Assembly (NCBI GenBank): GCA_016184105.1
Contig: JACPDI010000007.1
Location: 1-64,000, forward strand
DNA from: Acidobacteriota bacterium
GTDB taxonomy: Bacteria; Acidobacteriota; Vicinamibacteria; Vicinamibacterales; 2-12-FULL-66-21
DNA: 64,000 nt
Direction: 5' to 3'
Part shown: one piece after another, positions 1 to 64,000 of the stretch
Layout of the letters: every line of letters begins with the position of its first letter
Position numbering within the stretch: the first letter of the stretch is position 1
Notes under the pieces: model-generated
What the model was told of the DNA's origin: nothing
The model's database searches: none
The model's input: only the letters and a program-made list of their open reading frames with translations
Program-made: the position numbers and the translations under genes

Positions 1-141
1 GAAAGAGAACAGTCTGTGGTATCGTGTCGTCGCTCAACGCAAACGCCTCCGTCGTGGGGAAAGGTCCATAAGCACGGCCTTTGTACCACGCGGGGGCGTT
101 TGTATTTCTACTGAATCGCAGTCCGTGATGAATTATTCAGG
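1..141. other. non-coding left edge
   Basis: No convincing coding frame is seen between the window edge and the stop codon of the first gene. The stretch is less GC-rich than its surroundings (for example around positions 100-140) and probably is the 3' flank of the minus-strand gene that ends at 142. No clear terminator hairpin is visible. Confidence 0.5.
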
Positions 142-1401
142 TTAATACGTGAGCAGCGGCCTGGGGCCGAGGCCGACGTTGACGCCCACGAGCGACAGCA
201 GCGTGCTGCGCGAGGTCCTCTCCTCGTAGTCGCGGCCGAACGCGGCGAAGAAGTGCAGCCCTCTGCCCAGCCGCGCTTCGAAGATGCCCGCGGCGCGGTA
301 GGTGTCTTCGCGGTCACCCGCCTCCCAGGCGCGGCGCACGGCTTCGGCGGACACCGCAACGTCCGCCCCGATCTGCCAGACGAAACGGCCGCCGAGATCC
401 CAGGCCTGCGACGAAACACCGATCGACGATTCGCTTTCGCGAAGATACCGCGCAACGCCCACCAGCTCGATGACGGATCGGGCCACGCCGTCCTGCTCCT
501 CGCCCGCATCTCCAACATCGCCGCCGCCAAGGCGGACACGATACGACGGCGTGATCCAGAACGCCGCGCGATCGAACCGTGCCTGTCCGAGGACGTCGGA
601 CGGCACCGCCCACGACCAGGCGCCCGCCACCGCCAGGCGCGCGCCGTAGCGGTCCGTATCGATCTGCTCGATCTCCCTCGCCAGGCTCTTCCGTCTCACC
701 TCCAGCCGCGCGATCTCCTCGTCGGCCGCTGCGACGAGCGCGTTCAACGCACCGTCGGCATCGTCGAGCGCGCGCCACGCCGCGATGATCTCGTCAGGCG
801 AGGCCGCCGATGCGAGCGCACGCGCCAGCTCGCGGCGGCGCGCGCGCATGGCCTTGAGCGCCGGCCCCTCCTCTTTCGCGATGACCGCGTCGCCAAGTTC
901 CCTCAAGGCGGCCGCGAGCTCCCTGGCAAGCTCGAGCCCCTTCGGATCCATCGCCCCCTGGAACGCCGTGGCGCTGAAGCCGAGCGCGAGGCGGCTGCCC
1001 CTGTCCTCTGCCGTTTTCCCCTCGCCCGCCTTCCAGTCCGCCGACGCGATCGAAACCGCGACGGTGCGCGCAAGGCGCTGCGCAAACGTCGGCTTCGCGT
1101 ACGAGTCGAACGTGAGCCGCGGGTGCCATCGCATCCAGTACGGCGTCAGCAACACGCCGAAGTTCTTCGGCAGCCCGTCGTCTTTTGCGAGCTGAGAAAC
1201 CACGTTGACGACGAAGGCCTGCGGGCTGTCGGGACGTTCGATGGCGCTCGGCGAGACGCCGAGGAGCGTGATCGCGGCCGCGGTGGGCGCCTTCAGGTCG
1301 TCCAGTGCGGGCGCGGGCGCCACCGCCTGAGCTGAAACCGGCGCCGCGAGGCCGAACAGCAGCAGGCAGGCGCACGGCGGAAGCGAGGCGCTGCGGCTCA
1401 C
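142..1401 (-). CDS. exported protein with coiled middle and beta-barrel-like C-terminus, unknown function
   Basis: This 419-residue protein begins with a GTG codon that overlaps the TGA of the gene upstream (GTGA), so the two are translationally coupled. Residues 1-24 form a Sec signal peptide ending in VSAQA. The middle (about 155-245) is rich in Ala, Glu, Arg and Leu and looks helical or coiled. The last 150 residues alternate hydrophobic and polar residues with aromatic strand ends and finish in an aromatic residue (Tyr), as many outer-membrane barrels do. I do not recognise a named family. An outer-membrane or surface role is inferred from the signal peptide and the C-terminal pattern only. 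Confidence 0.75.
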   Translation of the reverse strand: MSRSASLPPCACLLLFGLAAPVSAQAVAPAPALDDLKAPTAAAITLLGVSPSAIERPDSPQAFVVNVVSQLAKDDGLPKNFGVLLTPYWMRWHPRLTFDSYAKPTFAQRLARTVAVSIASADWKAGEGKTAEDRGSRLALGFSATAFQGAMDPKGLELARELAAALRELGDAVIAKEEGPALKAMRARRRELARALASAASPDEIIAAWRALDDADGALNALVAAADEEIARLEVRRKSLAREIEQIDTDRYGARLAVAGAWSWAVPSDVLGQARFDRAAFWITPSYRVRLGGGDVGDAGEEQDGVARSVIELVGVARYLRESESSIGVSSQAWDLGGRFVWQIGADVAVSAEAVRRAWEAGDREDTYRAAGIFEARLGRGLHFFAAFGRDYEERTSRSTLLSLVGVNVGLGPRPLLTY

Positions 1402-1754
1402 GACGGCTTCACGAACGTCACGGTTGTGGTGAAGCGCGCCGCATCGAGGTGGCTCGCGACGGCCGCCCGTGACGCGATGGTGAGTTTCTCCGCGCCGCCG
1501 GTCAGCACGTACTCGACCGACACGCGGTTGGTTGTCGCGAGAACATCCTGCACGAACGACTCGATCGTGACGGTGGATCCGACGAGCGCCGCTCCCGGCC
1601 CGAGCGGCACCGACAGGATCGACGCGCCGGCCGCCAGCTCGGCGTCGTCGCGAAATACGGCGATGGAGCCGATCTGGCCCGAGCCGATCGTGACGGCGAG
1701 CCGCACGTCACCCCGGCCGACCGCGTACTTCACCTTCTTCCGAACGCGCTTCAT
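1398..1754 (-). CDS. small conserved-looking protein of unknown function
   Basis: This 118-residue protein has no signal peptide and no recognised motif. It is mostly short beta-prone segments (VRLAVTIGSG, TTTVTFVKPS). The start at 1754 is chosen over an in-frame codon at 1832 because a TATCCT -10 element lies 11 nt before the ATG and would fall inside the longer version. It forms a two-gene unit with the exported protein downstream through a 4-bp stop/start overlap, so it may be a cytoplasmic or misannotated partner of that envelope protein. Confidence 0.65.
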   Translation of the reverse strand: MKRVRKKVKYAVGRGDVRLAVTIGSGQIGSIAVFRDDAELAAGASILSVPLGPGAALVGSTVTIESFVQDVLATTNRVSVEYVLTGGAEKLTIASRAAVASHLDAARFTTTVTFVKPS

Positions 1755-1765
1755 CGAGGGGCAAG

Positions 1766-1771
1766 AGGATA
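1766..1771 (-). promoter_or_regulatory. -10 element TATCCT for the 118-aa gene
   Basis: On the minus strand TATCCT is followed by 11 nt and then the ATG at 1754, with no Shine-Dalgarno between them. The transcript would have a leader of only a few nucleotides. Confidence 0.4.
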
Positions 1772-1854
1772 TGGCCCCGGACACCTCGGCCGCAAGCAAA
1801 AGCCGCGTTGTCGGTGTTCGTCCTACAAGCACGCCGGCGCGACGACTGCCTACA

Positions 1855-3183
1855 CTACCGGCGCATGAGAATCGCTGGGATGCGCGGGCGCCGCGTGGGC
1901 CGGGTGGCGACGGCGGGCTCGCTCACGGCGTTCCTGATCCGGCCCCGCCTTCCGTCGATTTCTCCTGCCGGCTCGATCTCCAGCAGCTCGGCGAGAAACG
2001 GATAGATGTCGATGTTCTCAACGGCATCCACCCTGGCTCCCTTGCGGATGCCGGGTCCCGTGACGAGAAAGATGCCGTGCATCGAAAGGAGCGCCGGATC
2101 CCATCCGTGCATGCCGGCGGGGAACCGTTCTCCGTCACGCTCGCGCGCGGACACCATGTAGTGCTCTTCCATCACGACGACGAGGTCGCCGATCCGCGGA
2201 TCGGCGCGATAGTGCAGCCGCTCTGGCACGTCCTCGCGGAGGTACGCGCGGCCGTGCCGCAGGCGTGCGTTCAAATCGTCGCGCACCTGCCGCGCACGCT
2301 CGGGGCCGCCGCTCACGTGCAGGCTCGCGGTGGGGCCGGCGTCCAGCGCGATGATGTCCTTCATGTCGATGAGCGTCTCGAGGGCGACCGTGCGGTCGCG
2401 GCTCGATTCCGCCATGCCGTGGTCCGACACCAGCACGACGTACACCTGGTCGCGGATCGACAGCGTCTCGATCCCGTCGAGCAGCCGGCCGAGCGACGCG
2501 TCCACGCGCGAGAGCGCGTCGCGCACTTCGGGAGCCCAGGGACCGGAGCGGTGGGCGGCGCCGTCAACGTCGCTGAAGTACAAGGTCACCAGGCGCGGGC
2601 GCGTGTCGGGCGGGAGCCGCAGCCACTCGAGCACGGCGTCCACGCGATCGGCGTTCGGGATCCGGCCGTCGTACGTTTTCCAATACGTCGGACGGACGCC
2701 GCCGATCGCCGCTTCCGATCCCGGCCAGAAGAACGACGCCGCCTTCACTCCCTGTTTCACGGCCGTTGCCCAGATCGGCTCGCCGCGATACCACGTGCCG
2801 TCGGTCACCGCGTTCTGATCTCCCAGCGCATAGCTTTCATGGCGCGCCGGATCCCAGAACACATTCGCGACGATGCCGTGGTGCTCGGTGTAGAGGCCGG
2901 TGACGATCGTGTAGTGATTCGGGAACGTCTTGGTGGGGAACACCGGGACGAGCGCGCTCGCCCGCGCACCTTCGCGCATGGCGCGCTCGAATGCCGGCAG
3001 CGCGTAGCGGTCGAGATAGTCGGCGCGGAGGCCGTCGAACGACACGAGGATGACGTGAGACGGTCCGGGCAGCGCGGGCGCGGCCGCTGCGCCCGCCGGG
3101 CGGGCGGGCGCCGGCGCGCTCGCGCAGCCGACCGTGACGGCAACCAGGAGGATCGTGGAGAGTGCACGGACGACGTGTCGCAT
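1855..3183 (-). CDS. ENPP-type nucleotide pyrophosphatase/phosphodiesterase lipoprotein
   Basis: This 442-residue member of the alkaline phosphatase superfamily (type I phosphodiesterase/nucleotide pyrophosphatase) probably hydrolyses phosphodiester or pyrophosphate bonds of nucleotides outside the cytoplasm. A lipobox (TVGC, Cys20) marks it as a lipoprotein. The two-zinc site is visible: Asp50 in LVSFDG, the nucleophile Thr86 in PTKTFPNHY, Asp and His in SDVDGAAH, Asp-His in SDHGM, and a late His in GMHGWD. Pro-Ala linker sequence follows the lipid anchor. The start at 3183 is the first Met before the signal sequence; the much longer open frame upstream runs through the next gene in another frame and is not coding. 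It lies 5 bp after the DUF6526 gene and is likely co-transcribed. Confidence 0.93.
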   Translation of the reverse strand: MRHVVRALSTILLVAVTVGCASAPAPARPAGAAAAPALPGPSHVILVSFDGLRADYLDRYALPAFERAMREGARASALVPVFPTKTFPNHYTIVTGLYTEHHGIVANVFWDPARHESYALGDQNAVTDGTWYRGEPIWATAVKQGVKAASFFWPGSEAAIGGVRPTYWKTYDGRIPNADRVDAVLEWLRLPPDTRPRLVTLYFSDVDGAAHRSGPWAPEVRDALSRVDASLGRLLDGIETLSIRDQVYVVLVSDHGMAESSRDRTVALETLIDMKDIIALDAGPTASLHVSGGPERARQVRDDLNARLRHGRAYLREDVPERLHYRADPRIGDLVVVMEEHYMVSARERDGERFPAGMHGWDPALLSMHGIFLVTGPGIRKGARVDAVENIDIYPFLAELLEIEPAGEIDGRRGRIRNAVSEPAVATRPTRRPRIPAILMRR

Positions 3184-3188
3184 CGCGC

Positions 3189-3629
3189 TCAGACCCTCAG
3201 GTAATCCGCCTGCCAGTCGCGGATCATCTTCTTGATGGTTGTCTGATCGGTGATGCGATCGTCGAGCACCTTCGAGCAGAGGGCGGGAAGCTCCGCGTCG
3301 CTGGCGAAGCGGAGCGCGATCAGTTGCCGCACAGACAGCTCGGAAATGCGCGCGGCGAGCGGCGAGGGCAGCACCTCGCGCAGCCGGAGCCGCATCTCCA
3401 GGCGAATGATCCGATTCTGCACGGTCAACGCGAAGATGCGCGTGAACAAGTAGAGGACGATCAAGGCGATCGCCAGCAGCAGGCTGACGAGCGCGTCCCC
3501 TGAGAGACCGGTGACCACTCGGTAAACCCACCAGAACAGGTTCACCAGGAGCAGCCCGAAGGTCAGTCCGTGGTACAGCGGCACGATGCGCGCGTGGTTT
3601 GCGAACGTCTGCGGGCGTTGTGTTGCCAT
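3189..3629 (-). CDS. DUF6526-like membrane protein
   Basis: This 146-residue protein starts MATQRPQTFANHARIVPLYH and has two closely spaced transmembrane segments (about residues 20-40 and 45-68), followed by a charged cytoplasmic tail. The N-terminal signature (short polar segment, F-x-N-H, PLYH) and length match the uncharacterised DUF6526 family. The start at 3629 is supported by a TATGCT -10 element 7 nt upstream, which would make the mRNA leaderless. It precedes the ENPP-type lipoprotein gene by 5 bp, so an envelope-associated role is plausible, but no biochemical function is known to me. Confidence 0.85.
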   Translation of the reverse strand: MATQRPQTFANHARIVPLYHGLTFGLLLVNLFWWVYRVVTGLSGDALVSLLLAIALIVLYLFTRIFALTVQNRIIRLEMRLRLREVLPSPLAARISELSVRQLIALRFASDAELPALCSKVLDDRITDQTTIKKMIRDWQADYLRV

Positions 3630-3636
3630 GCGCGAC

Positions 3637-3642
3637 AGCATA
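3637..3642 (-). promoter_or_regulatory. -10 element TATGCT upstream of the DUF6526 gene
   Basis: Minus-strand TATGCT is followed by 7 nt and the ATG at 3629. The spacing predicts transcription starting at or next to the start codon. Confidence 0.45.
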
Positions 3643-3789
3643 GCGCACAGCTCTCGGGCACCGTCCAGTACCGCGGACAGGTGTCCCTTCCCTGTTGCTG
3701 CGCCGTTCGCGAATCGCAGCCTGAATCCAGCTCTGGCGTTTGGCACAACCGTTGCCCTCCGTACCGTTGGCCTGTTTTCGGAGGCACGT

Positions 3790-4677
3790 ATGACCCGCAT
3801 CAGACAGGTAACTCTCATCGCCGGGCTCGTCGCGATCCTGACCGGCACGTGGATCGGCGACGCCCACGCGCAGCGACGTGGCGTGCGCGTGCGGCGCACG
3901 GCCGCCTACGGCCACGTGTACGTCACACCTTATTACTCGCACCGGCCGTACTACTCGTACTGGTCGCCCTGGTATGGCCCGTGGCCGTACTGGTACGGGC
4001 CGTGGTACGACGGATATCCGTACCGGCGTTATCTGCCGGCCACCGGGGCGCTGCGCATCCAGGTGGAGCCGCGGCACACCCAGGTGTATCTGGACGGCTA
4101 CTTCGTCGGCATCGTCGACGACTTCGACGGAACGTTCCAGCGGCTGCGCGTCGCGCCGGGCGGGCACGAGATCGTGCTGCACCTCCCAGGGCATCGCAAT
4201 GTGACGCAGAAGCTGTACGTCCCGGTCGGATCGACGTACAACATCAAGCACCGCATGGAGCCGCTGGCGGCGGGCGCGCCCGAGGAGCCGCTGCCCAAGC
4301 CGGATCCCGAAGCCGCCAGGCGCGTGGAGGAGTTGTCGCCGGAACGCGGGGATCGCGACCCGTACGTGGACGACCGGCGCGTGCCGCCGGCGCGGCCGCG
4401 CGGTCGCGATCGTGACGATCGCGACAGGCCGGCACGCGAGTCGCGCTTCGGCTCAATTGCCATCCGTGTGCAGCCGCCCGATGCGGTCGTGGTGGTGGAC
4501 GGCACCGAGTGGCGCGGCGCGGCGGATGATGACGGAGAAATCCTGATCCAGGTGCCGGCCGGGCGCCACCGCATCGAGCTGCGGCGCGACGGCTACGACA
4601 CCTACACCACCGAAGTGAACGTGCGCGGCGGCGAGACGACGCCGGTCAACGTCCTGCTGCAATCGAGGGAGGAGTAG
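3790..4677 (+). CDS. exported protein with two PEGA domains
   Basis: This 295-residue protein has a signal peptide ending DAHAQ (about residue 27), then a Tyr/Pro/Trp-rich stretch (about 40-78) with repeated YYS/YWYGP units. A first PEGA domain follows (about 80-160: ALRIQVEPRHTQVYLDG to the lipid-like HEIVLHLPGH), then an acidic/Arg-rich linker and a second PEGA domain (about 217-295: SIAIRVQPPDAVVVVDG). PEGA domains are beta-sandwich surface modules usually found near cell-surface or signalling proteins. The start at 3790 follows a strong GGAGG 5 nt upstream; an earlier in-frame ATG at 3586 lacks this and would bury the signal peptide. The next gene starts 2 nt after the stop. Confidence 0.88.
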   Translation: MTRIRQVTLIAGLVAILTGTWIGDAHAQRRGVRVRRTAAYGHVYVTPYYSHRPYYSYWSPWYGPWPYWYGPWYDGYPYRRYLPATGALRIQVEPRHTQVYLDGYFVGIVDDFDGTFQRLRVAPGGHEIVLHLPGHRNVTQKLYVPVGSTYNIKHRMEPLAAGAPEEPLPKPDPEAARRVEELSPERGDRDPYVDDRRVPPARPRGRDRDDRDRPARESRFGSIAIRVQPPDAVVVVDGTEWRGAADDDGEILIQVPAGRHRIELRRDGYDTYTTEVNVRGGETTPVNVLLQSREE

Positions 4678-4679
4678 CG

Positions 4680-5327
4680 ATGCGCGCGATCGCGGCAATC
4701 GCCGCACTTCTTCTGACCGCCACGACGGCGGGGGCGCAGCAGGCGCCGACCGTGCAACGCGTGTACAGCCGGTTCGTCGCGGGTCCTGATTACAAGATCA
4801 CGGAGCTCGACGGCGACACCGGCCACCTCGCGGTTGTATCGGGCGGATGGCTCAGCGAGGAGCTGTTCTACCTCGGAGGCGCGTTCTACTGGCTCGCCAG
4901 CGGCGCGTCAGAGTGGGACCTTCACTACGGCGGCGTCGTCCTCGGGATGCAGATGCCGCAGGACCGGCGCATCGCATTCGGCGTGAAGGGGCTGGTCGGT
5001 ATCGGCGAAGCGACGCGGACGGCGACGATCACCGGGCTGACCGGGCATCGCGACTGGCCAACGATGAATGTGGCGCCATTCCGCGCGCGGCCATCGTTCG
5101 ACACGAACATGCCGTTGCTTCCCGGCGACCCGCGCGTGGAGCTGACCGACGCGTTCTTCGTGTTCGAGCCGCAGGCGACGGTGACCTGGAAGGCCACGAA
5201 CCGGATCCGGTTCGGCGTGGGCGCCGGGTATCGATTCACCGGAGACGGCGGTCGATCCGGGTTCGGCGATCGCCTGAACGGCGCGACGGGCAGCGTGATG
5301 GTGCAGTTCGGCCTGGGGGGATCGTAG
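4680..5327 (+). CDS. exported outer-membrane-like protein, unknown function
   Basis: This 215-residue protein has a clear signal peptide (residues 1-20, TAGAQ). The rest looks like an 8-stranded beta-barrel: alternating segments such as IRFGVGAGYRF and GSVMVQFGLGG close to the C-terminus, with aromatic strand ends. It lies 2 nt after the PEGA-protein gene and has a GGGAGGAG ribosome-binding site inside that gene's end, so the two are translationally linked and probably act together at the outer membrane. No family name is assigned. Confidence 0.8.
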   Translation: MRAIAAIAALLLTATTAGAQQAPTVQRVYSRFVAGPDYKITELDGDTGHLAVVSGGWLSEELFYLGGAFYWLASGASEWDLHYGGVVLGMQMPQDRRIAFGVKGLVGIGEATRTATITGLTGHRDWPTMNVAPFRARPSFDTNMPLLPGDPRVELTDAFFVFEPQATVTWKATNRIRFGVGAGYRFTGDGGRSGFGDRLNGATGSVMVQFGLGGS

Positions 5328-5329
5328 TC

Positions 5330-5800
5330 TCAGCGTGGCGGCCCCGGCGGCACGCCGGGGCCGCTTCCGCCCGGTCGAGGGCGCTCGCGGCGCCGTTTCT
5401 CCTGTTGCTTCTCGAACTTCGCGCGCTGTTCCGGCGTGAGGATGGCGGAAATCTCCGCATCGAGCTGCTGCCGCAATCCGTCGAACTGGCGGCGGTTGCC
5501 GGATTGAAACGCCTCCATCCGCTCGGTGCCACGGGTGAGAATCTCTTTCAGCTTCCGCTCCTGATCCCCGTTCAGATCCAGCTCGCGCGCCAGGCGATCC
5601 GCGATGTCCGTGGGGCTGGGGCGCCGGATGCCGAAGAGGCCTGGGCCGCCGAAGGGGCCCGGGCCGCCGCCGCGGGCGAACGCAGGACGGCGCGCGAAGA
5701 TCAGGTGCCGATCGAGGGCGATGCCCGCGGTCAGCCCTACCGAGAACACGGCAAGCACGAACACCGCGAACCAGATCCGACGCGTGGTGAGATCCTTCAT
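5330..5800 (-). CDS. Spy/CpxP-like periplasmic protein (anti-sigma operon member)
   Basis: This 156-residue protein has one N-terminal membrane segment or uncleaved signal (about residues 9-28), a Gly/Pro-rich region, then a helical domain with the LTPEQRAKFEK signature of the LTXXQ (Spy/CpxP/zinc-resistance) family. Such proteins bind unfolded proteins or metals in the periplasm. The tail is Arg/Pro/Gly-rich. Its ATG overlaps the TGA of the anti-sigma factor gene (ATGA), placing it third in a sigma-anti-sigma-effector operon. It is likely a stress-response output or sensor of that system. It ends 2 bp from the convergent OMP-like gene. Confidence 0.85.
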   Translation of the reverse strand: MKDLTTRRIWFAVFVLAVFSVGLTAGIALDRHLIFARRPAFARGGGPGPFGGPGLFGIRRPSPTDIADRLARELDLNGDQERKLKEILTRGTERMEAFQSGNRRQFDGLRQQLDAEISAILTPEQRAKFEKQQEKRRRERPRPGGSGPGVPPGPPR

Positions 5801-6261
5801 CGCACGTATTCCTCGTAAGCCGCCGCGAGCAGGTCGGCCCCGCTCGTCTCGGAGCTGACCAGCATCGCCTCGGTGTCGGTCTGCGCGGTGGCGGAAGCCA
5901 GCGCGTCAATCGGGCTGGCTGCCGTCACGGATATCCGTGAGGGCAGCCACGCGAGGAGCGCGAGCAGCGCGGCCGCGGGCGCGAGCCGGAGCGTCCACGC
6001 GCGCCAGTTGAGGAGATCCAGCACGCCGCCGCCCGGGGCGACGCGCGCGCGGACGCGGGCGGCGAAGTCCCGCGGCGCCTCCCCCATCGGCAGCTCGCCG
6101 AGGAGCGCCGCGATCGCCGACTGGCCGGCGATGGCCTGGCGGCACCCGGGGCACGACACGGCGTGCGCGTCGAGCGTCGCGCGATCGGAGGCGGCAAGCG
6201 TGCCGTCCGCGCGCCGCACGATCAGCGGCACCATCCGGTCGCAGGCCTTCAGGTCGTCCAT
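5797..6261 (-). CDS. zinc-finger anti-sigma factor
   Basis: This 154-residue protein carries the anti-sigma zinc-binding helix (ASD/zf-HC2 type): H-x3-C-x2-C is seen in DAHAVSCPGC (about residues 32-41), with an upstream Cys in KACDR as the fourth ligand. One transmembrane segment follows (about 92-107, LAPAAALLALLAWL), then a short periplasmic tail. Proteins of this design hold an ECF sigma factor at the membrane until a signal arrives. It lies 13 nt after the sigma gene with a GGAGGG ribosome-binding site and overlaps the CpxP-like gene by 4 bp. Confidence 0.92.
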   Translation of the reverse strand: MDDLKACDRMVPLIVRRADGTLAASDRATLDAHAVSCPGCRQAIAGQSAIAALLGELPMGEAPRDFAARVRARVAPGGGVLDLLNWRAWTLRLAPAAALLALLAWLPSRISVTAASPIDALASATAQTDTEAMLVSSETSGADLLAAAYEEYVR

Positions 6262-6274
6262 GGTGTGCCCTCCA

Positions 6275-6853
6275 TCATCCGGCGTCGTTCAGCAGCGGCG
6301 CAAGCGCGCGCCGCAGGCGCTGCCGCGCGCGAAAGATTCGCGATTCCACGGTGCCCATCGGCACGCCGGTCGCCTCCGCAATCTCGCGGTAGTCGAGACC
6401 GTGCACGTCGCGCAGCGTCACGGCTTCGCGCAGATCGTCCGGCAGCTCGCCCATCGCGCGCGCGATCGCGTCGCGGCGCACCAGTGTGGTTTCCGCATCG
6501 GGATTTGCGTCCGGCGGGTCGAACGGCGTGACGGCGTCCGCGCCGCTGTCACCCCACACCGGCTGATGCCTGGCGCTGCGCGCGCGGTGGGAGCGCGACG
6601 CGTTGAGCGCGATCCGGTAGAGCCAGGTCCGGAACGTGCTCTCGCCGCGAAACTTTCCCAGCGAGCGGTAGGCGCGCACGAACACCTCCTGGGCCAGGTC
6701 CTCGGCGTCGGCGGCCTTGCCGGTCTGGCCGCGCGCGAGGCCGATGATGCGCGCCTGGTAGCGCCGCACCAGCGCCTCGAACGCGTCCGCATCTCCTTCC
6801 GCCGCGGCCGTCACGAGAGGGGCGTCAGGATCGCCGGAAAGAAAGTCAGCCAA
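6275..6853 (-). CDS. ECF-family RNA polymerase sigma factor
   Basis: This 192-residue sigma factor has region 2 (about 22-90; DAEDLAQEVFVRAYRSLGKF is the core) and region 4 (about 130-185; LPDDLREAVTLRD, YREIAEATGVPMGTVESR helix-turn-helix), with a short acidic linker. It probably directs RNA polymerase to its own operon and to envelope-stress genes. The start is a TTG at 6853; a downstream GTG is possible and would remove about 12 residues. It heads an operon with its anti-sigma factor and a CpxP-like protein. Confidence 0.95.
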   Translation of the reverse strand: MADFLSGDPDAPLVTAAAEGDADAFEALVRRYQARIIGLARGQTGKAADAEDLAQEVFVRAYRSLGKFRGESTFRTWLYRIALNASRSHRARSARHQPVWGDSGADAVTPFDPPDANPDAETTLVRRDAIARAMGELPDDLREAVTLRDVHGLDYREIAEATGVPMGTVESRIFRARQRLRRALAPLLNDAG

Positions 6854-6916
6854 GCGGCACCGGTGAAGGCTCCCGAAGTGTACAGACTCCGGAGACCTTC
6901 AGTGTATGCGTATCCG

Positions 6917-7567
6917 CTACCGCACGCGCTCGTAGACGCGCCGGAGTGGCTTTGGCTCACCCGCGCCGCGCGGACCGCGAGACCCCTCCACCCTGGTGAC
7001 GCGCTCGAGCCGCGACCCGTCCGGGCTCACCCGGTACGTGTCTGACACCTTCGCAGGCCCAAACGTGGATTCGATGATCAGGGCGCCGCCTCTGCACGTC
7101 GCTTTCACCTCGTGCTCGGCGCCGCCCGCGGTGGTCTTCATCGTCGTTCCTGTCACGAGCACGCGAGTGATGTCGCCGTTGTCGGCGGTAAACACCAGCT
7201 CGTCGTCGTGACGCGTGACGATCATCCCGTCCGGCGCTTGCATCACGAAGCGCATGGCGCCGCGCATCTTCGCCATGTCCTCGGGATTCGGCCGGTCGCC
7301 CCGCATGCCACCGCCACCGCCGCGCCCGCCGCCAACACCGGGAACACCCCTGCCGCCAGGCCGACCGCCACGACGGCCGACCTGTCCTTGATCCTCGTCC
7401 GGCGCGCTGTCCCCGGGTTCGGGCGCTTTCGGCGCGGCGTCGCCGAGTTCCGGGTTCAGGCGCCAGCGCCCGGTCAGATCGACCGGCGCGCCCTGTGCGG
7501 ACGCCTCAGAGGCCAGGATGAGCGGCCCGGCGAGTGCCGTGGCCAGAAGAACCGCGATGGCTTTCAT
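6917..7567 (-). CDS. exported Gly-rich protein of unknown function
   Basis: This 216-residue protein has a signal peptide ending ASAQG, the motif VDLTGRWRLNPELGD right after it, a low-complexity Asp/Pro then Gly/Arg stretch (about 45-95), and a C-terminal beta-rich domain with VTRHDDELVFTADNGD and a second arm GSRLERVTRVEG. Similar Acidobacteria proteins begin with a TGxWxLNPxLSD phrase and appear to be lipocalin-like, but the function is unknown to me. It stands alone between the sigma operon and the Spy-like gene, all on the minus strand. Confidence 0.75.
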   Translation of the reverse strand: MKAIAVLLATALAGPLILASEASAQGAPVDLTGRWRLNPELGDAAPKAPEPGDSAPDEDQGQVGRRGGRPGGRGVPGVGGGRGGGGGMRGDRPNPEDMAKMRGAMRFVMQAPDGMIVTRHDDELVFTADNGDITRVLVTGTTMKTTAGGAEHEVKATCRGGALIIESTFGPAKVSDTYRVSPDGSRLERVTRVEGSRGPRGAGEPKPLRRVYERVR

Positions 7568-7667
7568 GCGTGATTGGCCCTCGTCACTTCAGACCGCGGC
7601 GCGGCCGAGTCTATTCCCGTGCCGGCGGGCGTTCGTCGCGCGTCGGCGGCGTCAGCGGGAGTGAAGG

Positions 7668-7702
7668 CTGGCGGCAACCGGCCTGTTGGAGGCTGCCGCC
7701 AG
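7668..7702. other. intergenic inverted repeat
   Basis: CTGGCGGCA (7668-7676) and TGCCGCCAG (7694-7702) form a perfect 9-bp stem with a 17-nt loop between the two minus-strand genes. There is no T-run on either side, so it is a weak terminator candidate at best; another GC-rich palindromic patch follows at about 7710-7735. Confidence 0.4.
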
Positions 7703-7778
7703 TGTTACGAGCCGGCCGGTCGGGCCGGCGGCCGTCGGAGAACGCGCGCAGCCGCAATCGCCTGCTCGAACAGCGTGT

Positions 7779-8243
7779 TCAGCGCATCCGGCCGCGACCG
7801 CCGCCGCGACGCGGAGGATCCATTGTCGCCATCTGCTGGCGCTGCTCGTCGGTCAGCACCGACGCCAGCTTGACCTGCGTCGCCACGCGGGCGCGAAGCG
7901 CGTCAGACTCGAGTCCGGCGATGCGCGTGGTGAGCGCCTCGATCTGGCCCGCGTCCGGCGTTGCGGCGCCGAAGATCGCCTTCCGCAACTCGCCGTGCGC
8001 GGCACGCAGCGCCTGCTGCGTGGCCTCGTGGTTTTCGCGCGTCTCGGTGACGATCGCCTTCACGCGCTCGCGCTGTTCGTTGCTGAGATTGAGATGTGCG
8101 AACGGCATCGAGCCGCGCATGCGCGGACCGCGAGGCTGTTGGTCCGGCTGACGGGCTGATACGCCGACAGAGACCAGCGCGACGGCAACCGCCGCGAGGG
8201 CCGCTGCCTGCATTCGGCCGCGCCACGTCTGAACGAGCTTCAT
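7779..8243 (-). CDS. Spy/CpxP-family periplasmic protein
   Basis: This 154-residue LTXXQ-family protein has a signal peptide (about 1-29, ending VSARQ), LNLSNEQRERVKAI (first LTxxQ-like motif), a long helical middle, and a second copy of the motif, LTDEQRQQMATM, near residue 135. The C-terminus is Arg/Gly-rich. It is the second such protein in the window and probably is a periplasmic chaperone or metal-stress protein. The start at 8243 is chosen because it begins the signal peptide and follows a purine-rich AAAGGGGAAA; the longer open frame upstream has no such support. Confidence 0.85.
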   Translation of the reverse strand: MKLVQTWRGRMQAAALAAVAVALVSVGVSARQPDQQPRGPRMRGSMPFAHLNLSNEQRERVKAIVTETRENHEATQQALRAAHGELRKAIFGAATPDAGQIEALTTRIAGLESDALRARVATQVKLASVLTDEQRQQMATMDPPRRGGGRGRMR

Positions 8244-8330
8244 GTCGTTTCCCCTTTCAGTCATCCGCCCGTGAGGGCGCTTACCGGATGAGACTCGGGG
8301 CGCGCCGTAAATATTCCCGCGCCTACGTGT

Positions 8331-8336
8331 TACGCT
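8331..8336 (+). promoter_or_regulatory. -10 element TACGCT, probable leaderless start
   Basis: TACGCT lies 7 nt before the ATG at 8344 and no Shine-Dalgarno is present, which fits a transcript starting at the ATG. Confidence 0.35.
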
Positions 8337-8343
8337 CGGTCGG

Positions 8344-9960
8344 ATGTCCCGCGCGCGCGAAACCCTGCTGGCTGTACTCGTCTTTACCCTGCTCACCGTC
8401 GTGATGACCTGGCCACAGGCGGCGAAGCTGGGGACGCACGTGGGCGCGCACTTCGATTCGTATTTCAGCATGTGGCGGCTGGCGTGGATCGCGCACCAGC
8501 TGCCGCTCGCTCCCACCGAGCTGTTCGAGGGCAACATTTTCTACCCTCAGCGATTCGCGCTCGCGCTGTCCGATCCGATCCTGCTGCCCGGCGTCGTCGC
8601 CGCTCCGCTGCTCTGGGCAGGAGTTGAGGCGGTCACGACATACAACCTGCTGATCCTGCTGAGCTTCGTGCTGTCGGGAGTCGCGATGTGGATGCTCGCC
8701 TCGCGGCTCACAGGATCGCCGGCGGCGGGATGTCTGGGGGGGATCATTTACGCGTTCGCCCCGTATCGATTCGAGCACTATTTCCACCTGGAGATCCTCT
8801 GGGGTTTCTGGATCCCGATCGCGCTCCTGGCGCTCCACCGCGCGTGCGAGCGCGGCAGGCTCGTGGACGGCCTGCGTACGGGCCTGGTGGTGATGGCGCA
8901 GGCGCTCTCGTGCCTGTATTACGCGGTGTACCTGGGGATGACGCTGATGCTGGCGGGGCCGCTCCTGGTGCGGTGGCGGGATCGCGATCGGGCGCGCACG
9001 CTCACCGGCCTCGCGCTCGGCGCGGCAGCGGCCGTGCTGTCGGTCGCCGTGTACGTGCAGCCGCTGCTGACGATACGCAACGAGGTTGTCCCGCGCGAAG
9101 AGGCGGAGGCCGGGCGCTACAGCGCCGCGCTTTCAAGTTATCTCGCCGCCCCGCCCGAGAACCGTGTATACGGATCGCTCACAAGTGGCGTCGGCGGCCC
9201 TGAGCTTCGCCTCTTTCCCGGGCTCGCCTCACTCGTGCTCGTCGTCGGCGCGCTGCTGCGGCCGCGTCGCTGCGCCCTCGTGTACGCGGCCATCCTGGCC
9301 TTCGCCTTCGCCGCGTCGCTCGGCACCAACGCGCCGTTCTTCCCCGCGATACGCGGCGCGTCCGATCTGGTGACGATGCTGCGCGTGCCGGCCCGATTCG
9401 GCGCCGTCGTGCTGTGTGCGCTGGCGGTGCTCGCGGCGATGGGCGCCGCATCGCTGTTTTCCTCGATCGGGTCGTCGCGCCTGCGCCGCGCCATCGCGCT
9501 CGCCTTCGGCGCGGCCATGCTCGTCGAGTACAGCACCGCCGTGCGGCTCGAAGCGGTGGAGCCGCCGGGGACCGTGTACCGATGGCTCGCCACGCAGCCG
9601 CGCGGGCCGGTCGCGGAGCTGCCGATGCCGCTCATCGACAAGCTTCCCGGCCGCGATGCCGAACGCGAGTACTACTCGTCGGTGCACTGGCAGCCGCTCC
9701 TCAACGGCTACAGCGGCTACTACCCGATTTCGCACAACGCCCTGCTCTTCTACATCTCGGTGTTCCCCGGGGGCCACTGGATCGACATCCTGCTCGGCCG
9801 GGGCGCGCGTTACATCGTCGTTCACGAGCGCGACATGCCCGCCGCGCGCGCCGCAGACGCGCTGCAGCGGCTCGAGCTGCACCCGAGGCTTCGGCGCGTC
9901 GGCCGTTTTCCGGACCCGAACGATCCGGCATGGGTGTTTGAACGGATTGGTGACCCGTGA
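8344..9960 (+). CDS. polytopic membrane protein, GT-C-glycosyltransferase-like
   Basis: This 538-residue protein has about 11-12 transmembrane segments in its first 400 residues and a soluble C-terminal part (about 410-538). The first outer loop (about 27-50, HVGAHFDSYFSMWRLAWI) with an Asp near Tyr and Trp, the later PYRFEHYFHLEI and the overall layout resemble GT-C-fold sugar transferases such as the PMT/YfhO-type proteins. If so it would use a polyprenyl-linked sugar donor and act on the periplasmic side. No glycan locus surrounds it, so substrate and even the enzymatic role remain inferred. Confidence 0.75.
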   Translation: MSRARETLLAVLVFTLLTVVMTWPQAAKLGTHVGAHFDSYFSMWRLAWIAHQLPLAPTELFEGNIFYPQRFALALSDPILLPGVVAAPLLWAGVEAVTTYNLLILLSFVLSGVAMWMLASRLTGSPAAGCLGGIIYAFAPYRFEHYFHLEILWGFWIPIALLALHRACERGRLVDGLRTGLVVMAQALSCLYYAVYLGMTLMLAGPLLVRWRDRDRARTLTGLALGAAAAVLSVAVYVQPLLTIRNEVVPREEAEAGRYSAALSSYLAAPPENRVYGSLTSGVGGPELRLFPGLASLVLVVGALLRPRRCALVYAAILAFAFAASLGTNAPFFPAIRGASDLVTMLRVPARFGAVVLCALAVLAAMGAASLFSSIGSSRLRRAIALAFGAAMLVEYSTAVRLEAVEPPGTVYRWLATQPRGPVAELPMPLIDKLPGRDAEREYYSSVHWQPLLNGYSGYYPISHNALLFYISVFPGGHWIDILLGRGARYIVVHERDMPAARAADALQRLELHPRLRRVGRFPDPNDPAWVFERIGDP

Positions 9961-10023
9961 AGCTGCGGTTGCATCGGCGGACCTGAAAGGCCAGCACCCA
10001 GAACCTGTGCACCGCTTGTGTCT

Positions 10024-10503
10024 TCAGAGCGTCAGCTCGAGGAACGACGTGCCGTTGACTGGATGTTCGTTGTAGGGAGGGATCTCCCTGAAGCCGAGCG
10101 ACGCGTAGAGGGCGCGCGCAGCCGTCATCGGCTCGAGCGTGTCCAGCCGCATCCGGTTGTACCCCAGCTTGCGGGCCTCCGCCAGCAGAGCGTCCACGAG
10201 GTGGCGTCCGAGGCCATGGCCGCGCGCCGACTCGCGCACGTAGAGGCGCTTCATCTCGCACACGCCGGGCTCCAGGGCCCGCAACCCGACGCAGCCGACC
10301 GTCTCACCGTCGGTGGATCGCGTCGCGAGGAAGAGCGCGCCGCGCGGATGCCCGTACATTTCCGGTAGAACGTCCAGCTCCCGATCGAAGGACTGAAAGC
10401 AGATGTCCGGGCCGAACTGGCTGATCGCGCGCCGATACTCGCGAAAGAGCTGCCGGGCGATCTCGAATTCCTCGGCGGTGGTGGCGCGGCGGATGGCGAA
10501 CAT
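10024..10503 (-). CDS. GNAT-family N-acetyltransferase
   Basis: This 159-residue acetyltransferase shows the acetyl-CoA-binding motif A in ESARGHGLGRHLVDALLA (R/Q-x-x-G-x-G/A, about residues 95-112), preceded by a beta strand GCVGLRALEPGVCEMKRLYV and followed by LDTLEPMTAARALYASLGF. It probably acetylates a small amine or peptide. The ATG at 10503 is preferred over a TTG 12 nt upstream because GGAGG lies at the right place before it. It follows the DinB gene with near-overlap and is probably co-transcribed. Confidence 0.9.
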   Translation of the reverse strand: MFAIRRATTAEEFEIARQLFREYRRAISQFGPDICFQSFDRELDVLPEMYGHPRGALFLATRSTDGETVGCVGLRALEPGVCEMKRLYVRESARGHGLGRHLVDALLAEARKLGYNRMRLDTLEPMTAARALYASLGFREIPPYNEHPVNGTSFLELTL

Positions 10504-10511
10504 GGAAAAGC

Positions 10512-11027
10512 TCAACCTCCCAGCACGCGCTTGGCCTGCGCGTTATGGCGAATGACGTGCACGGTCGCCCATTCCCCGATCTGGTAGACCGAGATCTCGC
10601 CGACGGCGGATGTCTTCAGCGTGTAGCCGCCGCGCTCCGGAGCGAGCGAGGCGAGCGCACTCCGGATCGATTCTGCAGACGCCTGCAGCTTTTCGATCGC
10701 CGCTGCCATCGTCACGTGCGACGGCGGCTGCAGCTGCGCCGGGGCCTTGAGTTTTGGCGCCGCGCCGCTCCGAATCGTGCCCCAGTCGCGCTCGACGAAG
10801 CCGGCGGCCGCGGGCACCGGGCCCTTGATGGCGCCCGAGATCAGCCCGGCGAACGTCTCGTTGACCAGCGCCACGTGCCAGGCGATCTGCGCCGCGCTCC
10901 AGTCCCCGTCTCCCGGCACCGCCTCGCCCCGCGCGCCGGCGCGGGACAGGCGTTCCAGGAACCGCTCCATCGCACGATCGAAATCGCCGGTGGCCCGGGC
11001 GATGCGGGCGTCGTGGGTCTCGGGCAT
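10512..11027 (-). CDS. DinB-family protein
   Basis: This 171-residue four-helix protein has the DinB_2 pattern: an N-terminal helix (DFDRAMERFLERL), GDWSAAQIAWHVALVNETF with the first metal-ligand His, and a last helix VHVIRHNAQAKRVL with another His. DinB-like proteins bind a metal and are often thiol-dependent transferases, but the substrate here is unknown. An in-frame ATG 6 nt further upstream is possible; the inner ATG is favoured because a TAAGAT -10-like hexamer directly abuts the outer one. It leads a two-gene unit with the GNAT acetyltransferase. Confidence 0.85.
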   Translation of the reverse strand: MPETHDARIARATGDFDRAMERFLERLSRAGARGEAVPGDGDWSAAQIAWHVALVNETFAGLISGAIKGPVPAAAGFVERDWGTIRSGAAPKLKAPAQLQPPSHVTMAAAIEKLQASAESIRSALASLAPERGGYTLKTSAVGEISVYQIGEWATVHVIRHNAQAKRVLGG

Positions 11028-11033
11028 CCCCAT

Positions 11034-11039
11034 ATCTTA
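11034..11039 (-). promoter_or_regulatory. -10-like element TAAGAT before the DinB gene
   Basis: Minus-strand TAAGAT ends directly at the outer ATG and 6 nt before the inner ATG at 11027. This fits the leaderless layout seen at other genes in the window. Confidence 0.3.
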
Positions 11040-11084
11040 GTAAAGTCGACCAATCGCCCCTTCGTCTCGTCTGATGAAATCAGC

Positions 11085-11230
11085 ATGGCAGACGTTCTCT
11101 GGCGGGATCTCCGGTACGCGACGCGTGTCCTGCGCAAGAGCCCAGGTTTCGCGTTCACGGCCATCCCAGCACGGTCCCTGCGCTGCGCATCCTGGGGCTG
11201 AATCCCTCGGAAACACTCAGGGCTGAATAG
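11085..11230 (+). pseudogene. ADOP-type ABC permease remnant, N- and C-termini fused by deletion
   Basis: Translation from the ATG at 11085 gives MADVLWRDLRYATRVLRK followed by SPGFAFTA, the very typical N-terminus of Acidobacterial duplicated orphan (ADOP) permeases of the MacB/FtsX type, which are normally around 800 residues. The match stops after about 25 residues; that frame ends at 11201. In another forward frame the DNA up to the TAG at 11228-11230 reads VPALRILGLNPSETLRAE, which resembles the usual ADOP C-terminus. The whole centre of the gene, including all later membrane segments, is therefore missing and the two ends are out of frame. It is a deletion scar with a junction near 11158-11170. 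Confidence 0.75.
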
Positions 11231-11270
11231 CACACGCCCGCGCCCGGCGCCGGCTGAGCCCGCGAGCGGG

Positions 11271-11276
11271 TATCCT
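11271..11276 (+). promoter_or_regulatory. -10 element TATCCT before the PAP2 gene
   Basis: TATCCT lies 15 nt before the ATG at 11292, giving a leader of roughly 8 nt. No Shine-Dalgarno is visible. Confidence 0.35.
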
Positions 11277-11291
11277 GCGCATTACCGAGTG

Positions 11292-12065
11292 ATGCGGCCC
11301 GCTCCCGCGCTCGTCGCCGGCGTCCTGTTTTTCGTCTACTGCGCGGCCACCGCCGCCGCGCAGGGACCTCGCCGCCGCAATCGTGTCCTGGCGGGGGCGG
11401 CCGTCGGCCTCCTGTGCGTGTGGGCGTGGGCGATGGTCGAACCATGGACGATCCCGCACGACTGGTTGATGCCCCCGATCGTGCTGCTCGTGGCGTACTG
11501 GACGAGCGGCGCGCTGTTCACGTCTCCATCGCGCCGCTGGGAAGCGCGGTTGATGGCGCTGGATCAGGCGCTCGACATTCGCGGTCGATCCGCGCGCGCG
11601 CCCCGCGTGGTCGCGGAACTGCTCGAAATCGCGTATGCCGGCGTCTACCCGCTCATCCCGGTCGCGCTCGCGCTGCACCTGACGATGACGCCGCGGCCGG
11701 ACCCGGACCGATTCTGGACGGTGATTCTCATCACCGACTTCATCTGTTTCACGATGTTGCCGCTGATTCAAACGCGGCCACCCAGGGCGCTCGAGGACGG
11801 GGCGCCCTGGCGGTCGTCGGTCCGCCGCCTGAACACGGCGCTGCTCGGCGCCGCCAGCATCGGAGTGAACACGTTTCCAAGCGGCCATGCGGCTGAGGCG
11901 CTTGCGGTCGCGCTGCTGATGCTCGACGCGCCGATGCCGGTTGTGTCGTGGATGCTGCTCAATGCCGCGGCGATTGCAGCAGGCGCGGTATTCGGACGGT
12001 ATCACTATGCGGCGGACGCGCTCGCCGGGTACGCCGTCGCGCTCGCCGTCTGGTGGCTGCTCTGA
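11292..12065 (+). CDS. PAP2-family phosphatase
   Basis: This 257-residue integral membrane protein has about six transmembrane segments and the C-terminal half of the PAP2/phosphatidic acid phosphatase signature: TFPSGHAAEA (P-S-G-H, about residues 196-205) and GRYHYAADALAGY (R-x5-H-x3-D). The first motif (KxxxxxxRP) is weak. Such enzymes dephosphorylate lipid phosphates, for example phosphatidate or undecaprenyl pyrophosphate, at the membrane surface. A GTG directly before the ATG is an alternative start. It is convergent with the small coiled protein gene. Confidence 0.87.
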   Translation: MRPAPALVAGVLFFVYCAATAAAQGPRRRNRVLAGAAVGLLCVWAWAMVEPWTIPHDWLMPPIVLLVAYWTSGALFTSPSRRWEARLMALDQALDIRGRSARAPRVVAELLEIAYAGVYPLIPVALALHLTMTPRPDPDRFWTVILITDFICFTMLPLIQTRPPRALEDGAPWRSSVRRLNTALLGAASIGVNTFPSGHAAEALAVALLMLDAPMPVVSWMLLNAAAIAAGAVFGRYHYAADALAGYAVALAVWWLL

Positions 12066-12071
12066 GGGCGG

Positions 12072-12272
12072 CTATTCGTCGGACTTACGATCGGCGGGTT
12101 GGTCGTCGGCCTTCGTACGCGGCTGCGAAACGTACCGGCCGCGCCGGTTTCGCGTCGTCGAATCGCGGAACTCCTCGCGCTCGCGCCGCGTGGCGATCGC
12201 CAGCTCGCGCAACTCGCGGTTGAGTTCTTGAATACGATTCTCGGATCCCAAACTTACACCCTTGGGGCACAT
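12072..12272 (-). CDS. small charged coiled protein, hypothetical
   Basis: This 66-residue frame is very rich in Arg, Glu and Asp with a helical heptad-like centre (ENRIQELNRELRELAIATRR) and a hydrophilic tail. It lies 64 bp downstream of the HAD fragment on the same strand. In-frame sequence upstream of the ATG encodes a Cys cluster (CACEMC), so a GTG start near 12314 would give a Cys-containing version. No Shine-Dalgarno is seen and no family is recognised, so it may not be a real gene. Confidence 0.4.
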   Translation of the reverse strand: MCPKGVSLGSENRIQELNRELRELAIATRREREEFRDSTTRNRRGRYVSQPRTKADDQPADRKSDE

Positions 12273-12336
12273 TTCGCAGGCACAGGCCCCGGCGGCGACC
12301 GCAGACTGCACAACGTGTGCCCCCCTCAAGGGGCGT

Positions 12337-12908
12337 TCAGAATCGTAAGTGTCCCGAGCGCAGCAGTTTAGGAAGATCCGATATCGCGCGGACGCGAGGA
12401 CAGTCGGCGTCCCGGTAGAGGTCGGCGGCATCCACCAGCAACGGGTACATACCGGCCGCGCGGGCACCGGCAACATCGACGTGGTACAGGTCCCCCACGT
12501 GGAGGGTTTCTTCCGGACGCGCTCCGGCCCGCTCCGCGGCGATCCGGAACAGGCGCGGGTCCGGCTTCTCGACGCGCTCGAGGTACGAATCCACGATCAC
12601 GTCGAAGAACCGGCTGAGATCGAGGCGATCGAACAGCGCATGAAGCCGCCCGTTGGCGTTCGACGTGACGATCAACGTCAGCCCCTGCTCCCGGAGAAGC
12701 GCGAGGGCGTCGCGCGCGCCGGGCGTCACCGCCTCCCAGAGGTTGGTCTGCGTGTGATAGACCTTCAGCTCCTCGAGCGCCGCGTCCGTACGGTCGGACG
12801 CGGCGATGCCCGCCCCTTCCAGCACGAGGTTGAAGTACAGCCATCCGCGCGTCTGATCGTTTGTCGCGTGGATCGTGGGCGGATTATCGAATCGATGCTT
12901 CGGCCGTT
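12337..12908 (-). pseudogene. 5'-truncated HAD-family hydrolase
   Basis: The frame encodes the cap and C-terminal part of a haloacid-dehalogenase-like hydrolase: LTLIVTSNANG (motif II, Thr/Ser), VEKPDPRLF (motif III Lys) and HVGDLYHVDVAGARAAGM (motif IV acidic pair). The N-terminal DxDxT nucleophile motif that should lie some 60 residues earlier is absent: the frame runs straight back into the end of the neighbouring dehydrogenase gene, and no start codon is found before residue TRGWLYF. The enzyme should be inactive. The dehydrogenase stop at 12909 marks the edge of the deletion. Confidence 0.7.
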
Positions 12909-13928
12909 TCAGATCTTCCCGCCGAAGTAGGACGGCAGCGGCAGGCTGCGCATCGTGTGCAACCCCGGCGAGGCGACCAGCACCTTCGGGATCGAGTTCA
13001 CCGCGATCGACGCCGTCGCGACGTCGCCGTGGAAGCCCCCGCCCACTTTCTGCTGGATGCGCGGCGAGCCCTCGATGGTCACCGAATCGTAGGTCTCGGG
13101 AGATCCGAGGTACGCCTCCATGTGGAGATGGATGATGGTCCTGCCGTTCTTGACCCCGTAGCCATCCTGGACGATGCCGCACACGTAGCCGGGGTCGACG
13201 GCGAGGAACTCGCTCGCCACCGGCTGGTCGGCGATCTTCGGCTGGATCTCGTCGGTCACGCGATCGAGCTTCCATCCCATCGCGTCGGCAATCATGTTGA
13301 CCGACTCGGTGAGCCCCACGTGGCGGACGGTGCCCTCATCGACCTTCTTCTGGAACTGTTCGCGCGTGAGACCGGACCCGATCTTCTGCTGGAACGGCAG
13401 GCGACGGATTCGCGCGTCCTGGATGCGGTCGATGCGGATCGAATCCACTCGCTCGCAGATCGCGGTCAGCGCGATCGGCAGCGCGTCCATGGCGAAGCCC
13501 GGGTTGACGCCGGTGCCGACGATCGCGACCCTCTTCTTCTTCGCCAGCTCGTGAATCTTGCGGGCGATCTTCAGGTTCGCGCCTGCTGGATACGACAGCT
13601 CCTCGGTGGTCGACACCACCGGCACCTTCAGGCTGAGGATGCCTTCGAGCTGGGGCCAGACGGTCTTCAGCGACGAGTTCGTACAGTGCACGACGACGTC
13701 GGGCTTCGCGGCCTTGATCGCTTTGCGGGCGTCGGCGCCGACCTTCACCCTGAGCCGGCGCCCAACGCCGGCCACCTCGCCGAGGTCGCGGCCGGTCTTC
13801 GCGGGATCGATGTCCACCGCGCCCACGATCTTGAACCCGTCGCGCGAGGCGACCTGGCGCACGACCGCCTGCCCGATCGGGCCGAGACCATAGTGCAGCA
13901 CACGAATCGGCAGCTTCTTGAATGCCAT
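12909..13928 (-). CDS. dihydrodipicolinate reductase-like NAD(P)-dependent dehydrogenase
   Basis: This 339-residue protein starts with a Rossmann fold (IRVLHYGLGPIGQAVVRQV) and continues with VVHCTNSSLKTV, VVSTTEELSYP and the conserved GTGVNPGFAMD, the pattern of the DapB-like family that includes 2,4-diaminopentanoate dehydrogenase. It probably oxidises or reduces an amino-acid-like substrate with NAD(P); the substrate is not evident from the neighbours. The ATG at 13928 has AGGAG 8 nt upstream, whereas the longer frame to 13958 has none. The gene is divergent from the M1 peptidase across a palindromic ATTATAAT. Confidence 0.88.
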   Translation of the reverse strand: MAFKKLPIRVLHYGLGPIGQAVVRQVASRDGFKIVGAVDIDPAKTGRDLGEVAGVGRRLRVKVGADARKAIKAAKPDVVVHCTNSSLKTVWPQLEGILSLKVPVVSTTEELSYPAGANLKIARKIHELAKKKRVAIVGTGVNPGFAMDALPIALTAICERVDSIRIDRIQDARIRRLPFQQKIGSGLTREQFQKKVDEGTVRHVGLTESVNMIADAMGWKLDRVTDEIQPKIADQPVASEFLAVDPGYVCGIVQDGYGVKNGRTIIHLHMEAYLGSPETYDSVTIEGSPRIQQKVGGGFHGDVATASIAVNSIPKVLVASPGLHTMRSLPLPSYFGGKI

Positions 13929-13961
13929 CGAGAAAGACTCCTGTAACGGAATGAACACGCC

Positions 13962-13969
13962 ATTATAAT
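13962..13969. promoter_or_regulatory. palindromic ATTATAAT, candidate bidirectional -10
   Basis: ATTATAAT reads TATAAT on both strands. On the minus strand it lies 33 nt before the dehydrogenase ATG at 13928 (with its Shine-Dalgarno between). On the plus strand it lies 71 nt before the M1 peptidase ATG, with the heptad array in between. Confidence 0.5.
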
Positions 13970-13973
13970 GCGC

Positions 13974-14036
13974 GGGCAGTGGGCAGTGGGCAGTGGGCAG
14001 TGGGCAGTGGGCAGTGGGCAGTGACCAGAGGCCAGG
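13974..14036. repeat. heptanucleotide tandem array, 7 x GGGCAGT plus two degenerate units
   Basis: Seven perfect GGGCAGT units (13974-14022) are followed in register by GACCAGA and GGCCAGG, so nine units keep CAG at the same place with an exact 7-bp period. The array fills the space between the palindromic promoter element and the ATG of the M1 peptidase at 14041. Confidence 0.95.
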
Positions 14037-14040
14037 TACG

Positions 14041-15963
14041 ATGATTGAGCGACTGCTGGTGAGCGGTGGAGTGATCCTGGCCGTGGCGGCGCCGGTCGCG
14101 CAGGAGGCGGCCCCCGGGGCGCTTTCGCCGCGTAACGCCAGCTACACGATCGCCGCGCGGCTCGATCCCGCGCGACGGACGATCGACGGCACCGAGCGCA
14201 TTGCGTGGCGCAACATCACGGCGTCTGCAACAGGCGAGCTGCAGTTCCACCTGTACTGGAACGCCTGGCGCGACACGCGTTCGAGCTGGATGCGCGAGCG
14301 CCTGCTTGCCGGCGGACGCGACCTGGCAGACCGCCCGCCGCAGGACCGCGCGTCGATGGACATCTCGTCGATTGCCGTCAACGGCACCACGCTCCCCTTC
14401 ACCTACATCGCGCCCGGCGACGGGAACACGGACGACCGGACGGTGATTCGTGTCGCCCTGCCGGCCGCGGTACCGCCGGGGGGCGCGGCGGACATCCGCG
14501 TCACCTGGCGCGCCCACGTGCCGCGCACGTACGCGCGCACGGGCGCCATCGCGGACTACTTTTTCCTCGCGCAGTGGTTTCCGAAACTTGGCGTCCTGCA
14601 GGACACCGGCTGGAACTGTCACCAGTTCCACGCCGCGACCGAGTTCTTCTCCGACTTCGGCACGTACGACGTGAGCCTCACGGTGCCAGACGGCTGGATT
14701 GTCGGCGCCACCGGGCGAGAGCAGAGCCGCAAGGCGAACGGCGACGGCACCGCGACGCACCGCTACCGCCAGGACGACGTGCACGACTTCGCCTGGACGA
14801 CGAGCCCGGACTACGTGGAGTTCAGGCAGACGTTCCGGCACGCGACGCTTCCCGCGGTGGAGATGCGCCTCCTGCTGCAACCCGAACACAAGGGGCAGGA
14901 GCAGCGTCACTTCGACGCGACGATCGCCGCGCTGCGGTATTACGGCGAATGGTACGGCGCGTATCCGTACGGCCACGTGACGGTGATCGATCCGGCCTGG
15001 CAGAGCGGCGCCGGAGGGATGGAGTACCCGACGCTCTTCACCGCCGGGTCGCGGTGGATGGCCCCGCGCGGCGTGGCCTCGCCCGAAGGGGTGACGGTGC
15101 ACGAGGCCGGCCACCAGTTCTGGTACGGCATTGTCGCGAACAACGAGTTCGAGCACGCGTGGCTCGACGAGGGGTTCAACACCTTCTCCACGGCGCGCGC
15201 GATCGAGCAGGCCTTCACGCCCAACTACCTGGCGGAACGCTACTTCGGCGGGTTCGTGCCGTGGGTGTTCCGCGACATCGCGATCTCGCGGGCGACCGAC
15301 GGGAACCGCCTCGGCGGCTATCGTTCGGCCGCACGCATGGACGCGCAGATCACGCCGACGTTTCGCTATTGGCCGCCCACCGCGGGCGCGATCACGTACA
15401 ACAAGACCGCGACCTGGCTGCACACGCTCGAGCGGCTCCTGGGCTGGGACACGCTGCAGACGATCATGACGACCTACTTCCAGCGCTGGGCGTTCCGGCA
15501 CCCCACTCCGGAGGATTTCTTCGCGGTGGCCAACGAGGTGAGCGGGCGGGACCTGACGTGGTTTTTCGATGAGGCGGTGCGCGGATCGCACGTGTTCGAT
15601 TACGGCATCCAGCTGCTCAGGAGCGAGCACGACCGGGAGCGCGACCGGCACGACACGGTCGTCGCCGTCCGCCGCTATGGAGAGGCGATCTTCCCCGTTG
15701 ACGTGCTCGTGACGTTCGAGGACGGCAGCACGGCGCGCGAGCGCTGGGACGGACGCGACCGCTGGACGATGTATCGCTACACGCGGGCGGCGAAGGCGAA
15801 GCAGGCGGTGGTGGATCCGGATCGCGTGCTGCTGCTGGATCTCAACTACACCAACAACAGCCGCACGCTGGTGCCGCGCGCCGGGGAAGCGTCGCGGAAG
15901 TGGATGCTCACGTGGGTGGCGTGGGCGCAGGATCTGCTCATGACGTACGGGTTTTTCGTATGA
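14041..15963 (+). CDS. M1-family zinc metallopeptidase (aminopeptidase N-like)
   Basis: This 640-residue secreted peptidase has a short signal peptide (about 1-21) and an M1 catalytic domain. The zinc site is complete: His354-Glu355-x-x-His358 in HEAGHQFWYG and Glu377 in WLDEGFN, the HExxH-x18-E spacing of the family. The exopeptidase-type substrate motif appears as GAGGMEYPTLF (GxMEN variant). It should remove N-terminal residues from peptides in the periplasm or outside. The start at 14041 is the first codon after the heptad array; in-frame codons upstream lie inside the repeat. The stop overlaps the start of the next gene (ATGA). Confidence 0.95.
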   Translation: MIERLLVSGGVILAVAAPVAQEAAPGALSPRNASYTIAARLDPARRTIDGTERIAWRNITASATGELQFHLYWNAWRDTRSSWMRERLLAGGRDLADRPPQDRASMDISSIAVNGTTLPFTYIAPGDGNTDDRTVIRVALPAAVPPGGAADIRVTWRAHVPRTYARTGAIADYFFLAQWFPKLGVLQDTGWNCHQFHAATEFFSDFGTYDVSLTVPDGWIVGATGREQSRKANGDGTATHRYRQDDVHDFAWTTSPDYVEFRQTFRHATLPAVEMRLLLQPEHKGQEQRHFDATIAALRYYGEWYGAYPYGHVTVIDPAWQSGAGGMEYPTLFTAGSRWMAPRGVASPEGVTVHEAGHQFWYGIVANNEFEHAWLDEGFNTFSTARAIEQAFTPNYLAERYFGGFVPWVFRDIAISRATDGNRLGGYRSAARMDAQITPTFRYWPPTAGAITYNKTATWLHTLERLLGWDTLQTIMTTYFQRWAFRHPTPEDFFAVANEVSGRDLTWFFDEAVRGSHVFDYGIQLLRSEHDRERDRHDTVVAVRRYGEAIFPVDVLVTFEDGSTARERWDGRDRWTMYRYTRAAKAKQAVVDPDRVLLLDLNYTNNSRTLVPRAGEASRKWMLTWVAWAQDLLMTYGFFV

Positions 15964-17024
15964 CAGAGGCCGGAGGCCAGAGGCTGGAGGCCAGGTTCGG
16001 CATCCTTTCGTGCTGGCGGGATGGCGCGCGGCGGGTCACCGGCGCGCCGTCAATCGTCTTCGGCGTCTGGGCGCTGTCGCTGCTGCTCGCGCTTCCGCTC
16101 GGCGTCGTCCTCCGCGGCTTGATCCGCGATTCGCTCGGCAGCAGCCTCGCCGCCGATGCGGCGGCGGAGGGCGTGAACTACGACTGGTGGAACGAATTCC
16201 TCCAGGCCACCGGCGGGATCGGCACGACGTTCGTTCCGTCGATCATCGGCTTCGCCGCGCCGCTCCGGAACCTCAGTGACGTGATGGACAACGTGCCGCT
16301 CGCGGCCACGCTGACCTCGGTGGTCGTCGCGTGGCTCGTCGTGTGGGCGCTCATCGCCGGCGGCGTGTTCGACCGGTACGCGCGCGCCCGCACCACGCAC
16401 ACGCCCGCGTTTTTCGCGGCGTGCGGCGTCTTCTTTTTCCGCTTCCTGCGGCTGGGCGCGATCGCGGCCTTCGCCTACTGGCTGCTCTTCCGCTTCGTGC
16501 ACGGGTGGCTGTTCGTGTCGGTGTACCCGCGCTGGACGAGGGACCTCCCGGTCGAGCGCGACGCCTTCTTCATCCGCCTCGGCCTCTATCTCGTCTTCGC
16601 CGCGCTCCTCGCGCTCGTCAACATCGTCATCGACTACGCGAAGGTGCGCGCCGTCGTGGAGGACCGGCGGTCGATGATCGGCGCGATCGCGGCAGGCGCG
16701 CGGTTCGTGGCCCGCCACCCGCGGGCGGCGGTGGGCCTGTACGTGCTCAACACGCTGGTGTTCGTTGCCGTGCTCGTCGCGTATCGGCTCGCCGCCCCCG
16801 GCGCGGAATGGCGCGGCCCGGGCATGTGGGTGGCCTTCGCGATCGCGCAGGCGTACATCGTCGCGCGCGTGTGGGCGAAGCTCGTGTTCGCGGCGTCCCA
16901 AATCGCGCTGTTCCAGTCGCGCCTGGCGCATGCGGGCTACGCCGCGCTCCCCGAACAGCGCGCGCTGGAACCGCCGATCGTCGAGGCGCTGGGCCCCGCG
17001 CCCGCCCCGCCGCCGCGGGTCTAA
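15960..17024 (+). CDS. polytopic membrane protein of unknown function
   Basis: This 354-residue protein has about six transmembrane segments (near 30-50, 105-130, 145-170, 200-225, 250-275 and 290-315) and a Pro-rich C-terminal end. It resembles uncharacterised Acidobacteria membrane proteins without enzymatic motifs. The ATG overlaps the M1 peptidase TGA by 4 bp, implying translational coupling. Codons 2-13 are written by a degenerate heptad repeat (15963-15997), so the extreme N-terminus is probably not conserved and the original start may lie downstream. Confidence 0.75.
15963..15997 (+). repeat. degenerate heptad repeat inside the 5' end of a gene
   Basis: Five units of 7 bp (ACAGAGG, CCGGAGG, CCAGAGG, CTGGAGG, CCAGGTT) follow each other in register. 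They supply the first codons of the membrane protein gene that starts at 15960. Confidence 0.8.
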
Positions 17025-17036
17025 ATTTAGGACGGG

Positions 17037-17071
17037 CGCCGGCCGAGCCGGCACGGGCCGGCGACTTTTTT
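17037..17071 (+). terminator. rho-independent terminator after the membrane protein gene
   Basis: CGCCGGCC (17037-17044) pairs with GGCCGGCG (17056-17063), followed by AC and six T. It sits 12 bp after the stop at 17024 and directly before the -10 element of the next gene. Confidence 0.8.
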
Positions 17072-17073
17072 GT

Positions 17074-17079
17074 TATCCT
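17074..17079 (+). promoter_or_regulatory. -10 element TATCCT of the HD-GYP response regulator gene
   Basis: TATCCT begins right after the T-run of the preceding terminator and 10 nt before the ATG at 17090. The upstream terminator stem therefore occupies the -35 region. Confidence 0.45.
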
Positions 17080-17089
17080 GCTGGTCTCC

Positions 17090-18133
17090 ATGCCGGATTT
17101 CGTGCAGAACGCGCGCATCCTGATGGTCGATGACGAGGAGCCGAACATCCGCGTGCTGTCGCGGACGCTCGTGCAGGCGGGATACCGCCACCTCTTCTCG
17201 ACGTGCGACTCGCGCGAAGCCCGCCAGCTCTACATCCGGCAGCGGCCGGATCTGATCCTGCTCGACCTCCACATGCCGCACCTGGACGGGTTCGAGGTGA
17301 TGGAGCAGCTGTCGCAGATCGCGGAAGCGACCTACCTGCCGATCCTGGTGATGACGGCGGACCTCGACCCCGAGACCAAGCAGCGCGCCCTGTCGATGGG
17401 CGCCAAGGACTTCGTCTACAAGCCGTTCGACCCGATCGAGGTGCAGCTCCGCATCCGGACGCTGCTCGAGACGCGCTTCCTCTACCTGCGCATCCAGTCG
17501 CAGAACCACATTCTCGAGGCGAAGGTGCGCGAGCGCACGCGCGCGCTCGAGGACGCGCAGATCGAGATCATCGAGCGGCTCGCGATGGCGGCCGAGTTCC
17601 GCGACGACAACACCGGCCAGCACACGCAGCGCGTGGGCCAGACCTCGGCGCTCGTGGCGCAGCAGCTCGGGTGGCCCGACACGCAGGTGAACCTGATCCG
17701 GCGCGCGGCGCCGCTGCACGACGTCGGGAAGATCGGCATCCCCGACACGATCCTGCTGAAGCCGGGAAAGCTCACCGAAGACGAGTTCGATCTGATCAAG
17801 ACCCACACGCTGATCGGCGCGCGCATTCTATCGGGCAGCCGCTTCCCGCTGCTGCAGATGGCGGAACAGATCGCGCTGTCGCACCACGAGCGCTGGGACG
17901 GCGGCGGCTACACGCCCGGGCTGAAGCAGGACTCCATCCCGCTGCCCGGCCGCATCGTCGCCGTGGCGGACGTGTTCGACGCGCTCATGCAGCAGCGCCC
18001 GTATAAGCCGGCCTGGCCGCTGTCCGAGGCGATCTCCGAAATCGAGCGGCAGCGCGGGCTGCAGTTCGACCCGCGCGTCGCGGAGGCGTTCCTTCGCGTG
18101 ATGGAATCGAGCCGGTCGCCGGTGACTTCCTGA
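17090..18133 (+). CDS. response regulator with HD-GYP domain (c-di-GMP phosphodiesterase)
   Basis: This 347-residue two-domain protein has a receiver domain (about 8-125) with acidic pair Asp14/Asp15, phospho-acceptor Asp59 in LILLDLHMP and Lys111 in KPF, joined by a helical linker to an HD-GYP domain (about 158-342). Catalytic residues are present: HD at 210-211 in [14 protein letters not shown] at 265-267 and D270-GGGY, where the usual GYP reads GYT. It should hydrolyse cyclic di-GMP under control of an unseen histidine kinase. Its TGA overlaps the ATG of the NAD synthetase gene by one base, a link with no obvious functional reason. Confidence 0.95.
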
Positions 18134-18897
18134 TGACCGACACAGCTGAACGTCTCGTGAAATGGCTGGACACGCAGCTCGCCGCCTCCGGCGCCCGCGG
18201 GTTCGTGGTGGGACTGAGCGGCGGGATCGACTCGGCCGTGGTGGCGCGATTGTGCCAGCTGGTGCGGCCAGACACGACGGTGTGCGTGCTGCTCCCGTGT
18301 CACAGCGACCCGCAGGACGAGGCGGACGCACGGCACGTCGCGGATCACTTCGCGCTGCCGGCGGTCCGGATCGATCTCGCGCCGGCCTACGACGCGCTGC
18401 TGCGCGGCGCGCGCGACGGCGTGGCCCCGCTCCTCGCGCTCGAGCACGAGCAGCATCCGCCGGATGACATCCGCGCGCGGCTGCCGGTCGCCAACCTCAA
18501 GCCGCGGCTGCGCATGACGACGTTGTATTTCGTGGCCAACACGTTCAACCACCTCGTGGTCGGCACCGGGAACCGCAGCGAGCTCACGATCGGGTACTTC
18601 ACGAAATACGGCGACGGCGGCGTGGACCTGCTGCCGCTCGCGAATCTGGTGAAGAGCCAGGTGCGCGCGCTGGCGCGCGAGCTGGGAGTGCCCGAGCGCG
18701 TAATCGACAAGCCGCCGAGTGCAGGGCTCTGGCTCGGGCAGACAGACGAGGCGGAGATGGGCTTCACGTACGCCGATCTCGAGCGGTATCTCAGCGACGG
18801 CGCCAGCTCTGTCCCCCCGGCGGTGGCGGTGAAGATCCAGCGGCTCGCGCGCGCGTCGGATCACAAGCGCGCGCCGACACCGGTGCCGGGGGAGTAG
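18133..18897 (+). CDS. nadE: ammonia-dependent NAD+ synthetase
   Basis: This 254-residue enzyme carries the ATP-pyrophosphatase P-loop SGGIDSAV (about residues 30-37) and the NAD synthase stretch VVGTGNRSELTIGYFTKYGDG with PLANLVKSQVRALARELGVP and PPSAGLWLGQTDEAEMGF. No glutaminase domain is present, so it belongs to the NH3-dependent class that adenylates and amidates deamido-NAD+. It overlaps the response regulator gene by one base and so is translationally coupled to it. The region between the P-loop and the NRSE motif is shorter than in some homologues but complete. Confidence 0.95.
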   Translation: MTDTAERLVKWLDTQLAASGARGFVVGLSGGIDSAVVARLCQLVRPDTTVCVLLPCHSDPQDEADARHVADHFALPAVRIDLAPAYDALLRGARDGVAPLLALEHEQHPPDDIRARLPVANLKPRLRMTTLYFVANTFNHLVVGTGNRSELTIGYFTKYGDGGVDLLPLANLVKSQVRALARELGVPERVIDKPPSAGLWLGQTDEAEMGFTYADLERYLSDGASSVPPAVAVKIQRLARASDHKRAPTPVPGE

Positions 18898-18931
18898 ACA
18901 CGTTCGGTTCACGCCCACCGCCCATGCCCCC

Positions 18932-21661
18932 TCACAACCCCGCGCCAAGGACGGCGGGCTCGGTCTCCTGTCCGGCGAGCGCTTCCCGTGCCGGGCGCCA
19001 GAGGCGTTCGCGGGCGGCGAGCGCGGTCTCGCGCAGCCAGGCGTCGTCGCTCGCGAGCAGCGTCGTGATGGCGGCTTCCACCGAATCAATCTCCGCGCCG
19101 ACGAGGCGGTCCGCGAGCCTCACGCGCTGGTCCGCGGTGACCTGCGGGTCAATCAGCGGCAGCAGCAGCTGCGCGAGCGCCGGGGGCAGCGACCTCTCGA
19201 CAAACTCGACGGCGTTCGCGCGCACGGCGCGGTCCGCGGCGCTCACGCCGACGTACGCGCTTTCGAAATCCACGGCCGGCGCCAGGAGCGCGAGCAGCCG
19301 GAAGATGCGCTCGACCTCGTGTTCCATCGAGTGCCGCAGCCCCCTGACCACCTCCTCGCTCTCCTTCGCCTGTTCGATCGCCGCGAGCACCTGGTAAGAC
19401 CGGTAGTGCCCGGTAATCTCGGCGGCCAGCACCAGCTCGATCACGCCGGGATCGACTGTCGCGTCCGGATGCGCCAGCTGCAGCTTGTTGAGCGACGCGA
19501 TGATGCGGTAGCGCAGCGCCGCGTCTCCCTGCAGCAACGCATCGACCAGGACCTGCTCGGCAGCCGGCGTGCCGATGCGCGCGAGCACGATCGGCAGCTC
19601 GCGGCGCGCCTCGAGCGGCAGGCGCTCGTCGTGCAGCCCTGCCTTGATGTACGGCAGCGCGCGATCGCCGATGCGCGACAGGCCGTCGATGACGGCCGGC
19701 GCCGCGCCGGCGCTGGCCAGGTGCGGAATCAGCGACGGCGCCAGCGTGGCGCTCCCGAGCTTCCCCGCCGCCCGGGCGGCATGCGACAGGACGTCGGGGT
19801 CCTCTTCCTGCGCCGCGAGGAACAGCGGCAGCTCGTCCTCGAACGCCTCGGGCCGCAGCTCGACGAGCCGCGCCGCCTCGTGGCGCACCCGCGGCGCGTC
19901 CGCGCCGGTCTCGTCGATCATCGCGCGCAGGATCAGGCGCGCGGCATCCACGTTCTGCGCGGGTCCGGGCGCCGCCAGAAAGGCGGCGGTGCTGGCGCGG
20001 ATCGACAGGTCGGGGAACTCCTCCAGGTTTGAGATCGCGGCGAGCGGATCGAGCCGTCCATGGCGGCTCAGGTACAGCAGCGCCTCGGCTCGCGTTTCCA
20101 GGTCCGCGTCGTGCATCAGCAGCTCCACGTCCGATGCCGCGCCCGTGTCCCCCGACTCGTTGAGCAGGCGCAGCGCGCGGCGGCGGATGTCCGGGTTGTG
20201 GGCACGCAGCAGCGCGCGGAGCGCCGGCAGCGACTGGGCGTCGCGCTGCGCCTCGAGCGCGCCCAGCGCGTACAGCACCCGGGCTTCGTCCCTCGATCGC
20301 AGTTGGCCGTCGATCGCGAGCGCCCCGGTCCGCTCCACCGCGGCCGCGGCCGCGCGCTCCGTCTCGATCCGGTGATGGAGGATGCTCTCGCCGATCGCCG
20401 CCACGTACTCCGACCGGAGCCGCCAGGCCACGAACACCCACGCGGCCAGCACGACGGCGTTGATCGCGGCGGTGCCGCGCAAGCCCCACCCGAACCCACC
20501 GAGCCCGAAGAACCCCTTGGTCGCGATGCCCAGTATGACGGCGCCAATCGCATCCGCCACCCGGTTGACGACGATGTCGATCGCGGCGCGGATTTGCGAT
20601 CGGCCGCGCCCGGCGAGCGGCAGATACAGCAGCTCGTAGCTGGCCTTGTCGACCGAGAACCTGAGCCCCTGGTCCACGCCGAAGGTGAAGAGGACCGGCC
20701 AGAACACCGGGACGAGCAGGATCAGCCCGCTGCCCGAGAGGAGCGCGAGCGGCAGCAGCATCAGCGTGTAGGTCATGCCGAACCGGCGCAGCACGGGTCC
20801 GGTCAGGAACAACTGCATCGCGAACGCGGCGACGCCCAGCGACACGTTGAACCCGCTGAAGAAGGCGGTCAGGCGGTCGGCGTCGCCGCCATAGCGCGCG
20901 GTCGCCTCCATGCTGAACTGGAAGCCGATCCACTGGGTCGCGATCGCCACGAGGAACACCATCGCGGCGATCAGGCGCAGATACCGGCTGGAGGCGATGG
21001 TCTGGAGCGATCCGCGGAATGACGGCAGCGCCTGCCCGAGCGCGCTCGCGGCGGGCCGTCTGGGCATGCGACGCACCGCGGCGCTGACGATCAGGGCGGC
21101 CGCGGCAATCAGGACGGCGAGCACGAGGAGCAGGTTGACCGTGCCCCCCATCGGCCCAATCAGCAGCCGGCCGAGGGCGCCGCCGGCGATCCCTCCCAGC
21201 GACGCGCCCGCGCCGACCAGGCCGAACAGCCGCTTCGCCTGCCGCGTGTCGAACAGGGTGCTGACGAAGCTCCACGCCTGCACCGGCGCAATCACGCCGA
21301 AACAGTTCACCCAGACGTAGAAGATCGCCGGGAGGCTCCAGATGCGCGCGAAGGTAAACAGCGCCCAGAACAGCAGCACGTTGCCGCAGAAGAACCACAG
21401 GCTGAAGACGATCATCGCGCGCTGGCCGATGCGCCGGGCGACCCGGGCGGACAGCGGCACCAGCAGCGACAGCACGACCGGCACGGCCGCATACACGTAG
21501 ACGAGCGCGTACGGGCCGTAATCCTGCAGAAACAGGCCGTTTCGAACGGGCTTGGCCAGCAGGAACGACGCGACGACGACGGCGACGTAGACGAAACTGA
21601 AGACGACCGGGGCGAGCTCTCCGCGGCGGATGTCGAAGAACCGCCGTATCCGTGGCACCAT
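18932..21661 (-). CDS. NTT-like membrane transporter with HEAT-repeat C-terminal domain
   Basis: This 909-residue protein has an N-terminal domain of about 12 transmembrane helices (1-415) resembling the ATP/ADP translocase (NTT/TLC) fold: VSTLFDTRQAKRLFGLVGAGASLGGIAGG is the conserved cytoplasmic loop-helix. A large C-terminal helical repeat domain (about 440-890) is made of HEAT-like units (for example RSRDEARVLYALGAL, NPDIRRRALRLLNESGD, HLASAGAAPAVIDGLSRIGD). NTT proteins exchange nucleotides across the membrane in intracellular bacteria, but HEAT-fused versions occur in free-living ones with unknown cargo. It is divergent from a second, larger paralogue 50 bp away. Confidence 0.85.
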   Translation of the reverse strand: MVPRIRRFFDIRRGELAPVVFSFVYVAVVVASFLLAKPVRNGLFLQDYGPYALVYVYAAVPVVLSLLVPLSARVARRIGQRAMIVFSLWFFCGNVLLFWALFTFARIWSLPAIFYVWVNCFGVIAPVQAWSFVSTLFDTRQAKRLFGLVGAGASLGGIAGGALGRLLIGPMGGTVNLLLVLAVLIAAAALIVSAAVRRMPRRPAASALGQALPSFRGSLQTIASSRYLRLIAAMVFLVAIATQWIGFQFSMEATARYGGDADRLTAFFSGFNVSLGVAAFAMQLFLTGPVLRRFGMTYTLMLLPLALLSGSGLILLVPVFWPVLFTFGVDQGLRFSVDKASYELLYLPLAGRGRSQIRAAIDIVVNRVADAIGAVILGIATKGFFGLGGFGWGLRGTAAINAVVLAAWVFVAWRLRSEYVAAIGESILHHRIETERAAAAAVERTGALAIDGQLRSRDEARVLYALGALEAQRDAQSLPALRALLRAHNPDIRRRALRLLNESGDTGAASDVELLMHDADLETRAEALLYLSRHGRLDPLAAISNLEEFPDLSIRASTAAFLAAPGPAQNVDAARLILRAMIDETGADAPRVRHEAARLVELRPEAFEDELPLFLAAQEEDPDVLSHAARAAGKLGSATLAPSLIPHLASAGAAPAVIDGLSRIGDRALPYIKAGLHDERLPLEARRELPIVLARIGTPAAEQVLVDALLQGDAALRYRIIASLNKLQLAHPDATVDPGVIELVLAAEITGHYRSYQVLAAIEQAKESEEVVRGLRHSMEHEVERIFRLLALLAPAVDFESAYVGVSAADRAVRANAVEFVERSLPPALAQLLLPLIDPQVTADQRVRLADRLVGAEIDSVEAAITTLLASDDAWLRETALAARERLWRPAREALAGQETEPAVLGAGL

Positions 21662-21694
21662 AGAGGCGGCGCCCGCAATTTACCACGCCTGCGA

Positions 21695-21700
21695 TAGACT
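21695..21700 (+). promoter_or_regulatory. -10-like element TAGACT of the 1245-aa transporter gene
   Basis: TAGACT lies 11 nt before the ATG at 21712. On the opposite strand TAAATT (21677-21682) lies 15 nt before the divergent start at 21661, so each gene seems to have its own -10 within 50 bp. Confidence 0.3.
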
Positions 21701-21711
21701 GCGCGTGCTCC

Positions 21712-24700
21712 ATGCTCACGCGACTGCTCTCGCCCGTGGCCGAGCTCCGCGAGGAGGAAGGCACCACCGCGGTGCTGATGTTCGCCTACGCGCTGCTCGT
21801 GATGACGGCGTACAACATCCTCAAGCCGATCACCCGGTCGAAATTCATCTCCGACCTGGGCGCGGACAACCTGCCGTACGTCCTCATCGGCGCGGCGGTG
21901 CTCATCGGCGTCATCATGGCCGGCTACACGCGGCTGATGGGCCTGATGCCGAAGCGATGGGGGCTGCCGATCGTGCAGTTCTCCCTCGCCGTCGTGCTCG
22001 TCGCGTTCTGGTTCCTGTTCCGGACCGACGCCGAGTGGGTGTCGATCGCGTTTTACTTCCTCGGCCTGCTGCTCGGCATCCTCCTGATCAGCCAGTTCTG
22101 GACGCTCGCCAACGTCGTGTACGACGCCCGGCAGGCCAAGCGGCTCTTCGGGTTCATCGGCGGCGGCGCGCCGCTTGGCGGCATTCTCGGCTCGTTCATC
22201 CTCACGCGCTACGCGGGACGGATCGGGACGACGAACCTGCTGATCGTCAGCGGGGTCACGCTGAGCATCGCCGCCATCGTCGCCGCGATCATCATCGGCC
22301 GCGAGCGCAGGCAGGCCATCGACCTCTCGAGCGAGGAGGACACCGTCAGCAGCGGCGAGGCGCTGCGCCTGCTTCGCCGTTCGCGTCACCTCCAGATCAT
22401 CGCGCTCGTGATCAGCTTTGCCGCGATCGGTGCGGCGATCATCGAGCAGCAGCTGAACATGGCCGCCGAGGTGGCCAAGGGACAGCAGGCCACCGACGCC
22501 ATCACGGTGTTTCTCGGGAAGGTCCAGCTCTGGACCTCGTTCATCGGCTTCGTCATTCAGGTCTCGCTCACCAGCCGCATCCACCGGTTCCTGGGGATCG
22601 GCTTCGCGCTGATGATCCTGCCGGTCGGCCTCGGCACCAGCGCGCTGGTGATGCTGTTCAACCGTTCGCTGTGGGCGCCCGGCTTCGCGCGCGTGCTCGA
22701 CCAGTCGTTCCGGTACACCGTGGACAAGACGACGCGCGAGATCCTGTTCCTGCCGCTGCCGGGGGAGGTGAAGTACCGGGCGAAGCCGTTTGTGGACGTC
22801 ACCGTGGACCGGTTCGCCAAGGGCATTTCCGCCGCGCTGCTGCTCGTCCTGATCAAGCCGTGGGGCTTCGCCCTCGACTGGCAGCGTCTCTCCTATGCGA
22901 GCCTCGCCATCATGGCGCTGTGGATCGTGATGGCGCTGCGGGCGAAGCGGGAGTACCTCTCGGCGTTCCGGCGCAGCATCGAGCGGCGCGAGGTCGAGAC
23001 CGCCGAGCAGCGCCTGGTGGCGGCGGACCTCTCGACGGTCGAGACGCTCGTCGAGGAGCTGGCGCACCCCGACGAGCATCGCGTGTTGTACGCGATCGAC
23101 GTGCTCGAGTCGCTCGACAAGCGCAATCTCGTCACCCCGCTGCTCCTGCGGCACGAGTCTCCCGCGGTGCGCGCGCGAGCGCTGGGCGCGCTGGCCCGGA
23201 CGAAGCCGGAGACCGTGCGGCGATGGCAGCCGTCGGTCGAGCGGATGCTCGCGGACACCGACGCGGACGTGCGCGCCGCGGCGGTGGCGGCGCTCGCCGC
23301 GGGCCGGGGCGAATGTGCCGCCGACTTCGCCCGGCCGCTTCTGACCGATCCCGACCGCCACCTCGTCGTCACGGCCGCGACGGTCCTTGCCGACAGCGAC
23401 GAGCCGGCGGACGTGCGCGCGGCGGAAAGCGCGCTCGCCGCTGTCGCCGCCGACACGCGCGCGGAAGCGGCGCGCGCGCGGCGCGACGTCGCGGTCGCGC
23501 TCCGCCACATCGCCAACACCAGCTTCCGGCCGCTGCTCGTGCCGCTCCTCTACGACGGCGATGTGTCCGTCGCGGAAGAGGCGATGCGCTCGGTCGGCGC
23601 GCTCGGCACGAGCGAATTCATCTACCTGCCGACGCTCGTCGCGCTGCTGCGGAACCGGCGCCTGAAGGCGGCCGCACGCGACGTGCTCGTCGGCTACGGC
23701 CCCGAGGCGCTCGACCCGCTGGCGCATTTCCTCGCCGATCCCGACGAGGATCCGTGGGTGCGCCGGCACCTGCCCGCGGCTATCGCGCGCATCGGCACAC
23801 CGCGCGCGGTGGAGATTCTCGTCAGGGCGCTCGACGACCCGGACGGCTTCCTGCGTTACAAGGCCATACAGGCGCTGGAATGGCTTCGGCGCGAACGGCC
23901 CGGCCTGGCGTGCCCGCGGGAGCCGGTCGAGAAGCTGCTCGTTCGCGAGGCGCGTCATTACTTCGCGGCGCTCACCGCGCACGACAGTCTCTTCGTGCGG
24001 CAGCACGTGACCGGCGACGGGCTCCCGATCCTGGCGCGTGCGCTCGAGGAGAGGGCGCAGCGGACGCGCGACCGCATCTACCGCCTGCTGTCGCTCCTCT
24101 ACCCGTGGAAGGACGTGGACGCCGTGCGCTGGGCGCTGGCGCACGGCGACGCCCGCGCGAAGTCGAGCGCGTCGGAGTACTTGGACAACGTGCTGACGGG
24201 CGCCGTGCGGAAGGCCGTGATGCCGGCGCTCGAGGCGCTGCCGCGCGAGGAAACCATCCGCCGTGGCTACGTGCTGCTGCGCTCCCGGCCGCGCGCCACC
24301 GAAGAGACGCTGCTCGAGCTCATCAACGACGAGGACCCGGTCATCGCTGCCTGCGCGATCGATCTCGTCAGCGAGATCGGCGAATGGAGGTTGAAGGACG
24401 ACATCGAGCACGTGCTCGCGCACCGCGACGTGCGCGACTGGTACGTGTTCGAGTCCGCCTCGTGGACGCTCGCGGTCCACCGCGTGGGGAACGCGCGGCG
24501 GCAGGAGCTGTGGCGCGAGCCGCTGCCCGCCACGGTACTGGCCTCGCGGCTGCGGAAGTTGCCGTTGTTTGGATCGGTCTGGATCGACGAGCTGTTTCGG
24601 CTGGCGAGCACCGGCCGGCAGTTGCGCCAGGAGGCGGCGCGCACGCTGCTGCAGGAAGGCAGCGCGCCCGAGGCGGTGCACATCCTCCTGGAGGGGCAGG

Positions 24701-25449
24701 TCGTCTGCCGCCGGCGCGGCGCGCCGGACGAGGCCGTCCAGGCGCCGGCCGCGCTCGGCCTGCGCGAAACCCTCGAAGGACGCGCGGCGGCGGCAACCGT
24801 CCGCACGGAAAGCGCCGCGGTCACGCTGGTGCTGCCGCCCGAGGACGTGCGCACGCTCATCGCCGACAACCAGGACCTGATCGACGGGCTGCTCCGCACG
24901 CTTGCAGGCGAGGAACTGACCGGCGACACGCGCCGCCTCATCGTCCGCGGCGGCGCGCCCGCGGATCTGCTGGCGCTTGGCGCCGGTGGCGTGCTGCCGG
25001 TGGAGAAGGTGCTGCTGCTGCAGCGGCTGCCGCTCTTCTCGATGGTGTCAGCCGACCAGATGCTGTACGTGGCGGCGATCGCGAAAGAGCGGGCGCTCGA
25101 GGCGGGCAAGGAGGTGGCGGCGGAAGGAGAGGCCCCGGCGATCTACTACGTGCTCGACGGCGAGCTGTCCGCGGTCCCCTCCGCGCAGGACCCGCGGGAT
25201 CCGGGGGCGCGGAGCCTGCCCCAGCCCGCGGCTCCAGGGGACGCGGTCGGGATCTTCGAGACGCTCGCCGGTCGGCCGATCGGCCGCACGCTGCACGCCG
25301 CGCGCGACGGCGTCGCGCTCAAGATCGACCGTGACGACTTGATCGATCAGCTCGGTCATCATCCGGCGCTGGCGCAGCAGGTGTTCGCGTCGCTGTTCGA
25401 TCTGATCGATCGCGGAGAGGGAAAAGGGGGACAGTCACACTTTTCGTAG
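21712..25449 (+). CDS. NTT-like transporter with HEAT repeats and two cNMP-binding-like domains
   Basis: This 1245-residue protein has three parts. Residues 1-420 are an NTT/MFS-like membrane domain (TLANVVYDARQAKRLFGFIGGGAPLGGILGS matches the loop of its divergent neighbour). Residues about 435-940 are HEAT repeats. Residues about 955-1065 and 1105-1225 are two regions like cyclic-nucleotide-binding domains (ILLEGQVVCRRRG; IYYVLDGELSAVP, GDAVGIFETLAG). The phosphate-binding cassette is poorly conserved in both, so ligand binding is uncertain. The last residues (KGGQSHFS) and the TAG stop are written by a hairpin repeat element at 25420-25485, so the original C-terminus has been replaced or extended. 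No nearby gene reveals the cargo. Confidence 0.85.
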   Translation: MLTRLLSPVAELREEEGTTAVLMFAYALLVMTAYNILKPITRSKFISDLGADNLPYVLIGAAVLIGVIMAGYTRLMGLMPKRWGLPIVQFSLAVVLVAFWFLFRTDAEWVSIAFYFLGLLLGILLISQFWTLANVVYDARQAKRLFGFIGGGAPLGGILGSFILTRYAGRIGTTNLLIVSGVTLSIAAIVAAIIIGRERRQAIDLSSEEDTVSSGEALRLLRRSRHLQIIALVISFAAIGAAIIEQQLNMAAEVAKGQQATDAITVFLGKVQLWTSFIGFVIQVSLTSRIHRFLGIGFALMILPVGLGTSALVMLFNRSLWAPGFARVLDQSFRYTVDKTTREILFLPLPGEVKYRAKPFVDVTVDRFAKGISAALLLVLIKPWGFALDWQRLSYASLAIMALWIVMALRAKREYLSAFRRSIERREVETAEQRLVAADLSTVETLVEELAHPDEHRVLYAIDVLESLDKRNLVTPLLLRHESPAVRARALGALARTKPETVRRWQPSVERMLADTDADVRAAAVAALAAGRGECAADFARPLLTDPDRHLVVTAATVLADSDEPADVRAAESALAAVAADTRAEAARARRDVAVALRHIANTSFRPLLVPLLYDGDVSVAEEAMRSVGALGTSEFIYLPTLVALLRNRRLKAAARDVLVGYGPEALDPLAHFLADPDEDPWVRRHLPAAIARIGTPRAVEILVRALDDPDGFLRYKAIQALEWLRRERPGLACPREPVEKLLVREARHYFAALTAHDSLFVRQHVTGDGLPILARALEERAQRTRDRIYRLLSLLYPWKDVDAVRWALAHGDARAKSSASEYLDNVLTGAVRKAVMPALEALPREETIRRGYVLLRSRPRATEETLLELINDEDPVIAACAIDLVSEIGEWRLKDDIEHVLAHRDVRDWYVFESASWTLAVHRVGNARRQELWREPLPATVLASRLRKLPLFGSVWIDELFRLASTGRQLRQEAARTLLQEGSAPEAVHILLEGQVVCRRRGAPDEAVQAPAALGLRETLEGRAAAATVRTESAAVTLVLPPEDVRTLIADNQDLIDGLLRTLAGEELTGDTRRLIVRGGAPADLLALGAGGVLPVEKVLLLQRLPLFSMVSADQMLYVAAIAKERALEAGKEVAAEGEAPAIYYVLDGELSAVPSAQDPRDPGARSLPQPAAPGDAVGIFETLAGRPIGRTLHAARDGVALKIDRDDLIDQLGHHPALAQQVFASLFDLIDRGEGKGGQSHFS

Positions 25450-25485
25450 CAACAGTCCCGGAAAGTGTGACTGTCCCCCTTTTCC
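25420..25485. repeat. REP-like hairpin, copy A
   Basis: Left arm 25420-25445 and right arm 25460-25485 pair over 26 bp with one mismatch, around a 14-nt loop; the core is GGGGGACAGTCACACTTT. The stop codon of the transporter gene (25447-25449) is in the loop and the convergent gene ends at 25491, so the element also can terminate both. Confidence 0.95.
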
Positions 25486-25490
25486 CGTCC

Positions 25491-27155
25491 TCACTTCCGC
25501 GCCCCCGGCAGCTCCCCCAGCCGCTCGATGCCGACCGTCTGCCACGCGGCGCCGCTCTTCCTGAAGTACACGCGTGTCGGGCGCCGCCAGCCCGGATAGT
25601 CGCGCGACACGGCGCGCAGCGAGAGCGCGACGTACTCGGATCCCGCGAGCTCCTGCGGCAGCATCCCCCGCCCGGCGCTCAACGTCTGCTCGCCCCCCAC
25701 CTCCGCGTGCTCCCCCGTCGCGTTGTCGAAGCGATACCACGACAGCAGGTACTGCATCCCCGGAGACACGAGCCCCGCCGCGGCGGCGGTGTTCTCAAAG
25801 GTGAGCGACCCGTCCGCGGCCATCGCGAACCGATCGACCGGCAGCACCTTCGTGAGCCACGCGCGCACCACCTTGTCGCGCCGCTCGATCAGCGTCCGCG
25901 TGATGTACTCGGTGGCGCGCGGATCGCTGTAGCGCGCCTTCTCCACGATCTTCCGGATCGTCGCGTCCGAGAACTTCGACACGATCTTCGCCCCCCAGTA
26001 CGCATCGTCATCACGGAGGTTGCGGAAGGCGGGGTTGGGGTATTCGGGCTTCCAGCGCTCGGGGTTGAACGCCGACGCCTCGAATCGTCCTACCGACGGA
26101 GGGACGCCCGGATAGTCAATCAGCAGCCACGGCCTGACGTACAACCCGAGGGTGGACAGCGTGAGGAACGCCTGCTTCCAGTCGAGGATGTACTCGTTGC
26201 CGGCGCGGGGCGTCTGCGCGAAGGCGGTGCCGCTCCCCATGATCGACCCGAAGTCGAACATGTAGTGCTTCACGTAGCGGCGGCCGTTCGCGGTCTCGAG
26301 CATGTCGAGGCTGTTCACGCCGCGCGAGTCGTCGTGGTTCAGCCACGCGGCGAACACGGCGGCGCCGCGCAGCTCGCGACGGTGCTCGTGCGGGAAGATG
26401 TCATTGGGATCGTCCGGCCGCGTGCCGTAGTAGCGGAAGTGCCCCAGCGGTCTGCCGTCGGCGAACCGGCTCGCGAGCGCGCGGTACCGGCCGTTCGGCA
26501 GCCGCGCCGCGCGGCGCAACAGGTCGTCCAGGTCCGCACGCCTGAACGCACGCCGCCGGCCGCCGAGATCCATGATGGTGGCCTTCGGCGAGATCGTCGC
26601 CCGCTCGGGATCGAACTCCACGACGTACACGTCCACCACGTTGTAGCCGAAGGCGTGATAGAACTCGGTGCCGATCACTTCGGCGCCGGTGGCCATCTCC
26701 GGATTGGCCGGCGGATCGAATTCAATCTGGTAAATCTTCCCGCTGGCGGGATCGGCCACCCGGAATCCGGGCTGCAGCCCCTCACCCTTGTCGCGCACGA
26801 TCGGCCAGCCGTCGATCGACAGGCGCGCCACGCGGTCCGGCCCCCGCACGATTTCCTCGTCATCCATCGGCCGGACGCCGATGCGGTTGGTGAACCAGCT
26901 CGAGTCCGGCACCTCGTCGATGGTGTTGACGTTCACCGCCTTCACGTCGGCTTCCTCGCCCGGCGTGAAGAACGTGTTCTCGACGAAGTCGTAGTAGTCG
27001 CTCGCCTCGATCTCCGCCGCGATCGCCACGTCGACCGCGCGATCGTCGTCACGCGCGATGGGATCGTCGGGATAGAACACCGGCGGGGCGCCACGGGCCG
27101 CCATCGATCCGGCGAGCACGCCGACGAGGAGGAGGGCGGCGCGCTTAGAACACAT
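25491..27155 (-). CDS. secreted protein with kinase-like motifs, unknown family
   Basis: This 554-residue protein has a signal peptide (about 1-22). Its centre shows what looks like a remote kinase-fold active site: an Asp-Pro strand IYQIEFDPP (141-149), a helix with Glu159 in TGAEVIGTEFYHAFGYNV, a loop N273-HDDSRGV-N281 like the HipA/FAM20 catalytic loop, and D301-FGS like the metal-binding DFG. A Lys is not seen at the expected beta-3 position (Glu145). It starts 11 bp before the end of the Omp85-like gene, so the two are coupled, suggesting an outer-membrane-linked role. Members seem common in Acidobacteria but I know of no function; kinase activity is inference. Confidence 0.75.
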   Translation of the reverse strand: MCSKRAALLLVGVLAGSMAARGAPPVFYPDDPIARDDDRAVDVAIAAEIEASDYYDFVENTFFTPGEEADVKAVNVNTIDEVPDSSWFTNRIGVRPMDDEEIVRGPDRVARLSIDGWPIVRDKGEGLQPGFRVADPASGKIYQIEFDPPANPEMATGAEVIGTEFYHAFGYNVVDVYVVEFDPERATISPKATIMDLGGRRRAFRRADLDDLLRRAARLPNGRYRALASRFADGRPLGHFRYYGTRPDDPNDIFPHEHRRELRGAAVFAAWLNHDDSRGVNSLDMLETANGRRYVKHYMFDFGSIMGSGTAFAQTPRAGNEYILDWKQAFLTLSTLGLYVRPWLLIDYPGVPPSVGRFEASAFNPERWKPEYPNPAFRNLRDDDAYWGAKIVSKFSDATIRKIVEKARYSDPRATEYITRTLIERRDKVVRAWLTKVLPVDRFAMAADGSLTFENTAAAAGLVSPGMQYLLSWYRFDNATGEHAEVGGEQTLSAGRGMLPQELAGSEYVALSLRAVSRDYPGWRRPTRVYFRKSGAAWQTVGIERLGELPGARK

Positions 27156-28380
27156 GGCCGAACTTGATGAAGTAGCGTTTGCCGTCGCGGCTGCCGAACG
27201 CGGCGTCGACGCGCAGGAACACGCCGCGGTTGGTGCCGAAGCGGAACCCGAACCCGTAGTCGCTCTGAAGGTCGTCGATATCGAGGCCGGACGGGCGCGG
27301 CGCCACCTTGCCCGCGTCGTAGAACAACGCCGCGTCGAGCGCGGGCAGGATCTCCCACCGGTACTCCGCCTGGAGCAGCAGCAGGTTGCGATCGCGGAAG
27401 CGGTAATCGCGGAAGCCGCGCAGCGTCGTGCTGCCGCCGAGCGTCTGCTGGAAGTAGAACGGCACGTCGCGGCCCGGCGGCGTATCGGACAGCGACGCGA
27501 GCGCGCGGAACACCAGGACGCGGCGGTCCTTGAGGAACGGGACGTACTGGCGGACGTCGATGTCGAACCTGTTGAACGTGTAGCGGCCGGTGGAGCGATC
27601 GCTGAAACGGGAGACCGCCGCCGTGTAGCGGCCGCCGTGCCGGGGGTTGCCGGACGGCGTGGCGTAGTTCAGATCCAGCGACGCCCGCGACATCAGGAAA
27701 TCGGGCTGCGCGGCCAGGCCCGGCGCGGTCGCATCGTCGAAGCGCGCTTCGATCGATGGCATCAGCGTGTCCTTGCCGCCCGCGACGCCCGGCATGAGGT
27801 ACTCGACCCGCGCCTCGCCGTGCAGCGCCGGCACCAGGTCGAACCCGGCGAACGCGCCCACGGCGCCCTCTTTGTACGTGTAGTTGACGCGATCCGGCCG
27901 GTGCGAGCCGGGCCCGATCCCGAAAAAGTCCTCCTGCGGAAAATATTTCCGCCGCACCAGCGCGCCTATCTGCACGCGCGTGTCGGCCAGCCGCGGCGCG
28001 ACAACCGAGCCCTGGGCCAGCAGGTACCGGCGGTGCGACAACACGGCGAACCCGTTCACGTCGATGGCGCCGCCGGCAAGCCGCCGCAGGCGGACGCCCG
28101 GGCCGAGCCCGAATCCCGCGCCGGTGGTGATGCCACCGAATTTCAAGTAGTAGCGCCCGTTACCGATGCTGAGCCAGTCCTCGAGGATGCGATCGTTCTC
28201 GAGCTTTTCGATCCACGTTTCCAGGTTGCCCGGCTTGTAGGGGGTGACCCGCTGCGCCTTCGCTTCGCGCGTGGCGCGGAGCGCCGCCTCGCGCGTTGCC
28301 GGCGGCGGCTCCTGGCCGGAGGCCTCGGCCGGCATGACGAGCACGGCCCCGAGCGCGCACCATGCGATCGCGGCCAGCAT
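27145..28380 (-). CDS. Omp85/BamA-like outer-membrane surface antigen
   Basis: This 411-residue protein has a signal peptide (about 1-22), a short alpha/beta stretch and a 16-strand-type barrel typical of the bacterial surface antigen (D15) family. The strand GGSTTLRGFRDYRFRD (about 308-323) is the conserved VRGF/Y-type L6 motif and the protein ends ...FIKFGHVF with a terminal Phe. Few or no POTRA domains fit before the barrel, so it is a short Omp85 member rather than BamA itself. It begins 4 bp after transketolase and overlaps the next gene by 11 bp. The start at 28380 is chosen for the signal peptide. Confidence 0.85.
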   Translation of the reverse strand: MLAAIAWCALGAVLVMPAEASGQEPPPATREAALRATREAKAQRVTPYKPGNLETWIEKLENDRILEDWLSIGNGRYYLKFGGITTGAGFGLGPGVRLRRLAGGAIDVNGFAVLSHRRYLLAQGSVVAPRLADTRVQIGALVRRKYFPQEDFFGIGPGSHRPDRVNYTYKEGAVGAFAGFDLVPALHGEARVEYLMPGVAGGKDTLMPSIEARFDDATAPGLAAQPDFLMSRASLDLNYATPSGNPRHGGRYTAAVSRFSDRSTGRYTFNRFDIDVRQYVPFLKDRRVLVFRALASLSDTPPGRDVPFYFQQTLGGSTTLRGFRDYRFRDRNLLLLQAEYRWEILPALDAALFYDAGKVAPRPSGLDIDDLQSDYGFGFRFGTNRGVFLRVDAAFGSRDGKRYFIKFGHVF

Positions 28381-28384
28381 GATG

Positions 28385-30250
28385 TCAGGGGGCCTGCACC
28401 GCCACAAGGCTGCGGACCTTGTCGGCGATCGCCCGCGCCGAGATGCCGAAGCGATCGAGCAGCTCGTCGGGCCTGCCGCTGCGCGGCACCTCGCGGATGC
28501 CGAGGCGGTGGACGGTGATGCCCTCGGGAGACACGGCCTCGCTCACCGCGTCGCCGAGGCCGCCATGAATGTAGTGATCCTCGACCGTCACGATCGTATT
28601 GCGCGTGGCGCGGCCGCAGCGCACGAGGGTGGCCTCATCGATCGGCTGCACCGAGTAGGCGTCGATCACGCGCGCGCGAATCCCCTCCGTCGCGAGGACG
28701 TCGTGGGCCTTGAGCGCCTCGAAGACCGTCACGCCGGCCGCCACGATCGTGATCGCATCATCGCCGGATTCGCGCAGCACCTTGGACCCGCCAATCGGGA
28801 ACGTCTCGCCCGATTCATAAATGACCGGCGTCTTCGGCCGGGTCGTCCGGATGTAGGCAGGGCCCGCCGTGTATGCGGCGAGCGCGACGAGGCGCTCGGT
28901 GCTGACGGCATCGGACGGGTACAGCACGTGGCAATTCGGAACGGCCCGCATCATCGCCAGGTCCTCGAGCGCCATCTGCGACGGCCCGTCCTCGCCGATC
29001 GACACGCCGGCGTGCGAGCCGGCGAGCTTCACGTTGAGGTCCGAGATGCCGAGCATGCGGACGAAGTCCGCCGCGCGCGACAGGAAGCACGCGAACGTGG
29101 ACGGAAACGGGATCGCGCCACGCGCGGCGAGCCCCATGGCGGCGCCCACCATCACCTGCTCGGCGATGAACATCTGGTAGAAGCGATCCGGGCTTTCCCT
29201 TTCGAAGCGATCGCTGAATGTCGAGTTCTTGACGTCGGCATCGAGCGCCACCACGCGCGAATCGATGCGGGCGAGGGCGGCCAGCGCGGTGCCGTAGGCC
29301 TCGCGCGTCGCCACCTCCTGCCCCATCTTGTAGGCGGGCGGCGGCATCAGACCCGGATTGCCAACCTTCTCGGCGGGCGCGGCCGGCGCGGCCGGCGATG
29401 CGGGTGGTTCGGCCTTCGGCGCTCCCGTGATGAGCTGCGCCTCGAGCTCTCTCACGGCGCCGTCCGCCTCGTCGCCTTTCCTGAGCGGCTTGCCGTGCCA
29501 GTTGTCTTTGTCCTCGAACAGGCTGACGCCTTTGCCCTTCAGCGTGCGCGCCAGGATCATCGTGGGCCGGCCCTTCTGCGCGCGCGCGTCGCGCAGGGCG
29601 TCAAGCAACGCCTGGAGATCGTGGCCGTCCACCTCGAGGGCATGCCAGCCGAACGCGCGCCATCGCTCGGCGAGCGGGCGCGGGTCGTGGCCCCACGGCG
29701 TCGGGCGGCTCTGGCCGTACGCGTTCACGTCGGTGATACCGCACAGGTTGTCCAGCTTGAAGTGCGCTGCGGCTTGCGCCGCCTCCCAGACCGAACCCTC
29801 GGAGGACTCACCGTCGCCGAGCAGCATGTACGTGCGGTAATCCGACTTGATGCGGCGCGCGTTGAGCGCGGTGCCCACCGCCGCGCACGCCCCCTGGCCG
29901 AGCGAGCCGGTCGCCACGTCCACGAAACTCAGCCTCGGCGTCGGATGTCCCTCGAGATCGGAGCCGATCTCGCGCAGCGTCTTCAGCTGCTCGCGGGGGA
30001 ACAGCCCCGCTTGCGCCCATGCGGCGTACAGGATCGGCGCCGCATGCCCCTTCGACAGCACGAGGCGATCGTTGTGCGGGTCCCGCGGGTTGCGGGGGTC
30101 GTAGCGCATCTCGGCGAAGAAGAGCGCCGCCATGATTTCGGCTGCTGACAGGCACGTCGTCGGGTGACCGCTGCCGGCCTGCGTCGTTGAACGGATCGAA
30201 TCGATCCGAAGCTCGGTGGCGATATTTCTCAGGGTATCAATCGAGTTCAT
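28385..30250 (-). CDS. tkt: transketolase
   Basis: This 621-residue complete transketolase transfers two-carbon ketol units in the pentose phosphate pathway using thiamine diphosphate. The N-terminal domain has STTQAGSGHPTTCLSAAE, the ThDP/Mg motif GDGESSEGSVWEA and KGKGVS; the pyrimidine-binding domain has IAEQVMVGAAMGLAARG and the C-terminal domain follows. The length is closer to the short (animal-like) type than to the 660-residue enterobacterial type, with an Ala/Pro linker (about 290-315) between domains. The ATG at 30250 overlaps the stop of the DUF255 gene (ATGA), so the enzyme is translated from an operon that continues into two envelope genes. Confidence 0.96.
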   Translation of the reverse strand: MNSIDTLRNIATELRIDSIRSTTQAGSGHPTTCLSAAEIMAALFFAEMRYDPRNPRDPHNDRLVLSKGHAAPILYAAWAQAGLFPREQLKTLREIGSDLEGHPTPRLSFVDVATGSLGQGACAAVGTALNARRIKSDYRTYMLLGDGESSEGSVWEAAQAAAHFKLDNLCGITDVNAYGQSRPTPWGHDPRPLAERWRAFGWHALEVDGHDLQALLDALRDARAQKGRPTMILARTLKGKGVSLFEDKDNWHGKPLRKGDEADGAVRELEAQLITGAPKAEPPASPAAPAAPAEKVGNPGLMPPPAYKMGQEVATREAYGTALAALARIDSRVVALDADVKNSTFSDRFERESPDRFYQMFIAEQVMVGAAMGLAARGAIPFPSTFACFLSRAADFVRMLGISDLNVKLAGSHAGVSIGEDGPSQMALEDLAMMRAVPNCHVLYPSDAVSTERLVALAAYTAGPAYIRTTRPKTPVIYESGETFPIGGSKVLRESGDDAITIVAAGVTVFEALKAHDVLATEGIRARVIDAYSVQPIDEATLVRCGRATRNTIVTVEDHYIHGGLGDAVSEAVSPEGITVHRLGIREVPRSGRPDELLDRFGISARAIADKVRSLVAVQAP

Positions 30251-31653
30251 GAGTTGGGCCAGTCTATCAAATCGAGCGCGGCGATCCCGCACGAAGCTGC
30301 ATCGAGCCCGTGCTCGCGCCACCCGGCTGCGGTCCAGGTCAACACGCGCCCGGCCATCTCGCGCAGAGCCGGGTCCGACGACGCGGCTCCGAGCCGGCCG
30401 AGCGCCTGTGCCGCGCGCGCGTTGAGCCGGTACGGATATGCCGGTTCGGACAGCCGGCCGACATCGTGCGCGTCGTGCACGCGATCGCGGAATGCGGCGC
30501 GCTCCTCGTCGAAAAACGCGGCGATGAGGTAACGGCCGAGTTCCTCGGCCAGCATTGAATACGGCAGCTCGCCGGTGGCGTCGTGCGCGTCGAGTAATGC
30601 CGAGACCGTCGCGACGTGGTCGGCCAGCAGGACGGGCGCGCTCGGATCGTCGAAATGCCGCACACCACGCCCCGGCAGGTACGTCTCGAGCGCGATGCGT
30701 TCGAGCAGCGCGAGCGAAGCGCGCCCGAGTTCCGGGTCGTCGAGAACCCGCGCGGCCGCCAGGCACGCGCCCGCGAGGTCCGCGCCCGAATCGGTCTGCA
30801 GCGCGGGGCTATGCGCCAGGTGCGGCGTGCGACGTGCCATGTGCGACCTGCGGCCCGCCTCCTCGAACCACGCCTGGCGCGCAAAGTCCGACGCCCGGCG
30901 GAGCGCACCGAGATACCGCCGGTCGAGCCTGACGGAGCCCTCGGCGAACGCCCGGATCGCCGCCGCCTGGTTCTCCGCCGTCAGTTCCCTCACGGCGGAG
31001 GACCAGTCCTCGCCTAGGGCGAAGCGGAACATCGCACCGTCCGGTCCGCACAGCGCGCGATCGGCGGCGTCGAGCGCCAGCCGCGCGGCGGCGCGTGTCT
31101 CCGGCGCATCGCAGCGAAGGAAGAAGATGGCGGTGTCCGCGTGGAGGAACTTCGGCGCGCCGGCAAATCCGCCCAACGTCGGGTCGGACCGTCCGAGGAG
31201 AAAGGCCGCGATGTCTTCGACAGGGTCCGGGGATCCCGGCGCGTGTGCCGGTCCCGAATGCGACTCCCGGTCCAGGCGCGCGACGCCGGCGCGGCGCGAA
31301 ATCTCGGCGCGGGCGGCGCGGTAGGACGCGCTGGTCCGCTGCAGGAGCTGCGCCAGCGGCTCGGGCTCGAAGTAGGTGCCCCCCTGGAGAATCTCTCCGT
31401 CGTCGGTCAGCAGGAGCGTCGTCGGCCAGCCGTCGAGCGCGTAGCGTTCCGCGACGTCAGGCCGCAGGTCGGCGTCCACGCGTACGGGGATGCACTCGCG
31501 ATCCGCGAGCGCCGACACCTTCGAGTCGCCGAATGTGGTGCGCGCCATGCTCGAACACGCGCGGCTCCATCCCACCGTGATGAAGAGCAGGATCGGCCGG
31601 CCGCTTTCCGCCGACGCGCGGAACGCCTCTTCAGACCATGGACGCCAATGCAC
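30247..31653 (-). CDS. DUF255 thioredoxin-like/glucanase-fold protein
   Basis: This 468-residue relative of the YyaL/SPATA20 family has an N-terminal thioredoxin-like domain (about 1-110; WSEEAFRASAESGRPILLFITVGW, DADLRPDVAERYALDGWPTTLLL) followed by an alpha-alpha barrel-like region. The family normally has a CHWCH motif; here the place reads GWSRACSSM with a single Cys, so classical dithiol chemistry is lost. The protein is shorter than the usual 650-700 residues. A GTG at 31653 is the start, 8 nt from a palindromic -10 shared with the divergent DUF4149 gene. It heads the transketolase operon. Confidence 0.85.
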   Translation of the reverse strand: MHWRPWSEEAFRASAESGRPILLFITVGWSRACSSMARTTFGDSKVSALADRECIPVRVDADLRPDVAERYALDGWPTTLLLTDDGEILQGGTYFEPEPLAQLLQRTSASYRAARAEISRRAGVARLDRESHSGPAHAPGSPDPVEDIAAFLLGRSDPTLGGFAGAPKFLHADTAIFFLRCDAPETRAAARLALDAADRALCGPDGAMFRFALGEDWSSAVRELTAENQAAAIRAFAEGSVRLDRRYLGALRRASDFARQAWFEEAGRRSHMARRTPHLAHSPALQTDSGADLAGACLAAARVLDDPELGRASLALLERIALETYLPGRGVRHFDDPSAPVLLADHVATVSALLDAHDATGELPYSMLAEELGRYLIAAFFDEERAAFRDRVHDAHDVGRLSEPAYPYRLNARAAQALGRLGAASSDPALREMAGRVLTWTAAGWREHGLDAASCGIAALDLIDWPNS

Positions 31654-31661
31654 GGGGGCAA

Positions 31662-31669
31662 ATTATAAT
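31662..31669. promoter_or_regulatory. palindromic ATTATAAT serving two divergent leaderless genes
   Basis: The same 8-bp palindrome gives TATAAT 8 nt before the minus-strand GTG at 31653 and 6 nt before the plus-strand ATG at 31676. Only 22 bp separate the two start codons and no Shine-Dalgarno fits, so both transcripts should start at or very near their start codons. Confidence 0.6.
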
Positions 31670-31675
31670 GATCTG

Positions 31676-32170
31676 ATGGTCACGCTGCGGTACGCGTACC
31701 TGTTGGCGCTGGTCTTCTGGGTCGGCGGGCTGCTGGCGCTTGGCGGTGTCGCGGCGCCGGCCACGTTTTCGGCGCTGACCGGCGCACACGGTATGGCCGG
31801 TCGCGAAATGGCCGGGCTGGCGTTCGGGGCGATGCTGCGGCGATTTCACCTCGCCGCGTACGTCTCGGCCGCGATCATGATCGTTTCACTCGTCGCGATC
31901 GCCGCGCTCGGCCCGCGGCCGGTGCGGTTCGCGGTGCGGCTCGGCATCGTCGTCGCGATGCTTGCGCTGACGGCCTATTCCGGCCTGGTCGTGAGCCCCC
32001 GCATCGCGCGGATGCAGCGCGAAGTCGGCGGGCCGGTCGCGTCGCTGCCCGAGACGGACCCGCGCCGCGCAACCTTCGGCCGGCTGCACGGGCTCTCGAC
32101 CATTCTGCTTGGCGTGACGGCGGCCGGGGGCCTCGCGCTGTTGTTCTGGGAGGCGCGCGCGCATGACTGA
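31676..32170 (+). CDS. DUF4149-like membrane protein
   Basis: This 164-residue protein has four transmembrane helices (about 5-27, 50-75, 80-100 and 135-157) and a polar loop with RIARMQREVGGP between helices 3 and 4. The N-terminal YAYLLALVFWVGGLLALGGVAAP pattern with a later FxxLHG-like FGRLHGLS fits the uncharacterised DUF4149 family. It overlaps the GAF-protein gene by 8 bp. The start at 31676 is set by a TATAAT 6 nt upstream; an earlier in-frame codon lies inside the divergent gene. Confidence 0.85.
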   Translation: MVTLRYAYLLALVFWVGGLLALGGVAAPATFSALTGAHGMAGREMAGLAFGAMLRRFHLAAYVSAAIMIVSLVAIAALGPRPVRFAVRLGIVVAMLALTAYSGLVVSPRIARMQREVGGPVASLPETDPRRATFGRLHGLSTILLGVTAAGGLALLFWEARAHD

Positions 32171-32630
32171 TCGTGCGGCACTCATCGAGCGCGAGGTGCT
32201 CGCGCAGCCCGACGCGGCCGCGGCGCTCGAGCGCGCGGTCACGCTGCTCAAGGCGCACGTGCCTGACTACACCTGGGTGGGCGTCTATCTTCTCGCGGGC
32301 GACGAGCTGGTCCTCGGGCCGTTTCTCGGCAAGCCGTCGCCGCACACGCGCATCCCGCTCGGCAGCGGCATCTGCGGCGCGGCCGCCACCGAAGAGCGCA
32401 CGATCATCGTCGACGATGTGAACGCGGACGCGCGGTACCTGGCGTGCAGCATCGAGACGCAGTCGGAAATCGTGGTGCCGATCATGCGCGACGGGCGGGT
32501 GCTCGGCGAGATCGACATCGACAGCGACCGCCGCGCGGCGTTCGGCGAACGCGATCGGGTGCTGCTGGAGCGCGTCGCCGCCGCGCTCGCGCGGAAAATG
32601 GCTCCCGACCCCTTTTTACGAAATACGTAA
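32163..32630 (+). CDS. GAF-domain protein, free-methionine-(R)-sulfoxide reductase-like
   Basis: This 155-residue single GAF domain matches the MsrC/fRMsr family along its length: WVGVYLLAGDELVLGPFLGK, the GSGICGAAATEERTIIVDDV motif and YLACSIETQSEIVVPI. Two of the three redox Cys of the Escherichia coli enzyme are present (in ICG and LAC); the first one is replaced (GKPSPHTRIP). It probably reduces free methionine sulfoxide with thioredoxin. The final residues (MAPDPFLRNT) and stop are encoded by a REP-like half palindrome (32595-32630). It overlaps the DUF4149 gene and is 3 bp before isocitrate dehydrogenase. Confidence 0.85.
   Translation: MTDRAALIEREVLAQPDAAAALERAVTLLKAHVPDYTWVGVYLLAGDELVLGPFLGKPSPHTRIPLGSGICGAAATEERTIIVDDVNADARYLACSIETQSEIVVPIMRDGRVLGEIDIDSDRRAAFGERDRVLLERVAAALARKMAPDPFLRNT
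32595..32630. repeat. REP-like half element at the end of the GAF gene
   Basis: AAAATGGCTCCCGACCCC followed by TTTTT (32595-32617), with a small TTACG/CGTAA stem right after, looks like one arm of a dispersed repeat of the REP type. It supplies the C-terminal codons and the stop of the GAF-protein gene. Assignment to a known REP class is from memory only. Confidence 0.4.
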
Positions 32631-32633
32631 CTC

Positions 32634-33644
32634 ATGACGCATACCATTACGTTGATCCCGGGCGACGGCATCGGGCCTGAAGTGACCGAAGCGGTCGTCC
32701 GCGTCCTCAACGCCTCCGGCGTCCGAATTGACTGGGAGCGGATGGACGCGGGCGTGACCGCGTTCGAAAAGTACCGGACGTCGCTTCCCGCCGAACTGCT
32801 CGAGTCCATTCACCGGAACAAGATCGCGCTCAAGGGGCCGGTGACCACGCCCATCGCCGAAGGCTTCACGAGCGTGAACGTGGGTCTGCGCAGGGCGCTG
32901 GATCTGTACGCGAACCTGCGGCCCATCACCAACATTCCCGGCGTGAAGACCCGGTTCCAGGGCATCGACCTCGTCATTGTCCGCGAGAACACCGAGGATC
33001 TGTACTCGGGGCTCGAGCACGAGATCGTCCCCGGCATCGTCGAGAGCCTGAAGATCATCACCGAGAAGGCGTCCACGCGCATTGGCAGATTTGCGTTCGA
33101 ATACGCGAAAGCCAACGGGCGGAAGCGCGTGACCGCGATCCACAAGGCCAACATCATGAAGCTCGGGGACGGCCTGTTCCTCGACAGCGTCCGCACCATA
33201 GCGCGCGACTACACCGAGATCCGCTATGACGAGCGGATCGTGGACGCGGTGTGCATGCAGCTCGTGATGTTCCCCGAGAAGTTCGACATGCTCGTCCTGC
33301 CAAACCTGTACGGCGACATCGTATCGGACCTGTGCGCGGGGCTCGTCGGCGGGCTCGGGTTCGCGCCCGGCGCGAACATCGGGCTGGAGGCGGCGATGTT
33401 CGAGGCGGTGCACGGCTCGGCGCCCGACATCGCGGGGCAGGATCTTGCGAACCCGACGGCGCTGCTGCTCTCGGCGCTGTTGATGCTCGACTACATCGGC
33501 GAGCGTGACGCCGCCGCGCGCATCCGCGCCGGGCTGTACCGCGTGTTCGAGCAGGGGCAGGTGCTCACGCGCGACATGGGCGGCATGGCGACGACTTCCG
33601 AGCTGACCGACGCGATCTGCCGCGCCATGGACAAGGCCGCGTAG
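32634..33644 (+). CDS. NAD-type isocitrate dehydrogenase (isocitrate/isopropylmalate dehydrogenase family)
   Basis: This 336-residue beta-decarboxylating dehydrogenase shows LIPGDGIGPEV near the N-terminus, the substrate loop FTSVNVGLRRALDLYANLRP (Ser and three Arg), VIVRENTEDLYSG, Lys in HKANIMKLGDGLF, and the metal Asp pair in NLYGDIVSDLCAG. VRENTEDLYSG is typical of NAD-isocitrate dehydrogenases related to the mitochondrial enzyme; 3-isopropylmalate dehydrogenases usually differ here. It would make 2-oxoglutarate in the TCA cycle. It follows the GAF-protein gene by 3 bp; homoisocitrate dehydrogenase is the main alternative. Confidence 0.9.
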   Translation: MTHTITLIPGDGIGPEVTEAVVRVLNASGVRIDWERMDAGVTAFEKYRTSLPAELLESIHRNKIALKGPVTTPIAEGFTSVNVGLRRALDLYANLRPITNIPGVKTRFQGIDLVIVRENTEDLYSGLEHEIVPGIVESLKIITEKASTRIGRFAFEYAKANGRKRVTAIHKANIMKLGDGLFLDSVRTIARDYTEIRYDERIVDAVCMQLVMFPEKFDMLVLPNLYGDIVSDLCAGLVGGLGFAPGANIGLEAAMFEAVHGSAPDIAGQDLANPTALLLSALLMLDYIGERDAAARIRAGLYRVFEQGQVLTRDMGGMATTSELTDAICRAMDKAA

Positions 33645-33650
33645 AGACGG

Positions 33651-33677
33651 GGTAGCAGAGGCCAGGTACCAGGCGGA
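33651..33677 (+). repeat. short heptad-periodic tract
   Basis: GCAGAGG, CCAGGTA and CCAGGCG (33655-33675) keep CAG or its variant in a 7-bp period and share the 14-mer CAGAGGCCAGGTAC with the end of the array at 14036. The tract is between the isocitrate dehydrogenase stop and the promoter of the acyltransferase gene. Confidence 0.65.
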
Positions 33678-33686
33678 TGCGCGTGG

Positions 33687-33692
33687 TATAGT
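33687..33692 (+). promoter_or_regulatory. -10 element TATAGT of the acyltransferase-proline dehydrogenase operon
   Basis: TATAGT lies 14 nt before the ATG at 33707, predicting a leader of about 7 nt. Confidence 0.4.
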
Positions 33693-33706
33693 CGCATTTC
33701 ACGCCC

Positions 33707-34837
33707 ATGCAGCTGGACGACATCACACAGGCCGTCCTGGCGCGCGAAGATGTGGCCCGGTATCTCCGGGACGCCAGCGGCGAGCCTGACGCGAAGGTCA
33801 GGGAGCGCGTCGAGGCGTATCTCGACGAGCTGCGGACGACGCAGCGCTACTCGTTTTACCGCGCGCTGAAACACCCGCTCTACCCGATCCTGCGCAAGGT
33901 CGAGCGTCTGCACGAGAACATTCAGATCGTCCAGGCGGCCACCGCCGCCGGGCGCGTCATCTACATCTCCAACCACAAGAGCCACCTGGACTACCTGGTC
34001 GAGCCGCTCGTGCTCGACGATCATGACATCCGGCCGCCGGTCATCGCGGCCGGCATCAACCTGTTCGGCGGCCCGCTCGGGCTGCTGCACAAGCATGTCA
34101 CCGGCGCCATCCCCATTCGCCGCAACATGAAAGATCCGGCGTACCTCGTCACGCTGAAGGCGTACGTCTCGGAGTTGCTGCGGCAGCACGACCTGCTTTT
34201 TTATATCGAGGGGGGGCGGAGCTATACCGGCGAGCTGAAGCCGCCGAAAACGGGACTGCTGCACGCGACGCTGCAGGCACACGTGGACTCGATCGTGATC
34301 GTGCCCACGGCGGTCGCGTACGACCTGGTGCTGGAGGACCACATCCTCCCGCACCTCGCGCAGAAACGGCGGTCGAAGCCGTTCACGCGCGCGCTGGCGG
34401 ACATGGTCCGTTACGCGGTCGGCTACGAGTCGCGGGCCTTCGTGTCGTTCGGGCCGGCGATCCGCTTCAGCGACTACGACCCTCACTCGCGCCGCGACGT
34501 GCTCGACCTCGCGCATCGCATCCGTGATTCGATCGGGCGGCTTCATAAGGTGCTGCCGACCGCGATCGTGGCCGCGGCGATGCGCCCGTCGATCGGCCGC
34601 CGGCAGCTCGAGGACCGCGCGGCCGCGGTCATCGAGGTGCTGCGCGCCAACGGCGCCAATCTCCTCATCTCGCAGCCGGCGCGTGCCGTCACGGAGGGCA
34701 CCTCCCTCCTGGCCGCGCGCAATGTCATCGTCATCGAGCGGGGCTCGCGGTTCCGTGTTCGCGACCGGACCGTCCTTCGCTACTACGCCCGAACGATCCA
34801 GCACCTGATCGCGTCGAGAAAGTCAGCGACACACTGA
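33707..34837 (+). CDS. PlsB-like glycerol-3-phosphate/1-acyl-glycerophosphate acyltransferase
   Basis: This 376-residue acyltransferase carries motif I NHKSHLDY (His90, Asp95), motif II-like GAIPIRRN, and motif III YIEGGRSYTGELKPPKTG, which is close to the EGGRSRTGKLL-PPK signature of the PlsB/GPAT type rather than PlsC. It is much shorter than PlsB (about 800 residues) and has no obvious membrane helix, so it corresponds to the catalytic core only. It should transfer an acyl chain to a glycerol phosphate for phospholipid synthesis. Its stop overlaps the start of the proline dehydrogenase gene by one base. Confidence 0.88.
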   Translation: MQLDDITQAVLAREDVARYLRDASGEPDAKVRERVEAYLDELRTTQRYSFYRALKHPLYPILRKVERLHENIQIVQAATAAGRVIYISNHKSHLDYLVEPLVLDDHDIRPPVIAAGINLFGGPLGLLHKHVTGAIPIRRNMKDPAYLVTLKAYVSELLRQHDLLFYIEGGRSYTGELKPPKTGLLHATLQAHVDSIVIVPTAVAYDLVLEDHILPHLAQKRRSKPFTRALADMVRYAVGYESRAFVSFGPAIRFSDYDPHSRRDVLDLAHRIRDSIGRLHKVLPTAIVAAAMRPSIGRRQLEDRAAAVIEVLRANGANLLISQPARAVTEGTSLLAARNVIVIERGSRFRVRDRTVLRYYARTIQHLIASRKSATH

Positions 34838-35775
34838 TGATAGACGTCGTTTCCAAGAGCTTTTTCCATGCACTGGCCGGCAGTCATACCCTGAAGAAGA
34901 TGGCGTCGCGCTACGGCGTGCGCCCGAACGGCGCCGGGTTCGCCCGACGCTTCATCGCCGGGGAAACCCTCGAGGAAGGCATCGCCGCCGCCCGCGCGCT
35001 CGAGGGCGCGGGCATGCTGATCACGCTCGACCAGCTCGGGGAGAGCGTGCGCAACACGGCGGAGGCCACCGCCGCGACACGCGCCTACCTCAACGTGATC
35101 GACCGCGTGGCCGAATCAGGCATCGAGCGGAACATCTCGCTGAAGCTGACGCAGCTCGGGCTGGACATCGACCGCGCCACCTGCGTCGACAACCTCCGGA
35201 AGATCCTCGAGAAGGCGGGCGCGCTCGGGTTCTTCGTGCGCATCGACATGGAAAACTCGCCGTACACCGAGGTCACCCTGAGCATCTTCGAGACGCTCTG
35301 GCAGCACGACCACCGGAACATCGGCGTCGTGCTGCAATCGGCGTTGAGGCGCAGCGAAGAGGACGCGCGGCGCGTGAACGCGCTCGGCGCGAGAGTGCGC
35401 CTGGTGAAAGGGGCCTACAAGGAACCGCGGACCGTCGCGTATCAGCAGAAGCACGAGGTGGACGCGGCGTTCGTGCGCATCACGGAAATCCTGCTGAAGG
35501 ACGGCGCGTACCCGGCCATCGCCACCCACGACGAGCCGATGATCCGTGCGACAAACGAGATCGCGGCGCGCCTCGGCATCGGGAAGGACCAGTACGAGTT
35601 CCAGATGCTGTACGGCATCCGGCGGGACCTCCAGGCGTCGCTCATCGCCCAGGGGTACCGCATGCGAATCTACATCCCGTTCGGACCGGAGTGGTTCCCC
35701 TACTTCATGCGCCGCCTCGGCGAGCGCCCCGCAAACGTGGGCTGGGTGCTGAAGGGAATCGTCGCGGAGCGGTAG
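34837..35775 (+). CDS. proline dehydrogenase
   Basis: This 312-residue flavoprotein is a monofunctional PRODH with the (beta-alpha)8 fold: ISLKLTQLGLDID, FVRIDMENSPYTEVTL, RLVKGAYKEPRTVAYQQK, AIATHDEPM, YEFQMLYGIRRDLQ and the C-terminal RIYIPFGPEWFPYFMRRLGERP helix with the conserved Arg pair. It oxidises proline to pyrroline-5-carboxylate, passing electrons to FAD and the quinone pool. The separate P5C dehydrogenase is not in this window. Coupled translation with the acyltransferase is indicated by the TGATG overlap. A REP-like hairpin starts a few bases after its stop. Confidence 0.95.
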   Translation: MIDVVSKSFFHALAGSHTLKKMASRYGVRPNGAGFARRFIAGETLEEGIAAARALEGAGMLITLDQLGESVRNTAEATAATRAYLNVIDRVAESGIERNISLKLTQLGLDIDRATCVDNLRKILEKAGALGFFVRIDMENSPYTEVTLSIFETLWQHDHRNIGVVLQSALRRSEEDARRVNALGARVRLVKGAYKEPRTVAYQQKHEVDAAFVRITEILLKDGAYPAIATHDEPMIRATNEIAARLGIGKDQYEFQMLYGIRRDLQASLIAQGYRMRIYIPFGPEWFPYFMRRLGERPANVGWVLKGIVAER

Positions 35776-35777
35776 AA

Positions 35778-35833
35778 AGGGGGACAGTCACACTTTCCGA
35801 AGCAGCCGCCCAGGAAAGTGTGACTGTCCCCCT
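35778..35833. repeat. REP-like hairpin, copy B
   Basis: Left arm 35778-35798 and right arm 35813-35833 are perfect 21-bp complements around a 14-nt loop, beginning 2 bp after the proline dehydrogenase stop. The sequence core is the same as in copy A. Confidence 0.95.
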
Positions 35834-36125
35834 GAGTGTTGGGTAGCTGGACGGTCGCTGATATGTAATTGAACGCCCCGGCCGGGCCGGGGTGTGGCGA
35901 AATCTACCCAGATGAGGTCGCGTAGCTCGTCAGCAACCCGGTCCTAACTCCTTTCCCACCCGGTAGTTCGCCTGGACCAATACAGCCGTGGCACACGCTT
36001 TGGATTATCGGCCCGTCGGCAGCCGCCGCGGCCCGGCTGTGGGACGAACCGCGCGAGGTGTCTGGCGCGTCCAACTGAACAGGCCGCAAAGAAAGAAGGA
36101 ACCGGGAGCACCGGGTCACGCCCAG
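35834..36125. other. long intergenic region with a GC palindrome
   Basis: About 290 bp without a convincing gene. CCCCGGCC-G-GGCCGGGG (35876-35892) is a perfect 8-bp inverted repeat that could act as a transcription stop. The remainder up to the zinc-ribbon gene has several GC-rich local pairings but I cannot match it to a known riboswitch or RNA family. Confidence 0.5.
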
Positions 36126-36428
36126 ATGGTCACCAACTATCCTCAGCAACTCACGGCGTCGAGCATGACGGGCGAGAGCGGCCAGGCGCAGGACGATTCG
36201 CTCCTCGGGCGGATGGTGGAATCCATGCGGCAGGCGTTCTGCTCGCTGCGCGGACATGATTCGGTACTGCACTTCGAGCAGAACAAAGTCATGCTGCGCT
36301 GCACTTCGTGCGGGCACGACTCGCCGGGCTGGGACGTGGGACAGGCCCGGCCCCGCGTGGTTTTCGAGGGTGACGCCGAGCGTCACCTGCTGCGCCCCGA
36401 GGAGATGGGGCTGCGGCGCACGGCATAA
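36126..36428 (+). CDS. small zinc-ribbon-like protein
   Basis: This 100-residue cytoplasmic protein has a ribbon-type Cys/His set: FCSLRGHDS (Cys-x4-His) and, 20 residues on, MLRCTSCGHDSPGW (CxxCxH). Four ligands in this order resemble the small zinc-ribbon proteins of unknown function. The sequence upstream of 36126 is in frame for another 46 residues but is Arg/Pro-rich and has no Shine-Dalgarno; MTGESG a few codons later is also possible. It is monocistronic and followed by a strong terminator. Confidence 0.65.
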   Translation: MVTNYPQQLTASSMTGESGQAQDDSLLGRMVESMRQAFCSLRGHDSVLHFEQNKVMLRCTSCGHDSPGWDVGQARPRVVFEGDAERHLLRPEEMGLRRTA

Positions 36429-36457
36429 GCGCGGAAACGGTTGTACCCTGCTGCCAC

Positions 36458-36498
36458 AGGCCGGGGGTGGCTCCGACGGGAGCGACCCCCGGCCTTTC
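36458..36498 (+). terminator. strong rho-independent terminator
   Basis: AGGCCGGGGGT (36458-36468) pairs perfectly with ACCCCCGGCCT (36485-36495); an inner GCTCC/GGAGC pair extends the stem, and TTTCTGCTTTCTT follows. It ends the transcript of the zinc-ribbon gene. Confidence 0.9.
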
Positions 36499-36535
36499 TG
36501 CTTTCTTCCCGTCGACCGTCGCGTGCGGCGGCGTA

Positions 36536-36541
36536 TATCAT
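36536..36541 (+). promoter_or_regulatory. -10 element TATCAT of the SDR gene
   Basis: TATCAT lies 6 nt before the ATG at 36548, the spacing expected for a leaderless mRNA. Confidence 0.4.
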
Positions 36542-36547
36542 CGCGGG

Positions 36548-37336
36548 ATGCATGGGCTGGCTGGACGCGCCGTGGCCATCACGGGAGCCTCGGCGGGGAT
36601 AGGCGCCGCCTGCGCCGAGGCGCTCGCGCGGGAGCGGGCGGCGGTCGCGTTGAGCGCGCGGCGGACCGACAGGCTCGGCGAGATCGCCGCGCGCGTGGCC
36701 GCCGCGGGCGGGCGCGCGGAAATCGTCCCGGGCGACGTGACGCGGCGCGCGGACATGGACGCGCTCGTCACGCGCGCGATGTCGGCCTTCGGCCGCCTGG
36801 ACGCGATCGTCTGCAACGCAGGCATCGGGTTTCACGGCGCCATCGACGACACGCCGGAGGACGTCATGCGCCGGCTCATGGACGTGAACTTCATGGGCAC
36901 GTTCAACGCGATCGAAGCGGCGCTCCCCGTGTTCCGCCGGCAGGGCTCCGGCCACATCCTGATCGTGTCGTCGATTGTCGGAAAGCGCGGCATCGGTTTC
37001 ACGAGCGCGTACTCCGCCACGAAGGCGGCACAGGTGGGCCTGGCCGAGGGGCTGCGCGCGGAGCTGCACGGCACGGGTATCCATGTCAGCGTGATCATCC
37101 CGGTCTCCACGCGGACCGAGTTCCACGACGCGATGAAGCGAGACTTCGGGCACGCCGTGTCGGGCCTCGGCCCGAAGCAGGACGCCGCGGACGTGGCGCG
37201 ATCGGTCGCCGCCTGCCTGCAGCGGCCGCGCGCCGAGGTGTATCCCCACGCGATGTCGCGCGGCCTCGTGATCCTCAACGCGATCGCGCCGGGCCTGACC
37301 GATCGCCTCGTGCAGAAGTACGGCCGGCGTCGCTGA
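36548..37336 (+). CDS. short-chain dehydrogenase/reductase
   Basis: This 262-residue classical SDR has the nucleotide-binding TGASAGIG at 14-21, the structural CNAGIGF (NNAG position), the catalytic Ser in IVSSIVGKRG and the YSATKAA Tyr-x3-Lys pair near 160. It probably reduces or oxidises a hydroxyl/keto group with NAD(P); no neighbour identifies the substrate. The C-terminal tail (QKYGRRR) is basic. The start is set by the TATCAT element 6 nt upstream. Two small hairpins follow the stop at 37341-37384. Confidence 0.92.
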   Translation: MHGLAGRAVAITGASAGIGAACAEALARERAAVALSARRTDRLGEIAARVAAAGGRAEIVPGDVTRRADMDALVTRAMSAFGRLDAIVCNAGIGFHGAIDDTPEDVMRRLMDVNFMGTFNAIEAALPVFRRQGSGHILIVSSIVGKRGIGFTSAYSATKAAQVGLAEGLRAELHGTGIHVSVIIPVSTRTEFHDAMKRDFGHAVSGLGPKQDAADVARSVAACLQRPRAEVYPHAMSRGLVILNAIAPGLTDRLVQKYGRRR

Positions 37337-37340
37337 CGTG

Positions 37341-37384
37341 GCGCAAGCCTTCGCAGGCTCGCGCGGCGGACCTGAAAGTCCGCC
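37341..37384. repeat. double-hairpin element between genes
   Basis: Two stem-loops touch each other: 37341-37364 (GCGCAAGCCT/AGGCTCGCGC, one mismatch, TCGC loop) and 37365-37384 (GGCGGAC/GTCCGCC, CTGAAA loop). A half copy with GGCGGACCTGAAAGG occurs at about 9977-9991. The layout suggests a second dispersed REP-like family. Confidence 0.65.
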
Positions 37385-37423
37385 CCAAGGGGGAGACGGC
37401 GCTCGCCCCAGAGGGGAGACTGC

Positions 37424-38827
37424 GTGACCGAGACGGAACAATCCCTCGCCCTCGCGCTGGAAATCGCGCGGGCCGTCGCCGCGGAGCCACCGCGGGCTCC
37501 TCGCCAGTCGACTGCGCCTCGCGCGCTGATCGTCGGCGGATGGGTGCGCGACCGGCTGCTGAATCTCGCGTCCAAGGACATCGACATCGAGGTCTACGGC
37601 GTCCCCGCCCCCAGGCTGCGCGAGCTGCTCTCCTCGTTCGGGCGCGTGGACACGGTGGGCGAGAGCTTCACCGTCTACAAGGTCGGCGGCCTCGACGTGT
37701 CGCTGCCGCGGCGCGAGTCGAAGATCGGCCGCGGTCACAAGGGGTTCGCGGTCACCGGCGACCCCGGCCTCTCCTGCGAGGAGGCGTTTCGCCGGCGTGA
37801 CTTCACGGTCAACGCGATCGGGTGGGATCCGCTGGCCGATCGGTACGTCGATCCCTATGGCGGGCGCGTCGACCTCGAGCGACGCGTCCTGCGCGTCGTC
37901 GATCCCGACACGTTCGGCGACGACAGCCTGCGCGTGCTCCGCGCGCTGCAGTTCGCCGCGCGCTTTTCGCTGGCGATCGAGCCCGCCACCGCCGGCCTGT
38001 GCCGCGACATCGCGCTCGACGACCTGCCGAGCGAGCGAATCTGGGGAGAGGTCGAGAAGCTCCTGCTTCGTGCCGGGCGCCCGTCGATCGGCCTCGCGTA
38101 CGCGCGCGATCTCGGCGTGACCGCAAAACTGCTTCCCGAACTGGACGCGCTCGCCGGATGCGAGCAGGAGCCCGAGTGGCATCCGGAAGGGGACGTCTGG
38201 GCGCACACGCTGCTCGTAGTGGACCAGGCGCGCGCCAGGATCGACGACCTCGCGCACGCGTGCAAGGTGGCGCTGATGCTGGGAGCGGTCTGCCACGATC
38301 TCGGCAAGCCGGCAACGACCGCGCACATCGACGGCCGGATTCGATCGCTCGACCACGAGGCGATGGGCGTGGCGCCGGCGTCAGCCGTCCTCGATCGCCT
38401 CAACGTCAACACGATCGACGGCTACGACGTCCGGCGGCAGGTGCTCGGCATGGTGGCGCACCACCTGAAGCCCGGTGCCTTCTACAAGGCGCGCGATACG
38501 GTGAGCGACGGCGCCTTCCGGCGGCTCGCGCAGAAGGTGGATCTGGAACTGCTCGCCCGCATGGCAAAGGCGGACTGCACGGGCCGTACGGGCCTCTTCG
38601 ACTGCAGCGCGATGGACTGGTTTCTCGAACGCGCACGCGCGCTCGGCGTCGAGCACGCGCCGCCGACGCCGCTGGTTCTCGGCCGGCACCTGCTCGCGCT
38701 CGGCATGACGCCTGGGCCGGCGGTTGGTGAAATCCTGAAGCAGATCTACGAGAAGCAGCTCGACGGGGAGATCGCGACCTCCGAGGAGGGCCTCGCAGTC
38801 GCGCGGGAGCTCGTCGGACGGAAATAA
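37424..38827 (+). CDS. CCA-adding enzyme/poly(A) polymerase-like nucleotidyltransferase with HD domain
   Basis: This 467-residue class II nucleotidyltransferase shows LIVGGWVRDRLL with DIDIEVYG (catalytic Asp pair, about residues 50-55), the RRDFTVNAIG motif (B) and ERRVLRVVDPDTFGDDSLRVLRALQFAARF (C/D region), followed by an HD phosphohydrolase domain (HTLLVVDQARARI, AVCHDLGKP, MVAHH). This is the design of bacterial CCA-adding enzymes with a 2'3'-phosphodiesterase HD domain; poly(A) polymerase is the alternative. It starts at GTG 37424 with GGGGAGA upstream. The last codons and stop (TAA) lie within hairpin copy C. Confidence 0.9.
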   Translation: MTETEQSLALALEIARAVAAEPPRAPRQSTAPRALIVGGWVRDRLLNLASKDIDIEVYGVPAPRLRELLSSFGRVDTVGESFTVYKVGGLDVSLPRRESKIGRGHKGFAVTGDPGLSCEEAFRRRDFTVNAIGWDPLADRYVDPYGGRVDLERRVLRVVDPDTFGDDSLRVLRALQFAARFSLAIEPATAGLCRDIALDDLPSERIWGEVEKLLLRAGRPSIGLAYARDLGVTAKLLPELDALAGCEQEPEWHPEGDVWAHTLLVVDQARARIDDLAHACKVALMLGAVCHDLGKPATTAHIDGRIRSLDHEAMGVAPASAVLDRLNVNTIDGYDVRRQVLGMVAHHLKPGAFYKARDTVSDGAFRRLAQKVDLELLARMAKADCTGRTGLFDCSAMDWFLERARALGVEHAPPTPLVLGRHLLALGMTPGPAVGEILKQIYEKQLDGEIATSEEGLAVARELVGRK

Positions 38828-38888
38828 GTGGGACAGTCACACTTTCCGCAGCAGAGCCTGGGAAAGTGTGACTGTCCCACTTATTTCC
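38820..38888. repeat. REP-like hairpin, copy C
   Basis: Left arm 38820-38847 and right arm 38861-38888 are perfect 28-bp complements around a 13-nt loop. The core differs from copies A and B (GTGGGAC instead of GGGGGAC) with matching changes in both arms. It fills the space between two convergent genes. Confidence 0.95.
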
Positions 38889-38891
38889 GTC

Positions 38892-39839
38892 TTACAGCGA
38901 CGCGAGCATCGCCAGCGACACGTTCCCGCCGCTGATCACCGCCACGACCGGCGCAGGCCCGTCCACGAGCCCCTCGAACACGGCCGCCGCCGCCACCGCG
39001 CCGCTCGGTTCCACGACGAGGTGCGCGCGCTCGACGAGCCAGCGCGTCGTCTTCACGATCGCCGCATCATCGACGGTCACGACATCGTCCACGAACTGCT
39101 GCGCGTGAAGGAACGTCAGTTCGCCGGGGCGCACGGCGAGCAGCCCGTCCGCGATCGACGTCGTGGAGTCGAGCGTGACCGGATGGCCCACGCGGCGGGA
39201 TGCCGTCATCTTCGGCGCGCCCGCCGGCTCGACGCCGACGACGCGGACGGCGGGCTTCAGGAGCTTGACCGCGGCGGAAACGCCCGCGATGAGCCCGCCG
39301 CCGCCCACCTGCACGACCACCGTGCCGACCTCGGGGAGCTGCTCGACGATCTCGAGCCCCACGGTGCCCTGCCCTTCGATGATTCGCTCGTGGTCGAAGG
39401 GCGGCACCATCACCAGCCCGCGCGCCTGCTGTTCCTTCTCCGCCCGCGCCTTCCGGTGCAGCGTCGTCGTGCCCTCGAAGAGCACCTCCGCTCCCAGCTC
39501 GCGCGCCCCGTCAACCTTGACGGCGGGCGCCGTGGTTGGCATGACGATCACAGCGGGAATGCCGAGCCGCCTGGCGGCGTACGCGACCGCCTGGCCGTGG
39601 TTTCCGGAGGAGTAGGTGATGACGCCGCGCGCACGCTCGTCGGGAGAGAGCTGCGCGATCATGTTGTAGGCGCCGCGAATCTTGAACGCGCCCATCGGCT
39701 GGAGGTTCTCGCACTTGAGCAGGAGCGACTGCCCGGCGATGTCGGTGACGTCCACGAGCGGTGTTCGCCTCGCGACGCCTTCAATGCGGCGCGCCGCGGC
39801 ACGGACGGCGTGGAGGGAGACCAGCGCTGCGGTGGACAC
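38892..39839 (-). CDS. threonine/serine dehydratase-like PLP enzyme
   Basis: This 315-residue fold-type II PLP enzyme has the cofactor lysine Lys53 in GAFKIRGAYN, the substrate loop SSGNHGQAVAYAA, the phosphate-binding glycine loop VGGGGLIAGV and a C-terminal SGGNVS. It lacks the ACT regulatory domain of biosynthetic threonine deaminase and matches the catabolic threonine dehydratase/serine racemase group. It would form 2-oxobutyrate or pyruvate plus ammonia. The GTG start follows an AGGAGA and is 4 bp after the RHH gene stop; it is the last gene of the six-gene operon beginning at 44751. Confidence 0.93.
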   Translation of the reverse strand: MSTAALVSLHAVRAAARRIEGVARRTPLVDVTDIAGQSLLLKCENLQPMGAFKIRGAYNMIAQLSPDERARGVITYSSGNHGQAVAYAARRLGIPAVIVMPTTAPAVKVDGARELGAEVLFEGTTTLHRKARAEKEQQARGLVMVPPFDHERIIEGQGTVGLEIVEQLPEVGTVVVQVGGGGLIAGVSAAVKLLKPAVRVVGVEPAGAPKMTASRRVGHPVTLDSTTSIADGLLAVRPGELTFLHAQQFVDDVVTVDDAAIVKTTRWLVERAHLVVEPSGAVAAAAVFEGLVDGPAPVVAVISGGNVSLAMLASL

Positions 39840-39843
39840 TCTC

Positions 39844-40164
39844 CTACTTCTCCTCGCGCGGGCGCCCGGCGAACTCCAGCACCTTGCCGCCCGAGCGCTT
39901 CGCGGCGCGCGCTTCCTTCAGTGACTCTCTGAGCAGGTCCGCCGTGGCGCGCCCCTCGATGATGCTGGCGGCCGTCTTTTCCGGCACCTTCTCGCGTGCC
40001 GCCTCGAGCAGCCGCTCGCGCATCCACACCTGGATGCCGCGGGCACGACTCCGCGAAGCGGCATACGAGACGAGCTGATACTCCTGCGGCGACAGCTTCA
40101 CCGTCACCGCCCTATCGCGCGGCGGCGTGCGGGTGGACGTGACGTTGGGAGTCCGCTTCGCCAT
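39844..40164 (-). CDS. putative ribbon-helix-helix DNA-binding protein
   Basis: This 106-residue basic protein has an RHH-like N-terminal part: a beta strand with AVTVKLSPQEYQLVSYAASR and the helix pair RGIQVWMRERLLEAAREK. The rest is a helical charged tail. It resembles Arc/MetJ-type or mobilisation RHH proteins and might regulate its operon. No partner toxin is beside it, so a toxin-antitoxin role is unlikely. A GGAGG just before the ATG at 40164 supports the start. It lies between the hydrolase and dehydratase genes on the same strand. Confidence 0.65.
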   Translation of the reverse strand: MAKRTPNVTSTRTPPRDRAVTVKLSPQEYQLVSYAASRSRARGIQVWMRERLLEAAREKVPEKTAASIIEGRATADLLRESLKEARAAKRSGGKVLEFAGRPREEK

Positions 40165-40193
40165 GTCCTCCGGGCCTCGGGCGTCCGCGTGAC

Positions 40194-41090
40194 CTAGCCG
40201 AGATGCTTTCGCAGGAACCCGAGCGTGAGCGGCCAGGCCTGCTCGGTGGCTTTCATGTTCGCGCCGCCCTGGCCATCCTGTTGCCGCAGAAAGCCATGGC
40301 CGGCTCCGTCGAATGTGTGGGGCTCGTACGTCTTGCCCGCCTTCTTCATCTCGTCCTGCGCCAGCGGAATCGTCGCGTTGACGCGCGCATCGTTGCCGCC
40401 GTACAGCCCGAGCACGGGCGCCTTGACGCGCGTGTAGGCGGCAGCGTCCTGGGGCGATGTCCCGTAGTACACGACCGCCGCGTTCAACGCCGGCTGGTTC
40501 GTCGCGTACGTAAAGCTGGTCGATCCGCCCCAGCAGAAGCCCACCGTGGCGCTCTTCCCGTTCGAGGCCGGCACTTTCGCGGCGTAGTCGCGGACGGCGT
40601 TCAGCGCGTTCGTGATTTCTTCGGGTGTGAGCGTCCGGATGACTTTCGTCGCCTCCTCCCCAAGTTCCGCGGTGCCACCTCCCTTCGGGCCCTTCCCCGA
40701 AAGCAGATCGGGCGCGACCGCAATGAAACCATCCTCCGCAAGCTGGTCCGCCACGCCGCGGATCCAATCGGTGAGCCCGAAGATCTCGTGGATGACGATC
40801 ACGACACCCGCCTTGTCCTTCCGCTCGGGGTACACCACCCAGGTCGTGATCGGCGCGCTGGCGCCCGGCACCCTGATGTCCACGTACTCGCCGTGGCGCG
40901 GCGACTGCTTCAGCGCCTCGGCCGCGGCGTTCGCACCGGGCGGCAGCGCCGGGTTGGACGGCGCGGGCTGCGCCGGCGCGGCGGCCGCCTGCGCCGGCGT
41001 GGCATGACCGGCGTGCGGGTCCGACTGCGCGAAGCCGGGCGCGGCGCCAGACAGGAACATCACAGACACGGCAAGAACCATCTTCGTCAT
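40194..41090 (-). CDS. secreted dienelactone hydrolase-family protein
   Basis: This 298-residue alpha/beta-hydrolase has a signal peptide (about 1-21, GFAQS), an Ala/Pro linker rich in His-Ala (to about 55), and a dienelactone-hydrolase catalytic set: nucleophile Cys in GFCWGGS, Asp in YGGNDARV and His in GAGHGFLRQ. The oxyanion Glu is in VIHEIFGL. Most homologues are cytoplasmic carboxymethylenebutenolidases, so export is notable. A strong AGGAGGAG precedes the ATG. It is fourth in the minus-strand operon. Confidence 0.92.
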   Translation of the reverse strand: MTKMVLAVSVMFLSGAAPGFAQSDPHAGHATPAQAAAAPAQPAPSNPALPPGANAAAEALKQSPRHGEYVDIRVPGASAPITTWVVYPERKDKAGVVIVIHEIFGLTDWIRGVADQLAEDGFIAVAPDLLSGKGPKGGGTAELGEEATKVIRTLTPEEITNALNAVRDYAAKVPASNGKSATVGFCWGGSTSFTYATNQPALNAAVVYYGTSPQDAAAYTRVKAPVLGLYGGNDARVNATIPLAQDEMKKAGKTYEPHTFDGAGHGFLRQQDGQGGANMKATEQAWPLTLGFLRKHLG

Positions 41091-41126
41091 CGCAGCTCCT
41101 CCTGCTCCGATTTCCTCCGGATCCCC

Positions 41127-42017
41127 CTACTGCGCGTCACCCCTTCGCAACTCCTCCAGCAGCCGCGGGATGTTGGTGGACACCGATCGCAGCGCCGGCG
41201 CCCAGCCAATCGCTCGCGAGCGCGTGCTGCGGACGATCTGGTCCAGCGCGAGCGCGTCGCCGAACGCGCCCAGCTTCTTGCGCGCCTCCGGCAGCGGCAC
41301 GTGCCGCAGCGAGGCGGGCTGCGGCACCGCCGCGCGCATCGCCTCCACGATCTCGTTCACGGTCTCGTCGGCGTCATCGGTCGCGTGGTACACGCCAGCC
41401 GCCTCCGGGGCCACCAGCAGGCGCGCGTACAGCTCCGCCAGGTCGCGGTCGTAGACGAGCGGCCAATGATTGGTGCCGTCGCCAATCACGCGGACGATGC
41501 CGTTGGTGGCATCGCGCAGCATGTCCGAGACGATGCCGCGCGCGCCGCCGTACACGATGCCGGGACGCACGATGAGGGTGCGGTGGCCGGCGCGGTTCGC
41601 AGAAAGGACGGCTCTCTCCTGTTCGACGCGCCACGCCGAAAACGGCGCGGGGTGCGTGAGCGGCGCCGATTCGTCCGCGGCGGACGACGCCGCGCCGAGC
41701 ACCCAGACGCCGGAGGTGTAGATGAACAGCGGGGGCGCAACCGACAGGATTGTGTCAACGGCGAGTCGATCGGACTCCGGCCCGTTGCCCGAGTAGTCCA
41801 GCGCCGTGTGGATGATCGCGTCCTGTCCGTCCGCGGCGTCGCGCCAGCCGTCCGGCGCACTCAGGGAGCCGACGATCGGCTCGACGCCGCGCGCGCCGAC
41901 GCGCGCGGCCTTCTCGCGGTCGCGCACGAGCGCGGTCACCGCGTGCCCGCCCTTGAGCAACGCGTCCAGCACGGCGCTGCCGATGTACCCTGTCGCACCC
42001 GTCAGGAAGACCTTCAT
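41127..42017 (-). CDS. NAD(P)-dependent epimerase/dehydratase-like protein
   Basis: This 296-residue protein of the atypical/extended SDR group starts with the dinucleotide-binding motif FLTGATGYIGSAV and has the NmrA/epimerase-like continuation (LVRDREKAARV). The catalytic Tyr-x3-Lys is not clear: the expected place reads YTSGVWVLGAASS and later FSAWRVEQERAV with Arg in place of Lys, so it may be a reductase of modified type. RPGIVYGG is present. An AGAGG lies 2-6 nt before the ATG. It is 36 bp upstream of the dienelactone hydrolase gene and 9 bp after the M24 peptidase. Confidence 0.88.
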   Translation of the reverse strand: MKVFLTGATGYIGSAVLDALLKGGHAVTALVRDREKAARVGARGVEPIVGSLSAPDGWRDAADGQDAIIHTALDYSGNGPESDRLAVDTILSVAPPLFIYTSGVWVLGAASSAADESAPLTHPAPFSAWRVEQERAVLSANRAGHRTLIVRPGIVYGGARGIVSDMLRDATNGIVRVIGDGTNHWPLVYDRDLAELYARLLVAPEAAGVYHATDDADETVNEIVEAMRAAVPQPASLRHVPLPEARKKLGAFGDALALDQIVRSTRSRAIGWAPALRSVSTNIPRLLEELRRGDAQ

Positions 42018-42026
42018 CCTCTTAAC

Positions 42027-43397
42027 CTAACGTACTCGCGTGCTCGGCGTGACACGCGCGCCGCTCCGCGCGCCGACGAGCGCCAGCACCTCGTCCATCT
42101 CCTTCGGCACTCCGCTGCTCAGCACGAGCGGCTCGCCGGCGGTGATGAGCACGGTATCCTCGATTCGCACGTGGAGCTGCTTGGTCGCGTCCTCCACGAT
42201 CGGCTCGACCGCGATGACCATGCCGGGCTCGAACGGCGCGCCCGAGTCCCCGACGTCGTGCACGCTCATTCCCACGAAGTGCCCGGCCGACGATCCCCCC
42301 GGAAAGCCGTGCTTCCGGTAGATCGCCTCGGCCACGGCACGCGTGTCGTTTCGGGTCACGCCCGGCTTCATCATCGCGATAATCGCTTTTTCCGCCTCGA
42401 GCGAGCACAGGTACGCCCGGCGCTGGAGGTCGTCGAACCGGCCCGAGACGGGCCACGTGCGCGTGATGTCAACCACCTGGTAATCGAGCGATCCGCCGTA
42501 GTCCATGACGACGAGCTCCCCGTCGCCGAGCGCCTTGCCGTTGTCGTTGTAGTGCCAGACGTTGACGTTGGGGCCCGATCCCACGATGGCCGGATAGCCG
42601 TTTCCCTGCACGCCGCTGCGGAAGAGCACGTAGCTGGCTTCCGCTTCAAGCTCGTACTCGTAGCGGCCCGCGGCCGTCAGCTCGATGGCCGCCGTGATCG
42701 CCTCGGCGCTGATGCGGCCGTTGCGCTTCAGGATCTCGATCTCGCGCGGCGTCTTGATCATGCGCAGGCGATCGACTTCCGGCGTGACGTCTTTCAGTTC
42801 GAAGTACGGAAAGCGCGCGCGGATCTGCTCCACGCGCCACGCGTCTTCGGACGGCTGGCCGCCGAACGGTCCCTTGAAGCGGCGGCTCAGGTACAGCGTC
42901 TTGTTGCCGCGGCTCTGATCGACCTCGTCCGCCTCCGACAGGCGCAGCCACAGCGGCTGCGGCCCCGAATCCTGCCGGCGCCGCGCGAGGAACTCGGTGA
43001 GCTGATCGAGCGGCAGGATCGATGCGAACCCGCGCGCCCTGGCCATCGCCTCCGCCCCCTGCTCCAGCCAGTTCCTCCCGTCGGACCGGATCTCCGACGC
43101 GGTTTGCCGCGGCAGGAACAGGTGTGCGGACCGCTGGCCCGCATCGAGCACGACTACCGCGTTCAGATCCTCGTTGCCGGTGAAGTAGTAGAAGTCGTTG
43201 TCCTGGCGCTGCCGCACCCCAAGGTCCGGCATGGTGTCGCCGAAGAACACGATAAGGCCGCTCCGGACGCGGTTCACCAGGGCCTCGCGCCGCGCGGTGA
43301 ACTCCTCGGCCGGGTACCCCGTCCGCTCGGCCACCACCTGCGACCCGCCGCCGATTGCGGCAAGCGCGGCGACGAAGGCAACTGCAGTACGCTTCAT
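42027..43397 (-). CDS. secreted Xaa-Pro aminopeptidase-like M24B peptidase
   Basis: This 456-residue protein has a signal peptide (about 1-23) and an aminopeptidase P N-terminal domain (PAEEFTARREALVNRV, DFYYFTGNEDLNAVVVLD) followed by the pita-bread catalytic domain. The dimetal ligands appear as Asp in VMDYGGSLDYQVVDITRTW (two Asp), His in HFVGMSVHDVGD, Glu in AVEPIVED and Glu in RIEDTVLIT. It should release N-terminal residues before proline. It starts one base after the stop of the DAC-like gene, so the two are co-translated. A second M24B gene lies at 54882. Confidence 0.94.
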   Translation of the reverse strand: MKRTAVAFVAALAAIGGGSQVVAERTGYPAEEFTARREALVNRVRSGLIVFFGDTMPDLGVRQRQDNDFYYFTGNEDLNAVVVLDAGQRSAHLFLPRQTASEIRSDGRNWLEQGAEAMARARGFASILPLDQLTEFLARRRQDSGPQPLWLRLSEADEVDQSRGNKTLYLSRRFKGPFGGQPSEDAWRVEQIRARFPYFELKDVTPEVDRLRMIKTPREIEILKRNGRISAEAITAAIELTAAGRYEYELEAEASYVLFRSGVQGNGYPAIVGSGPNVNVWHYNDNGKALGDGELVVMDYGGSLDYQVVDITRTWPVSGRFDDLQRRAYLCSLEAEKAIIAMMKPGVTRNDTRAVAEAIYRKHGFPGGSSAGHFVGMSVHDVGDSGAPFEPGMVIAVEPIVEDATKQLHVRIEDTVLITAGEPLVLSSGVPKEMDEVLALVGARSGARVTPSTRVR

Positions 43398-43398
43398 G

Positions 43399-44751
43399 CT
43401 AGATCTCCCAGATCTTCTCTTTCTCATAAAACGTGATCGCCCCGTCCTCGCTGACCTTCAGCACCGGCCCGTACTGCGCGGCCGCGATCGCCGCCGTCGT
43501 GCGCGCGCCTTCGACAATGACCTCGTGCGGAATGGTCGGGTGCATCAGGATGGCGCCCACCGCGAGGAGCCGTCCGTCGCGGTCCACTACGGTCGCGCCG
43601 TCCATCGTCGCGAGCGCCTCGAGGACGGTGCGGTCCATGTCGAGCGCGGTGCGGCCCGCCAGCAGGTACATCAGGTCGCGGCGCGACGGGGACGTTCTGG
43701 CCGTCACCGGCTCCGCCATGGTGTCGAGCCGGTCGGCCGGCGCGACGAGCTGGCCGACGGCCTGCTGCGGGTCGCGCAGCAGGACGAACAGCGCGCCGCG
43801 CCGCGCGTCCGACAGGTCCAGCGCCGTCTGGAAGAGGCGCTCGGCGAGCGGGCGGCTGCCGACCGCCTCCGCCCACATCTCGTACTTCGCGCCGATGTCG
43901 AGCAGCTCCCAGTTCGCGTTGCGGAACGTGAACATCTGCACGCCTTCCGCGAACACCTTGATCTCGTGCGACGGGCTCAGCACGATGCAGAACTCGCCGA
44001 GGCGCGTCGCCCCGGCGTGCGACACGTACGGCAGCGCGGTAGGAATCTGCAGCGCCGCCTCGCTGCGCACGCCCGCCCACCGCGCGATCTCGACGATGTC
44101 GAGGACGAGGCCGCTGCGGTTGACGAGGAAGACCGTGTTCACGCCGTCGCACAGGCGATAAAAGCTCTTGATCGCCGTCAGCGCCGGCGTGTACGGCGAC
44201 GCGCCCGGGGGCGCGGTGCGGGCGGATGCGACCGGGTCGGCCTCCGTGTCGAGCAGCAGCGCACCGGACGAGATCGCCTTGTTCTCGTAGCTCGACAGCG
44301 CCGCCACGCGCAGCACTTCGATCGCCGTCGCGACGGTATCCGCGCGGCCGTTCCGCTCGTTCAGCGAGTACTCGCCGGTCAGGAACGCGCCGACATAACG
44401 GTCCTCAATCGCGCCGCGGAACAGGTCGCCGCGCGACGCCATGAGGCGCGGGTCGAAGATCGCGCGGTACCGCGCCGCGAGCACCGAGCCGATCGCCCTG
44501 GCCATTCGCACCTCGTGGGGCGTGAACGGCCGGCGCGCCGGCACGTGCAGCGTGTGCCGCATGCCGAACCAGCGAATGGTCAGCTCGGACGGATCGGAGG
44601 TCGGCTCGATCGAGAGGCGCCCGTCGGAAGAGGCCGACAGCACCGGCTGGGTCTCGAACGCGGCGCGCGCGAAGAACTGGCGGAGCGCCGCCTGGAGGAA
44701 GCTGTCGTAAAGCGCCGAAGCGGCGACGGCGGGCGGGAGATGTGAAGCCAT
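43399..44751 (-). CDS. DisA_N-type (diadenylate-cyclase-like) protein
   Basis: This 450-residue protein has a C-terminal region (about 365-440) like the DAC/DisA_N domain that makes cyclic di-AMP: the DGA motif is Asp384-Gly-Ala386 (TMDGATVVDRDGRLLAVG) and the second motif, normally RHR, reads EGARTTAA (Arg417-Thr-Thr). SEDGAITFY matches the SExxGxI strand. The first 340 residues form an unidentified sensor-like domain, similar in layout to the DACNV-type architectures known in bacteria. Whether it still makes c-di-AMP is uncertain given the missing His/Arg. It heads the six-gene operon and shares a bidirectional promoter with the acyl ligase gene. Confidence 0.75.
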   Translation of the reverse strand: MASHLPPAVAASALYDSFLQAALRQFFARAAFETQPVLSASSDGRLSIEPTSDPSELTIRWFGMRHTLHVPARRPFTPHEVRMARAIGSVLAARYRAIFDPRLMASRGDLFRGAIEDRYVGAFLTGEYSLNERNGRADTVATAIEVLRVAALSSYENKAISSGALLLDTEADPVASARTAPPGASPYTPALTAIKSFYRLCDGVNTVFLVNRSGLVLDIVEIARWAGVRSEAALQIPTALPYVSHAGATRLGEFCIVLSPSHEIKVFAEGVQMFTFRNANWELLDIGAKYEMWAEAVGSRPLAERLFQTALDLSDARRGALFVLLRDPQQAVGQLVAPADRLDTMAEPVTARTSPSRRDLMYLLAGRTALDMDRTVLEALATMDGATVVDRDGRLLAVGAILMHPTIPHEVIVEGARTTAAIAAAQYGPVLKVSEDGAITFYEKEKIWEI

Positions 44752-44773
44752 TCTGCGCGGGGCACCGACCCGG

Positions 44774-44780
44774 TATCATA
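44774..44780. promoter_or_regulatory. overlapping divergent -10 elements (TATCAT / TATGAT)
   Basis: TATCAT (44774-44779) lies 10 nt before the plus-strand ATG at 44790; on the minus strand TATGAT (44780-44775) lies 23 nt before the ATG at 44751. The two hexamers share six of seven base pairs. Confidence 0.45.
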
Positions 44781-44789
44781 CCCGTACGT

Positions 44790-47366
44790 ATGCGTCGCGA
44801 GACGCTTCTCGATTTCTTCGACGACTTCGCCAGCCTCGAGCGGACCTTTCTCGTCCACGACGACGGGTACCGCGTGCGGGAGTTCACCTACGCGCAGGTG
44901 GGCGCGCTCGCGCGGGCGTTCGCCGCGCGCCTGCGCGGCGCCGGGCTCGCGAAGGGGGACAGCCTGATCATCTGGAGCGAGAACCGCCCGGAGTGGGTCG
45001 TCGCGATGTGGGGCGCGCTCGTCGAGGGCATCGTCGTCGTGCCGATCGACTTCCGCGTGTCGGTCGATTTCCTCTGGCGCGTGCAGGACAAGACGCGCGC
45101 CCGCCTCGTGCTGGCCGGAGACGACGTGAAGATCGGCGACGCGCGCCCGGGCGTGGACGTGTGGCGGATCAGGGAGCTGGCATCTTCAGAGGTCAGAGGT
45201 CAGAGGTCGGGTGCCAGGGAGGGCATCCGCGCGGGAGACACGGCGGAGATCATCTTCACGTCCGGCGCGACGGCGGAGCCCAAAGGCGTCGTCATCACCC
45301 ACCGCAACATCCTCGCGAACATCGTCCCGATCGAGCGCGAGATGGCGAAGTACCGCCGCTCCATCCGGCTCGTCTCGCCGCTGCGTTTCCTCAATCTCCT
45401 GCCGCTCAGCCACATGTTCGGACAGGCGATGGCGACCTTCATCCCGCCAATGCTGCCCGGGCTCGTCGTCTTTTCCCACAGCTACAACCCGCAGGAGATC
45501 ACGCGGCTGATCAAGGCGCGGCGCATCTCGGTGCTCGTGTGCGTGCCGAAGGTGCTGGAGGTGCTCAAGGAGCATGTCGGGCGGACGCTGCCGGAGGCGG
45601 AAGCGCCGGGGGTTCCGTCCGGACACTGGGCGAAGCGCTGGTGGGCGTATCGGCGCGTGCACCGGCTCCTCGGCTACAAGTTCTGGGCGTTCGTGGTCGG
45701 CGCGGCGCCGCTGGATCCGGCGCTCGAGGAATATTGGTCGCGGCTCGGGTTCGCGGTCATCCAGGGCTACGGGCTGACGGAGACCGCGCCGATCGTGACG
45801 CTCAACCACCCCCTGAAGGCACGGCGCGGCACCGTCGGCTCGCCCATCGCCGGCGTGCAGGTGAAGATCGCCGAAGACGGCGAAGTCCTCGTTCGCGGCG
45901 AAAACGTCACGACCGGCTACTACAACGCGCCGGGTGAAACCTCCGCCGCGTTCGAGGATGGGTGGCTGCACACGGGAGACATCGGGTCGATCGACGAGTC
46001 CGGGCGGCTGACGATCCGCGGGCGCAAGAAGGAGATGATCGTCACCCCGGAGGGGCTGAACGTGTTCCCCGAAGACGTCGAGCGCGCGATTGACGCGCAG
46101 GCCGGTGTCGTCGAATCGGCGGTCGTGGGAACGAGCGCGGGGGGCGCGCGCGAAGAACGGGTGCACGCGGTGCTCGTGCTGCAGCCGGGCGCCGATCCGG
46201 ACGCCATCGTGCGCGGCGCCAACGCGATGCTGGAGGACCACCAGCGCGTGCGGTCGTTTTCCGTGTGGCCGGGCGAAGCGCTCCCGCGCACGGAAGGAAC
46301 GGCGAAGCTGCGGCGGAAGGAGATCCAGCGCTGGGCCGGCGGCGCAAGCGTGGCGGAGGGATCGCGCACGCGCGGCGCGGCGGCGGCGGTGCCGGAGGTC
46401 GTGTCGCGATTCGCACAGCAGCGCACCGTCGCCCCGGAGACGACGGTCGAAGAGCTGGGCCTCAGCTCGCTCGAGCGCGTCGAGCTGATGATGGCGCTCG
46501 AGGAAGCGTTCGATGTGTCGATCGACGAGCAGGCGTTCGCCGAGGCGCGGACGATCGCCGAGCTCGAGAAGCTGGTGCGCCGCCTGCCCGAGGCCGAAGC
46601 CGCGCGTCCCGGCGCCGCGCATGCGGCTGCGGGGGCCGGGGCGGCTCCGCCTTCCAGGGGATTGGAAGCCGCAGAGCGCGGCATCGCGTTTCCCCGCTGG
46701 AACCGCTCGCTGCCGGCGCGCGCCGTCCGCCGGGCGAGCCTGCCCACGTGGATTCTCCCAATCGCGCGGGTGTTCGCGCGGACGCGCGTCGATGGACTCG
46801 AGCACCTTCGCGACATGGCGGGCCCGGTCGTCTTCGCGGCCAACCACCAGAGCCACCTGGACACGCCGGTCATTCTCTGGTCTCTTCCGCCGCGCTGGCG
46901 CTACCGCGTGGCGCCGGCGATGGCAAAAGAGTTCTTCAAGGCGCACTTCTTTCCGGCACAGCACACGCGGACGCAGTACCTGACCAACAGCCTGAACTAC
47001 TACCTTGCCGCGTTGTTCTTCAACGCGTTCCCGCTGCCGCAGCGCGAAACCGGCGCGCGCCAGGCGCTGCGTTACGCGGGCGAACTCGTCAGTGAGGGGT
47101 ATTCGATCCTGATCTTCCCCGAAGGGCGACGCACCCAGGAAGGGGAGATCAGTGGGTTCCGGCCGGGTGTGGCCATGATGGCGTCGCGACTGGACGTGCC
47201 GGTCGTGCCCGTCCGGATCGACGGCCTCGACAAGGTGCTGCCCCAGCGGGCCCGGATGGCGCGCCCGGGGTTCGTGCGGGTGGCGTTCGGCGCGCCGCTC
47301 CAGCTCGAAGGCGAAGATTATGCCGCGCTGGCGCAGAAGGTGGAGGACGCGGTTCGCGCCCTATAA
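44790..47366 (+). CDS. three-domain protein: AMP-dependent acyl ligase, acyl carrier protein, acyltransferase
   Basis: This 858-residue protein has an acyl-CoA synthetase/AMP ligase domain (about 1-515; IIFTSGATAEPKG, GYGLTETAPIV, LHTGDIGSID and IRGRKKEMIVTPEG), an acyl carrier protein domain (about 540-610; phosphopantetheine Ser560 in LGLSSLERVEL) and a PlsC-like acyltransferase (about 645-858; His686-x4-Asp691 in NHQSHLDT, EGRRTQEGE). This is an Aas-like layout with an internal ACP: fatty acid is activated, loaded on its own carrier and moved to a lysophospholipid or other acceptor. A heptad repeat interrupts the ligase just before its P-loop. The start at 44790 follows a TATCAT -10; an earlier ATG overlaps the divergent gene. 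Confidence 0.92.
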   Translation: MRRETLLDFFDDFASLERTFLVHDDGYRVREFTYAQVGALARAFAARLRGAGLAKGDSLIIWSENRPEWVVAMWGALVEGIVVVPIDFRVSVDFLWRVQDKTRARLVLAGDDVKIGDARPGVDVWRIRELASSEVRGQRSGAREGIRAGDTAEIIFTSGATAEPKGVVITHRNILANIVPIEREMAKYRRSIRLVSPLRFLNLLPLSHMFGQAMATFIPPMLPGLVVFSHSYNPQEITRLIKARRISVLVCVPKVLEVLKEHVGRTLPEAEAPGVPSGHWAKRWWAYRRVHRLLGYKFWAFVVGAAPLDPALEEYWSRLGFAVIQGYGLTETAPIVTLNHPLKARRGTVGSPIAGVQVKIAEDGEVLVRGENVTTGYYNAPGETSAAFEDGWLHTGDIGSIDESGRLTIRGRKKEMIVTPEGLNVFPEDVERAIDAQAGVVESAVVGTSAGGAREERVHAVLVLQPGADPDAIVRGANAMLEDHQRVRSFSVWPGEALPRTEGTAKLRRKEIQRWAGGASVAEGSRTRGAAAAVPEVVSRFAQQRTVAPETTVEELGLSSLERVELMMALEEAFDVSIDEQAFAEARTIAELEKLVRRLPEAEAARPGAAHAAAGAGAAPPSRGLEAAERGIAFPRWNRSLPARAVRRASLPTWILPIARVFARTRVDGLEHLRDMAGPVVFAANHQSHLDTPVILWSLPPRWRYRVAPAMAKEFFKAHFFPAQHTRTQYLTNSLNYYLAALFFNAFPLPQRETGARQALRYAGELVSEGYSILIFPEGRRTQEGEISGFRPGVAMMASRLDVPVVPVRIDGLDKVLPQRARMARPGFVRVAFGAPLQLEGEDYAALAQKVEDAVRAL
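45186..45220 (+). repeat. heptad repeat inside the acyl ligase gene
   Basis: Three perfect TCAGAGG units and two degenerate ones (TCGGGTG, CCAGGGA) follow in register, coding the hydrophilic segment EVRGQRSGAR immediately before the AMP-binding P-loop (IIFTSGATAEPKG). The reading frame stays open. Confidence 0.85.
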
Positions 47367-47420
47367 CGCGCAGACAATCAGGGGTATACGCGATGTGTCG
47401 ATGTGTGGCACAATTGATGA

Positions 47421-47690
47421 ATGGCGACGCGCGCGGTGCGCGGAACCGAGAGCGCGAGGTTACCAACCGGCTTGAGTAAGGACGATCTCATCGATGTTCA
47501 GGGCACGGTGGTCGCGGTGCACAGCGGCGGCCTCTACCGTGTCCAATGCGATTCCGGCCACGAAGTATTGGCGCAGTTGAGCGGCCGGATGCGCCGCTTC
47601 CGAATCAAAGTGGTCCCTGGCGATCGCGTCACCGTGGGCGTTTCGCCCTATGACCCGGTGCGCGGGATCATCACGTTCCGTGCCCGTTAA
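47421..47690 (+). CDS. infA: translation initiation factor IF-1 (N-terminally extended)
   Basis: This 89-residue protein matches IF-1: an OB fold with DLIDVQGTVVAVHSGGLYRV, GHEVLAQLSGRMRRF and VVPGDRVTVGVSPYDPVRG. IF-1 binds the ribosomal A site during initiation. Normal IF-1 is about 72 residues; here about 17 extra residues (MATRAVRGTESARLPTG) precede the core, unless translation begins at an internal non-ATG codon. It is separate from any ribosomal protein cluster. A Cys-rich small gene follows 5 nt after the stop. Confidence 0.93.
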   Translation: MATRAVRGTESARLPTGLSKDDLIDVQGTVVAVHSGGLYRVQCDSGHEVLAQLSGRMRRFRIKVVPGDRVTVGVSPYDPVRGIITFRAR

Positions 47691-47695
47691 CTGCC

Positions 47696-48016
47696 ATGCC
47701 GATGATTGCTGACGAGCCACTTCCGATCCCGCCCGGCACTGCCGCGGACGAGACCGCCAAGACGACGGGTGGCGGCGCGGCCGCCGACCCTGCCCGCAAC
47801 GGCGGAGCGCCTGCCGCCGAGGGACCGACCCCGGCGCTCGCGCGCTTCCATTCGTGCCGCTGGCGCGCGCAGCCGGAGGACGGGCAATTCTGCACGCATC
47901 GCGATGTCCTGCCGATGGCCGGCAAGACAGGCTTCGTCGCCGAGTCGTGGTGCCCGGACTGCCAGTACTTCAAGGTGCGCCGTGCACCGCGCAAGCGTGA
48001 GTACTCGCAGTACTAG
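47696..48016 (+). CDS. small Cys-containing protein, unknown function
   Basis: This 106-residue protein has a disordered Ala/Pro/Gly N-terminal half and a C-terminal 55-residue module with FHSCRWRAQPEDGQFCTHRDV and SWCPDCQYFKVRRAP, that is C-x12-C...CxxC, which could bind zinc or form a disulfide-linked knuckle. The basic tail (RRAPRKREYSQY) may bind nucleic acid. The start is 5 nt after the IF-1 stop, so it is probably translated from the infA mRNA, and a role near translation is conceivable. It is convergent with the BRCT-MerR-TPR gene (3 bp between stops). Confidence 0.7.
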   Translation: MPMIADEPLPIPPGTAADETAKTTGGGAAADPARNGGAPAAEGPTPALARFHSCRWRAQPEDGQFCTHRDVLPMAGKTGFVAESWCPDCQYFKVRRAPRKREYSQY

Positions 48017-48019
48017 GGG

Positions 48020-49096
48020 TTAGTCGCTGAACTCGCGCGCGAGCTCCACCCACTCCCCGTCCGGCGCGAGCCGCTGGTAGGCCTTCCAGTGCGGCTTCGC
48101 TTCCTGCGAGTGCCCCATCTTCTCCAGCGTGACTGCCAGGTAGAAGTGCGCGTCGGCGTAGCCGCCGTTGAGCGCCACCGCGTCCCGGTAACAGACCAGC
48201 GCGTCATCGTACCGCCCGAGATCGTGGTGGATGTTGCCCAGGTTGAAGTGCGCCTCGAAGCACTCGGGGTCGAGGATGATCGCGCGCTCGTAGAGCGCCT
48301 GGGCCTCGATCAGCTCGTCGTGCGCGTAGTGGATGTTCGCGAGATTGACGATGGCCGGCACGAGGTCGGGATCGATCACCAGCGCCTTGCGGTAAGCCGC
48401 GGCGGCCTGTTCCTGCTTGTCGGCATCGCCGGCATCGTCCAGTGAGGCGGCCTGCATGAAGTACTTCGCGGCAAGCGCCTCCTGGGGATCGGCCGCGTAG
48501 CTGGGCGCCTGCCTCTGCCCGGCGGCCGGCCGGCGCTCGAGCGCGATCACGCGCGCCTGCTGGGCGCCATCGGTGACCTTGCGGAAGTCGAAGGTGAGTT
48601 GGCCGTTGCGCGCGGCGAGCATCGCCCGCAGCACCGTCCGCATCGGCGTTCCCTGCTCGAGCTGGTTGCTCACCTGCTTGATCACGAGCAGGTCCGAGAA
48701 CTCGTAGTAGCGGTCCGCGCCCGCGCGCGCCACGGGCGTGACGAGCCCCCATTTCTCCATGTAGCGGAGGTGATCCTCGCGGATGGTCGGGTACATCGCG
48801 CGGATGTCGCGCACGCGGTGGAACTGCTTGCGGAGATCGGAGGTTGACGGCACGCCGGCGCGGCGGCAGAACTCGTCCTCGGAGATCACCTGCACGTGGC
48901 CGGGGGCGCGCGCGCCCGCCGCATCGGACCCGCCGACGACAAGCAGCGTCGTCCTCTGCGTGACCTCGTCGTCCACTTCCCCGCCGAGGCGCTCGACGAG
49001 CTGCTGCGCCTCGCGCCGGCCGAGCGACGAGAGTTTCCCGGAAAAGACGATGACGTGGCGGACGAACGGCTGAGCGGGCTCGGCGGAAGCAGGCAC
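48020..49096 (-). CDS. BRCT-MerR HTH-TPR fusion protein
   Basis: This 358-residue protein joins three modules rarely seen together: an N-terminal BRCT domain (about 12-75; HVIVFSGKLSSLGRREAQQLVERLGG and TTLLVVGG), a MerR-type winged helix (about 85-165; RVRDIRAMYPTIREDHLRYMEKWGLV with YYEFSDLLVIKQV) and three to four TPRs (about 215-345; YRKALVIDPDLVPAIVNLANIHY). The MerR part has no cysteine or other effector-binding domain. It may be a DNA-bound adaptor that reads a chromatin or repair signal. The GTG at 49096 is the likeliest start; upstream in-frame sequence reaches the glucokinase promoter. It is divergent from glucokinase. Confidence 0.82.
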   Translation of the reverse strand: MPASAEPAQPFVRHVIVFSGKLSSLGRREAQQLVERLGGEVDDEVTQRTTLLVVGGSDAAGARAPGHVQVISEDEFCRRAGVPSTSDLRKQFHRVRDIRAMYPTIREDHLRYMEKWGLVTPVARAGADRYYEFSDLLVIKQVSNQLEQGTPMRTVLRAMLAARNGQLTFDFRKVTDGAQQARVIALERRPAAGQRQAPSYAADPQEALAAKYFMQAASLDDAGDADKQEQAAAAYRKALVIDPDLVPAIVNLANIHYAHDELIEAQALYERAIILDPECFEAHFNLGNIHHDLGRYDDALVCYRDAVALNGGYADAHFYLAVTLEKMGHSQEAKPHWKAYQRLAPDGEWVELAREFSD

Positions 49097-49162
49097 CTGT
49101 CGACGCTCAATTTGCGGAAGTCCGCGCGGGATGTCAAGGGTTCTCGCGCGCCGGTGTCGGTA

Positions 49163-49168
49163 TATGCT
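49163..49168 (+). promoter_or_regulatory. -10 element TATGCT of the glucokinase gene
   Basis: TATGCT lies 7 nt before the ATG at 49176 and suggests a leaderless start there rather than at the in-frame ATG at 49164, which lies inside the element. Confidence 0.4.
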
Positions 49169-49175
49169 GGCGCGG

Positions 49176-50147
49176 ATGATCCTCGCGGGAGACATCGGCG
49201 GGACGAAAACGCTGCTCGGCATCTACCGCCGCGCCCCGGAACGCCCGGAGGCGATCGCCTCTCGCGAGTTCACGACGCTGGCACACGCGTCGTTGGGCGC
49301 CATGGTGCGCGAGTTCCTCAAGGGGCACGCCGGCGCGGGGCGGATCGAAGCCGCCGCGTTCGGCGTCGCCGGGGTGGTGCGCGACGAAATCGCGCGGCTG
49401 ACCAACGTCCCCTGGGTGGTGGACGGCGCGCAGATCGTGCAGGAGTTCGGCGTCAGCTCGGTGACGCTCCTCAACGATCTCGAGGCGATGGCCTACGCCG
49501 TGCCGGTTCTCGCGGGCGACGAGCTGGCGGTGCTGCAGGAGGGGGAGGCGCAGCCGGATGGTAACGCCGCGCTGATCGCCGCGGGCACCGGGCTCGGCGA
49601 GGCGCTGCTGCACAACGTGGACGGGCGGTTCATCCCTTCGCCGTCGGAAGGTGGGCACGCCGATTTCGCGCCGCGCACGCCGCGCGAGATCGAGCTGCTC
49701 GAAGAGCTCATGCGGGCGTACGGCCGCGTGGATTACGAGCAGGTGGCATCGGGGCTCGGTCTCATCAATCTTTTCAAGTTCACGCACGGCGGCCCGTGCC
49801 CGGCGCTCGGCAATCCGACCGATTCGGCGGCGATCCCGCCCGCGCTGACCGCCGCGGCGCTGGGCAGGCGGTGCCCGGCGTGCGTCGAGGCGCTCGACAT
49901 CTTCGTCTCGGTCTACGGCGCGGAGGCGGGCAACCTGGCGCTGCGGTCGGTGGCGACGGCCGGCGTGTACGTGGGAGGCGGCATCGCGCCGAAGATCATG
50001 CCCGCACTCGAGTCCGGCCTCTTTATGGACGCGTTCCGCGACAAGACGCCGATGTCCGACCTGCTGGCCGCGATTCCCGTGTACGTGATCCTCAACGCGG
50101 AGGCCGGGCTGCTCGGCGCAGCCGTGTACGCCAACGGCGCGGCCTAG
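49176..50147 (+). CDS. glk: glucokinase
   Basis: This 323-residue bacterial-type glucokinase has the phosphate-1 motif LAGDIGGTKT near the N-terminus, FGVAGVV and NDLEAMAYAVPVL (catalytic Asp), GTGLGEALL (adenosine motif), the SEGGHADFAPR sugar-binding segment and a C-terminal YVGGGIAPKI. It phosphorylates glucose at C6 with ATP to feed glycolysis. It matches the Glk family rather than ROK repressors: no DNA-binding domain and no CXCGxxGCxE zinc motif. The ATG at 49176 is chosen from the -10 spacing. It precedes the TonB receptor gene. Confidence 0.93.
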   Translation: MILAGDIGGTKTLLGIYRRAPERPEAIASREFTTLAHASLGAMVREFLKGHAGAGRIEAAAFGVAGVVRDEIARLTNVPWVVDGAQIVQEFGVSSVTLLNDLEAMAYAVPVLAGDELAVLQEGEAQPDGNAALIAAGTGLGEALLHNVDGRFIPSPSEGGHADFAPRTPREIELLEELMRAYGRVDYEQVASGLGLINLFKFTHGGPCPALGNPTDSAAIPPALTAAALGRRCPACVEALDIFVSVYGAEAGNLALRSVATAGVYVGGGIAPKIMPALESGLFMDAFRDKTPMSDLLAAIPVYVILNAEAGLLGAAVYANGAA

Positions 50148-50173
50148 GTCCGCAGGCCCTGCCGTTCATCGTT

Positions 50174-50179
50174 TATACT
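50174..50179 (+). promoter_or_regulatory. -10 element TATACT of the TonB receptor gene
   Basis: TATACT lies 47 nt before the ATG at 50227 and, unlike most genes here, the leader carries a strong AGAGGAGGA ribosome-binding site. This contrasts with the leaderless pattern of its neighbours. Confidence 0.45.
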
Positions 50180-50226
50180 TCGGTCACACTCTTCCAGGCA
50201 CCTCTGCCAGGATCTAGAGGAGGAAC

Positions 50227-52995
50227 ATGCGAACGCGGTACTTTTTCATCGCGGCCCTGCTCACCGTCGTGTTCGGCGGCGCGGCGGCCGCGCAACAGAC
50301 CACCGGGTCGGTTTCGGGGGCCGTTTTCGACCAGACCGGCGCCGTGCTCCAGGGCGCGACGGTGCGAATTTCCGGCGAGAACCTGCCGGCCGGCCGCACG
50401 ACGACGACGAGCGATGCGGGTCTGTATAACTTCCCGTTGGTGATTCCGGGGCGATACACCGTCGAAGCGGAAAAGACGGGACTCGGCAAGGCGGCGCGCC
50501 CGGTCGAAGTGCAGCTCGGCAAGGACACGCAGACGGACATCACGATTGGCCTGACCGGCGTGCAGGAGCAGGTGACGGTGACGGCCGCGACGCCCGCGGT
50601 GGACACCAAGTCCACCGAGGTGGCGTTCAACTACAAGGCCGACGAGATCCAGGCGCTGCCGCTGGCGCGCAACTATTCCGGATTGTTCCAGTTGATTCCC
50701 GGCGTCGCCGAGAACAACAGCTTCGCCCCGAGCGGCGGAGCGAGCCGCCAGGACAACAAGTATCTGATGGACGGCGTCGATATCACGAACCCCGGGTTCG
50801 GCTACCTGTCCACGGAAGTCAACGACCTCGACATCGCCGAGTTCAACGTGAAGCGCGGCGGCATCACCGCGGAGTTCGGGCGCGCCCAGGGATTCGTCAC
50901 CAACGCGGTCAGCAAGTCGGGAACAAACCAGTTTCGCGGATCGGTGAAGACGGAGCTGAGGCCGAGCAGCTTCAACTCCGACTCGAACACGATCAACAGT
51001 GAGGGGCAGATCGTGAAAACGCCCAGCACCACCGATCGATATCTGGGCGGCTTCAACGTCGGCGGCCCATTGCTGCGCGATCGGATCTTCTGGTACGGCT
51101 CCGGCCAGTACTTGCGCAGCAAGACGACGGAGCGGACCAATGCCCTCGGAGCCGTCCCTGACAGCACCGTGACCACGAAGGAGATTTTCGGCAAGCTGAC
51201 CGGGCAGCCGGGCGCGAACATGTACATCAACGGGGGCTACCGCTACCGCCCCTCGAAGTGCGAGCTGTGCGGAATCGGCAACCAGGACTCGCCTGACGTG
51301 GCCCGCAACACCGAAAGCGACAGCCGGATTGCGACCGTAACGTGGAACTGGTTCCCGGCGAACCGCACTGTCATCGATGCCCGTTTCATCCACATGGAGG
51401 AGAACAGCAGTACCCTTCCCGTTCGGGATCTGGGATTCCAACCTGCGTTCAATCCCAACAACCTGGCCAGCATGGGTCAATACACGGACAGGTCGGGCAC
51501 GATCACGGTGGTGCGGGGGGCGTGGAATCTCCGGCGGGAGCGCATCGACTACAAGCGTGACGAGTTCCGGTCCACGCTGACGCAGTTCTTCGACTCGCCG
51601 GGGATGTCGCACCAGTTGAAGGCGGGTTTCGGGATCGAAGAGGGGCAGGAGACGCTTCAGCGTCTGTCGAACGGCTGGGGGCTGCTCTCGATCGTGGGCG
51701 CCGGAGGCTCGCAGGTGCAGTCGACCTACTATTCCGACCAGCCGGCGCAGGTCTCGCCGGGCCGAACCTACAGCCTCTTCGTGCAGGACGACATCACGTT
51801 TGGCTCACGCCTGGTGGTGAACGCCGGCCTGCTTGTGAACAAGGATGAGTTCTCCCAGGTCCTGGCCGAGAAGAACACGTTCCTGACCTTCGGGTTCGGC
51901 GACGAGATCCAGCCTCGCATCGGCGCGAACTACCAGTTGCGCGAGGGCAAAGGGGACAAGGTCTACGGGAACTTCGGGCGCTACTACAACATGGATCAAA
52001 AGAGCAGCGCGCGCTCGCTGGCACCGCAGCGGCTGTTCTTTAACGATGCGTTCTTCAACCGCGCCACGGGCGCGCTCATCTCGGATGCGCCGCGCGCGAG
52101 TACGACTGGCAAGCTGATCGACGCCGGGATTGAGCCGACGCACACCGACGAATGGCTCGTCGGGTACGCGACGCCGCTCATGGCGGACTGGAGCATCGAC
52201 GTTTTCTTCATGCGACGGGAGACGTTCGACTTCATTGAGGACATCCCGTCGGCGCTGCCAGCGACCGGCCCATTCCGCGCAGCGCAGCTCGACAACGCGG
52301 AGCGAAAGTACCGATCGTTCACGATCGAGCTGTCGCGTCCGCTCCTGAACAACTGGAGTGTGTCGGCGAGCTACGCGTGGAGCCGACTCGAGGGCAACTT
52401 CGACCTGGACTACTCGACCGGTGCGGTTTTCAACACGTCGTCGGCGATCCAGGACGGCCCAGGGGAGTTCGTGGAGGATCCGCTGCGGTACGGGCCGCTC
52501 AGCCAGGACCGGTCGCACGTTCTCAAGCTGTTCGCATCGTACATACCGCCCATGGTGAACAACTTGACGCTCGGTGGGTACCTGCGAGCCCAGAGCGGGA
52601 CACCGTGGGCGGCGCGCGGAGTGGACTGGGACGGCGGGTTCCGCAGGTACCTGGAGCAGGCGGGCACGAACCGGAACGAGTTCTGGACGAACCTCGACCT
52701 GCTGGCGTCGTACCGTTTGCCGCTGGCGGGCCGCGCCGGCCTGCGCCTCGAAGGGCGCGTGTTCAACGTCTTCAACAATCTCACAGCCCTGAGCGTCAAC
52801 GATCGTAAGTATCGGGATCCACGCATCCGGCCGGCGGCGGCGGCGATCCTGGCGGCCTGCGGCACGGACTACGCCTGCGCGACCGACATCTTCTCAGCGG
52901 CGCAGACGACGAACCAGCTGAACCCGCAGTTCGGTCAGGCGAACGACTGGGCTCCGCCGCGCAGGTTCCTGCTGACGCTGCAGGTCGACTTCTAG
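50227..52995 (+). CDS. Oar-type TonB-dependent receptor with carboxypeptidase-regulatory-like domain
   Basis: This 922-residue outer-membrane receptor has a signal peptide (about 1-22, AAAQQ), a carboxypeptidase-regulatory-like beta sandwich (about 25-105; TTGSVSGAVFDQTGAVLQGA), a plug (about 118-230; DGVDITNPGFGYLSTEVNDLDIAEFNVKRGG and AQGFVTNAVSKSGTNQFRG) and a 22-strand-type barrel ending in Phe (LLTLQVDF). No TonB box is obvious. Such Oar-like proteins are abundant in Acidobacteria and take up polymers or act in secretion. A rho-independent terminator follows. It is not next to a glycan or siderophore locus, so the substrate is unknown. Confidence 0.93.
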   Translation: MRTRYFFIAALLTVVFGGAAAAQQTTGSVSGAVFDQTGAVLQGATVRISGENLPAGRTTTTSDAGLYNFPLVIPGRYTVEAEKTGLGKAARPVEVQLGKDTQTDITIGLTGVQEQVTVTAATPAVDTKSTEVAFNYKADEIQALPLARNYSGLFQLIPGVAENNSFAPSGGASRQDNKYLMDGVDITNPGFGYLSTEVNDLDIAEFNVKRGGITAEFGRAQGFVTNAVSKSGTNQFRGSVKTELRPSSFNSDSNTINSEGQIVKTPSTTDRYLGGFNVGGPLLRDRIFWYGSGQYLRSKTTERTNALGAVPDSTVTTKEIFGKLTGQPGANMYINGGYRYRPSKCELCGIGNQDSPDVARNTESDSRIATVTWNWFPANRTVIDARFIHMEENSSTLPVRDLGFQPAFNPNNLASMGQYTDRSGTITVVRGAWNLRRERIDYKRDEFRSTLTQFFDSPGMSHQLKAGFGIEEGQETLQRLSNGWGLLSIVGAGGSQVQSTYYSDQPAQVSPGRTYSLFVQDDITFGSRLVVNAGLLVNKDEFSQVLAEKNTFLTFGFGDEIQPRIGANYQLREGKGDKVYGNFGRYYNMDQKSSARSLAPQRLFFNDAFFNRATGALISDAPRASTTGKLIDAGIEPTHTDEWLVGYATPLMADWSIDVFFMRRETFDFIEDIPSALPATGPFRAAQLDNAERKYRSFTIELSRPLLNNWSVSASYAWSRLEGNFDLDYSTGAVFNTSSAIQDGPGEFVEDPLRYGPLSQDRSHVLKLFASYIPPMVNNLTLGGYLRAQSGTPWAARGVDWDGGFRRYLEQAGTNRNEFWTNLDLLASYRLPLAGRAGLRLEGRVFNVFNNLTALSVNDRKYRDPRIRPAAAAILAACGTDYACATDIFSAAQTTNQLNPQFGQANDWAPPRRFLLTLQVDF

Positions 52996-53023
52996 GCGTC
53001 TGGCGCCAGGCGTCAGCCTTCAG
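52996..53023 (+). repeat. heptad-periodic tract after the TonB receptor gene
   Basis: GCGTCTG, GCGCCAG, GCGTCAG and CCTTCAG follow in 7-bp register directly after the TAG, before the terminator stem. Confidence 0.6.
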
Positions 53024-53024
53024 G

Positions 53025-53050
53025 GGGCCGCTCTTCGGGGCGGCCCTTTT
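53025..53050 (+). terminator. rho-independent terminator of the TonB receptor gene
   Basis: GGGCCGC (53025-53031) pairs with GCGGCCC (53040-53046), loop TCTTCGGG, then TTTT. It lies between two convergent genes and abuts the end of the TPR-glycosyltransferase gene at 53051. Confidence 0.88.
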
Positions 53051-54907
53051 CTATTTGCGCGCGTGGTCGAGGGCGGCAAGGAACTCCCGGGCGCGCGCGT
53101 AGTCGGGATCGATCTTCAGCGCGCGATCCGCGGCGGCACGCGCCTCGGCGTACCGCTCCATCCGCGCGAGTTGAACGGCCAGGTTCAACTGCGCGGGCGC
53201 GTCGCCCGCCGCGAGCAGTGCGGCGCGCGCGAGGTGTCGCAGCGCGTCGGCGTCCCGCCCCTGGCGCGCGAGGGCCACGCCCCGCTCGCCTGACAGGCGC
53301 GCGAGCGCGGTGCGTGGCGCCGGCTCCGACGGATCGATCTTCACCGCCGCTTCGTAGTGCTCCAGCGCCTCGTCCGGCCGGCCGGCGGCGGCAAGCGCCT
53401 GCCCGACGCGGACGTGCGCGACGCCCAGCGAGGGATCGTCGCGACGGATGCGCGAAAGCCGCGCTTCGGCCTCCCGGGCGCGCCCGTTCGACGCAAGCCA
53501 GACGGCCATCCGCGTCTCCTCCTCGCCGCGGGCATCATCGAGCTTCACGTCCCGTCCCGCGATGACGCCCACCGCCAGTACGCACGCGGCAGCCATCGGC
53601 ACGGCCGCGGTGCGTCGAGCACGCGCCGCGCGAACCAGCGCGTCCAAGAGCGCGCCAGACGTGACGCACAGCGGCACGAGCAGCGGCACGCGGTACCGCG
53701 CCGCGACGAAGAAGATCGCGATTGAAACGATCAGCAGCGGCACGGCGGCTGCGAAGACGGCGTAGCCTGCGCGCGGTTTTTCGCCGCGGATCCAGTACGT
53801 GAACAGCCCGACGAGCCCCAACGGAACCAGAATGAGCGGACCGACGGCGAGCAGCCGGAGCGCGGCTGACTCATCGCGGTAGAACGGGTAGCTGTAATTC
53901 AGCGTGAGGAACGCATGATTGAGCGTGAAGGCGACCTTGCGCGCGAGCAGCCGGGCCGCATCCGCGGGCCGGTCGCGGATCCACTGAAGGGTTCTTCTCG
54001 TGAAGTGGGAGGACACCTCGGCGTCGGTGAGCGGACGCCCCTCCGCCTGTTCGGCCACGCGTTTCGCGTCCGCGGCCTGGCCCGCGATGTTGGGCGTGAT
54101 CCCCTCGACGGAGCGGTACGTGCCGTCTGCGGCCGGGTTGTTGCCGATGTACAGATTGAGGCCGCCGTGCGACGGAATCGGCATGAACGTACCCGCGGCC
54201 ACGGCGTTCCTCAATGAGACAGGCAAGAACACGAGAGCCGCGCCGAGGGCGGCGGCCAGCGCCGTCCGCCTGGTGCCGGGTCGTGAAAAAAGCATCAACC
54301 CAAGACCTGCCCCCACGAGGAAAAGGTTAGGCCTGTTCAGGGAGTGCAGCGCGAGGGCGGCGCCGGCAGCGAGCGGCCAGCGCGCCCCGCCGCGCGTGAG
54401 GGCGAGCGTCAGCAGCCAGAGGTCGAACGCCGTGAGGAACGGATCCAGCGCCGCCTGGAGGATGAGCACTTCGTAAAACGTGAACACGCCGGTGAACGCC
54501 GCGAAGGCCATCGCGATCCAGGCCGCGCGCTCGCCGAACCATTCGCGGGCGGTCAGCCACACGAGCCCGCAGGCGGCAGCGCCAAGCGCGATCTGCAGGA
54601 CCTTGACGACGAAGAGCGAGCCGCCGGGCACGGCGAGCCCGGCAGCCAGGAAGTAGATGTAGAGCGGCGAGACGAAATAGAGGCCGGGCGCGAGCAGCAG
54701 GTCGCCGCCCGCGACACGTTGCGCCAGGTGAAAGTAGTAGTCCGCGTCCAGCCCGCCGCCGGGCTGCAGCAGGGGGTGATCCGCGAGCTGCCAGAGGACG
54801 ACGAGCTTGAGGGCGAAGATCCCCGCGAGGGCGGCGGGCAACTGGTGGGGCGGACCCGAAGTGTCCGACCCGCCGGCGTTCCTATCGCGACGCGGTTGGC
54901 GCGCCAC
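53051..54907 (-). CDS. GT39-like membrane glycosyltransferase with C-terminal TPRs
   Basis: This 618-residue protein has about 10-11 transmembrane helices (20-420). The first outer loop contains the PMT-type Asp-Asp-like [16 protein letters not shown] (Asp near Tyr/His), and [12 protein letters not shown] lies in a later loop; both fit the GT-C family that uses a lipid-linked sugar. The C-terminal 160 residues are TPRs ([40 protein letters not shown]). It starts at GTG 54907 and overlaps the end of the M24B peptidase gene by 26 bp. The acceptor is unknown; protein O-mannosylation or lipid modification are options. Confidence 0.82.
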
Positions 54908-56330
54908 GTCGATCGAGCCGCTCCAGCGGCGACTCCTCCGCCATCAGCTTTTCGATCGCGTCGGGATCCACCGGCACGAAACCGGACATGTTCTCGTAAC
55001 CGGTCTCGGTGATCACGATGGCATCTTCGAGGCGGATGTACACCCGGTCTTCCGGGATCGTCAGCGCCGGCTCGATGGTGAACATCATGCCGGGCTTCAA
55101 CGTCGTATACGGCCCGGTCACGTCGTGCACCTCCATGCCGATCCAGTGTCCCAGCATCGCATTGGGGCGAGGCTGCGTGAAGCCGGCGGCAAATCGCTGC
55201 GCGGCCGCGCGATTCTTCTCGCTGCTGAACGTGAACGCGGACACGATGGACTGCATCCTGCCGCCGGCCTCCACGAGGATCGCCCTCGGCTCGGCGTTCG
55301 GCCGAATCGACGTCATCAGCGCCTGGTACATCTTCAGGTAGACCGTGTACAGCTCCCGCTGGTCCGCACTCCAGCGGCCGTTGGCCGGAAACATGCGGGT
55401 CACGTCCGAGGCGTAGTACTTGTAGTCCGGCGCGTAGTCGAACAGAACCAGGTCGCCATCCATCAGCCGCGCCTGCGCGGCGTGGTAGTGCGGCCAGGCG
55501 GCGTTCGTTCCCGTCGCGACCAGCCCGAAGTACGCGAACCCCTGCGCGTTGTGTTTCTTGAAGATGTAGTCGCCGATCGCTTCGATCTCGTACTCGTACA
55601 AGCCGGGGCGTGCCGCGCGCATGGCTTCCATCATCGCGAGCCCCGCGAGCCGCGTGGACTCGCGCATCACGTCAATCTCTCGCGCGCTCTTCACGAGGCG
55701 CAGCTCGTCGAGAATCGGGTCGAGGTCCTTGATCGTGACGGCCGGCGCCTTGGCGCGGACGCTGTCGATGAACGCCTGCTCGCGTGACTTGCGGCCGTCC
55801 CACGGATCGGCGGCGGACTTCTGCGCGTGCATCTGCGTGTAGCCCGGGGTGGCGGCGCCGAGCGCCTCGGGCCGGTGCGGCAGGTACACCGTGCGCCCCT
55901 CCGCGGCGAGCGCCGCGAGCGCGGCGGCGAACTCCTCGCGCGGGCGCACCGCGTCGGCGCCCGTCAGCTTTTCCGCTTCCGCCCCGGGCACGAGCGCCGG
56001 GCCCTCGGAACGCTCCGCTCGCTCGTCACGCGGCTGCAGGAACACGGTCGTCCTGCGGGTTCGGCCGTCGACGATCGCGATCGCGCGCGGAACTTCCACG
56101 CCGGTCAAATAGAAGAACTGGTTGTTCTGCCGGAACTTGACGTAGGCCGGCGACTCGGCGGCCCCCTGCAGGACCGCGGCGCCATCGCCAATGCGTTCCA
56201 TCACGCGCGCGCGGCGCGCCGCGAATTCCTCGGGCGGAAACGCGCCGGTGAAGAGCGGCGCCTGCGCCGGCAGCACGGCGAGCGCGGCCAGACAGACGAA
56301 CGACGCGACGAGGACCTTTTTGACGACCAT
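54882..56330 (-). CDS. secreted Xaa-Pro aminopeptidase-like M24B peptidase
   Basis: This 482-residue protein has a signal peptide (about 1-22), an aminopeptidase P N-terminal domain ([27 protein letters not shown]) and an M24 catalytic domain. Metal ligands are visible as Asp in [20 protein letters not shown], His in [14 protein letters not shown], Glu in [12 protein letters not shown] and Glu in [19 protein letters not shown]. It is a paralogue of the enzyme at 42027 and should cleave Xaa-Pro bonds in imported or external peptides. It is divergent from the prolyl oligopeptidase gene with a shared -10 element, so two proline-specific peptidases appear co-regulated. Confidence 0.94.
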
Positions 56331-56336
56331 CCACGG

Positions 56337-56346
56337 ATTATAGAAT
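56337..56346. promoter_or_regulatory. shared -10 of the two divergent peptidase genes
   Basis: On the minus strand TATAAT (56342-56337) is 6 nt before the M24B ATG at 56330; on the plus strand TATAGA (56339-56344) or TAGAAT (56341-56346) lies 7-9 nt before the ATG at 56354. Each is a leaderless layout using the same bases. Confidence 0.55.
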
Positions 56347-56353
56347 GGCAGCC

Positions 56354-58495
<2,142 letters not shown>

Positions 58496-58502
58496 GGCCG
58501 CC

Positions 58503-59279
58503 ATGCGCACGCTGCGAGCCGCTGCCGTTTACCTGGTCCTCACCGCCGCGTCGCTCGGCGCGCAGACCGCCGCGCAGACGCGCGTCTACGCGGGACAGGA
58601 GGCGGCAATCGAGGCGTGCCTGCGGACGACCGACATCGCGAAGTACCAGGACATCTCGCTGGGCGTCACGCGGCCGACGCGCGCGTGGCTCGCGCCCGGT
58701 GCGTTGGTCAGCAGCGTCGCGTGGAAGCCGCTGCGCCCCGGCGTATACCGCGGCTTCTACGAAAGCTACAAGTCGGAGATCGCGGCCTACCGGATGGACA
58801 GGCTCCTCGATTTGCGGATGGTGCCGCCGGCCGTCGAGCGCAAGCTCAATGGGATCACCGGGGCCGTGATCATGTGGATCGACAATACGCGCATGTGGCG
58901 CGATCTCGGGTCGCGCAAGCCGGTCACGCGCGAGTGGAGCGCGCAGATGGTTCGCATGAAGATGTTCGACGCGCTCATCGGGAACATCGACCGCAATGCG
59001 GGCAACATCCTGGTGGACGAGAACTGGACCGTCTACCTCATCGATCACTCGCGCGCGTTTGTCGCCTACAAGGAGCCGCCGGCCGCCTTCGCGCAAGTGG
59101 ACGCGTCGCTCTGGGCGCGGATGAAGGCGCTCGATGCAACCCGCCTGCACGAAGCACTCGGCCCGTGGGTCGAGCGCCGGTGCATCGACGCCATCCTTGC
59201 GCGCCGCGACCGCATGGAGAAGGCGATCGCCAAGCTGATCGCGAAAAGGGGAGAAAGCCTGGTGTACGTCCATGAGTAG
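58503..59279 (+). CDS. secreted HipA/FAM20/PI4K-like kinase
   Basis: This 258-residue protein has a signal peptide (about 1-21) and a compact kinase-fold core: Lys75 in SSVAWKPLRPG, Glu92 in YKSEIAAYRMDRLL (helix C), a catalytic loop D163-R-N-A-G-N168 in LIGNIDRNAGN, and D181 in VYLIDHSRAF (the DFG-like metal-binding Asp). This set matches atypical kinases of the HipA/FAM20C/PI4K type. Because it is exported it may phosphorylate a periplasmic or outer-membrane target, or a lipid headgroup. It is encoded between S9A and M61 peptidases and overlaps the latter by 8 bp. Confidence 0.8.
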   Translation: MRTLRAAAVYLVLTAASLGAQTAAQTRVYAGQEAAIEACLRTTDIAKYQDISLGVTRPTRAWLAPGALVSSVAWKPLRPGVYRGFYESYKSEIAAYRMDRLLDLRMVPPAVERKLNGITGAVIMWIDNTRMWRDLGSRKPVTREWSAQMVRMKMFDALIGNIDRNAGNILVDENWTVYLIDHSRAFVAYKEPPAAFAQVDASLWARMKALDATRLHEALGPWVERRCIDAILARRDRMEKAIAKLIAKRGESLVYVHE

Positions 59280-61071
59280 GGCCGCGGCCAGGACCGCGGC
59301 CGCGGTTCTCGTCCTCCTCGCCTGCGGCGGCAGCGCCCGGGCGCAGGACGCCGTCCGATACACGCTGTCGTTCCCCCACGCCGCCCATCACTACATCGAA
59401 GTCGAGGCCTCCTACCCGACGGGCGGGCGGCCGCACATCGACCTGATGATGGCGGTCTGGACGCCGGGCTCGTACCTGGTGCGCGAGTACTCGCGCAACG
59501 TCGAGGCGATGGCCGCCTCGGCGCCCGACGGACGCCCGCTCGACGTCGCGAAGTCCTCCAAGAATCGCTGGCGCGTGCAGACCGGTGGAGCGCCGCAGGT
59601 GCGCGTGACCTACCGCGTGTACTCGCGCGAAATGAGCGTCCGCACCAACTGGGTGGAGTCGCGGTACGCCCACATCACCGGCGCGGGCACGTTCATCACG
59701 CCGAGCGACGGCTTGGCGCGCCCGCACCACGTCACGCTCGCGATGCCGCCGGCGTGGAAGACGTCGATCTCCGGCCTGCCCTCCGGCGGGGGGCCGCACA
59801 CCTTCGCCGCCGCGAACTTCGACCTGCTCGTGGACTCGCCGATCGTCGCGGGCAACCCGGCCGTCCATGAGTTCGCCGTGCAGGGCAAGCGGCACTTCCT
59901 CGTGAACGTCAACGAGCCGCCGTTCTGGGACGTGCAGCGCTCGGTCGCGGATGTCCGGAAGATCGTCGAGGAGTACGCCCGGATGTGGGGCGATCTGCCG
60001 TACGACAAGTACGTCTTCCTGAACATTCTCAACGAGGGGGGCGGCGGCCTCGAACACCTCAACTCGACGACGTTGATGGCGAGCCGCTGGGCGACGAGCA
60101 CGCACCGCCGCTACACGAACTGGCTGGGACTGGTGTCACACGAGTACTTTCATCTGTGGAACGTCAAGCGCCTGCGGCCGGCGGAGCTCGGGCCGTTCGA
60201 CTACGAGCGCGAGAACTACACCAGGGGACTCTGGATTTCCGAAGGGCTCACCGACTACTACGGCGGCCTCGCGCTGCGCCGCGCCGGCCTCGTGTCAGAC
60301 GAGGCGTATCTCGGCATGCTGTCGAACGACATCGAATCGCTCCAGACGACGCCGGGGCGGCTCGTGCAGCCGGCGGAGATGGCGTCGTTCGACGCGTGGA
60401 TCAAGGAGTATCGATCGGACGAGAACTCGCCGAATGTCGCGATCAGCTACTACACGAAGGGGGCGGTCATCGGCTTCCTCCTCGACGCGAAGATCAGGCG
60501 CGCGAGCGGCAACCAGCGATCGCTGGACGACGTGATGCGCCTCGCCTACCGCCGGTTCGCCGGCGCGCGCGGCTTCACCACCGAGGACTTCCGTCACCTC
60601 GTCAACGAAGTCGCGGGGGCGGACCTTGGCGAGTGGATGCGGCGCGCGCTCGAGACGACCGAGGAGCTGGAGTACCAGGAGGCGCTCGACTGGTACGGCC
60701 TGCGCTTCACGACGGTTCCTGTCGCGAGGACGGCCGGACCTCTGGCGTGGCAGGGGCTGCGGCTGAGAAACGACAACAACCGCCTGCTCGTCACTCAGGT
60801 GCGGCGCGGCACCGCCGCGTACGACTCGGGGATCAACGTGGACGATGAGATCGTGGCGCTGGACGAATTCCGCGTGCGCCCTGACCAGTGGGAGGGACGG
60901 CTCGAGACGTTCCGCGAGGGGGCGGCCGTCTCGGTGCTCGCCGCGCGGCGCGAGGAGCTGATGCGATTCACCCTGAAGGTCGGGCCGCCGCCGGTGGACG
61001 ACTGGGAGCTGCGCGTGCTGCCGGATGCGACGCAGGAGCAGCAGCGCCGCCGCCAGTCCTGGCTCAATTAG
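59272..61071 (+). CDS. M61-family metallopeptidase with PDZ domain
   Basis: This 599-residue secreted protein has a signal peptide (about 1-24), a beta-rich N-terminal domain (VWTPGSYLVREYSRNVE is characteristic), a gluzincin catalytic domain with zinc motif HEYFHLWN and Glu in WISEGLTDYYGGL, and a C-terminal PDZ domain (about 485-575; LLVTQVRRGTAAYDSGINVDDEIVALD). M61 glycyl aminopeptidases are found in this kind of bacteria, often in the periplasm. It overlaps the secreted kinase gene by 8 bp. The start at 59272 begins the signal peptide. Confidence 0.94.
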   Translation: MSRAAARTAAAVLVLLACGGSARAQDAVRYTLSFPHAAHHYIEVEASYPTGGRPHIDLMMAVWTPGSYLVREYSRNVEAMAASAPDGRPLDVAKSSKNRWRVQTGGAPQVRVTYRVYSREMSVRTNWVESRYAHITGAGTFITPSDGLARPHHVTLAMPPAWKTSISGLPSGGGPHTFAAANFDLLVDSPIVAGNPAVHEFAVQGKRHFLVNVNEPPFWDVQRSVADVRKIVEEYARMWGDLPYDKYVFLNILNEGGGGLEHLNSTTLMASRWATSTHRRYTNWLGLVSHEYFHLWNVKRLRPAELGPFDYERENYTRGLWISEGLTDYYGGLALRRAGLVSDEAYLGMLSNDIESLQTTPGRLVQPAEMASFDAWIKEYRSDENSPNVAISYYTKGAVIGFLLDAKIRRASGNQRSLDDVMRLAYRRFAGARGFTTEDFRHLVNEVAGADLGEWMRRALETTEELEYQEALDWYGLRFTTVPVARTAGPLAWQGLRLRNDNNRLLVTQVRRGTAAYDSGINVDDEIVALDEFRVRPDQWEGRLETFREGAAVSVLAARREELMRFTLKVGPPPVDDWELRVLPDATQEQQRRRQSWLN

Positions 61072-61117
61072 TTCCGATCGATGTGGCGAGCGCCTTGACA
61101 GCGAGCGCGGCGCAGCC

Positions 61118-61146
61118 TTGACCCTGACCCGCCCGTGACTTAGCCT
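61118..61146 (+). promoter_or_regulatory. candidate sigma70 promoter before the cytochrome/TPR gene
   Basis: TTGACC (61118-61123) and TAGCCT (61141-61146) are separated by exactly 17 bp. A start about 6 nt after the -10 would leave a leader of around 40 nt before the ATG at 61192. Confidence 0.4.
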
Positions 61147-61191
61147 AGCTTCCTCTACTTGACGGCGGCGCCGCGGCTGCCGGGCAGGCCT

Positions 61192-64000
61192 ATGCTCTCA
61201 GCATTCTCGTCGTCGCGCCGGCTGAGCTGGTGCGTCGCGGTTCTACTCGTCAACTCGGCCTATCTGGCGGCGTTCGCAACCCCGTCGCTGTTCTATTTCG
61301 CCAACGTCGCGTTGCACCCGGTGCTCGGCCTCGTCACGGGCGCTCTGGCGCTGCGCTGGATCCAGCGGCGCGCCGGGTCGATGTCCCTGCTTTGGCGCGT
61401 CGCCGTCGCGCTCTGCGCCGCGGGGGCGCTGCTCGGAGCCTCGCTGCTCGTGACAGGCGCGACGCGCCCCTACCGCGGGTTGCTGGTCGCGCACCTCGCG
61501 GTCTCCACGCTTGGCGCGGCGACCGCCCTTGCGGCCGTGGCCGCCCGCGTCCGGCCCGGGCTTCCCCGGCCGCGTCCCGCCACGGCAGGGGCCATGCTGA
61601 TCGCGCTGCTGGCCGTGGGGTGGACGTCGGCTGTCGCCGTCAGGCAGCGAAGCGACGCGGAAGTGCTCGGCAGGATCGTCAACCCTCACGTCGTGCCGGC
61701 GCGGATGGAGGAGGAAGGTGCGGGCGCGTCCAGCCCGTTCTTCCCCTCGTCTGCCGATACCAACGTCGGCGGCCTCATCCCCTCGAACTTCTTCATGACG
61801 AGCGAAAGCTGCGGCCGGTGCCACCGTGAGCTTTTCGAAGAATGGCGATCGTCGATGCACCACTTCTCGTCCTTCAACAACCAGTGGTACCGCAAGTCGA
61901 TCGAGTACATGCAGGACGTGGTGGGCACGAAGCCGTCCAAGTGGTGCGCCGGCTGCCACGATCATGCGGTGTTCTTCAACGGCCGTTTCGATCGGCCCAT
62001 CAGGGACCAGATCGAGACGCCGGAAGCGCAGGCGGGACTCTCCTGCACCTCGTGCCACGCAATCACACGCGTCAACAGCACGATGGGGCAGGGAGACTTC
62101 GTGATCGAGTACCCGCCGCTGCACGACCTGGCGGCGAGCGATCACCCTGTCCTGCGGAAGGCGCACGACGCCCTGCTCTACCTGGATCCGCAGCCGCACC
62201 GTGAGACGTTCCTGAAGCCGTTTCACCGCGAGCAGTCCGCGGAGTTCTGCTCGTCGTGCCACAAGGTGCACCTCGACGTCCCGGTCAACGGCTACCGGTG
62301 GTTCAGGGGCTTCAACGAGTACGACAACTGGCAGGCCTCCGGCGTGTCCGGCGAAGGGGCGCGGTCCTTCTACTACCCGGCGCAGCCGCAGACGTGCATG
62401 GACTGCCACATGCCGCTCGTGCCGTCGACGGATCCGGCCGCGAAGAACGGCTTCGTCCGCTCGCACCGCTTCGCGGCGGCGAACACCGCCGTGCCGTATG
62501 TCAACGGCGACACGGAGCAGCTCCGCGCGGTGCAGCAGTTCCTGCAGGACGGCCAGGTGTCGGTGGATATCTTCGGGATCGTGCGCGGCGAGGAGGGCGC
62601 GCCGGCGGCGCGCAGGCGCGTTGCCGCCGCGGAGCCCGCGATCGCCAGCACGTTCGCCGTCGGCGAGGAGTCGATGGGCTTCGGCGCGCAGCAGGCGTTC
62701 ATCCGGCCGGCCGCGCCCGTGATCGGCACGATCGACGAGACGATGCCGTCGCTGCGCGCCGGCGAGTCGGTCCGCGTCGAGGTGGTCGTGCGCACGCGAA
62801 AGGTCGGTCACTTCTTCCCCGGCGGGACGGTGGACGCCTTCGACGTGTGGGTCGAACTGGAAGGGGTGGACGACAAGGGGCGCACGGTGTTTCACAGCGG
62901 CGAGGCGGCAGGCGGCGGCCGCGGCCCGGTCGATCCGGCGGCGCACTTCTACCGCAGCCTGATGCTCGACGGGAACGGCAACCCGATCAACAAGCGCAAC
63001 GCGTGGATGACGCGCTCGGTCGCCTACGTCCGCCTCATTCCCCCGGGCGCGGCGGATACCGTCCACTACCGCGTGCGCGTGCCGGACGACGCGCGCGCGA
63101 TCACGCTGCGGGCGAAGGTGAACTACCGGAAGTTCGCGTGGTGGACCACGCAATGGGCGTATGCCGGCGTGAGAGACCCGCAGCAGGGAGATTACTCGGT
63201 GACGCCGGCCCACGACGACGGCCGATGGGTGTTCACCGGGGACACGTCGGGCGTGTCGGGCGCGATGAAGCGGATTCCCGACATTCCAACGACCGTGATG
63301 GCGCAGCGCGAGACGACGCTGCGCGTGGTGCCCGCGGGCGCGACGGTGCCGGCCGTCACGGAGTATCCCGCCTCGGGAGCGAGGCCGGTGGAGATCAGCC
63401 GGGCGCGCGAGCGCTGGAACGACTACGGGATCGGGCTGCTGCTGCAGGGAGACCTGAAGGGGGCCGAGGCCGCCTTCCTGCAGGTGACCGGCATCGAGCC
63501 GGCGTATGCCGACGGATGGGTGAACGTCGCGCGCGCGCGGATCCAGGAAGGCAACATGACGGGCGCCGAGGACGCGCTGCGGAAGGCGCTCGCGCTGAAC
63601 CCCACGCTCGCCAAGACGCACTTCTTCCTGGGCACCGCGCTCAAGAGCCTCGGCCGGTACGACGAAGCGCTCGAACACCTGCGGACCGCGGGGTCGCAGT
63701 ACCCGCGCGATCGCGTCGTGCTGAACCAGCTCGGGCGCGTCCAGTTCCTGCAACGGCAGTACAAGGACGCCGTGGAGTCGTTCCGCCGGGTGCTCGCGAT
63801 CGATCCCGAAGACCTCCAGGCGCACTACAACCTGATGCTGTGCTACCGCGGGCTCGGCGAGCACGCGCAGGCGGCGCGCGAGGAAACGCTCTACCGCCGG
63901 TTCAAGGCCGACGAGAGCGCGCAGGCGATCACCGGCCCGTACCGGCAGCTTCACCCGGACGACAACAACGAGCGGCAGCCGATCCACGAGCACCGCTCGC
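61192..64000 (+). CDS. membrane-anchored multihaem cytochrome c with TPR domain (3' end outside window)
   Basis: The frame runs open to the window edge (at least 936 residues). About four transmembrane segments occupy residues 10-170. Five haem c motifs follow: CGRCH (207), CAGCH (252), CTSCH (285), CSSCH (353) and CMDCH (402), with extra His residues around them (MHHF, HDHAV) as axial ligands. A beta-rich stretch and, from about 740, TPRs (NVARARIQEGNMTGAEDALRKALALNP) end the visible part. It probably carries electrons outside the cytoplasm, anchored to the membrane, with the TPR part serving assembly. Similar TPR-cytochrome proteins are common in Acidobacteria. Confidence 0.88.
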   Translation, partial: MLSAFSSSRRLSWCVAVLLVNSAYLAAFATPSLFYFANVALHPVLGLVTGALALRWIQRRAGSMSLLWRVAVALCAAGALLGASLLVTGATRPYRGLLVAHLAVSTLGAATALAAVAARVRPGLPRPRPATAGAMLIALLAVGWTSAVAVRQRSDAEVLGRIVNPHVVPARMEEEGAGASSPFFPSSADTNVGGLIPSNFFMTSESCGRCHRELFEEWRSSMHHFSSFNNQWYRKSIEYMQDVVGTKPSKWCAGCHDHAVFFNGRFDRPIRDQIETPEAQAGLSCTSCHAITRVNSTMGQGDFVIEYPPLHDLAASDHPVLRKAHDALLYLDPQPHRETFLKPFHREQSAEFCSSCHKVHLDVPVNGYRWFRGFNEYDNWQASGVSGEGARSFYYPAQPQTCMDCHMPLVPSTDPAAKNGFVRSHRFAAANTAVPYVNGDTEQLRAVQQFLQDGQVSVDIFGIVRGEEGAPAARRRVAAAEPAIASTFAVGEESMGFGAQQAFIRPAAPVIGTIDETMPSLRAGESVRVEVVVRTRKVGHFFPGGTVDAFDVWVELEGVDDKGRTVFHSGEAAGGGRGPVDPAAHFYRSLMLDGNGNPINKRNAWMTRSVAYVRLIPPGAADTVHYRVRVPDDARAITLRAKVNYRKFAWWTTQWAYAGVRDPQQGDYSVTPAHDDGRWVFTGDTSGVSGAMKRIPDIPTTVMAQRETTLRVVPAGATVPAVTEYPASGARPVEISRARERWNDYGIGLLLQGDLKGAEAAFLQVTGIEPAYADGWVNVARARIQEGNMTGAEDALRKALALNPTLAKTHFFLGTALKSLGRYDEALEHLRTAGSQYPRDRVVLNQLGRVQFLQRQYKDAVESFRRVLAIDPEDLQAHYNLMLCYRGLGEHAQAAREETLYRRFKADESAQAITGPYRQLHPDDNNERQPIHEHRS

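Follow-up and report, generated by a model that had tools for sequence, protein, structure and literature searches.

Why would an acidobacterium that is probably free-living keep, back to back, two large proteins of the nucleotide transporter (NTT) family, both extended by HEAT repeats and one of them also by regions resembling cyclic nucleotide-binding domains (cNBD)? A preliminary description of this locus pictured a heteromer that senses nucleotides and moves a compound across the membrane. The window analyzed here (the whole stretch of DNA, 64,000 nucleotides) lies in a 4.24-Mb draft genome; among named relatives, MAGs of Acidobacteria, Terriglobia and Vicinamibacterales come closest to it. 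purF, aspartate carbamoyltransferase and atpA were all detected above cut-off in this genome. Synthesis of nucleotides and ATP by the host itself is thus probable and import is not obligatory; energy parasitism is disfavoured by the genome size and by these biosynthesis genes.

Two full-length paralogues of the NTT-HEAT type

The coordinates and lengths first given for the two genes (gene A, 909 residues; gene B, 1245 residues) were exact, and the layout of the locus is summarized in Table 1. When the proteins were compared to Pfam, TLC (PF03219) was matched with 52.4 bits by A and 43.3 bits by B (cut-off 21), and HEAT_2 with 41.5 and 88.3 bits respectively, all above cut-off. Every one of the 31 domains taken from orthologues and paralogues matched the TLC profile (E <= 0.01), and profile comparison with NTT1 of the PDB gave E=1e-32 and 1.3e-28. 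Both proteins also match the TIGR00769 model of NTP/NDP exchange transporters, but with 54.3 and 37.6 bits they remain far below its curated cut-off of 387.2, so that this model gives no ground for calling either of them an NTP/NDP exchanger.

AlphaFold2 models, built on an alignment of nine sequences only, had a mean pLDDT of 82 for A and of 74 for B (residues 1–1199, where the model ends). Each comprises twelve long membrane helices followed by a HEAT solenoid, to which B adds a beta-roll at about residues 969–1041; the second cNBD of B is poorly modelled. In A, the 12 predicted TM helices span about residues 16–420 and the HEAT repeats about residues 440–895. In Foldseek searches of the PDB, the structures of Arabidopsis NTT1 (AtNTT1) and Chlamydia pneumoniae NTT1 (PDB 9j3j, 9j3l, 9j3m, 9j3n, 9j3o) occupied ranks 1–5 for A and 1–3 for B, and other MFS proteins (NorA, VMAT) ranked below them. 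An MFS-only fold unrelated to NTT, the result that could have overturned the family assignment, was therefore not what we found; NTTs are themselves MFS-like, so that resemblance to MFS proteins is compatible with NTT membership. A and B have in common with AtNTT1 and C. pneumoniae NTT1 the MFS-type 12-TM fold, the EAKR/QAKR loop and the E..(Y/F).PL and ID....R motifs, whereas they differ from them by the added HEAT tails and, in B, the cNBDs, identity being 15–19% in structural alignment. SLC9C1-type exchangers, which appear in the Foldseek list of B, also join a transporter to a cytosolic cNBD, but with TM-scores of about 0.1 and an unrelated transporter family they provide a loose analogy only. 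Together, sequence profiles and fold agree on the NTT membership of both proteins, and profile matches and predicted models agree on their HEAT tails, in line with the preliminary description.

The two genes had been said to share a DARQAKRLFG loop and a HEAT tail. An equivalent loop is indeed present in each protein, but its exact form occurs in B only, A having DTRQAKRLFG. Since its counterpart in NTT1 of Chlamydia and Arabidopsis is the EAKRFY..FG loop, it is a family signature and nothing peculiar to the pair. The HEAT tails are likewise present in both, but the kinship is wider, A and B being about 29% identical over their whole length including the HEAT part, as full-length paralogues. 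Within the TM domain, the motifs RQAKR.FG, DKT.RE.LFLPL and K.F.DV..DR are strongly conserved.

Table 1. Positions in the window of genes A and B and of their domains.
Feature	Coordinates	Strand	Evidence
Gene A, NTT-HEAT protein, 909 aa	18932..21661	-	profile matches + AlphaFold model
Gene A TLC/NTT transmembrane domain, residues 1-430; Asp370 = AtNTT1 K527 position	20372..21661	-	
Gene A HEAT-repeat tail, residues 431-909	18932..20371	-	
A/B intergenic region, 50 bp, between divergent start codons	21662..21711	.	
Gene B, NTT-HEAT-cNBD-cNBD protein, 1245 aa	21712..25449	+	profile matches + AlphaFold model
Gene B TLC/NTT domain, residues 1-430; Glu245 = E385 position, Lys370 = K527 position	21712..23001	+	
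Gene B HEAT-repeat region, ~residues 431-934	23002..24513	+	
Gene B degenerate cNMP-binding domain 1, ~residues 952-1053, beta-roll predicted	24565..24870	+	
Gene B degenerate cNMP-binding domain 2, ~residues 1127-1214	25090..25353	+	

Major, Embley and Williams reported NTT-HEAT and NTT-HEAT-cNBD fusions in 2017 (PMC5381601), and their text already describes the fusion architectures, the monophyly of NTT-HEAT and its wide distribution. The domain order given there (NTT, HEAT, C-terminal cNBD) is that of B, and NTT-HEAT is that of A; in both of our proteins an NTT domain is followed by HEAT, and B has the full NTT-HEAT-cNBD arrangement. NTT-HEAT fusions are widespread in bacteria and occur in Chlamydia trachomatis and, with cNBD, in oomycetes (PMC5381601, PMC6995639), a duplicated cNBD is reported for oomycetes and Bacilli, and Acidobacteria contribute 3 sequences to the 2017 taxon table (PMC5381601). 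A and B are thus no new kind of protein, and the locus is less novel than first implied, although the pair itself is real. The divergent paralogue pair, the division into Asp and Lys at the K527 position and the loss of cNBD ligand residues are absent from the main text of PMC5381601; neither the conserved divergent pairing nor the charge reversal at a key transport residue seems to have been described before. No functionally characterised NTT-HEAT fusion was found in PMC5381601 and PMC6995639, and a full-text search of the later literature turned up a single paper that mentions NTT-HEAT, which assigns it no function.

Conservation of the divergent pair

We surveyed 193 genomes of the class, with identity thresholds of at least about 44% for B and at least about 35% for A and hand counting from match tables. 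Both genes were present in 39 genomes, A only in 5, B only in 22 and neither in 127; many of these genomes are drafts, so that absences are soft. B therefore accompanies A in 39 of the 44 A-positive genomes (odds ratio of co-occurrence 45, relatedness uncorrected). The two genes are adjacent and divergent in 33 of the 39 genomes that have both, with a start-to-start gap of 25–185 bp in 22 measured pairs. As for the other six, A and B lie on different contigs in four genomes, all of family f2 (G044, G064, G065, G066), and two are fragments. The expectation that the two genes co-occur was thus borne out, and a lack of co-occurrence, which could have discredited the pair, was not seen. Over 11 genomes, distances of A and B correlated at 0.94, versus 0.79–0.80 with the neighbouring peptidase, which is suggestive only. 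A promoter scan gave no sigma-70-type match in the 50-bp A/B intergenic region. B was found without A in 22 of the 61 B-positive genomes of the class and A-type proteins are present alone in other classes, showing that neither gene strictly needs the other; one genome that is about 100% complete (L096) has B in the same neighbourhood and no A.

Several other arrangements were observed. In G043 (L074 6140–13572), A is missing and the locus consists of a back-to-back pair of B-type genes, about 100 bp apart, with strand signs plus then minus (convergent-looking or divergent order). In G340, from another class, an A-like gene and B have the same divergent order with an ORF between them (L121 7259–8713, about 485 codons, with a signal-peptide-like stretch). 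In G169 (contig C49 5821–7115), only C-terminal parts of A and B are left and these adjoin each other, as though both N-terminal halves had gone in a single deletion or been lost through faulty assembly.

Upstream of the pair (window 13993–18897) lies a block, conserved in part, of genes for an M1 peptidase, a membrane protein, an HD-GYP response regulator and NAD synthase. The M1 peptidase and membrane protein are kept more widely than nadE and look like plain synteny. nadE was rejected as a clue to NAD transport because it occupies this place in no family but that of the window (L005/L075, L073, L102, L106, L107). Downstream of B (25491–28407) are two genes on the minus strand. The first encodes an unassigned 554-aa protein that matches nothing in Pfam, the other a protein with an Omp85 domain; both have relatives close to B in several other genomes (L074, L097, L099), the 554-aa protein also in L076.

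In a quick IQ-TREE search restricted to the sequences found in this analysis, the A side grouped together with an SH-aLRT of 99, and the B proteins formed a second clade (100). The A partners did not come out as strictly monophyletic; they fell into two neighbouring lineages, with three other members of the phylum beside the second. Judging from this tree, one ancestral pairing is likely, not proven.

Transport residues and cNMP-binding domains

AtNTT1 has four important charged residues, K155, E245, E385 and K527 (PMC3306366, PMC10654386), and for K527 a connection with the transport of triphosphates has been reported (PMC4256464). In the alignment, the chain of the AtNTT1 structure keeps a constant offset of 84, which places all four residues on the expected letters. 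K155 and E245 were kept in none of 30 A orthologues and none of 39 B orthologues. The E385 position was acidic in 2 of the 30 A proteins and in all 39 B proteins (Glu 25, Asp 14); the K527 position was Asp in 30/30 A proteins and basic in 39/39 B proteins (Lys 37, Arg 2). Of the four residues that mark ATP/ADP-type NTTs, B has only two (E385 and K527) and A, as a rule, none, which sets the pair apart from AtNTT1 and C. pneumoniae NTT1. With two of the four charges absent from B and nearly all from A, classical ATP/ADP exchange by the pair is not supported. One or more of the four residues are also absent in some NTTs (PMC4256464, PMC10654386), so that their loss is no proof against nucleotide transport.

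Among 21 further proteins of this kind from the phylum, the 9 on the A side all had Asp at the K527 position and the 12 on the B side had Lys (6), Arg (3), Thr (2) or Gln (1). Throughout the phylum, this D-type/K-type split agrees with the tree and hence marks an old division of NTT-HEAT proteins. By its residues and its place in the tree, the acidobacterial locus pairs one D-type and one K-type of these anciently split paralogues. A third, single-domain NTT-family protein is encoded in the same genome (P0003; L002, G000 contig C37, ~70741), with Asp at the K527 position and Glu retained at the E385 position.

Two stretches of B match cNMP_binding (PF00027), with 46.1 bits together; singly they score 28.3 and 26.5 bits for a cut-off of 27.5, one above and one below. 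Both were found in 10 of 10 B orthologues scanned, and Pfam detected no cNBD in A. Ligand-binding cNBDs of the CRP/PKA type possess a phosphate-binding cassette with a conserved Gly-Glu and an Arg. In the alignment of 39 B orthologues, inspected by eye, the cassette Glu has mostly given way to other residues, many of them hydrophobic, and the Arg shows no conservation, which makes canonical binding of cAMP or cGMP by these domains unlikely. The two regions of B are thus degenerate, as first described, and the nucleotide sensing that had been attributed to them is not supported. Control by cyclic AMP was also considered, one guanylate-cyclase-family protein being present in the genome, but was rejected given the same missing ligand residues.

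Possible roles of the pair

The explanation that we favour, and to which we give about an even chance, is that A and B are a co-inherited and probably co-acting pair of inner-membrane transporters, in which anion transport is more likely the task of B, with A as its specialised partner. It is based on the family, the predicted fold, the pairing and the residue pattern. A and B would be anciently diverged NTT-HEAT paralogues of the inner membrane, each a transporter with a predicted MFS fold of 12 TM helices, whose HEAT superhelix would lie in the cytosol. As the two genes are passed on together in divergent orientation and have a short upstream region in common, they are probably co-expressed and would act in one process. 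Since B keeps the equivalents of E385 and K527 and not those of K155 and E245, it would most likely carry an anionic metabolite, whether phosphorylated or of another sort, and not act as a classical ATP/ADP exchanger. A, which is without the four charges and has Asp in place of the triphosphate-linked Lys, could transport a different substrate or be a non-canonical partner subunit of B. The cNBD folds of B have probably turned into modules for assembly or regulation, in which cyclic nucleotides are not bound in the usual manner.

A and B might also be two independent transporters, specialised for different substrates after duplication, that have only a regulatory region in common and make no contact. 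The charge reversal at the substrate site, the many B-only genomes, the A-type proteins standing alone in other classes and the unlinked genes of the four f2 genomes all fit this possibility, which nevertheless appears doubtful to us in view of the tight divergent linkage in 33 of 39 genomes and the rarity of A without B within the class. That the pair scavenges extracellular nucleotides by classical ATP/ADP or NTP exchange, as energy parasites do, is very unlikely despite its NTT membership and the E385 and K527 equivalents retained by B: K155 and E245 are missing from 69 of 69 sequences, A is without nearly all four residues, and the size and gene content of the genome make a supply of its own probable. 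NTT-derived receptors or scaffolds that transport nothing, with the membrane domain as sensor and the HEAT/cNBD tail as output, would account for the large cytosolic tails, the lost canonical transport residues and the cNBD folds deprived of their usual ligand residues; strong conservation of the TM signature motifs, as expected for a working transporter core, makes such a role highly improbable.

Taken further, the favoured transporter pair could be a regulated two-subunit NTT heteromer, composed of a Lys subunit and its Asp paralogue, that moves a metabolite new to the family. We consider this unlikely. To our knowledge, there is no earlier heteromeric NTT and no function has been assigned to NTT-HEAT fusions; if true, the heteromeric Lys/Asp pair would be the first of the former and would give the latter their first function. 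The pair offers two points of attack, namely the existence of a partner gene and a single site at which A and B are oppositely charged. Through the residue at this K527 position and through each gene, the role of the large NTT-HEAT branch could be approached directly.
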